Source: Thermoplasmatales archaeon SW_10_69_26
GTDB taxonomy: Archaea > Thermoplasmatota > SW-10-69-26
NCBI GenBank assembly: GCA_003009755.1
Contig: PXUB01000025.1
Location: 144,877 to 172,346 of the forward strand
DNA length: 27,470 bases
Direction of reading: 5' to 3'
Below the pieces are notes generated by a model. That model searched no databases. It had not been told where the DNA came from and saw nothing but the letters and a program-made list of their open reading frames with translations. The position numbers and the translations under genes are program-made. Shown here piece after piece: positions 1 to 27,470 of this stretch (position 1 is the stretch's first letter; each line of letters opens with the position of its first letter).

Positions 1-10
1 GCCTCGTTCG

Positions 11-34
11 GGAGGAGCCCTGGCGGGCTCCTCC
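11..34 (-). terminator. perfect hairpin downstream of SRP RNA
   Basis: A perfect 10-bp inverted repeat (ggaggagccc / gggctcctcc, 4-base loop) begins about 10 bases beyond the inferred 3' end of the SRP RNA. It could act in 3' end formation or RNA processing. Known archaeal terminators are usually T-tracts rather than hairpins, and no T-tract follows, so the role is inferred only from position. Confidence 0.4.
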
Positions 35-43
35 CTCACCATT

Positions 44-372
44 GACGGGTCCCGCCATCCCGGGTTGACGTGTGGTACCCGCGGCAAGTCCCCGGGGCGC
101 TTCTCGACCCCGCGACCCGCCGAGCATCGTAAGTCCACGGTGGGGCTGCTCACTTCCGTGCCTGGCCCGGTTCCCGTGGTGAAGACGACAGGGACACCCC
201 TCCGGGTGCGCCCGCCGCCACCTTCGATCCCAACGGACGAGGTCTCATCGTCGCACCCCGGCTTGCCGCCGGCCCGTGCACGCCTTCCCGGGCGCTTTCA
301 GCCCCCGCGTGTCGACGTATCTCGGGTGACAGGGGACGCCGAGCCCCCCGGCCTAGGCGGAACCTTTCGTCG
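44..372 (-). ncRNA. ffs: signal recognition particle RNA (archaeal 7S RNA)
   Basis: On the minus strand the sequence carries the hallmarks of archaeal 7S RNA. The 5' part contains cctaggccggggggc followed by the Alu-domain segment cccctgtcacccgag (UGU-type motif). The S-domain helix 8 core ggaagtgagcagcc lies at 144-157. The 5' and 3' ends pair to form helix 1: ggttccgcc (356-364) pairs with ggcgggacc (48-56), extended by gacg/cgtc, which sets the ends near 372 and 44 (about 330 nt, normal for archaea). The RNA scaffolds SRP19 and SRP54 and targets secretory and membrane proteins to the translocon. A TATA-like element at 398-408 fits the inferred 5' end. Any ORF read through this stretch is spurious. 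Confidence 0.93.
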
Positions 373-397
373 GGTGTCCGACAAGTACGGGAGCCTC

Positions 398-408
398 ACT
401 CATATCCC
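398..408 (-). promoter_or_regulatory. TATA-like element of the SRP RNA gene
   Basis: On the minus strand agggatatgag is centred about 30 bases upstream of the 5' end predicted from helix 1 pairing, the usual archaeal TATA-to-start distance. This supports a dedicated promoter rather than read-through from the regulator gene upstream. Confidence 0.5.
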
Positions 409-440
409 TTTGGGGACGCTGGGCGCCGGCGCTGGGCGGC

Positions 441-463
441 AGGGGAGAGGAGAAGAGGAGAGA
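441..463 (-). terminator. pyrimidine-rich tract after the regulator gene
   Basis: On the minus strand a run made almost entirely of C and T lies about 40 bases after the stop codon of the winged-helix gene and before the SRP promoter. Archaeal RNA polymerase tends to stop at such tracts, so it probably ends the regulator transcript. Role inferred from position and composition. Confidence 0.35.
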
Positions 464-503
464 TCCGCCGGCGGGGCCGGCGGTCAGGTGGGGACGGACC
501 GAC

Positions 504-848
504 CTACAGGGAGGCCTTGAGGTCGTTGATCGTGGCCTGCATCTCGTCCACGAGCTCGGCGAGCTCGGGGAGGAACTCCTGGACCTTCTCGGTCGTCTTG
601 GCGCCCATCGGGGTCGGGTTGATGAGCCCCTCCTGCTCGAGGACACGCAGCGAGTAGCGGACCTTGTGCTGGGGGTAGTCCGTCAGGTCGGCGAGCTTGA
701 TGATGCCCACGGGCTCGTTCTCCGTGACCACCTGGAGGATGCGGATGTGACGGTGCAGGAGTTCTTGTTCCTCGCGGAAGCGCCCCGTCACGGAGTCGTC
801 CGACTCGCCCGCCTCGGGGTTGCCTTGCGAAGCTGAAGCAGGGGACAT
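504..848 (-). CDS. small winged-helix transcriptional regulator
   Basis: A 114-residue protein with a polar N-terminal segment (about 1-30), a predicted winged helix-turn-helix (about 33-78: HRHIRILQVVTENEPVGIIK, then a recognition-helix region with YPQHKVRYSLRVLEQEGLI) and a C-terminal amphipathic helix (about 90-114) that could form a coiled-coil dimer. Such small HTH proteins, common in euryarchaea, are DNA-binding regulators; the target is unknown. The ATG at 848 is chosen because a TATA-like box (871-881) lies about 27 bases upstream, giving an essentially leaderless message. It stands alone between the SRP RNA gene and a small hypothetical gene. No ligand-binding domain is visible. Confidence 0.8.
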   Translation of the reverse strand: MSPASASQGNPEAGESDDSVTGRFREEQELLHRHIRILQVVTENEPVGIIKLADLTDYPQHKVRYSLRVLEQEGLINPTPMGAKTTEKVQEFLPELAELVDEMQATINDLKASL

Positions 849-870
849 GGGCGAGGGATAGACGCCCCCA

Positions 871-881
871 TCATAAAGCTT
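871..881 (-). promoter_or_regulatory. TATA box of the winged-helix gene
   Basis: On the minus strand aagctttatga is centred about 27 bases upstream of the ATG at 848, so the start codon should sit at or next to the transcription start (leaderless). Confidence 0.6.
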
Positions 882-920
882 CCTGGTGATGGGATGACAT
901 CCCTCTCACCCCTCCGCAGC

Positions 921-1190
921 TCAGCCCCCGTCGGGCACCACCAGCGCGCTCGTCTCCTCGACCCCGTCCTCGGCCTCGGCCTGGGCCTGCTCCCACGGCC
1001 GGTGCTTGAACGCGACGTCGACGTAGAGATCGAGCTGGTCCTGCCTGTGCTCGGGCTCCTCGCCGGTGGCCGTGAACCGCGCGAAGTCGGCGGCGTTCAC
1101 GTGCCCGCCGATGCCCGCCGGCAACGTGGCCTGGCTGGAGATCACGTCCGAGCCCGCGTGGAAGGGATCGTCGGCGGCTCGGTTCGTCAT
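921..1190 (-). CDS. small acidic hypothetical protein
   Basis: An 89-residue, strongly acidic protein with no signal peptide or membrane segment. I do not recognise a family. Central text such as HVNAADFARFTATGEEPEH and YVDVAFKHRPWEQAQAEAED has natural residue composition, unlike the Arg-rich overlapping frames. The ATG overlaps the stop codon of an upstream reading frame in an ATGA arrangement, which argues for this start and for translational coupling. A longer overlapping ORF in another frame (871-1263) is Arg-rich and rejected. Function unknown. Confidence 0.6.
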   Translation of the reverse strand: MTNRAADDPFHAGSDVISSQATLPAGIGGHVNAADFARFTATGEEPEHRQDQLDLYVDVAFKHRPWEQAQAEAEDGVEETSALVVPDGG

Positions 1191-1349
1191 CGGGATTTCC
1201 TAGCTGGGGCCACGCCCAGCGACGTGAACGGCGACAGGTGTTGCCCGGTGTGCGGGATCTCATCGACCGCGGCGACGTCGAGGCCGGCGACGTCGACGGC
1301 GTCGGCGACCTGCGGGCTGCAGCTCCGTGCGGGGCCGTCGCGACGCCAT
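1187..1349 (-). pseudogene. probable frameshifted small gene upstream of the acidic gene
   Basis: An ATG at 1349, preceded by a ggtga Shine-Dalgarno-like sequence, opens a frame reading MASRRPRTELQP and then turns into a poly-Arg frame. One base over, near 1305-1312, the text becomes protein-like (QVADAVDVAGLDVAAVDEIP and onward, ending VAPARKSR) and stops at a TGA that overlaps the next gene's ATG. The protein-like part has no start codon of its own. The simplest reading is a gene of about 53 codons with a one-base frameshift, real or from sequencing. Family unknown. Confidence 0.35.
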
Positions 1350-1419
1350 CAGCCTGTCACCCGACGGGCAAGCCGGCGGAGACCCGAAGCCTCAAGCGTT
1401 CACGTCGCCTGACCCTATT

Positions 1420-3021
1420 ATGCGCAAGGTGCTCGTCGCGGTCCTGTTCGTGGCCGTCGGGATCGCGGGATGCGTGGGCCAACAGGGCGAGGACGCGGCC
1501 GGCGACGGGACCGGCGAGGAGCCTGCCGTGAACGAGACGTGGGCCGAGCGGGCCGTCCCCCACGGTTCCGAGCACGATCACACGGATCCCGATCAGCACG
1601 CCAACCGCTCGACGCCGAACTTCGATCTGCTCGGCCACGATCCGTTGATCACCGACTACCACGGAGAGACGAGCGGTGGTCATCTGTGCGGGGAGACGGC
1701 GACCGAGGGCGAGAGCGATCTGGCCGTCACGCACGGGTTCGACAACGACATCGCGTTCGTGTTGTCCGACGTCTCCGATCCGGCGAACCCGACGAAGGTG
1801 GGCGAGCTGGCGCTGCCGTACTCGCACACGTACGACGTCGCGATGACGGACGACGCCTCCTACGTAGCCCTGGCGATCAGCGGCACCGACGACGGCCCCG
1901 ACGAGGGCGCCTCGAGCGAGGGGTCCTCGCCAGCGGGTCCGACGGCGACTTACACGGACGCCTGCGGGCAGACGACCGTTCTCAGCGGGCACGAGCAGGC
2001 CCCCTACGAATCCGGGGTCGTGCTCGTCGACATCACGGACCCGAGCTCGCCGGAGGTCGTCGACTACGCCCCGCAACCGGTGCTGGGACCGCACAGCATC
2101 TTCGCCACCCAGGTCGAGGACACCTACCACATCCTCGCCAGCACCACGAACCTCCAGCACCAGACCAGCTACTTCACGTTCTTCAACGTCGACGAGACCG
2201 CGCTGGGTCCCCAGCTGTCCCAGCACGCCCAATACACGGCCCAGCAGCCGACCAGCGACCAGCAGGGCGACCAGCCGCCGCTGGTCAACGGCCACGTCGA
2301 CGGCTGGATCCAGCCTCATCCCGTGACCAACGCCACGATCGGCTACCTGGCCGTGTGGAACGGTGGCTTCCACGTCGTCGAGATCACCGACGACGGCGTG
2401 ACCCAAGTCGGCGAGTGGAACGACTACGATGCCAGCGCGGGCGCGGGCATGACCGGTCAGATCCACGGCGCCCTCCCGATCGAGGGCACCTGGAACGACA
2501 CGCACTACACGTTCATCGGGCAGGAGGTCCCCACGCGCCCGACCGACCGACCCACCGGGCAGGTCATCATGATGGACACGACCGAGCCCGGCGAGCCCGA
2601 GCCGGTGGCGCGCTGGACGCTGCCCGTCGACGTCGAGTTCGACGGTTCCCTGCAGTTCAGCACGCATTACACGGCGCTCGTCGACCAGACGCTGTTCGTC
2701 TCCCTCTACCACGGCGGCGTGTGGGCGGTCGACGCGTCGCCGGAGGCCGGGCCCGAGCTGCCGACCGAGGGCGTGTTCTTGCCGGACCGCACCAGCCCTC
2801 AGCCTCCGGACCGCAACCGCACCAGCTTCGACTGGACGCCGACCGTCCTTGACGTGCTGGCGCTGCCCACCGGGGACCTAGTCCTGTGGGATGCCACCTC
2901 CGGCATCTACACGGTCGGGTTCGACGAGAGCGTGGACGTGCCCTCGCCGGACCCGTGGACGGCCGACGCCTGGATCGGTCAGGACGAGCCCGACGAGGAC
3001 CCGTTGTTGCCGATCGGCTAG
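1420..3021 (+). CDS. LVIVD-repeat (beta-propeller) lipoprotein
   Basis: A 533-residue exported lipoprotein. Starting at the ATG at 1420 gives a signal peptide ending in the lipobox IAGC; an in-frame start at 1327 would only add a polar extension before it. After an acidic and His-rich linker come LVIVD-like blades: FVLSDVSDPANPTKVGELAL, VVLVDITDPSSPEVVDYAP, GGFHVVEITDDGVTQVGEW, VIMMDTTEPGEPEPVARW and a degenerate GVWAVDAS. LVIVD repeats form surface beta-propellers, usually of unknown ligand. There are many His and Asp residues (GSEHDHTDPDQHAN near the N-terminus), so metal binding is possible but unproven. It is convergent with the following minus-strand ORF and their stop codons overlap in a CTAG. 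Confidence 0.85.
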   Translation: MRKVLVAVLFVAVGIAGCVGQQGEDAAGDGTGEEPAVNETWAERAVPHGSEHDHTDPDQHANRSTPNFDLLGHDPLITDYHGETSGGHLCGETATEGESDLAVTHGFDNDIAFVLSDVSDPANPTKVGELALPYSHTYDVAMTDDASYVALAISGTDDGPDEGASSEGSSPAGPTATYTDACGQTTVLSGHEQAPYESGVVLVDITDPSSPEVVDYAPQPVLGPHSIFATQVEDTYHILASTTNLQHQTSYFTFFNVDETALGPQLSQHAQYTAQQPTSDQQGDQPPLVNGHVDGWIQPHPVTNATIGYLAVWNGGFHVVEITDDGVTQVGEWNDYDASAGAGMTGQIHGALPIEGTWNDTHYTFIGQEVPTRPTDRPTGQVIMMDTTEPGEPEPVARWTLPVDVEFDGSLQFSTHYTALVDQTLFVSLYHGGVWAVDASPEAGPELPTEGVFLPDRTSPQPPDRNRTSFDWTPTVLDVLALPTGDLVLWDATSGIYTVGFDESVDVPSPDPWTADAWIGQDEPDEDPLLPIG

Positions 3022-3239
3022 CCGCGCCAGGCCGATCCTCGCCGCAGGCCGCCCGGGGCGTGGCGCAGGTCGAGGAGGTCGCCGTACGGGCCGCCCTGCA
3101 CGCGTTCGACGTCCAGCTCCAAGACGTGCAGGTCCGCCGGGTCGGCCAAGCCCTCCAGCGGATCGAGCCGAGCCCGAGCAAGCTCGTCGACGACGGCCAG
3201 ATCGCCGAGACGATAGCCCACGGGCGACCCGTTGGCCAA
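3018..3239 (-). CDS. small hypothetical protein convergent with the LVIVD gene
   Basis: A frame of about 73 residues with plausible composition (LAVVDELARARLDPLEGLAD, then DLHVLELDVERVQGGPYGDL). No ATG is available: the start would be TTG at 3239 or GTG at 3221, just inside an in-frame stop at about 3252. Its TAG stop shares a CTAG palindrome with the LVIVD stop, as in the convergent pair at 12027-12030, which supports reality. No family recognised. It could also be the remnant of a longer gene. The rest of the 3022-3305 interval holds nothing else I can identify. Confidence 0.4.
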   Translation of the reverse strand: MANGSPVGYRLGDLAVVDELARARLDPLEGLADPADLHVLELDVERVQGGPYGDLLDLRHAPGGLRRGSAWRG

Positions 3240-3305
3240 GACCGGCCCAGCCTATGCGGGATCGCGCGGACGCCGACAGGCGGGTGCACGGGGCGGGCTG
3301 AGGCG

Positions 3306-3884
3306 CTAGCGCTCGCCGGCGTAGCTGTCGCCGGCCTCGTCGAGCGGTTTGACCATGTAGCGGGCCTTGTCTTCGAAGCCCTCGCGCTCGTACAGCCGCT
3401 GAGCTGGGTTCTCCTCGAGCACCTCCAAGCTCATCCGGGCCAAGTCCTCCTCGCGGGCCCAGGCCTCGGCGGCTTGCAGGAGCTTGGCCCCGATGCCGTC
3501 GCCGCGGTGGTCCTCGAGGACGGCGATGTCGTGGACGTTGAGCGTGGACGAGGCGGCAAAAGTGGAGAACGTCACGATTCCGGTCAGGATGCCCACGGGA
3601 TGCCTCGCCCTCTCCCAGTCTTCGTGCCCTGCATCCCGTGGTCTCTCGGCACGGGAGCCCTCGTCGCCCCGTCCCGAGATCCCGACGGGCTCGCCCTCGC
3701 GTTCGGCCAGCCAGACGACGACGTTGCCGTGCTCGCGCATCGCCTCGACGAGCCCGTCCTGCACCTCGTCGGGCAGCGGCTCGCCGCCACCCATCGGGTC
3801 CCGAGCGTAGGCGTCGGTGAGCTGCACGATCGTCTCCCGGTCGTCGGGATCGTCGAGCTCGGCCCGGCGGAGCGAGACGGGCAT
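3306..3884 (-). CDS. GNAT family N-acetyltransferase with internal insertion
   Basis: A 192-residue GNAT protein expected to move an acetyl group from acetyl-CoA to an amine; substrate unknown. Family landmarks are FSTFAASSTLNVHDIAVLED (beta4 and the active-site region), the acetyl-CoA loop HRGDGIGAKLL, the SLEVLEENPAQRLYEREGF motif, and VWLAEREGEPVGI before the insertion. In this subfamily VGI normally runs straight into the GxxxFSTFAA strand. Here about 30 residues rich in Arg, Asp and Glu intervene, flanked by a repeated Pro-Val-Gly-Ile (see the repeat entry). The frame stays open, so the protein may still fold with a surface loop. The ATG at 3884 lies 8 bases after the taw1 stop, so the two genes are probably co-transcribed. 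Confidence 0.85.
   Translation of the reverse strand: MPVSLRRAELDDPDDRETIVQLTDAYARDPMGGGEPLPDEVQDGLVEAMREHGNVVVWLAEREGEPVGISGRGDEGSRAERPRDAGHEDWERARHPVGILTGIVTFSTFAASSTLNVHDIAVLEDHRGDGIGAKLLQAAEAWAREEDLARMSLEVLEENPAQRLYEREGFEDKARYMVKPLDEAGDSYAGER
3588..3689. repeat. in-frame palindromic insertion inside the GNAT gene
   Basis: Direct repeats gatgcccacggg (3588-3599) and gatcccgacggg (3678-3689), two mismatches in 12, lie exactly 90 bases apart and both encode Pro-Val-Gly-Ile on the minus strand. Between them is a perfect 11-bp inverted repeat, ccacgggatgc (3593-3603) and gcatcccgtgg (3631-3641). The extra 30 codons fall where close GNAT homologues have no insertion. The structure resembles a small palindromic element with a target duplication, inserted without breaking the frame. 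Mobility is inferred; only the repeats are seen. Confidence 0.5.
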
Positions 3885-3892
3885 CGCCACGC

Positions 3893-4945
3893 CTACATCG
3901 ACGCGCAGCCGCACGCGGTGCCGCAGCCGCCGGCGCCGTTCTCGTTGACGCCGACGCTGACGTCGTCGGTGACGTCGATCGGATCCAGCTCCTCGTCGGC
4001 GGCCTTCGGGATCCTGCGCTCGGCGTCCGGGTGCACGAGCAGGGAGACGCGCGAGTCCTCTCGGTCGGCCTCGTAGGTGTGCGGGATCCGCTCGGCCAGC
4101 CGGTTGGCGTGCTGGCGGATCTCCGAGTACGTCGGCATGTTCTCCTCTTTCATGCGCTGGCGGCTGTACCCGACGTAGACGTACCCCTTGCACTCGATGA
4201 AGTCCGGGTCGGCCTTCTCGATGAGGTCGGCGTACTCGTCGTAGTGGCCCATGTTCCAGTCCTTGACGAGCGTGTGCCGGGCCACGGTGCGGCAGTCGAG
4301 ATCGCTCACGAGCTTGAGCGTCTCGTTGAGCTTGTCCCAGGCGCCGCCGTTCATCGGGACGCACAGCTTCTCGAAGATCTCCTCGTTGGGGGCGTCGACG
4401 CTCACGTAGAGCTGCGTGGGGAGGGCATCCTCCTCGGCGAGGGTGCGGATCTGGTCCGGGAAGGAGCCGTTGGTCACGACCATCGTCGTCATGTCGTGGT
4501 CGTGGCACATCTCGATGAAGTCGGCCAGGTAGGGGTACACGGTCGGCTCGCCGTTGAGCGAGATGGCGACGTGCTTGGGCCGGTTGGCCTTGACCCACTT
4601 CTCCATGTCCGTGACGTCCTGGCCCTTGTAACCGCTCATGAGGCGCTGTTGCTCGTTGACGCTGTCCTCGAACAGCTCCTCGGGGTCGTCCCAGACGCGG
4701 CCGTTGGGCGAGGTGTCGAAGTCCTGCGAGCGCCAGCAGTACAGGCACCGGAAGTTGCAGTAGTCGACGACCGGCGTCATCTGCATGCAGCGGTGGCTCT
4801 CGACACCGTAGAAGCTGCCTTTGTAGCAGCTGCGCCCCCCTTCCTTGAGGTCCTCCTTCGTCCAGTGGCACAACTTGACGCCACCGTGATCGCCGGCGAA
4901 CCCGTACCCCTGTTTCTCGAGGAGGCGCTCGAGCTCCTCACGCAT
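3893..4945 (-). CDS. taw1: 4-demethylwyosine synthase (TYW1/Taw1), radical SAM
   Basis: A 350-residue cytosolic radical-SAM enzyme that condenses pyruvate with N1-methylguanosine-37 of tRNA-Phe to form 4-demethylwyosine, the tricyclic core of wyosine bases. The radical-SAM cluster motif CxxxCxxC is at residues 63-70 (CNFRCLYC). The second cluster of the family is matched by Cys26, Cys40 and Cys53. Other landmarks are SLNGEPTVYP, TNGSFPDQI, YVSVDAP and ECKGYVYVGYSR. The tail is Cys-rich (GGCGTACGCASM). The ATG at 4945 is the first Met; a weak TATA-like ttcaaa (about 4969-4980) lies 29 bases upstream. The open frame continues upstream to 5959 without relation to the gene. The GNAT gene follows after 8 bases. 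Confidence 0.95.
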   Translation of the reverse strand: MREELERLLEKQGYGFAGDHGGVKLCHWTKEDLKEGGRSCYKGSFYGVESHRCMQMTPVVDYCNFRCLYCWRSQDFDTSPNGRVWDDPEELFEDSVNEQQRLMSGYKGQDVTDMEKWVKANRPKHVAISLNGEPTVYPYLADFIEMCHDHDMTTMVVTNGSFPDQIRTLAEEDALPTQLYVSVDAPNEEIFEKLCVPMNGGAWDKLNETLKLVSDLDCRTVARHTLVKDWNMGHYDEYADLIEKADPDFIECKGYVYVGYSRQRMKEENMPTYSEIRQHANRLAERIPHTYEADREDSRVSLLVHPDAERRIPKAADEELDPIDVTDDVSVGVNENGAGGCGTACGCASM

Positions 4946-5034
4946 CAGACCGAGCACGCGCCAGCCCTGGTTTGAAGGTTGCGACCGCGGGCGGCGTCCG
5001 CGCCCGCCGGCCCTCACTTCGATGTCGCGTCGAC

Positions 5035-5047
5035 AACATACATAAGC
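5035..5047 (+). promoter_or_regulatory. TATA box of the first lipoprotein gene
   Basis: The sequence acatacataagc is centred about 28 bases before the ATG at 5069, consistent with a leaderless message. This decides the start in favour of 5069 over the in-frame upstream codon at 4979. Confidence 0.6.
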
Positions 5048-5068
5048 GCTGGAGGGGACTTCCCGTCG

Positions 5069-5584
5069 ATGCGCTGGCAAGCTCTCCTGCTCGCGGCGAT
5101 GGTCCTCACCACCGGATGCATCGGCATGGGCGACGACGCCGACCAGGACGTCGACTCCCAGACCAACGACGACACGCCATCCGAGGACGAACAGCTCAAC
5201 GACACCGAAACCGACGAACCCCAGACGCGCACCGAGTGGTCCACCGAGACCTACGAGGGCTCGATCACTGGCACCACGGTCTTCACCCCAGAGCAGACCT
5301 CCGACGGCCAGAGCTTCTCCTTCACCGTCGAGAACGGGACCCAGCAGCTGTTCATCAACCTCACCACCGACGGCGGCGAGCTGACGATGTACGTCGCCGG
5401 TCCCGATTGCAGCGCGAACGATGACTGCGAGGAGCAGGTCGAGACCGAAAGCGGCGAAGCCCAGTACGCCGCCGAGGCGCCCGGCGCCGGCGAGTGGAAC
5501 GTCCGCTTTTTCCCCCAGGACCCCGTCGCCAGCGACGTCTCCTACACCGCCGACGTCGCCCAAGGCGTCCTCGTCGAGGTGTGA
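5069..5584 (+). CDS. lipoprotein, founder of a local paralogous family
   Basis: A 171-residue lipoprotein. The signal peptide MRWQALLLAAMVLTTGC ends in a lipobox (TTGC), followed by an Asp/Thr-rich linker and a small beta-rich domain (about residues 65-171). The domain shares the segment NLTTDGGELTMYVAGPDCS with the paralogue at 8896 (NLTTEGGELSMQYGPDCN) and has a further Cys (DDCEEQ) that could form a disulfide. The domain resembles secreted pre-peptidase-type beta-sandwiches, but I cannot assign a function. The ATG is set by a TATA box 28 bases upstream. It is followed after 45 bases by a shortened paralogue. Confidence 0.8.
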   Translation: MRWQALLLAAMVLTTGCIGMGDDADQDVDSQTNDDTPSEDEQLNDTETDEPQTRTEWSTETYEGSITGTTVFTPEQTSDGQSFSFTVENGTQQLFINLTTDGGELTMYVAGPDCSANDDCEEQVETESGEAQYAAEAPGAGEWNVRFFPQDPVASDVSYTADVAQGVLVEV

Positions 5585-5629
5585 GGCCGCAACCGTCAGG
5601 CCCAAGAAGCCCAACCCCGATGTGGACCC

Positions 5630-5779
5630 ATGCGCTGGAGCGTCCTCCTCGCGGCGGCTCTCGTCGTGACGACCGGTTGCGTTGGCATGCAGGATGACGG
5701 CGGTGCCGCCACCGGCACCGACGACGCTGGCGAGGTCGACTGGGAGCTGACCGCGACGATAGGCGTCGTCAACGGCTAG
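5630..5779 (+). CDS. short chimeric lipoprotein (internal-deletion paralogue)
   Basis: A 49-residue frame: signal peptide MRWSVLLAAALVVTTGC, a short linker, then GEVDWELTATIGVVNG. That ending is nearly identical to the last residues of the 155-residue paralogue at 8896 (GEVDWELTATMGVVDG). The globular domain between leader and tail is absent, so this looks like an internal deletion or a recombination product whose frame survived. The 3' end lies in a segment duplicated at 9306-9474. It may be a decayed gene or a tiny lipopeptide; no clear TATA box is visible upstream. Confidence 0.5.
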   Translation: MRWSVLLAAALVVTTGCVGMQDDGGAATGTDDAGEVDWELTATIGVVNG

Positions 5780-5892
5780 GGCTCGGGGTTCGCGGTGCAC
5801 GCGCCAAGTGACGAGGCTCTCGAACGTGTAGTTGGCCAGGAACCCGACGCCGATCCCGGCCGCGTTCGCTAGCAGGTACCACACGCCGTAGG
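5720..5892. repeat. duplicated segment, copy 1 (lipoprotein tail + GtrA tail)
   Basis: About 170 bases nearly identical to 9306-9474, in the same orientation, with a handful of substitutions and a one-base indel just after the lipoprotein stop. It carries the 3' end of a lipoprotein gene on plus and, convergent on minus, the 3' end of a GtrA gene. The intact arrangement is at 8896-9812, so this copy is the degenerate one. Confidence 0.8.
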
Positions 5893-5959
5893 GGATCACG
5901 TCGAGCTCGTGGTCGGCGATGTGGAGGAGCCCGCGTGGACGCAGGCCGAGACTGTTCAA
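5786..5959 (-). pseudogene. GtrA C-terminal fragment
   Basis: On the minus strand the frame encodes YGVWYLLANAAGIGVGFLAN and onward to HREP, matching the last membrane helices of the GtrA protein at 9366. The corresponding stop codon has changed from TGA to CGA (5783-5785), so the frame runs on. The 5' part (about 5891-5959, RPRGLLHIADHELDVIP) does not match GtrA and its origin is unknown. No intact gene remains. Confidence 0.7.
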
Positions 5960-5995
5960 CGCTTGGAGAAGGCAGAGCGCGCCTGACCGGTCCAG

Positions 5996-6736
5996 TTAGT
6001 TGAACAGAGGGTCGGCCTGCACCCAGAGCGTATAGTCGGTGACGGTCTCGGGGGGGTCGTGGCGGGATGTGATCTCGAACCCGGCCTGGCCGCCGGCGGG
6101 GATGTTCTCGGGGTCGGTGTATCCCTTCTCGGCGTTCACGACGTTGCCGTCGCTGTCGAGGAAGGCGGCGGTGACTTGCACGTAGTCCCAGTCCTCGTCG
6201 CCATTGTTGGCGACCTCGCCGGTGACCGTCTTCTGGTCGCGTTCTTCCTGCATGCCGGTGTTGCGGATCTCGAGCGCGTCGGCGCCGAGGGGGCCGTGGC
6301 TGGCTTTCTCGGTGCTCACGGTCAGGTTGTAGTCGGTGATGGTGCGGCTGTCGTCGTCGGTGACGAGCTTGAACGGGGCCTGCTGGCCTGGGGGGACGAT
6401 GGGTCGTATCGCGCTGCGTTGCTCGGTGCTGACGACGTTGCCTTCGTCGTCGTAGAAGGTGCCGCTGACCTCGATGCGTTCGGCGGGGGCGTCGCCGGTG
6501 TTCTCGACGACGCCGATAACGATGTAGTAGTCGAGGGAGTCGTACCGGAAGTCGGTGGGATCGCCCGTGAACGTGATGTCAGGTTCGGCGGGTTGATCGT
6601 CCTCGTCGGTTTCCTGGGTGTCGTTCCCGTCCGCATCCTGGTCGTCGCTCGTACTGGTGTCCTCGGTGTCGTCGTTGCCCGTGGTCGAGGTGTCGGTGTC
6701 TGCGGTCTCGTCTGGGGCGACGGTCCCCCAAGAATG
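5996..6736 (-). pseudogene. 5'-truncated FxLYD-type secreted or lipoprotein gene
   Basis: The frame encodes an acidic Thr/Asp-rich linker (TVAPDETADTDTSTTG and onward), typical of what follows a lipobox, then two beta-sandwich repeats of the FxLYD type. Repeat 1 is near DFRYDSLDYYIVIGVVENTG, repeat 2 near TVTGEVANNGDEDWDYVQV. Both have the FYDDEGNVV / FLDSDGNVV strand. No ATG, GTG or TTG exists between the in-frame TAG at 6737-6739 and the first repeat; the GTG at 6319 would begin in mid-domain. The leader peptide is therefore missing. The truncation point coincides with the 5' truncation of the plus-strand gene that follows, implying one rearrangement. Ends at TAA 5996-5998. Confidence 0.6.
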
Positions 6737-7304
6737 CTACCACAACGAAGACGAGGAGGACCAGGTCTGGATCGAGCTATGCACGGCTCTTGAGGCCAGT
6801 GTCGACGTAGAGATCGGTAAGAGAGGCACCCCCTACCTTACCTCGGAAACCAAGGAGATGACCATCGACGAGGAGGAGACCGTCGAGATCGACGAGCAGA
6901 TCTGTCCGCTGTTCTGCATCGGCGTCAGCGAGAACCAGACCGTCGGTGTCCAACAGACGATCCCGATCCTCGTTCCATTCCCGACGACGGTGACAGTGGA
7001 TGCAGTCGAGATCGAAGATATCAACATCAACACCCGTGAAACGCGGGCCGACGTCCATGCGGATCGGGCTTGCGAGGATATGGGCCTCTCGGATGACTGC
7101 CCTTCGATTCGTGGAGGTGGAGGCAGCCCCCCTGATCCCTACCAGCTCTGCAACTGCGAGATCCTCGCCCCCGCCGACCTTGAGGCCACCCACGTGGCCG
7201 ACGAGGACAGCGATGGAGAGTGGGACGGCGTGATCGTCGACACCACCTCCATCGAGGGTGCTGGCATGTACGTCCCCTTCGAGGACCTGGACCGGCTGAT
7301 CTGA
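6618..7304 (+). pseudogene. 5'-truncated Cys-containing secreted protein gene
   Basis: From about 6730 the frame encodes a natural-looking acidic protein of about 190 residues with several Cys (QECYHNEDEEDQVWIELC, EQICPLFCIGVS, DDCPS, QLCNCEILAP), repeated beta-strands and a Gly-rich linker. It looks extracellular and disulfide-bonded. Upstream of 6730 the frame stays open back to a GTG at 6618 only by reading antisense through the FxLYD linker, giving an artificial Ser/Val-rich N-terminus. The true 5' end and signal peptide are missing. No family recognised. A pyrimidine/T tract after the stop (7325-7351) is a likely terminator. Confidence 0.5.
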
Positions 7305-7324
7305 TCCAGGCCCTCCCAGCCCCA

Positions 7325-7351
7325 ACCTTTCTTCTTCTCTTCCCTGTTTTT
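7325..7351 (+). terminator. T- and pyrimidine-rich tract
   Basis: The run cctttcttcttctcttccct continuing to gttttta lies 20-45 bases after the preceding stop and suits archaeal T-tract termination. Its last part (gttttta, centred about 22 bases before the ATG at 7371) could also serve as a weak TATA element for the protease-like gene. Confidence 0.45.
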
Positions 7352-7370
7352 ACCCAAGAGGTCGTGAGCC

Positions 7371-8606
7371 ATGCTGCACCGTTCGAGCTGGGTTGGCCTG
7401 ATCGCCCTTGGAGCCATCCTCAATCTCGCCGTCGGCGCCCTCGGCCCGCTGCCCTCCACGCTGGACACCGGCGAGGTGCTGGAGGCCCGCTCGGCGCAAT
7501 GGACCGACGCCACCGGGGTCCAGCACCAGGACGTCACCGGCGACGACGTCAGCGTCTACACGACCGAGGGCGTCAACCAGCACCCGGACCTCGAGGCCTG
7601 CCTGGACAAGGGGAACCACGGGTACGCCTCCATCGCGGGACAGAACCCGAGCACGCCCGTCGGGGATGCACAGAGTAGCCACGGAACGCTCACCGCGGGC
7701 GTCCTGTGCGGCGATGGGACTCTGAGCCGGGGCTCGGACCTCCAGCAGCCGGTGACCGGCGTGGCGCCGGGGATGCGGTTGTTCTCGTTCGGCGGGATCT
7801 GCGTGGACTCTGATTGCGCTCCCTGGTTCGAGCACCACGACATCCGCATCGTCAGCCACTCGATGACCGGCGACCCCACGGTGAAAGCGGAGGATCGGGG
7901 TGCCTCCCCGGACGCCGACATCCTGTTCGTCATGTCGGCCGGCAACGGGGGCGGTGACGGCTCGAGCGCGGAGACGATATTCCCCTACGATGAGGAGCGC
8001 GTGATGGGCGTGGCGAACGGCTACGCCGACGGGTCCGATATCTTCAAGCTCTCGAGCCGTGGAGCCAAGGACGATCCAAGCACCTGGCCGCACATCACGG
8101 CGCCCGGATGCACCTACACGCCCGGCCTGCACCCAGAAGCCACCGTTTCAGATCACGGTCCCCTGAGGGCCTTGTTGAACGTACCCCCGGTCGGGAGCGA
8201 ATCCGGCGAGTGCGCGAACATCGATCTCATCCCGGCGCTGGCCCACAGAGCCCATGGCTACCACCTGGCCTCCGGGACGAGCATGGCGGCCCCCTACGTG
8301 TCGGGCGTAGCGGCGATGATGTTCGAGGTCCACCCCGGGTTAACGGCACTCGAGGCCAAGCACCTGCTCACGCGGACGGCTGAGCCCTTCCTTCCCGTCC
8401 CCGGGAACGCGGAGCCCTCCCCGGAGGAGTTCCACGAGGAGCACGGTTACAAGGCCGGCTACGGGCTCGTGAACGCGACCGGCGCCGTTGCGGCTGCCCA
8501 CTACATGGCACTGGAACCGGGTGCCGACGCCTCCGAGGCCGTCGACGCTTACCATGTTGGCTACGCCCTGGATGGGGCGCTGGTGCTCAACCCCAATGCA
8601 GGGTGA
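7371..8606 (+). CDS. subtilisin-like (S8) secreted protein lacking the catalytic Asp
   Basis: A 411-residue protein with a signal peptide (about 1-24, LIALGAILNLAVGALG) and a peptidase S8 fold. His104 (SHGTLTAG), the oxyanion Asn (SAGNGGG) and Ser304 (SGTSMAAPYVSGVAAMM) are present. The strand that normally reads V-I-D-T-G...HPDL reads VSVYTTEGVNQHPDL, so the catalytic Asp position is Thr64. Activity should be strongly impaired unless another residue such as Glu66 substitutes. Several Cys pairs (ACLDK, VLCGDG, GGICVDSDC, GECANID) suggest disulfides. No C-terminal anchor is visible. It may be a pseudo-protease, or under decay in a rearranged zone. Confidence 0.85.
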   Translation: MLHRSSWVGLIALGAILNLAVGALGPLPSTLDTGEVLEARSAQWTDATGVQHQDVTGDDVSVYTTEGVNQHPDLEACLDKGNHGYASIAGQNPSTPVGDAQSSHGTLTAGVLCGDGTLSRGSDLQQPVTGVAPGMRLFSFGGICVDSDCAPWFEHHDIRIVSHSMTGDPTVKAEDRGASPDADILFVMSAGNGGGDGSSAETIFPYDEERVMGVANGYADGSDIFKLSSRGAKDDPSTWPHITAPGCTYTPGLHPEATVSDHGPLRALLNVPPVGSESGECANIDLIPALAHRAHGYHLASGTSMAAPYVSGVAAMMFEVHPGLTALEAKHLLTRTAEPFLPVPGNAEPSPEEFHEEHGYKAGYGLVNATGAVAAAHYMALEPGADASEAVDAYHVGYALDGALVLNPNAG

Positions 8607-8643
8607 CGCTTTCCTCTCGGTTCCTCGGTGTTCGGTTCCTGGA

Positions 8644-8863
8644 CGTTCCAGGTGGGTAGATCGAACTCCAGCCTGCCCGCGATCGAATAGGTCATCGCGA
8701 CCAGGTCCTAATCGTTCGAGTAGCCCCGAGCCTTGGGCTTCGCTGCCTGGATCGAGCTGTTGATCCCCTCAAAGATCCCGTCGTCTGCCTGGCTTCGAAA
8801 CCAATTCACCACGCCATCCCGATGCGATCGGTTGCCCTCGGCGACGCAGGTCAGGGACCGTCA
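8644..8863 (-). pseudogene. ISL3-type transposase C-terminal relic
   Basis: On the minus strand the translation reads GVVNWFRSQADDGIFEGINS, continuing SIQAAKPKARGYSND, a stop, then DLVAMTYSIAGRLEFDLPT. This matches the C-terminus of ISL3-family transposases (EG-N-S-I-QAAK-KARGY and the I-Y-IAGKLDFDLPT end). It contains an in-frame TAG (8708-8710) and lacks the rest of the gene. No clear terminal inverted repeat was found in the flanks. It marks a past insertion in the 8607-8889 interval, which otherwise has no gene. Confidence 0.75.
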
Positions 8864-8895
8864 AGGCCTTCACTGAGGGACGACCATCGATGATC

Positions 8896-9363
8896 ATGCG
8901 ATGGAGCGCTGTGCTGGCTGCGTTGCTGCTCGTGACCGCCGGCTGCCTGTCGATCGGTCAGGACGAGTCCGACACCACCACCGACGATGCCGACGATCGG
9001 GGCCCCACGACGACCTGGGAGACCGTGACCCGCTCGGGAACCGTCTCCGGCGCGGGGACACCGGCCGGCAGCGTCTCGCAAGGCGGCGGCAACATGGCCA
9101 CCTGGACGGTGCCCGAGGACACCCGGATCCTGTACCTCAACCTGACCACCGAGGGCGGCGAGCTCAGCATGCAGTACGGACCCGACTGCAACACCGAGGA
9201 CACCGTCGAGTGCGAGTACCAGACGACCACCGAGGACGGCGAAGCCCGCGAGATCGTCGAGGACCCGGCCGCCGGCGGCTGGGAAGCCTACCTGTTCATC
9301 GAGAACGACGCCGGCGAGGTCGACTGGGAGCTGACCGCGACGATGGGCGTCGTCGACGGCTAG
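8896..9363 (+). CDS. lipoprotein, intact paralogue
   Basis: A 155-residue lipoprotein. MRWSAVLAALLLVTAGC gives a signal peptide and lipobox (TAGC), then an Asp/Thr-rich linker and a beta-rich domain (TWTVPEDTRILYLNLTTEGG through GPDCNTEDTVECEYQ) with two Cys likely to pair. It shares leader type and domain with the gene at 5069, and its end (GEVDWELTATMGVVDG) with the chimera at 5630. ATGs at 8890 and 8896 are both possible; 8896 gives the M-R-W start seen in the paralogues. It is convergent with GtrA, stop codons two bases apart. Function unknown. Confidence 0.8.
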   Translation: MRWSAVLAALLLVTAGCLSIGQDESDTTTDDADDRGPTTTWETVTRSGTVSGAGTPAGSVSQGGGNMATWTVPEDTRILYLNLTTEGGELSMQYGPDCNTEDTVECEYQTTTEDGEAREIVEDPAAGGWEAYLFIENDAGEVDWELTATMGVVDG

Positions 9364-9474
9364 GCTCAGGGTTCGCGGTGCACGCGCCAGGTGACGAGAC
9401 TCTCGAACGTGTAGTTGGCCAGGAACCCGACGCCGATCCCGGCCGCGTTCGCTAGCAGGTACCACACGCCGTAG
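9306..9474. repeat. duplicated segment, copy 2
   Basis: Partner of 5720-5892. Here both genes crossing it, the lipoprotein end on plus and the GtrA end on minus, are intact, so this is the parental arrangement. The alignment ends just after the Tyr codon of YGVWYLL in GtrA. Confidence 0.8.
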
Positions 9475-9812
9475 AGGCTGTGCAAAACGTAGAGGACGCC
9501 GAGGGCGATCGCCACGCCGAGGAGGCGGACGCCGTGCGAGCTCGCGAACCGTCGCCCGAGATCGCGCCACTCCCCGGTGCCGAACTGGCTGAACGTCCAC
9601 GTCTCGTTCACGACGAACATCACCAGGAAGGCCGACTCGGCGCTGACCACCTTGCCGAGGACGGGCCGAAGCAAGCCCGTCTCCACGACGAGGGCCAGCA
9701 CGGCCATGTCGACCACCATGCCCAGGCCCCCGGTCACCAGGAACCGTTGGAAGCGTTCGGGCGCGACCAGGCCGACCAACCGGTCGATGATGCCGGTGCC
9801 ATCCGTGACCAC
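9366..9812 (-). CDS. GtrA family membrane protein
   Basis: A 148-residue protein with about four membrane helices (FLVTGGLGMVVDMAVLALVV; SAFLVMFVVNETWTF; GVRLLGVAIALGVLYVL; YGVWYLLANAAGIGVGFLAN). The family members take part in moving or presenting polyprenyl-phosphate-linked sugars and are often paired with, or fused to, dolichyl-phosphate-sugar synthases. The GTG at 9812 lies 7 bases after the stop of the GT2 gene, so the two form an operon and probably one functional unit. The extreme C-terminal sequence is duplicated as a dead fragment at 5786-5890. Confidence 0.9.
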   Translation of the reverse strand: MVTDGTGIIDRLVGLVAPERFQRFLVTGGLGMVVDMAVLALVVETGLLRPVLGKVVSAESAFLVMFVVNETWTFSQFGTGEWRDLGRRFASSHGVRLLGVAIALGVLYVLHSLYGVWYLLANAAGIGVGFLANYTFESLVTWRVHREP

Positions 9813-9819
9813 GGCGGCC

Positions 9820-10536
9820 TCACCCCTGTCCCTGCTCGGGCGATCGCCGGCGGATCGAGACGAGGGCGCGTGAGAACTCCTGGATCGCGGGGACGACGCT
9901 CATCGACGAGCGCGATCCGCCGTGCCACTCGACGGGTACCTCCGCGATCGAGTACGACGCCCGGCCGGCGGCCACGAGCAGCTCCATGTCCCAGGCGAAC
10001 CCGCGCTCGGTCAACCTGGGCCCGATGTCGTCCCACACCTCGCGGCGGAGGGCCTTGGCTCCGCATTGGTAGTCGCTCAGCCGGACGTCGAAGAAGCCGT
10101 GGGCGAGGACCACGAGCCCGGAGCTGAGGACCTCGCGGAGAGCCGAGCGCCCCTCCACGTCGGCCTGGGGGTGGCGCCGGCTTCCGACGGCGATGTCGTC
10201 CCCCTCGGCCACCTGCTGGACGATCCGATGGACCGAGCCGACCGACGTCGACGCGTCGGCGTCCGCGAACGCGCGGATGTCGGTGTCGAGCGCCTCGAAG
10301 CCGTCCATGATGGCCTGCCCCTTGCCTCGGCGAGCGGAGGCGGCGTTCACCTCGACCCCAGGCACATCGAGCGCCTCGGTCTCACCCTCGCGCGGCATGT
10401 CGAGCTCGATGCGGAGGTGGGCAGGCTCGATCGTCTCGAGGAGCCCCCGGGCGTAGCGGTCGACGCGCTGGACGTTGGGCTGGAACGCGGGCAACACCAG
10501 CCCGACCTCCTCGTCGTCGAGATCGCCCGGGGGCAC
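9820..10536 (-). CDS. GT2 glycosyltransferase, dolichyl-phosphate-sugar synthase type
   Basis: A 238-residue GT-A fold enzyme expected to transfer a sugar (mannose or glucose type) from a nucleotide donor to a polyprenyl phosphate at the cytosolic membrane face. Landmarks are the N-terminal strand VGLVLPAF, RRGKGQAIMDGFEALDTD, the metal-binding ADADAST, VAVGSR-type strand DDIAVGSRR, and the acceptor-loop region DYQCGAKALRREVWDD followed by ERGFAWDMELL and VEWHGGSRSS. No membrane helices; the downstream GtrA gene may supply them. The start is GTG at 10536, supported by a TATA element (10561-10570) centred 29 bases upstream. Donor sugar not predictable. Confidence 0.88.
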   Translation of the reverse strand: MPPGDLDDEEVGLVLPAFQPNVQRVDRYARGLLETIEPAHLRIELDMPREGETEALDVPGVEVNAASARRGKGQAIMDGFEALDTDIRAFADADASTSVGSVHRIVQQVAEGDDIAVGSRRHPQADVEGRSALREVLSSGLVVLAHGFFDVRLSDYQCGAKALRREVWDDIGPRLTERGFAWDMELLVAAGRASYSIAEVPVEWHGGSRSSMSVVPAIQEFSRALVSIRRRSPEQGQG

Positions 10537-10560
10537 ACCGTGAACTACGTCGCGGTCCGT

Positions 10561-10570
10561 CGATAAGGGA
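10561..10570 (-). promoter_or_regulatory. TATA box of the GT2-GtrA operon
   Basis: On the minus strand tcccttatcg is centred about 29 bases before the GTG start at 10536. It indicates a leaderless message and supports GTG as the true start codon. Confidence 0.5.
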
Positions 10571-10662
10571 CGCGCCGGGCGAACGTCTGAGGCTCCTCGA
10601 CCCGGAGCGGCGGGGCTGGCCGTTCATCTGACCCCTCGGAAAGGGCCTCGGGCCGGGCGGGC

Positions 10663-12030
10663 ATGGGTGGGGCGATGGCTTCGACCGACGGGACGGCTCG
10701 AGCGAGGGTCCCCCTCGCGGCGGTCGCTGTGCTGCTGGGGGCGGCCGTCCTGGCCGCGACCATCTCGATCGACGGGAGCCTGCGCGCCGCGGTGGGGTTG
10801 GCCGCGCTGGCGGCGACGGGTTCGTTCTGGGGATTGGGGCTCCTCGGGCCCGAGCTCGGCTCGACCGACGTCTCCGCTCGGACCCGAGCGATCGTGGAGT
10901 CGGGATCGGTCGGGGTCGTGTGCGTCGCCGCCGGGCTCAGCCTCTACTACGTCAGCGTCCACGCCTGGACGTTGGTCACCGGCGAGGCGGCTGCCTTCCC
11001 GGACCTGCTGTTCCGTTGGGATGCGCACTGGTTCGAGACGATCGTCCAGTACGGGTACGACGAGCAACCGGTCCAGGAGGGGAAGCTGATCGGTCAGGCG
11101 AACTGGGCGTTCTTCCCCCTGTACCCGATGATCGTGCGCGGCGTCGTGACCCTCACGGGCATACCGGTTGCGACCGCCGGCACGGTGACGTCGGTCGCGG
11201 CGCTCGCGGTCGGATGCGCGTTCACGTACCGCTACCTGGTGCTGACGCGGTCGCGTATGGTCGCCAGGATCGGAGCCTCGCTGCTCGCTGTGGGTCCCTA
11301 CTCGTTCTACGCCTACACGCTGTACAGCGAGGCGCTCTTCGTGTGTCTGATCGCGATCGGGTTCTGGGCGTTGCACACCGGACGGTACGCGGCCGCGGCC
11401 CTCGCCGGCGCGGCGATGTCGGCCACGCGCGGCGTCGGGGTGCTCTTCGGGCTCGCGTTCCTCCTGCATCTCGTCTGGCGGACCGACGCCTTCGATCCGT
11501 TGCGCTCGCGGGGCTTGGGCCGGGACCGCTCCACGCTCGAGGCCGTCGGGGCGCTGCTGCGCGACCGGCGCATCCAGCTGGGCGCCCTGATCCCCGTCGG
11601 GTTGGCCGCCTTCGCGGCCTACCTCTGGTGGCACGTGGGCGACCCGATGGCGTTCGCCTCCGTCCAATCCGCCTGGGGTCGCGAGCCCGGCGACCCGTTC
11701 GGTCGCCTCGTCGACGGGCTGCTGGGCGCCGACGGGTCCGACCGCTACCTGGCGGGGTTCGGGATCCTCGGCCTCGCGGCCGCCCTCGACCTCGTCCGCC
11801 GGGGCCGACCCGTCGAGGGAGTGTTCGGTTTCGCCTTGCTCATCGTGCCGATCGTCTCGGGGCTGAACAGCATCCCGCGGTACGTCTTCGGGACCGCCGT
11901 GCTCGTCTACGCCCTCGCCGACCACGTCTCGCGGAACGAGTGGACGAAGGCGCTGGGGCTGGTCTTGCTAGGGGCGGCCAACGTGCTCCTGTTGGCCCTG
12001 TGGTTCAGCGGCCACAACATCGTGAACTAA
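10663..12030 (+). CDS. PIG-V-like membrane mannosyltransferase
   Basis: A 455-residue polytopic membrane protein with 9-11 hydrophobic helices. Signature residues of the PIG-V (GPI mannosyltransferase 2, GT-C) family are present: RWDAHWFETIVQYGY near residue 114, carrying the expected Asp/His of the first luminal loop, ANWAFFPLYPMIVRG, and YTLYSEALFV. Such enzymes use a dolichyl-phosphate sugar to glycosylate a lipid or protein acceptor outside the membrane. The adjacent divergent GT2-GtrA pair would supply that donor. ATGs at 10663 and 10675 are both possible; no clear TATA box separates them. The TAA overlaps the stop of the convergent sugar dehydrogenase gene in a CTAA. Confidence 0.85.
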   Translation: MGGAMASTDGTARARVPLAAVAVLLGAAVLAATISIDGSLRAAVGLAALAATGSFWGLGLLGPELGSTDVSARTRAIVESGSVGVVCVAAGLSLYYVSVHAWTLVTGEAAAFPDLLFRWDAHWFETIVQYGYDEQPVQEGKLIGQANWAFFPLYPMIVRGVVTLTGIPVATAGTVTSVAALAVGCAFTYRYLVLTRSRMVARIGASLLAVGPYSFYAYTLYSEALFVCLIAIGFWALHTGRYAAAALAGAAMSATRGVGVLFGLAFLLHLVWRTDAFDPLRSRGLGRDRSTLEAVGALLRDRRIQLGALIPVGLAAFAAYLWWHVGDPMAFASVQSAWGREPGDPFGRLVDGLLGADGSDRYLAGFGILGLAAALDLVRRGRPVEGVFGFALLIVPIVSGLNSIPRYVFGTAVLVYALADHVSRNEWTKALGLVLLGAANVLLLALWFSGHNIVN

Positions 12031-13235
12031 CGCCGCCGGCGGCCGACGGCCACCGCCAGCGCCAGCGCGCTCGCTGCCGCAGCGAGGCCGGGACCCGCCA
12101 CTTCGGAGAGCGCGCTACCAGAGGGTGCCTGGCCGGTCGCCGCTTCGACGGGGACGTCCAGCCGTACGACCTCGCTCGGTTGGGAGTAGTAAAGCGAACC
12201 GTTGTGCACCTCGACGTCGTAGGCTCGCTTGGCGGTCTCGTGCACGACGGTGTCGGTCCAACCGCCCGCCGGATCCTCGCTCAGGCGGTGGATCGCGGCC
12301 TCGTTGAGGGAGGCCCAGTACAGGTCTCCATGGAACATGGCGGCGCCGGTCGGGGCGGCGGTGGTGTCGTTGTGGAAGACGCCGATAGGGTCCGTGAACG
12401 CCGGCTCGTCGCAGGGCTCCTCGATCGGTTCCCACCTGTCGTAGTCGTAGCGGTGGTAGCCCTCGCACTCGGGCCAGCCGTGGTTGTTGCCGGGCTCGAC
12501 GAGGTTGATCTCGTCGCGCTCCTTCTCGCCGTTCTCGGTGGCGAACAAGCGGTCGTTGGCCTCGTCGTAGGCGAGCCCGTAGACGTTGCGGTGCCCGATC
12601 GAGTAGACGTAGCCTTCGATCGTGTCCTCGGCCGGCGTGCCGTTGGGGTACAGGTGCAAGATCTTGCCCAGCCGAGAGCCGGGGTCCTGGGCCTTGCGGC
12701 CCTCGTTGTTGTCGCCGGTGGAGACGAACATGCGGCCCTTGTCGTCGAACTCGATGCGCCCGCCGTTGTGGACGACGTTGGCCGACACGTTCACCAGCCG
12801 GTGCTCGCGGCCGTCCTCGATCCGGCTGAGGACGTTGGTGCCGCCCTCGGGGTCCTCGGGGTCCCCGACGGTGTAGTAGACGTAGAAGATGCCGTTCTCG
12901 GCGACGTCGGGATCGAGCGCGAGGCCGACGAGACCGCGTTCGGCCGGATCCTCGATCGGCGCCCGGTGGAACGCGGAGGAGCGCTCACCGGTGGCTGGAT
13001 CGTGACGGGTCACGTTGCCGCTGTTCATGTCGGCCCACCACAGCTCGCCGTCGGGAGCGATCGCGATATCCACGGGGCGCCCGGCCTCGTCGACCAAGGT
13101 GGTGTTCTCCGCGGCGTCCCAGTCGGGTTTCCCCTGCTGGGCGAGGGCGGTGGCGGCCCAGAGCAGGCCGGCTCCCAGGGCGAGCACGATCGCCCAACGC
13201 AGGCCCCGTCGAGGTCGAGCGACTGGGGACGGCAT
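12027..13235 (-). CDS. PQQ-type soluble aldose/sugar dehydrogenase, tail-anchored
   Basis: A 402-residue exported six-bladed beta-propeller of the glucose/sorbosone dehydrogenase family (oxidises sugars outside the cell, usually with PQQ). Landmarks are a signal peptide (AIVLALGAGLLWAATALAQ), GLVGLALDPD, FYVYYT, the catalytic His156 in VVHNGGRIEFDDKGRMFVST, GKILHLYPNGT, YSIGHRNVYGLAYD, and EINLVEPGNNHGWPECEG. The C-terminus (VAGPGLAAAASALALAVAVG followed by RRRR) is a helix plus Arg cluster like archaeosortase tails, which would anchor the enzyme to the surface. The fifth and sixth blades are shorter than in classic family members. Cofactor and substrate are inferred from the family. Divergent from the secreted protein at 13397. 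Confidence 0.9.
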   Translation of the reverse strand: MPSPVARPRRGLRWAIVLALGAGLLWAATALAQQGKPDWDAAENTTLVDEAGRPVDIAIAPDGELWWADMNSGNVTRHDPATGERSSAFHRAPIEDPAERGLVGLALDPDVAENGIFYVYYTVGDPEDPEGGTNVLSRIEDGREHRLVNVSANVVHNGGRIEFDDKGRMFVSTGDNNEGRKAQDPGSRLGKILHLYPNGTPAEDTIEGYVYSIGHRNVYGLAYDEANDRLFATENGEKERDEINLVEPGNNHGWPECEGYHRYDYDRWEPIEEPCDEPAFTDPIGVFHNDTTAAPTGAAMFHGDLYWASLNEAAIHRLSEDPAGGWTDTVVHETAKRAYDVEVHNGSLYYSQPSEVVRLDVPVEAATGQAPSGSALSEVAGPGLAAAASALALAVAVGRRRR

Positions 13236-13396
13236 CGAACCCGGGCAGGCGGTCGCGCGGACAAGAGAGGCGACCGCGAGGGTAGATGTTCAACGAGACG
13301 GGCCAGGCTCTGCCGGCTGTGACTGAACGGATCTCGCCGTCACCCTCAAACCATCCACCGTCAACCCTGAAGGCCGCCGGCACGGCATGGCCTTGC

Positions 13397-14299
13397 ATGC
13401 GTTGGAGCTGGGTGTTGATCGGGCTGGGTCTCGTGCTGGGAGCGATCGCGGTCGGCGCCTCGGCCGCCGACGGAACGATCGCTCTCTGGACGGACGAGGC
13501 CCCGTCCACCGTCGAGCCTGGCGGATCTCAGACGTGGGAGGTGGCGGTCGCCTACAGCTCCCCGACGCCGATCGTCGACGAGGTGGACGTGACCGTCACC
13601 GCCGCGGATCGCTTGGCTTGGGCCGAGCCCGAGCTCTCCCCGTCCACCGTGACATTCGACCGCAGCGACACCGAGCCCGGGCCTCCCCCTTACCGGTACA
13701 ACGAGAACGTCACGCTCGGCGTCTCGGTTCACGAGTTCGCGCCCGCGTTCGTCGCCAAGCCCATGATGCTCACCCCCGAGGCCCACGGGGAGCTGCGAGA
13801 TCCTGCAACGCACTCCACCCAGGTGATCCTCACGCCAGGGTTCCGGGCCGGCCTGGAGGCCCTGCCGGCGGATCCGACGCTGGAACTCGTGGCCGACGAG
13901 GAGGGCCACGCGCGGGCCGAGGTCGCCAACCGCGCGAACGGGGACACGCTCGTCAGTCTCGAGGGGATCTCCGCTCCGGACGGGTGCGAGGTCGACCCGG
14001 TCGAGGACGAGGTTCTCGTCCAACCGGCCACGGACGCGAGACCCGTGCTGCACGTCACTTGCCCCGGAGAGGCCGACGGCGGGACGCTGACGGCCACGTT
14101 CGGCCAGGTGTACGCCTACGATCGCTCCATCGAGGGGGCCACCGCCGAGGCCAGCTGGGAGCTGACCGTCGAGGACGAGGCCGTCACCACCCAGTCCGCG
14201 GTCGCGGGCACCGGCTCGGACGCCGGGCTCGGGCTGGCCGCCGGGATCGGGCTCGCTGCGCTGGCGACCGCTGCGATCGCGCATCGGCGCCGCGGATGA
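13397..14299 (+). CDS. secreted tail-anchored beta-rich protein
   Basis: A 300-residue protein. The start at 13397 gives the signal peptide MRWSWVLIGLGLVLGAIAVG; the in-frame ATG at 13286 would put 37 polar residues ahead of it and is rejected. The body has alternating beta-strands of immunoglobulin-like type (SQTWEVAVAYSSPTPIVDEV, DPTLELVADEEGHARAEVAN, LHVTCPGEADGGTLTATFGQ) with one probable disulfide (DGCEVD...VTCPG). The tail (LGLAAGIGLAALATAAIA then HRRRG) is a membrane or sorting anchor. Probably a surface adhesin or envelope component; no specific family recognised. Confidence 0.75.
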   Translation: MRWSWVLIGLGLVLGAIAVGASAADGTIALWTDEAPSTVEPGGSQTWEVAVAYSSPTPIVDEVDVTVTAADRLAWAEPELSPSTVTFDRSDTEPGPPPYRYNENVTLGVSVHEFAPAFVAKPMMLTPEAHGELRDPATHSTQVILTPGFRAGLEALPADPTLELVADEEGHARAEVANRANGDTLVSLEGISAPDGCEVDPVEDEVLVQPATDARPVLHVTCPGEADGGTLTATFGQVYAYDRSIEGATAEASWELTVEDEAVTTQSAVAGTGSDAGLGLAAGIGLAALATAAIAHRRRG

Positions 14300-14374
14300 G
14301 CGGGCAGGCGTGACCGGTCGGGCGGCTGCGAGGGACACGCCCGCCCTCAGCGGTGGCCTCGGTCGGGCGTGCTC

Positions 14375-14428
14375 TCCCCAAGCCCGGTCGGGCCCTGTTG
14401 TCGGCTCAATACCGACCGGGCTTGGGGA
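14375..14428. repeat. 17-bp inverted repeat spanning the end of alaX
   Basis: The sequence tccccaagcccggtcgg (14375-14391) is the exact inverse complement of ccgaccgggcttgggga (14412-14428), with a 20-base spacer. The right arm lies in the last codons of alaX (Pro-Lys-Pro-Gly-Arg) and its TGA stop falls in the loop. In RNA from either strand this is a strong hairpin between two convergent genes. It could stabilise or end both messages. Confidence 0.8.
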
Positions 14429-15164
14429 CTTCCCCCACCACCATCCAGACCCCCTCCTGGCGGGGGTCGGCCTCGCGGAGGACGAGCTCGTCCAGCTCGC
14501 CGGTGCGGTCGGCGTGCGTGCCATCGCAGGGGTAGGCGCAGACGCCGTCGACACGCACGACCTCGATCGTGGTGCCTGGGCCGGGGTAGGGCTGGCCCTC
14601 CTCGAAGGGCTGGGGATCGAGCTTGTGCTCGGCCACGTCGCGGGGATCGTAGGCGCGGTCGACGGGCACGTCCTGCTCGATCCAGGTGTCGACCCGGTCG
14701 ACGGCCTCGGCGAGCACGTCCGGCCGGATCGACCAGCCGCGCAGGTCCAGCCGGAAGCGCCCGCCGCCTTTGACCTCGGGATCGTCGACGAGCGTGACGT
14801 CCACGATCTGCGTCACGGCCCGTAACAGGAGGTGCATCGCGGTGTGGGCCCGCGAGTCCAGCTCACGTTGGTCCTGGTCGAGGTGCAGCTGGAGGTCGTC
14901 GCCGGCCGAGAGGTCGGCCCCGTGGATGCGGTGCCAGATCGCCCCGCCGCGCTCGACCACCGCGACCAGGTCGTGCTTGTCGCCGCCTTGCACCCACACG
15001 GTGCCGCCGTCGGCGCGTTGGGGGTGCCGGTAGGCGCGGCTCTTGGGGCGGAACAGGGTCCGATCGAGGCGGAACTCCGCCCCGCGGGTCTCGACGACCT
15101 CGGCCAGCGCGGTCTTGCGGCCGGGCTCGGTCTCCCACAGCCGCTTGGTGCCCTCGCTGCTCAC
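14406..15164 (-). CDS. alaX: AlaX-type alanyl-tRNA editing protein
   Basis: A 252-residue free-standing homologue of the alanyl-tRNA synthetase editing domain, which hydrolyses Ser- or Gly-tRNA-Ala. Both halves of the zinc site are present: HTAMH (HxxxH) and CDGTH (CxxxH) followed by ADRTGEL. The N-terminal beta-barrel is recognisable (TKRLWETEPGRKTALAEVVE, FRLDRTLFRP). The usual Gly-rich GGGQP-type motif after the FYP strand is replaced by a KSRAYRHPQRADGGTVW stretch, a departure that may alter specificity. The start is taken as GTG at 15164 because no ATG fits; a small ORF ends 25 bases upstream. The 3' end is part of a 17-bp hairpin. Confidence 0.9.
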   Translation of the reverse strand: MSSEGTKRLWETEPGRKTALAEVVETRGAEFRLDRTLFRPKSRAYRHPQRADGGTVWVQGGDKHDLVAVVERGGAIWHRIHGADLSAGDDLQLHLDQDQRELDSRAHTAMHLLLRAVTQIVDVTLVDDPEVKGGGRFRLDLRGWSIRPDVLAEAVDRVDTWIEQDVPVDRAYDPRDVAEHKLDPQPFEEGQPYPGPGTTIEVVRVDGVCAYPCDGTHADRTGELDELVLREADPRQEGVWMVVGEVPKPGRY

Positions 15165-15189
15165 GGTGGCCCGAACGGGAAGGGGTGCC

Positions 15190-15315
15190 TCAACCTTGCC
15201 CCGCAGCCGTCGGTGCCGGCAAAAGCGTCGGCTCGCCGGTGACGAACGTCTGCTTGTGGCTTTGCGCGCGTTCGTAGTGCCAGTCGTCGGTCGAGCGCTC
15301 GGGCAGCTTGGCCAC
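15190..15315 (-). CDS. possible small protein upstream of alaX
   Basis: A 41-codon frame from GTG 15315 (or TTG 15321) encodes VAKLPERSTDDWHYERAQSH and onward to PTLLPAPTAAGQG, with natural aromatic and polar composition. Its TGA stop is 25 bases before alaX on the same strand. No family recognised and no promoter element clearly placed. It may be a tiny gene or the tail of a lost one; an overlapping plus-strand frame here also reads protein-like, so strand assignment is uncertain. Confidence 0.3.
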   Translation of the reverse strand: MAKLPERSTDDWHYERAQSHKQTFVTGEPTLLPAPTAAGQG

Positions 15316-15379
15316 CGCCAAGGCGCAGGACCTCGAGGCGTTCGCGGCGGACGCGCTGAACGGCGGGTCAGGCGCAAGC

Positions 15380-15388
15380 GCTTAACGG
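15380..15388 (+). promoter_or_regulatory. TATA box of glpK
   Basis: The sequence gcttaacgg is centred 27 bases upstream of the glpK ATG at 15411, predicting a leaderless transcript. Confidence 0.55.
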
Positions 15389-15410
15389 CGACGGTCGCCT
15401 TCGCCCCACG

Positions 15411-16886
15411 ATGCCGATCGTCCTCGCCCTCGATCAAGGCACGACGGGCACGACCGCGCTCGCCGTCGACGAGGACCGCCAGGTCGAGGCCCGCCACACG
15501 GTGGACACGCCGCTGGAACACCCGCGCAAGGGCTGGGCGGAGAACGACCCCGAGGCGATCCTCGACGCGTGCGAGCAGGCGCTGGCCGGCGTGGTGGACG
15601 AGATCGACACCGACGAGGTCGAGGCGATGGGCATCACGAACCAACGCGAGACGACGCTGGCCTGGGACGCCGACAGCGGGGACGCGCTGGCCCCGGCCGT
15701 CAGCTGGCAGTGCCGCCGCACCGAGCCCCTGTGCCGCGAGCTCGAGGACCGGCCGGCGGCCGTGGCACGCATCCGCGAACGCACCGGGCTCGTCGTCGAC
15801 CCGTACTTCTCGGCGACCAAGATGCGCTGGCTGCTCGACAACGAGGCCCGCGTCGAGGCGGCGCTGGCCGAGGACCGGTTGCGGTTCGGCACGGTGGATG
15901 CCTTCGTGCTCGACCACCTCACCGGTCACCACCTCACCGACCCGTCCAACGCCTCGCGCACGATGCTGTACAACCTGCACGAGGGCACCTGGGACCCCGA
16001 GCTGGCCGAGCTGCTCGACCTCCCGCTGGAGCCGCTGCCCGCGATCCGCCCCTCCTCGGGCGGGTTCGGCGACGTCCACCCCGACACACGCCTGGGCGAG
16101 GCCCTGCCCGAGTTGCAGGGCGTGCCCGTGGCGGGCGTGGCCGGCGACCAGCACGCCTCCCTGTTCGGTCACGGCTGCTTCACGCCCGGCGAGTCGAAGG
16201 GCACGCTGGGCACCGGCGCCTTCTTCCTCGTCAACACCGGCGGGGAGGTGCTGATCCCGGAGGGCGGCGTCGTGGCCACGGTCGCCTGGGATCTCGGCGA
16301 CGGCCCGGTGTACGCGCTCGAGGGCTCGGCCTTCGCCTGTGGGTCGGCCCTGGAGTGGGCCTCCGAGGCCGGCTGGCTGCGTGATCCCACCTCGCTCGAC
16401 GAGCAGGCGGGCAGCGTCGACGACGCCGACGGGGCCACGTTCGTGCCGGCCTTCTACGGGCTGGGCGCGCCCTTCTGGGACGCCGACGCCCAGGCCGGAC
16501 TGATGGGCTTGTCCACGTCGACGACGCGCGACCACATCGCCCGCGCCGTCGCCGAGGGCCTCACCGCCCAGAACGCGCTGCTGCTGGACGCGCTGGCTGA
16601 GGCCGGCCAACCGATCGACGTCGTGCGCCTCGACGGCGGTGTCTCCCGCGCCGACGTGCTCTGCCAGCTGCTGGCCGATGCCACCGACCAGCGCGTGCTC
16701 CGCACCGAGGAGGGCGACCTCACCGCGCTGGGCGCGGCTGGGCTCGCCGGCCTGGCCGAGGGGGTCTGGACGCGCAAGGACCTGCGCGAGGACGCCACCG
16801 AGACGTTCACGCCCCGCGAGGAGGCGGCCTTCGTCGATCGATACAAGGCCGCCGCGCGCGGCATCGCCGACGTCGAGCTGACCTGA
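15411..16886 (+). CDS. glpK: glycerol kinase
   Basis: A 491-residue FGGY-family kinase that phosphorylates glycerol with ATP to sn-glycerol-3-phosphate, feeding glycerol use and possibly lipid metabolism. Landmarks are the phosphate-1 motif LALDQGTTGTTALAVDE, GITNQRETTLAWD, SWQCRRTE (glycerol-binding Arg region), GLVVDPYFSATKMRWLLDN, AGDQHASLFGHGC, the GTLGTGAFFLVNTG adenosine/phosphate-2 loop, YGLGAPFWD, GLTAQNALLLDAL, RLDGGVSRADVLCQLLAD and TALGAAGLAG. Length and motif order are normal and all expected active-site segments are present. It is monocistronic with its own TATA box; no glpD or transporter gene is adjacent here. Confidence 0.97.
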   Translation: MPIVLALDQGTTGTTALAVDEDRQVEARHTVDTPLEHPRKGWAENDPEAILDACEQALAGVVDEIDTDEVEAMGITNQRETTLAWDADSGDALAPAVSWQCRRTEPLCRELEDRPAAVARIRERTGLVVDPYFSATKMRWLLDNEARVEAALAEDRLRFGTVDAFVLDHLTGHHLTDPSNASRTMLYNLHEGTWDPELAELLDLPLEPLPAIRPSSGGFGDVHPDTRLGEALPELQGVPVAGVAGDQHASLFGHGCFTPGESKGTLGTGAFFLVNTGGEVLIPEGGVVATVAWDLGDGPVYALEGSAFACGSALEWASEAGWLRDPTSLDEQAGSVDDADGATFVPAFYGLGAPFWDADAQAGLMGLSTSTTRDHIARAVAEGLTAQNALLLDALAEAGQPIDVVRLDGGVSRADVLCQLLADATDQRVLRTEEGDLTALGAAGLAGLAEGVWTRKDLREDATETFTPREEAAFVDRYKAAARGIADVELT

Positions 16887-16986
16887 CCCGCCCGACGACC
16901 GTCCGCACCGCGAGGCGCGCGCCCGCAAAATTCGAGCCTAACTCCCGGCACCAGGTTCAAGCACGGGCACGCGATAGCCCGCCCCG

Positions 16987-17379
16987 ATGGCGCACTACCT
17001 CGTCCAGGCCTACCCCGACCACGCCTCGCTGCCCGACCTGCGCGAGCGCCTGCTCGAGGAGAAGATCGCCGACATCGATCCCTTCGGCGACGAGCTGCAG
17101 GACTGCCTGGAACGGGCCCGTCTGGATCCGAGCACGGGCAAGGCCGTTTGGGAGGAGGAGGACCACTGCTCGCCGCCCCTGGCCATGGAGCGCGAGGCCG
17201 TGCTCGACGAGCACTTCGACGAGATCGAGGTCGAGGAGGTCGATCCCGGCGAGGGCTGGGAGGCGATCGACGAGCTGCCCTCCCTGTGGTGGAATCCGGC
17301 CGAGGCCGAAAACCGCGACACCAGCGCCGACGAGGAGCCCCCTGGACCCGACCCGGGCGCCGATCGGCCGGACCTCTAG
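16987..17379 (+). CDS. acidic cytosolic hypothetical protein
   Basis: A 130-residue, very acidic protein without signal peptide or membrane helix. The opening MAHYLVQAYPDHASLPDLRE has a beta-alpha look and the middle (LDEHFDEIEVEEVDPGEGWE) is Asp/Glu-rich. The last 30 residues are a disordered Pro/Asp tail. The start is the first ATG, and codon use matches its neighbours. No family recognised. It lies alone between glpK and the first CARDB gene. Confidence 0.65.
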   Translation: MAHYLVQAYPDHASLPDLRERLLEEKIADIDPFGDELQDCLERARLDPSTGKAVWEEEDHCSPPLAMEREAVLDEHFDEIEVEEVDPGEGWEAIDELPSLWWNPAEAENRDTSADEEPPGPDPGADRPDL

Positions 17380-17410
17380 GGTGTCCGTCGCCGGGGGCAA
17401 CGAGGGCATC

Positions 17411-17419
17411 CTTTTAGGG
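17411..17419 (+). promoter_or_regulatory. TATA box of the first CARDB gene
   Basis: The sequence cttttaggg is centred 28 bases upstream of the ATG at 17443, predicting a leaderless message. Confidence 0.65.
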
Positions 17420-17442
17420 CTCGGCGACGTGCGTTCATCCTG

Positions 17443-19590
17443 ATGTCGGCTCCGCGCTCGCACGGCTGGCTGCTCCTCGCCCTCGGGGCGATGCTCGTCA
17501 TGGCCCCCACCGCGATGGCTCAAGGCAGCGAGGATCTCCCCCCGATCATGCCCCAGGACCTCACCGCGGACCCCTCCTTCGAGAACGTGTCCGCCGAGAC
17601 GGAGGAGATGGCGTTCACGGTCCAGCTGACCGCCGTCGAGGAGGCCTACACCGGCGACTTCACCGTCGACCTCTCGATCGAGGAGGAGCGCGTGGCTCTC
17701 ATCGAGGACACGTGGACCGCCGGCACGCAGACGCGGAACGTCACCACCGACGAGGACGCCGACCAGGGACCGGGCACGTGGTCGCCCTCCGTCGGCCTGC
17801 ACCCGTTCAACCTGACCGTCTCCGCCGACGGCGAGTCCTTCCCCCTCGAGTTCAAGCTCCCAACCGGGCCCGACCTCACCGTGGAAGGCTCCGAACGCGG
17901 CGCCGAGCCCACCCTCGACGTCACGATGGAGCCCGCCGAGCCCGCCCCCGGCGACGAGGTGACCTTCCACCTCAACGTCACCAACCAGGGCTCGTGGGCG
18001 ACCCCCGAGGGCACCCCGGCGCCCGTGGCGTTGACGCTGGACGGCGAAGAGATCGGTCGGACCACCGTCCAGAACCTCGAGGCCGAGGAGGACACCCAGC
18101 TCACGTTCGCGGACGCCTGGACCGCCGAGGGCGGCCACCACACCATCGCCGCCACCGCCGCCAAGGACGCGTTCGAGGAGATCCTCGACGAGAACAACAA
18201 CGCCTCGATGGCCTTCACCGTGCAACAGCCCGGCCTCAGCGTGCGCGCTCTGGAGGCCAGCCCGAGCCCGGTGCCCGCCAACGGCAGCCTCACCCTGGAG
18301 GCCACGCTCGAGAACACCGCCTCCGAGCGGCGGGAGGCCAGCACGACCGCCGTCTACCTGGACGGCGAGTTGCACCGCGAGACCGACACCGAGGCGGTCG
18401 AGCCCGGGGAGACGACGAACGTCACCTGGCAGCTGGAGCCGGACGTCGGCGTGCACGAGCTCACCGTCCTGCCGGAAGCCGAGGACGCCCCCGACGAGCC
18501 GCCGGCCGACGCCAGCTCGGCCACGCGAACCGTCACCGTCGGTCCCGACCTGGCCGTGACCGGCGTCGGCACCGAGCCCGCGCAGCCGCTCACCGGCGAC
18601 GAGGTCACCGTCAACGCCACGGTCACGAACCGCGGAGCTGCGACGAACGGCTCGGTCCCCGTCGCCTTGATCGATCGGCTCGGGGACCAGACGTATGCGA
18701 GCACGAACGTCTCCGCGTTGGAGACCGGCGAGCGGACCGAGGTCGAGCTCACCCTCGAGCCCGAGGCCGGCGACTACGATCTCCTGTTCCAGATCGATCC
18801 CGAGGAGGCCATCGGCCAGGCCGAGCGCGGCAACGACCACGGGTTCGTCTCCTTCACCGTCCGCGAGCAGGAACCCGAGCTCGTGATCGAGTCGGTCGGG
18901 TTCGAGGACGAGCTGGTGCCCGGTCAACGCCGGCCCGCCCAGGTCACCGTCACCAACGAGGGCTCGGACACGGTCACCGATCTCGAGGCTCGCTTCCAGG
19001 TGGACGACACCCTGCTCGGCCAAGGGGCCGACGTGGGCAGCTTGGACCCCGACGAGACCGCGACCGTCGAGAGCCGCAACTGGACGGCCGAGGCCGGCGA
19101 GCACGAGCTGTCCGTCCGCATCGGCTCCCCGCACGACTTCGCCGCCGGCCACCCGCTGGTCTCGGCGACGCGGACCGTGACCGTCGCCGACGCCGACGCG
19201 AACCTGACCGTCGGCGAGCTGGCGACCGAGCCGGCCCGGCCCAGCCCCGGCGACGAGGTGAAGCTGTTGCTCGACGTCACCAACGAGGGCCCGGTGCCGG
19301 CGACCGGGTTCACCGTCGAGTTCACCGTGGACGGCGAGCGCATCGGCATGCGGACCGTCGACGAGCTCGCGCCCGGCGCCAACCGGACGCTGGAGAGCCC
19401 GGCGTGGACGCTGGACGCCGAGACGACCTCGGCCAGCGCCGTCGTCGCCCCGAACAGCGAGGACCTCGAGACGCGGGAGATCACCGCGACCCTCGCCGAG
19501 GCCTCCAGCGACGTGCCGGGGCCGGCCCCCGTCGCGATCCTCGCCGCGATCGCGTCGGCGGCCGTGGCCGGCGTCCGCCGGCGCGGGTAG
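17443..19590 (+). CDS. CARDB-repeat surface protein (5 repeats)
   Basis: A 715-residue exported protein. The signal peptide ends at AMAQ (about residue 27). An N-terminal beta domain (about 28-140) is followed by five CARDB (cell adhesion related, bacterial/archaeal) beta-sandwich repeats starting near residues 143, 263, 367, 479 and 585. Each begins like GPDLAVTGVGTEPAQPLTGD and runs through TVTNRG-type strands. The C-terminus (VPGPAP, a small-residue hydrophobic helix, then VRRRG) resembles archaeosortase anchors but without Pro-Gly-Phe. Many N-x-S/T sequons fit N-glycosylation. It is the first of three related genes in a row. Probably an envelope or adhesion protein; ligand unknown. Confidence 0.88.
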   Translation: MSAPRSHGWLLLALGAMLVMAPTAMAQGSEDLPPIMPQDLTADPSFENVSAETEEMAFTVQLTAVEEAYTGDFTVDLSIEEERVALIEDTWTAGTQTRNVTTDEDADQGPGTWSPSVGLHPFNLTVSADGESFPLEFKLPTGPDLTVEGSERGAEPTLDVTMEPAEPAPGDEVTFHLNVTNQGSWATPEGTPAPVALTLDGEEIGRTTVQNLEAEEDTQLTFADAWTAEGGHHTIAATAAKDAFEEILDENNNASMAFTVQQPGLSVRALEASPSPVPANGSLTLEATLENTASERREASTTAVYLDGELHRETDTEAVEPGETTNVTWQLEPDVGVHELTVLPEAEDAPDEPPADASSATRTVTVGPDLAVTGVGTEPAQPLTGDEVTVNATVTNRGAATNGSVPVALIDRLGDQTYASTNVSALETGERTEVELTLEPEAGDYDLLFQIDPEEAIGQAERGNDHGFVSFTVREQEPELVIESVGFEDELVPGQRRPAQVTVTNEGSDTVTDLEARFQVDDTLLGQGADVGSLDPDETATVESRNWTAEAGEHELSVRIGSPHDFAAGHPLVSATRTVTVADADANLTVGELATEPARPSPGDEVKLLLDVTNEGPVPATGFTVEFTVDGERIGMRTVDELAPGANRTLESPAWTLDAETTSASAVVAPNSEDLETREITATLAEASSDVPGPAPVAILAAIASAAVAGVRRRG

Positions 19591-19636
19591 GCCCGTTCCG
19601 ACGGGTTCATGGGGTCCTGGATGGGTTCTCGGCGCG

Positions 19637-19930
19637 ATGGCCGCCCACCTGCTCGTCGAGTACACCGCGCGGGACGACGCCGTCGACGAGGCCCAGGCGG
19701 CCGCTCGCCGCTTTTGGGAGGACTCGCTCGAGGAGCCCCACCTCGTCCGCCACGAGGCCCACCGGATCGGCGAGACGCGGACGTTCCTCCACGTGCTCGA
19801 ATTCGAGGACGCGCTCGCGCTCCGCGAGCACCGGGAGCGCCCGCACACGGAGACGTTCACCGAGGAGATCACCGAGCTCCTCGACGGCGAGCTCGACGTC
19901 CGCCGTCTGCACCCCGTGAGCGAGGGCTAG
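19637..19930 (+). CDS. ABM-like (antibiotic biosynthesis monooxygenase fold) protein
   Basis: A 97-residue cytosolic protein with the pattern of a dimeric ferredoxin-like alpha-beta barrel: MAAHLLVEYTARDDAVDEAQ, FLHVLEFEDALALREHRERP and ETFTEEITELLDGELDVRRL. This resembles the ABM superfamily (quinol monooxygenases, heme-degrading and unknown-function members), though without diagnostic catalytic residues. It lies 46 bases after the first CARDB gene and before the second, with no clear TATA box, so it may share the upstream transcript. Assignment is tentative. Confidence 0.7.
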   Translation: MAAHLLVEYTARDDAVDEAQAAARRFWEDSLEEPHLVRHEAHRIGETRTFLHVLEFEDALALREHRERPHTETFTEEITELLDGELDVRRLHPVSEG

Positions 19931-19960
19931 GTCCGCCTGCCTGGGGCCTCGACCGCGAAG

Positions 19961-19969
19961 CCTTTTAAG
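19961..19969 (+). promoter_or_regulatory. TATA box deciding the start of the second CARDB gene
   Basis: The sequence ccttttaag is centred at about 19965, predicting transcription from about 19992. That is downstream of the in-frame ATG at 19979, so translation should begin at the ATG at 20000 with a leader of about 8 bases. Confidence 0.65.
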
Positions 19970-19999
19970 CTTCGAGCCATGGCTACATGTTCTGCGTCC

Positions 20000-22477
20000 A
20001 TGTCACACCTTCGGGTCATCGTCATCCTCGCGTCCTTCGCCGCGGCACTCGTGCTCGTCTCCGGCGGAGCCCAAGCTCAGCTCGACGACCCGGACCTCGT
20101 GGTCACCAACATCACCACCGACGAGACCCCCACGCCGGGTACCTCGACGCGGGTGCAGACCACGATCGAGAACCAGGGCGGCAGCCCTTCCAACGACTTC
20201 ACGGTGAACTTCACGCTCGATGGGGACCAGCTGGGCCAACCCGTCGACAACGGGAGCTTAGGCGAGGGCGAGAGCGCGGTCCTGAACTCCACGGTCCCCT
20301 GGACGGCCGAGGCCGGACAGACGCTCGTTGGCGTCAGCGTCGAGCACGACGACGGCGACTTCACGCAGGAGTCGAACACCGACAACAACGACGACAACCG
20401 CAGCTACACGATCGGGGCCGACCTGCGGGTCGACAGCTTCGATGTGGACCCGGTCGAGGTCGTCGAAGGCGACGAGATCGAGCTGACCGCCACGATCGAG
20501 AACGCAGCCGACCCCGAGGACGTGGCCCCCGACGCGGGCTCGTTCGAGGTCGGCTTCCCGATCGACGGCAGCAGCACGCTGGCCCCCGTCTCCGTCGAGG
20601 GGCTGGCCGCCGGCGAGTCGACGACCGTCTCGCGGACGTGGCCGACGACCGAGGGCGACGAAGGCCAGTACTCGGTCACCGCCGACGCCGACACCGACGA
20701 GGAGGTCGCCGACCGCGACCGGTCGAACAACGGTGCCGACGCGGTCACCGTGCAGGTCCGCAAGGCCCTGCCCGACCTCGTCGTCGCCGGCGCCACGTTC
20801 TCCCCCGACCCCGCCCAGGCCGACCGGCAGTTGACGTTCACCGCGGAGCTTCGCAACAATGGCCAGACCGACGCCGGCCCGCACAACGTTTCCCTGATCG
20901 TCGACGACGAGACCGTCGACCAGACCAGCGTCGACGGCCTCGACCAGGCCGGCCAACGCAACGTCTCCCTGACGTGGACCGCCGAGGCCGGCAACCACGA
21001 CATCGAGATCCGCACCGACGTCGACGACGCGATCGAGGAGACCAGCGAGGACAACAACCGGTGGACGCTCACGCTGCCCGTGGGCCCCGACCTGGTGCCC
21101 GACAGCCTCGACATCCAGCCGCCCGAGCCCCGCGCCGGCGACCGGGTGCGCTTCACCGTCCAGATCACCAACGACGGCCAGGCCGTCGACCAGCCGTTCT
21201 CCGTGTCGTTCGCGGTCGACGGGACGCCGATCAGCTCGGAGGAGCTCACCGGGCTCGACGGCGGCGAGGCCCGCAACGTCACCAGCATGCCCTGGAACGC
21301 GACCACCGGGGACCACGACGTGACCGCGATCGTCGACCCCGACGACGAGATCGGCGAGGTCGACCGGCAGAACAACCAGTTCGAGCAGTCCCTGACCGTG
21401 GGCGAGCCGCGCCCGAACGTGGTCGTGCTGTCCGCCAGCCTGGACCCCGTCGCCCCCGAAGACGGCGAGCAGGCGACCGTGCGAGCCAAGGTCGAGAACG
21501 CCGGCGCCCGCGAAGCCGACGCGTTCACCGTCCGCAGCCTCGTCGACGACGAGGAGAGCGGCCAAGCCAGTGTCGACGGGCTCGGCGCAGGCGAGACGAC
21601 CGACGTCGAGCTGGGCGAGTGGACGGCCGAGACCGGCTCCCACGAACTCGCCATCGAGGCCGACGTGGACGAGGAGATCGAGGAGGGCAACGAGCAGGAC
21701 AACCGGTTCGTCCGCGAGCTCGGCATCGGCGCCGACCTGGACCTGCTCGAACTGTCCGTCTCCCCCACCGACCCCGAACCGGGTGAGAACGTGACCGCGT
21801 TCGCGCTCGCCCAGAACAACGGCTCGGTCGCCACCGCGGCCACGAACGTCAGCTTCCACCTCGACGGCGATCGCATCGGGACGATCCCGCTGGACGGCTT
21901 GGGCCCCAACGAGCAAGGTAGCGCCGAGATCACGTTCACGGCGGCCCGCTCCGGCGCGCTCGAGGCGCGCCTCGACACCGACGACACCGTCGACGAGTAC
22001 GACGAGGACAACAACCAGGGCCAGCGAGCGATCGAGCTCGCCAGCGAGGCCCAACCGCCCGATCTCACGGTGCGCTCGGTCGCCAGCGAGGGCGACATCG
22101 GCCAGGACGACGAGGTCCGCTTCGTCGCCGCGATCGCCAACGAGGGCGCCGGGCCATCGCCCGAGGCGCTCGTCGAGTTCCGCGCCGACGGCGAGCCGAT
22201 CGGGGCCCCGGTGAGCGTCGACGGGCTGCCAGCCGGCTCGGCGACCAACGTGACGAGCCCGGCCTTCGAGCCCGACGGCGAGACCGAGCTCGAGGTCGTC
22301 GTCGACCCCAACGACGGCGTCGGCGAAGCCGACGAGACGAACAACGTCGTCACCGAGTCGATCGACGCCTCCGCCGCGGTCGGCGTCCCCGTTCCACCCA
22401 TCGCGGCGATCCTCGGCCTCTCGACGGCCGCTCTCGCGGCCCGCCGGCTCGGTGGGAGCAAGCGGAAACCTCCTTAA
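20000..22477 (+). CDS. CARDB-repeat surface protein (7 repeats)
   Basis: An 825-residue exported protein. MSHLRVIVILASFAAALVLV forms the signal peptide, cleaved near AQAQ. Seven CARDB repeats start near residues 30, 139, 259, 362, 472, 577 and 686, each about 105-115 residues. Most repeats end with an acidic Asn-Asn turn such as SEDNNRWT or DEDNNQGQ, a conserved feature of this local family. The C-terminal anchor is GVPVPPIAAILGLSTAALAA followed by RRLGGSKRKPP, a longer basic tail than in its neighbours. The start is set by the TATA box at 19961-19969. The gene's stop codon lies inside the promoter of the next CARDB gene. Ligand unknown. Confidence 0.9.
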   Translation: MSHLRVIVILASFAAALVLVSGGAQAQLDDPDLVVTNITTDETPTPGTSTRVQTTIENQGGSPSNDFTVNFTLDGDQLGQPVDNGSLGEGESAVLNSTVPWTAEAGQTLVGVSVEHDDGDFTQESNTDNNDDNRSYTIGADLRVDSFDVDPVEVVEGDEIELTATIENAADPEDVAPDAGSFEVGFPIDGSSTLAPVSVEGLAAGESTTVSRTWPTTEGDEGQYSVTADADTDEEVADRDRSNNGADAVTVQVRKALPDLVVAGATFSPDPAQADRQLTFTAELRNNGQTDAGPHNVSLIVDDETVDQTSVDGLDQAGQRNVSLTWTAEAGNHDIEIRTDVDDAIEETSEDNNRWTLTLPVGPDLVPDSLDIQPPEPRAGDRVRFTVQITNDGQAVDQPFSVSFAVDGTPISSEELTGLDGGEARNVTSMPWNATTGDHDVTAIVDPDDEIGEVDRQNNQFEQSLTVGEPRPNVVVLSASLDPVAPEDGEQATVRAKVENAGAREADAFTVRSLVDDEESGQASVDGLGAGETTDVELGEWTAETGSHELAIEADVDEEIEEGNEQDNRFVRELGIGADLDLLELSVSPTDPEPGENVTAFALAQNNGSVATAATNVSFHLDGDRIGTIPLDGLGPNEQGSAEITFTAARSGALEARLDTDDTVDEYDEDNNQGQRAIELASEAQPPDLTVRSVASEGDIGQDDEVRFVAAIANEGAGPSPEALVEFRADGEPIGAPVSVDGLPAGSATNVTSPAFEPDGETELEVVVDPNDGVGEADETNNVVTESIDASAAVGVPVPPIAAILGLSTAALAARRLGGSKRKPP

Positions 22478-22479
22478 AC
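22471..22479 (+). promoter_or_regulatory. TATA box of the third CARDB gene, overlapping the upstream stop codon
   Basis: The sequence tccttaaac is centred 27 bases before the ATG at 22503 and contains the TAA stop (22475-22477) of the preceding gene. This rules out the in-frame start at 22452 and predicts a leaderless message. Confidence 0.7.
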
Positions 22480-22502
22480 GTAGACGGCTAGTTCGAACCC
22501 TC

Positions 22503-25500
22503 ATGCGCCTGGGGACCCTCGTGGCAGCGCTCACGCTCGTCTTCGCCGCCTTCACCCCGGTTGTCGGGGCTCAACCGGGCACCGCCGCTCCCGATATCGA
22601 GGTCACCGACGTCGGGTGGGACCAGCTCGTGCTGGACGAGCCCACGACCTTCACCGCCACGGTCCACAACGGCGGTGACGAGGCCCGCGAGGAGCCCTTC
22701 GACGTCGTGGTGAGCCTGGAGGACGCCGGCTTCGAGCAGACGGTCACGGTCGACCAGCTCAACGCCAGCGAGACCGTCACCGTGTCCACGCCCGAGCCCT
22801 GGACCGCGAACACCGGGCGCTACACGGTGAACGCGACCGCCGACGTCGACGAAGGCGGGACGCTGGACGAGAACCGGAACGCGAACAACCACCGCAACCG
22901 CTCGTTCGCGATCGGTCCCGACCTCACGCTGCACGAGATCCGCCTGGATCCGTCGACCCCGATCGAGGGCCAGGGCGTGCAGGTGTCGGCCAAGATCGAG
23001 AACGTGGCCCGGCGCGGCGAGCACGACATCCAGACGCCGTTCACCGTCTCCTTCGACGTCGAAGAGACCGAGGTCACGCTCACCACGGACCCGATCCAAC
23101 AGCTGCGCCCCAACGATCCCGTGTGGGTGCAGGCCAACCAGGCTTGGACGCCCGAGGAGGGATCCTACACGGTGAACGCCGAGGCCGATCCCGACGGGAA
23201 CGTGACCGAGATCAGCGAGGACAACAACACCGCCCAACGCGCCGTCACCGTGAAGGCGGCCCAGCCCGACCTCGTGCTCACCGACGTTTCCCCCAGCCAG
23301 CGGCCGGCTCCGGGCGACGAGGTCGCGGTCCAGGCGACGATCGAGAACCAGGGCACCGCGGACGTCACCGACGGCTTCGACGTCCGGTTCCGGATCAACG
23401 GGACCACGCACGGGCCCGACGTCGCTGCCGGGATCGACGAGGACGGGCTCCAGCCGGGCGAGAACGTGACGGTGAGCAGCCAGGCGTGGACCGCCAGCGA
23501 GGGCTCTCACCAGCTGGAAGCAATCGCCGATCCCGCCGACAACGTGACCGAGAGCCGCTCGGGGAACAACGAGCGGGTGCGCACCGTGCACGTGGGCCCC
23601 GACCTCGTCGTGTCCGACGTTCTGTGGACGCCGGACCCGACCGCCGTCCGCCACGAGACCTCGATCGAGGCTCGCGTCCTCAACCAAGGGACCGTGGACG
23701 TGACCGAGACCACGAGCCTCGACGTCGAGATCCCCGACGAGGTCTCGTTCAGCGCCGACGTGAGCCCGCTGGGGGCCGGCGACTCCGTGCAGCTCACCGT
23801 CGGCACGTGGGAGGCCCCCACCGAGAACACGACCTACCCGGTCGAGGCTCGGGCCGACGCCGACGAGGACGCGTCCGAGATCGACGAGGACAACAACCTC
23901 CGCGAGGAGCAGATGGTCGTGACCGAGGCCCGCCCGGACCTGGTGACCAGCGAGGTGCGCCTGGACCCGCCGACCCCGGCCTCGGGCGAGGACGCCCGGA
24001 TCGAGGCGACGATCGAGAACAACGGCTCGGCCGCGCCCGAGGAGGACATCGAGGTCCAGTTCCGCGTGGACGGCGAACCGGTCGGCGAGCCAGGCACGAT
24101 CGACAACGGCCCCGTCGAGGAGTTCGGGCCCGGGAGCTCGACCACCGTGACCAGCGACGCCTGGACGACGACGACCGGCGTCCACGAGGTCTCCGTCCAC
24201 GCCGACCCCGAGGGCAACGAGACCGAGATCCGCGAGGACAACAACGAGGCCACCCGCGAGGAGGCGATCGGTCCGGATGCCCAGCTCGTCGACATCGACC
24301 GCTCCCCCGAGGATGCCGACGTGGGCGAGACCGTCAACGTCGACGTGGTCGTCGCCAACGCCGGCACCGAGACGATCGACGACGTGCCCGTGGACGTCCT
24401 CGTCGACGGCGAGCCCGTCGGCAACGCCACCGCCGAGCAGCTCGAGCCCGGCGCCAACGCGACGGTCTCCGTCCCGTGGGCGAGCACCGAGGGCGACCAC
24501 ACGGTGCGCGCCGTCGCCGATCCGGGGGGCCTGGTCTCCGAGGCTCGCGAGGACAACAACGCCCGCGAGGAGAGCTTCTCGGCGACGACCAGCGCCGACC
24601 TGCAGGCCACCGCGATCCGATCCAGCGACGACCCGCGCACCGGCGACAAGCTGCGGTTCACCGCGCGCGTCGCCAACACCGGGACCGCGCCGGTGGAAGG
24701 CAGCTTCACGACGACGTTCCACGTCGACGACGAACCGATCGGGACGGTCGAGCTCGACGGCATGGGCGTGGGCAACTCCACGACCGCCGTCAGCGACACG
24801 TGGACGGCCGAACCCGGCAGCCACACGGTGCGCGTCGTCGTCGACGCCGACGACGCCGTGAGGGAGGAGGACGGCGAGGACGACAACGAGCGGACGACGC
24901 AGATCCGCGTCGCCGAACCCGACGGTGACCAGCCGACCCGGTCGGGCCCGGTGAACCTCACCGTGTCGGGCATCTCGGTGCCGGACCCCATCGCGCCGGG
25001 CGACGCCGTCACCTTCCTCGCGACGATCGGCAACGAGGGCGGCCAGCGCGCGCCGGTCACCGAGGCTCGCATCCTGATCGACGGCGAGGCCGTGGGCCAA
25101 CCCGAGGTCGACGAGCTGGGGGCCGGCCAGCGTATCTCGGTCACCAGCGACACCTGGAACGCCACGCGCGGCGAGCACACGATCACCGTGATCGCGGACG
25201 TGCTCGACGACGCGGACGAGAGCGACGAGGAGGACAACGAGCGCGTCAAACGCATCCAGGTCGGCAACGCCACCTCGCCCGACGAGGGCAACGAGGCCGA
25301 CGGCGGCTTGTCGCTGGGCCCGGTGTCCACGACCGAGCCAGTGCAGGCCGGCCAGACGACGCGTCCGACCGTCGAGGCCACGAACCGCGGCCCGGACCCG
25401 GTCGACGTGACCGTGACGTTCTACATCGACGGCTCGCAGCTGGGCGAGGCCAGCCTCGTCGGGCTCGACCCCGGGCAGACGGCGACGCTCGAGGGGCCCG

Positions 25501-25667
25501 ACTGGGAGCCCACGCCAGGCGAGCACACGATCACGGCCCGCGCCGACGACGCCCAAGCCGAGACCCTCGTCGACGCCGGCGAGGCCACCGACGACGCGCC
25601 CGCGCCGGGCCTGGCGGCTTCGATCGCCGCGCTGGCCGCCGCCGGGTTCCTGCGTCGGCGGTGGTGA
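22503..25667 (+). CDS. CARDB-repeat surface protein (9 repeats)
   Basis: A 1054-residue exported protein. The signal peptide MRLGTLVAALTLVFAAFTPV ends near VVGAQ. Nine CARDB repeats start near residues 29, 138, 254, 365, 477, 589, 697, 814 and 934, with frequent SEDNNT / DEDNNL / REDNNE turns at repeat ends and many Asn sequons. The C-terminus is APAPGL, an Ala-rich helix, then FLRRRW. The long stalk-like array should project from the cell surface. The TGA stop is one base before the GTG of an ABC ATPase, so translation is probably coupled and the protein may work with that transporter. This is inference; CARDB ligands are unknown. Confidence 0.9.
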   Translation: MRLGTLVAALTLVFAAFTPVVGAQPGTAAPDIEVTDVGWDQLVLDEPTTFTATVHNGGDEAREEPFDVVVSLEDAGFEQTVTVDQLNASETVTVSTPEPWTANTGRYTVNATADVDEGGTLDENRNANNHRNRSFAIGPDLTLHEIRLDPSTPIEGQGVQVSAKIENVARRGEHDIQTPFTVSFDVEETEVTLTTDPIQQLRPNDPVWVQANQAWTPEEGSYTVNAEADPDGNVTEISEDNNTAQRAVTVKAAQPDLVLTDVSPSQRPAPGDEVAVQATIENQGTADVTDGFDVRFRINGTTHGPDVAAGIDEDGLQPGENVTVSSQAWTASEGSHQLEAIADPADNVTESRSGNNERVRTVHVGPDLVVSDVLWTPDPTAVRHETSIEARVLNQGTVDVTETTSLDVEIPDEVSFSADVSPLGAGDSVQLTVGTWEAPTENTTYPVEARADADEDASEIDEDNNLREEQMVVTEARPDLVTSEVRLDPPTPASGEDARIEATIENNGSAAPEEDIEVQFRVDGEPVGEPGTIDNGPVEEFGPGSSTTVTSDAWTTTTGVHEVSVHADPEGNETEIREDNNEATREEAIGPDAQLVDIDRSPEDADVGETVNVDVVVANAGTETIDDVPVDVLVDGEPVGNATAEQLEPGANATVSVPWASTEGDHTVRAVADPGGLVSEAREDNNAREESFSATTSADLQATAIRSSDDPRTGDKLRFTARVANTGTAPVEGSFTTTFHVDDEPIGTVELDGMGVGNSTTAVSDTWTAEPGSHTVRVVVDADDAVREEDGEDDNERTTQIRVAEPDGDQPTRSGPVNLTVSGISVPDPIAPGDAVTFLATIGNEGGQRAPVTEARILIDGEAVGQPEVDELGAGQRISVTSDTWNATRGEHTITVIADVLDDADESDEEDNERVKRIQVGNATSPDEGNEADGGLSLGPVSTTEPVQAGQTTRPTVEATNRGPDPVDVTVTFYIDGSQLGEASLVGLDPGQTATLEGPDWEPTPGEHTITARADDAQAETLVDAGEATDDAPAPGLAASIAALAAAGFLRRRW

Positions 25668-25668
25668 C

Positions 25669-26571
25669 GTGACCTCGCCCGCCATCGAGACGGACGGGCT
25701 GATGAAGCGGTACGGCGACGCGATCGGCATCGAGGGCCTGGACCTCGAGGTCGACCGCGGCGAGGTCTTCGGCTTCCTGGGCCCCAACGGGGCCGGCAAG
25801 ACGACGACGATCCGGCTGCTGTTGGACCTGATTCGGCCGACGCGCGGCTCAGCGCGCGTGCTCGGCATGGACGTGAACGAGGCCTCGCTCGAGGTGCGCC
25901 ACACCGTCGGTTACCTGCCCGGCGAGCTGGCGCTTTGGCCGGATCCCACACCGCGGGAGACGGTTCGCCACCTGGCGAAGGTGCGCGGCGAGCGCGTGCC
26001 GGAGCCCGAGATCGAGCGCCTGGCCGAGCGGCTGGGCGTGCAGATGGACCGGCCCGTGGGGGAGCTGTCGAGCGGGAACAAGCAGAAGGTCGGCCTGCTG
26101 CAGGCGTTCGCGAGCCGACCCGAGATCTTGATCCTCGACGAGCCCACGCGCGGGCTGGACCCGCTCGTCCAACAGGAGGTGCGCCACCTGATCTGCGAGG
26201 CCCGCGAGGAGGGGCCCGCCGTGTTCCTGTCCAGCCACGTCCTCCACGAGGTCGAGCAGGTCTGCGACCGGGTCGCGATCGTGCGCGAGGGCGAGCTGGT
26301 CACCGTGGAGGCGGTGGACGAGCTCGTGCACCGCAGCGTGCGTCGGATGAACGTCACGTTCGCCGAGGCTCCGCCGGCGGACCTGTTGGCGGGTATCGAG
26401 GGCGCGGGACGTGCACCGCGACCGGGGCGGATGGCGTTCACGGTCGAGGGCGCCATCGACCCCGTCCTGAAGCGGCTGGCCGAGCGCGAGGTGCTGGACG
26501 TGCGCAGCCACGAGCCCAGCCTCGAAGAGGTGTTCCTCGACCGCTACGAGGAGGACGACGGTGGGGCGTGA
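25669..26571 (+). CDS. ABC-2 type transporter ATP-binding protein
   Basis: A 300-residue ATPase with Walker A GPNGAGKTT (residues 38-46), Q-loop region TVGYLPGELALWPDPTPRET, signature LSSGNKQKV (about 132), Walker B ILILDEPTRGLDP (about 158) and H-loop SSHVLHEVEQVCDRVAI. The C-terminal regulatory region (about 225-300, ending LEEVFLDRYEEDDGGA) is typical of exporter-type ATPases of the CcmA/NatA group. The GTG start at 25669 follows the CARDB stop after one base. The gene overlaps the permease gene by 11 bases. Substrate unknown; the fused layout suggests an export or membrane-remodelling role linked to the surface protein. Confidence 0.93.
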   Translation: MTSPAIETDGLMKRYGDAIGIEGLDLEVDRGEVFGFLGPNGAGKTTTIRLLLDLIRPTRGSARVLGMDVNEASLEVRHTVGYLPGELALWPDPTPRETVRHLAKVRGERVPEPEIERLAERLGVQMDRPVGELSSGNKQKVGLLQAFASRPEILILDEPTRGLDPLVQQEVRHLICEAREEGPAVFLSSHVLHEVEQVCDRVAIVREGELVTVEAVDELVHRSVRRMNVTFAEAPPADLLAGIEGAGRAPRPGRMAFTVEGAIDPVLKRLAEREVLDVRSHEPSLEEVFLDRYEEDDGGA

Positions 26572-27313
26572 CCTGCTCGGCAAGGGCCTGCGCGACGTGC
26601 GCGTGGCCGTGGTCGGTTGGACGCTGGGGCTGAGCGCCTACGCCACGCTGTTGCTGGCCGCCTACCCGTCGGTCCGGGACAACGAGGCGCTGGCGGCCTA
26701 CGTCGAGTCGCTGCCCGAGCAGATGCTGGCCTTCTTCGGGGGGGCCGACCTGACGACCGTGGGCGGGTACTTCCAGGCCGAGCTGTTCAGCTACCTGCCG
26801 GCACTGTTGGCCGTGTTCACGGTCGGCAAGGCGATCGCGTCGACCGTGGGCGAGGAGGAGTCCGGCGCCATGGATCTGGTGCTCGCGCAACCGGTGCCGC
26901 GTTGGCAGGTGTTCGCCTCGCGGTTCGGCTCGCTCGCCATCGCGACCACGCTGATCGCAACCGGCTTGGCCGTCACGCTGGCCGTCGGCGGCGCGATCGT
27001 GGGCATCGCGGGGGCCAACATCGTCGCGTTGGCCGCCTGGTGCTACCTGGGGGCCCTGCTGGCGCTGGTGTTCGGGGCTGCCACGATGGCCGTGGGTGCC
27101 CTCGCCTCCTCGCGACGGGCGCCGCTCGTCGTCGGCGCCGCGCTGGCCGCCGGTACGTTCCTCGTCGACGGGATCGCCCGCCTCGTCGACCAACTGGATC
27201 CCTACCACCAGGCCAATCCCTACCACTGGTACGCGTTGACGAACCCCGTCGCCGGCGAGGTCTCCTGGTGGGGGTTGGGAGGCCTCCTAGACTGCCGGAC
27301 GTGTTTTGCTTAA
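26561..27313 (+). CDS. ABC-2 type permease, C-terminally truncated
   Basis: A 250-residue membrane protein starting at a GTG inside the ATPase gene. Five clear membrane helices are seen (WTLGLSAYATLLLAAYP; YLPALLAVFTVGKAIAS; SLAIATTLIATGLAVTLAVG; ALAAWCYLGALLALVFGAAT; APLVVGAALAAGTFLVDGIA) with the coupling segment EEESGAMDLVLAQPVPRWQV. Related permeases carry a sixth helix after the NPYHWYALTNPVAGE region. Here the frame breaks off after SWWGLGGLL into DCRTCFA and a stop, where sequence resembling an insertion-element end begins (about 27290). The transporter is therefore probably damaged, unless the missing helix is dispensable. Confidence 0.85.
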   Translation: MGRDLLGKGLRDVRVAVVGWTLGLSAYATLLLAAYPSVRDNEALAAYVESLPEQMLAFFGGADLTTVGGYFQAELFSYLPALLAVFTVGKAIASTVGEEESGAMDLVLAQPVPRWQVFASRFGSLAIATTLIATGLAVTLAVGGAIVGIAGANIVALAAWCYLGALLALVFGAATMAVGALASSRRAPLVVGAALAAGTFLVDGIARLVDQLDPYHQANPYHWYALTNPVAGEVSWWGLGGLLDCRTCFA

Positions 27314-27385
27314 GCTCTCGCGCCGGTCTGAGCGAGGCAAGGTCGCGGAGCCCGAGGAAGGAAACCCCTTTGGGGGAGGGTGTGT
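27290..27385 (+). mobile_element. IS200/IS605 (TnpB/IS1341-type) right-end relic with omega-RNA-like folds
   Basis: After the permease break lies an extended stem (gctctcgcg 27314-27322 with cgcggagc 27344-27351), then ccgaggaagga, then a short hairpin (cccc-ttt-gggg, 27365-27375) and gggagggtgt. This matches the layout, and partly the wording, of the right ends of archaeal IS1341-type elements (gaggaag plus a cccc...tttagg...gggg hairpin plus gaggatgtca), which form the 3' end of the TnpB omega RNA. No tnpB gene or left end is present in the window, so it would be a fragment. From 27386 to 27470 no gene can be seen. Confidence 0.45.
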
Positions 27386-27470
27386 AGCTGTCTCAGTTCA
27401 CCCCGCTGACCAACCCCTCCCACCGCACCGGCTTGGCCGAGACCAACGAGCTTAACGCTTGCTCGAACCC

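What the first reader, a model, noticed from the sequence alone, without database searches (positions are those of the whole stretch)
3588..3689. In-frame palindromic element inside a GNAT acetyltransferase
A 90-base block between 12-bp direct repeats (two mismatches) carries a perfect 11-bp inverted repeat and adds exactly 30 codons within the acetyltransferase, right before the conserved FSTFAA strand. Both direct repeats encode Pro-Val-Gly-Ile, so the host protein reads smoothly on both sides. This is reminiscent of palindromic elements in Rickettsia that insert into genes without breaking them; I know of no such element described in this kind of archaeon.
Basis: partly seen in the sequence, partly recalled or inferred. 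Interest (0 to 1): 0.7.

Follow-up and report, generated by a model that had tools for sequence, protein, structure and literature searches.

The report
Stray tRNA-linked hairpin inside acetyltransferase gene
A 90-base folded DNA element has landed in-frame inside an archaeal acetyltransferase gene, and it is a stray copy of a family of two-hairpin repeats that mostly sits in tandem beside this organism's tRNA genes, so noncoding repeat DNA has become part of a protein.

Summary
Window 3588-3689 holds a 90-bp, stop-free block between 12-bp direct repeats inside a GNAT gene (minus strand, 3306-3884). It adds 30 residues that Pfam and homologues lack. The two repeats differ only at synonymous third positions (CCC GTC GGG ATC / CCC GTG GGC ATC).

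The block is not unique. A covariance model built from one other locus only (unit B, contig C1) finds it at 53.5 bits (E 1.6e-10; next hit in the window 0.02). The same model finds units beside many other tRNA genes of this genome. The shared architecture is direct repeat (a copy of the neighbouring gene's 3' end), antisense copy, one or two hairpins, direct repeat. 15 of 41 tRNA genes carry downstream copies of their own 3' end (control 6/1634). A distant relative shows the same (8/30); two nearer relatives do not (0/15 each). One array sits at a thermosome gene's 3' end.

The insert is therefore best read as a stray tRNA-Glu-type cassette that entered GNAT at a chance match to the tRNA-Glu 3' end. 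The enzyme, if any, is unidentified. The Rickettsia comparison holds only for the outcome: 1 of about 27 copies lies inside a protein gene.

The parts
3306..3884 (-). GNAT-family N-acetyltransferase gene (192 aa) that hosts the insert
   Evidence: ORF; Pfam Acetyltransf_1 E 1.8e-16
3590..3692 (-). Two-hairpin cassette, full-length match to the family model
   Evidence: Model R2 (unit B only) 53.5 bits, E 1.6e-10; model R3 (16 other copies, this one excluded) 49.5 bits, E 7e-7
3678..3689 (-). Upstream direct repeat CCCGTCGGGATC (Pro-Val-Gly-Ile); CCCGTCGGGAT equals the antisense 3' end of tRNA-Glu(CTC) of this genome
3588..3599 (-). Downstream direct repeat CCCGTGGGCATC (Pro-Val-Gly-Ile), two synonymous differences
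3644..3679 (-). Hairpin 1 (12-bp stem, one mismatch); it was not in the finding
   Evidence: aligned in register with unit B
3631..3641 (-). Hairpin 2, 5' arm CCACGGGATGC, antisense copy of the downstream direct repeat
3593..3603 (-). Hairpin 2, 3' arm GCATCCCGTGG, overlapping the downstream direct repeat
3604..3630 (-). Loop/spacer of hairpin 2 (27 nt)

Best explanation
The block is a non-autonomous, folded repeat cassette. Its family has the architecture: direct repeat, antisense copy of that repeat, one or two hairpins, direct repeat. The direct repeat is normally the 3' end of a tRNA gene, and cassettes accumulate there in tandem, each restoring the gene's 3' end. One cassette of the tRNA-Glu type entered GNAT where the codons for Pro-Val-Gly-Ile happened to read CCCGTCGGGATC, an 11-bp match to the antisense 3' end of tRNA-Glu. 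Recombination between the direct repeats, probably by a tyrosine recombinase acting in trans at a secondary attachment site, duplicated that sequence around the cassette. The cassette is 90 bp and free of stops in every frame, so the reading frame survived. The duplicated PVGI lets the next strand start normally, and the insert is expected to form an extended loop between strands beta2 and beta3. Shown: family membership, architecture, direct repeats, in-frame insertion, absence in homologues. Inferred: the recombinase, the direction of movement, and that the protein still works.
For: Model R2, built from unit B alone, finds the GNAT copy at E 1.6e-10 in the window and finds units beside many other tRNA genes. 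R3, trained without this copy, gives E 7e-7 in the window. Smith-Waterman score to unit B is 44 against at most 38 in 12,000 same-genome windows, and the best of those windows are themselves a tRNA-Glu unit. Hairpin pairing with compensatory changes: 11 of 24 pairs double-changed, 0 of 500 shuffles as high. The tRNA-Glu(CTC) 3' end matches CCCGTCGGGAT exactly, and five or more copies lie in one orientation on C1. 15/41 tRNA genes have downstream copies of their own 3' end against 6/1634 control pairs. A thermosome gene's 3' end is duplicated 108 bp downstream with its antisense. The GNAT junction is ungapped without the insert. The insert's GC3 is unlike the gene. Archaeal integrases use tRNA att sites as short as 8-14 bp and can use secondary sites (PMC8371274).
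Against: No recombinase is tied to the cassettes. The integrase-like gene ending on the tRNA-Glu repeat (C1:121991-122953) reaches only a sub-cutoff Pfam score (19.8 bits, cutoff 27.1), has no PHROG match, and appears frameshifted. Cassettes at many different tRNAs each carry that tRNA's own repeat, which one site-specific enzyme would not easily explain. With the direct repeats removed, sequence similarity of this copy to unit B is modest (97/5000 shuffles as high); membership rests on repeat, geometry and sequence together. No close orthologue with an empty site was found, only distant GNATs.
Confidence: 0.6

Rival explanations
1. Same family, but no dedicated enzyme: a broken GNAT strand annealed by about 12 bp of chance homology to the tRNA-Glu array, copied one cassette by template switching, and returned through the next direct repeat. 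The tRNA-side arrays would grow the same way at stable hairpins.
For: The inserted unit is bounded exactly by the homologous repeats. The sense-antisense-sense pattern at tRNA and thermosome 3' ends is what fold-back template switching makes. Each tRNA uses its own end. No mobilising gene was found.
Against: The two hairpins share a consensus between loci with different tRNAs, so a defined sequence has moved; simple local template switching would not bring the same hairpin to different genes.
Confidence: 0.25
2. Single-strand hairpin transposition like IS200/IS605 derivatives, or like the small mobile repeats of Haloquadratum that insert into palindromes; tRNA arms would be the palindromic targets.
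For: Size of about 70-110 bp, hairpins, no coding capacity, preference for tRNA arms; Haloquadratum SMR-A elements are about 110 bp and target palindromes (PMC3119063).
Against: These elements make no target duplication, while this family is bounded by 12-16 bp direct repeats. No TnpA was sought or seen.
Confidence: 0.1
3. A native, if unusual, surface loop of GNAT; the repeats and palindrome are coincidence in GC-rich DNA.
For: A distant GNAT from Acidimicrobiia has its own low-complexity loop of about 18 residues at the same place, so the site tolerates loops. Folding energy of the block is ordinary for this DNA.
Against: E 1.6e-10 with an independent model; nested direct and inverted repeats are unique in the window; GC3 of the block is out of line with the gene.
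Confidence: 0.03
4. An archaeal counterpart of Rickettsia palindromic elements: selfish DNA adapted to live inside protein genes.
For: In-frame, stop-free in all frames, palindromic, repeated family.
Against: Only one intragenic copy among about 27; no conserved peptide.
Confidence: 0.02

Closest known systems
Rickettsia palindromic elements (RPE)
   Same: Short palindromic repeat inserted in frame inside a protein gene without breaking it; members also outside genes
   Different: Here 1 of about 27 copies is intragenic, the main habitat is tRNA 3' and 5' ends, the cassette is bounded by direct repeats copied from a gene end, and stems vary by compensatory change. RPE facts are from the review PMC10969869; the original papers were not held
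Small mobile repeats SMR-A of Haloquadratum walsbyi (PMC3119063)
   Same: About 110 bp, noncoding, palindromic, in an archaeal genome, mobilisation unknown, strong target preference
   Different: SMR-A make no target duplication, have terminal inverted repeats, and target IS605/PATE palindromes; this family is bounded by direct repeats and sits at tRNA and gene ends
Integrated elements at tRNA 3' ends and the tRNA fragments they leave (PMC8371274, PMC9897764)
   Same: Direct repeats identical to the tRNA 3' end; the gene end is restored; tandem accretion; an integrase-like gene ends on the same repeat at C1
   Different: Units of about 100 bp with no genes, two covarying hairpins and an antisense copy of the repeat, at over a third of tRNA genes
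MITEs
   Same: Short non-autonomous repeats, multi-copy, sometimes fused to ORFs
   Different: No terminal inverted repeats shared with a transposase were found

Membership tests
Rickettsia palindromic elements | Repeated palindromic element with copies elsewhere in the genome | tested here: met
   27 model hits at E <= 0.1 in own genome
Rickettsia palindromic elements | Recurrent in-frame insertion in unrelated protein genes | tested here: not met
   Only the GNAT copy lies inside a protein gene; the others are beside tRNAs, intergenic or 3' of genes
SMR-A small mobile repeats | No target duplication | tested here: not met
   Flanking 12-16 bp direct repeats
SMR-A small mobile repeats | Insertion in palindromes of IS605-type elements and PATEs | tested here: inconclusive
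   Targets are tRNA arms; seven copies lie in an intergenic composite repeat of unknown kind
MITE | Terminal inverted repeats shared with a resident transposase | not tested
   No transposase search of the genome was made; the inverted repeat here is an antisense copy of one flanking direct repeat
tRNA-targeting integrative elements (tyrosine recombinase) | Direct repeats equal to the target gene's 3' end | tested here: met
   15/41 tRNA genes against 6/1634 control pairs; thermosome gene. For GNAT the match is to the tRNA-Glu end, not to a gene end
tRNA-targeting integrative elements (tyrosine recombinase) | Integrase gene next to the site | tested here: inconclusive
   Integrase-like ORF C1:121991-122953 ends on the tRNA-Glu repeat, sub-cutoff PF00589 E 7e-4, apparently frameshifted; none near GNAT was sought beyond the window ORFs
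Known Rfam RNA families | Match at usable score to a curated family | tested here: not met
   cmscan of L003 and L001 gave only two sub-threshold chance hits outside the units

The most novel reading that the evidence does not exclude
This archaeon, and patchily others in its phylum, carries an undescribed class of tiny folded cassettes that accumulate in integron-like tandem arrays at tRNA and protein-gene ends, each carrying a copy and an antisense copy of the gene end. A recombination system that reads structure more than sequence moves them, and they can seed new protein segments when they land in reading frames.
Probability: 0.25. Interest if true: 0.85.

Novelty: new variant of a known kind. 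Interest (0 to 1): 0.62.

Why it matters
It links a protein insertion to a repeat family that decorates over a third of the tRNA genes examined in an archaeal genome, and gives a concrete example of noncoding tRNA-linked DNA becoming protein sequence. The tRNA arrays, with preserved pairing under strong sequence drift and a patchy distribution, point to a mobility or recombination process that I could not match to any described one. Because each array is anchored by direct repeats, excision and insertion can be tested directly by PCR and sequencing.

Tried and rejected
BLAST of the block in the genome: the formally best second hit (C7, 84% over 38 nt) is a chance coding match, so BLAST E-values near 1e-4 were not trusted. 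Element in viral contigs: pattern search for hairpin 2 of the tRNA-Glu type found nothing. Close GNAT orthologues: none in genome contigs except one distant Acidimicrobiia protein, none in viral contigs; none among 59 genomes of the phylum. Strict tRNA-Glu pattern in 389 phylum genomes: only this genome and G011. Family model R3 in 144 relatives: none at E <= 1e-3 with strict filters; this misses G011, whose units differ, so absence is weak evidence. Rfam: nothing. A model from units A-D without the GNAT copy could not be aligned properly, so the one-unit model R2 was used instead. AlphaFold model of GNAT with a two-sequence alignment: mean pLDDT 41.5, too poor to use. Casposase target duplication (14-15 nt at tRNA ends, own knowledge) was considered: the conserved antisense copy and hairpins do not fit random spacer capture; no Cas1 search was made. 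The whole genome was not available as a file, so copies too diverged for the models may be missed.

Full report
**Observation.** On the minus strand, ORF 3306-3884 encodes a 192-aa GNAT acetyltransferase. Residues 70-99 (SGRGDEGSRAERPRDAGHEDWERARHPVGI) are extra. Pfam Acetyltransf_1 aligns 121 residues to 92 positions, and removing them raises the best relative's tblastn score from 55.5 to 63.9 bits with an ungapped junction EPVGI|LTGIVTFSTF. The 90 bp lie between CCCGTCGGGATC and CCCGTGGGCATC. Both read Pro-Val-Gly-Ile, and the two differences are synonymous. The block has no stop in any of six frames. Its GC3 is 0.73 against 0.93 for the rest of the gene, a value matched by 12 of 566 30-codon windows of neighbouring genes.

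**Anatomy.** Read on the coding strand the order is: direct repeat CCCGTCGGGATC; hairpin 1 TCTCGGGACGGG...CCCGTGCCGAGA (3679-3644); hairpin 2, whose 5' arm CCACGGGATGC (3641-3631) pairs perfectly with GCATCCCGTGG (3603-3593); then the downstream repeat, which overlaps that 3' arm. The palindrome alone is weak evidence: 11-bp inverted repeats occur by chance a few times per 27 kb, and the folding energy is ordinary. Its nesting in a direct-repeat pair is unique in the window.

**Other copies.** A BLAST search of the genome pointed to C1:114373 (75% over 57 nt). There, tandem units A, B and C, and a further unit D at C1:107602, share the layout, separated by TGGTCCCGTCGGGAT. This repeat is the reverse complement of the 3' end of tRNA-Glu(CTC) at C1:122935-123009. 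The GNAT copy aligns in register with unit B in both hairpins. Across A, B, C, D and the GNAT copy, 11 of 24 pairs show double compensatory changes, with 0 of 500 shuffles as high. To avoid circularity, a model was built from unit B alone (R2). It finds the GNAT copy at 53.5 bits, E 1.6e-10, with the next hit in the window at 0.02. It also finds units beside other tRNA genes, for example C34 near the tRNA at C34:9989 at 53.1 bits, and two units beside tRNA-Glu in the distant relative G011; generic loci stay above 0.01. A model from 16 such copies without the GNAT copy (R3) gives 49.5 bits, E 7e-7 in the window. Without the direct repeats, plain sequence similarity to unit B is modest (97/5000 shuffles), so membership rests on repeat, geometry and sequence together.

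**The family's habitat.** Of 41 tRNA genes here, 15 have a copy of their own last 15 nt within 700 bp downstream, mostly 109-140 bp away and up to two in the strict count (three by eye at C32:67097). Ends of other tRNAs give 6 hits in 1634 trials. Reading the flanks shows a common order: tRNA 3' end, spacer, antisense copy of the T-arm or acceptor end, one or two hairpins, next copy of the 3' end starting at the T-loop. Some tRNAs also have copies of their 5' end upstream (3/41). G011, of another family, shows 8/30 against 3/864. G001 (same family) and G003 (same class) show 0/15 each, so the trait is patchy. R3 finds 27 copies in this genome at E <= 0.1. By inspection, most flank tRNAs, seven lie in an intergenic composite repeat, one array follows a thermosome gene whose 3' end is duplicated 108 bp downstream with its antisense, and only the GNAT copy is inside a protein gene.

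**Mechanism.** Shown: the GNAT insert is a family member, bounded by direct repeats, in frame, absent from homologues. Inferred: the cassette recombined into GNAT through the 11-12 bp match between the PVGI codons and the tRNA-Glu end. A tyrosine recombinase at a secondary site is my first choice. tRNA 3' ends and gene 3' ends are classical attachment sites, archaeal att cores can be 8-14 bp with secondary sites known (PMC8371274), and an integrase-like ORF ends exactly on the tRNA-Glu repeat (C1:121991-122953, ending DGPVGI*). That ORF scores below the Pfam cutoff and looks frameshifted. Homology-driven template switching from the tRNA-Glu array is the main rival and needs no enzyme. How the arrays adopt each tRNA's own end is not explained by either.

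**Comparison.** The outcome resembles Rickettsia palindromic elements (summarised in PMC10969869), but recurrent intragenic insertion is not met. Size and enigmatic mobility resemble the SMR-A repeats of Haloquadratum (PMC3119063), but those make no target duplications. tRNA fragments left by integrated elements are known (PMC9897764), but not as 100-bp hairpin cassettes. I found no description of such arrays in eight literature searches. Most subscription papers are not held, so this is weak evidence of novelty.

**Limits.** The genome is a draft and unnamed. No close relative with an empty GNAT site was found. The AlphaFold model was too poor to use. The models may miss diverged copies. No experiment shows that the protein is made.

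Noticed in passing
L136 (C32:67097), L130 (C34:9989), L125 (C42:19003), L138, L147, L149, L156, L157, L159, L161 flanks: Tandem copies of the tRNA's own 3' end downstream, with antisense copies and hairpins in each unit; at more than a third of the tRNA genes of this genome.
   Followed up: partly
L144 (C1:123200-123700), L130, L136, upstream of the tRNA: Mirror arrangement at tRNA 5' ends: repeated 5' halves with hairpins at the D-loop position.
   Followed up: partly
L093 (G011 C19:33054-33363): Two cassettes of the same architecture next to tRNA-Glu(TTC) in an archaeon of another family, with compensatory stem differences.
   Followed up: partly
L249 (C42:29735), 1442-1700: Thermosome gene 3' end duplicated 108 bp downstream (20/23) with an antisense copy and hairpins.
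   Followed up: yes
L234, L237, L240, L241, L242, L252: Intergenic composite palindromic repeat family (about 300 bp) containing the same hairpin pairs.
   Followed up: partly
C1:107715-122935 (L087): Two apparent integrated elements in tandem at tRNA-Glu(CTC), with integrase-like C-termini at their tRNA-proximal ends and cassettes between them.
   Followed up: partly
window 14375-14428: 17-bp perfect inverted repeat between convergent genes, probably a bidirectional terminator; weak R2 hit (E 0.02).
   Followed up: no
window 17443-25667: Three consecutive large secreted paralogues that look like CARDB-type repeat proteins with C-terminal anchors (by eye, no domain search).
   Followed up: no
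L091:2740-3309: An Acidimicrobiia GNAT has a low-complexity ADEP-rich loop at the same position as the insert.
   Followed up: no
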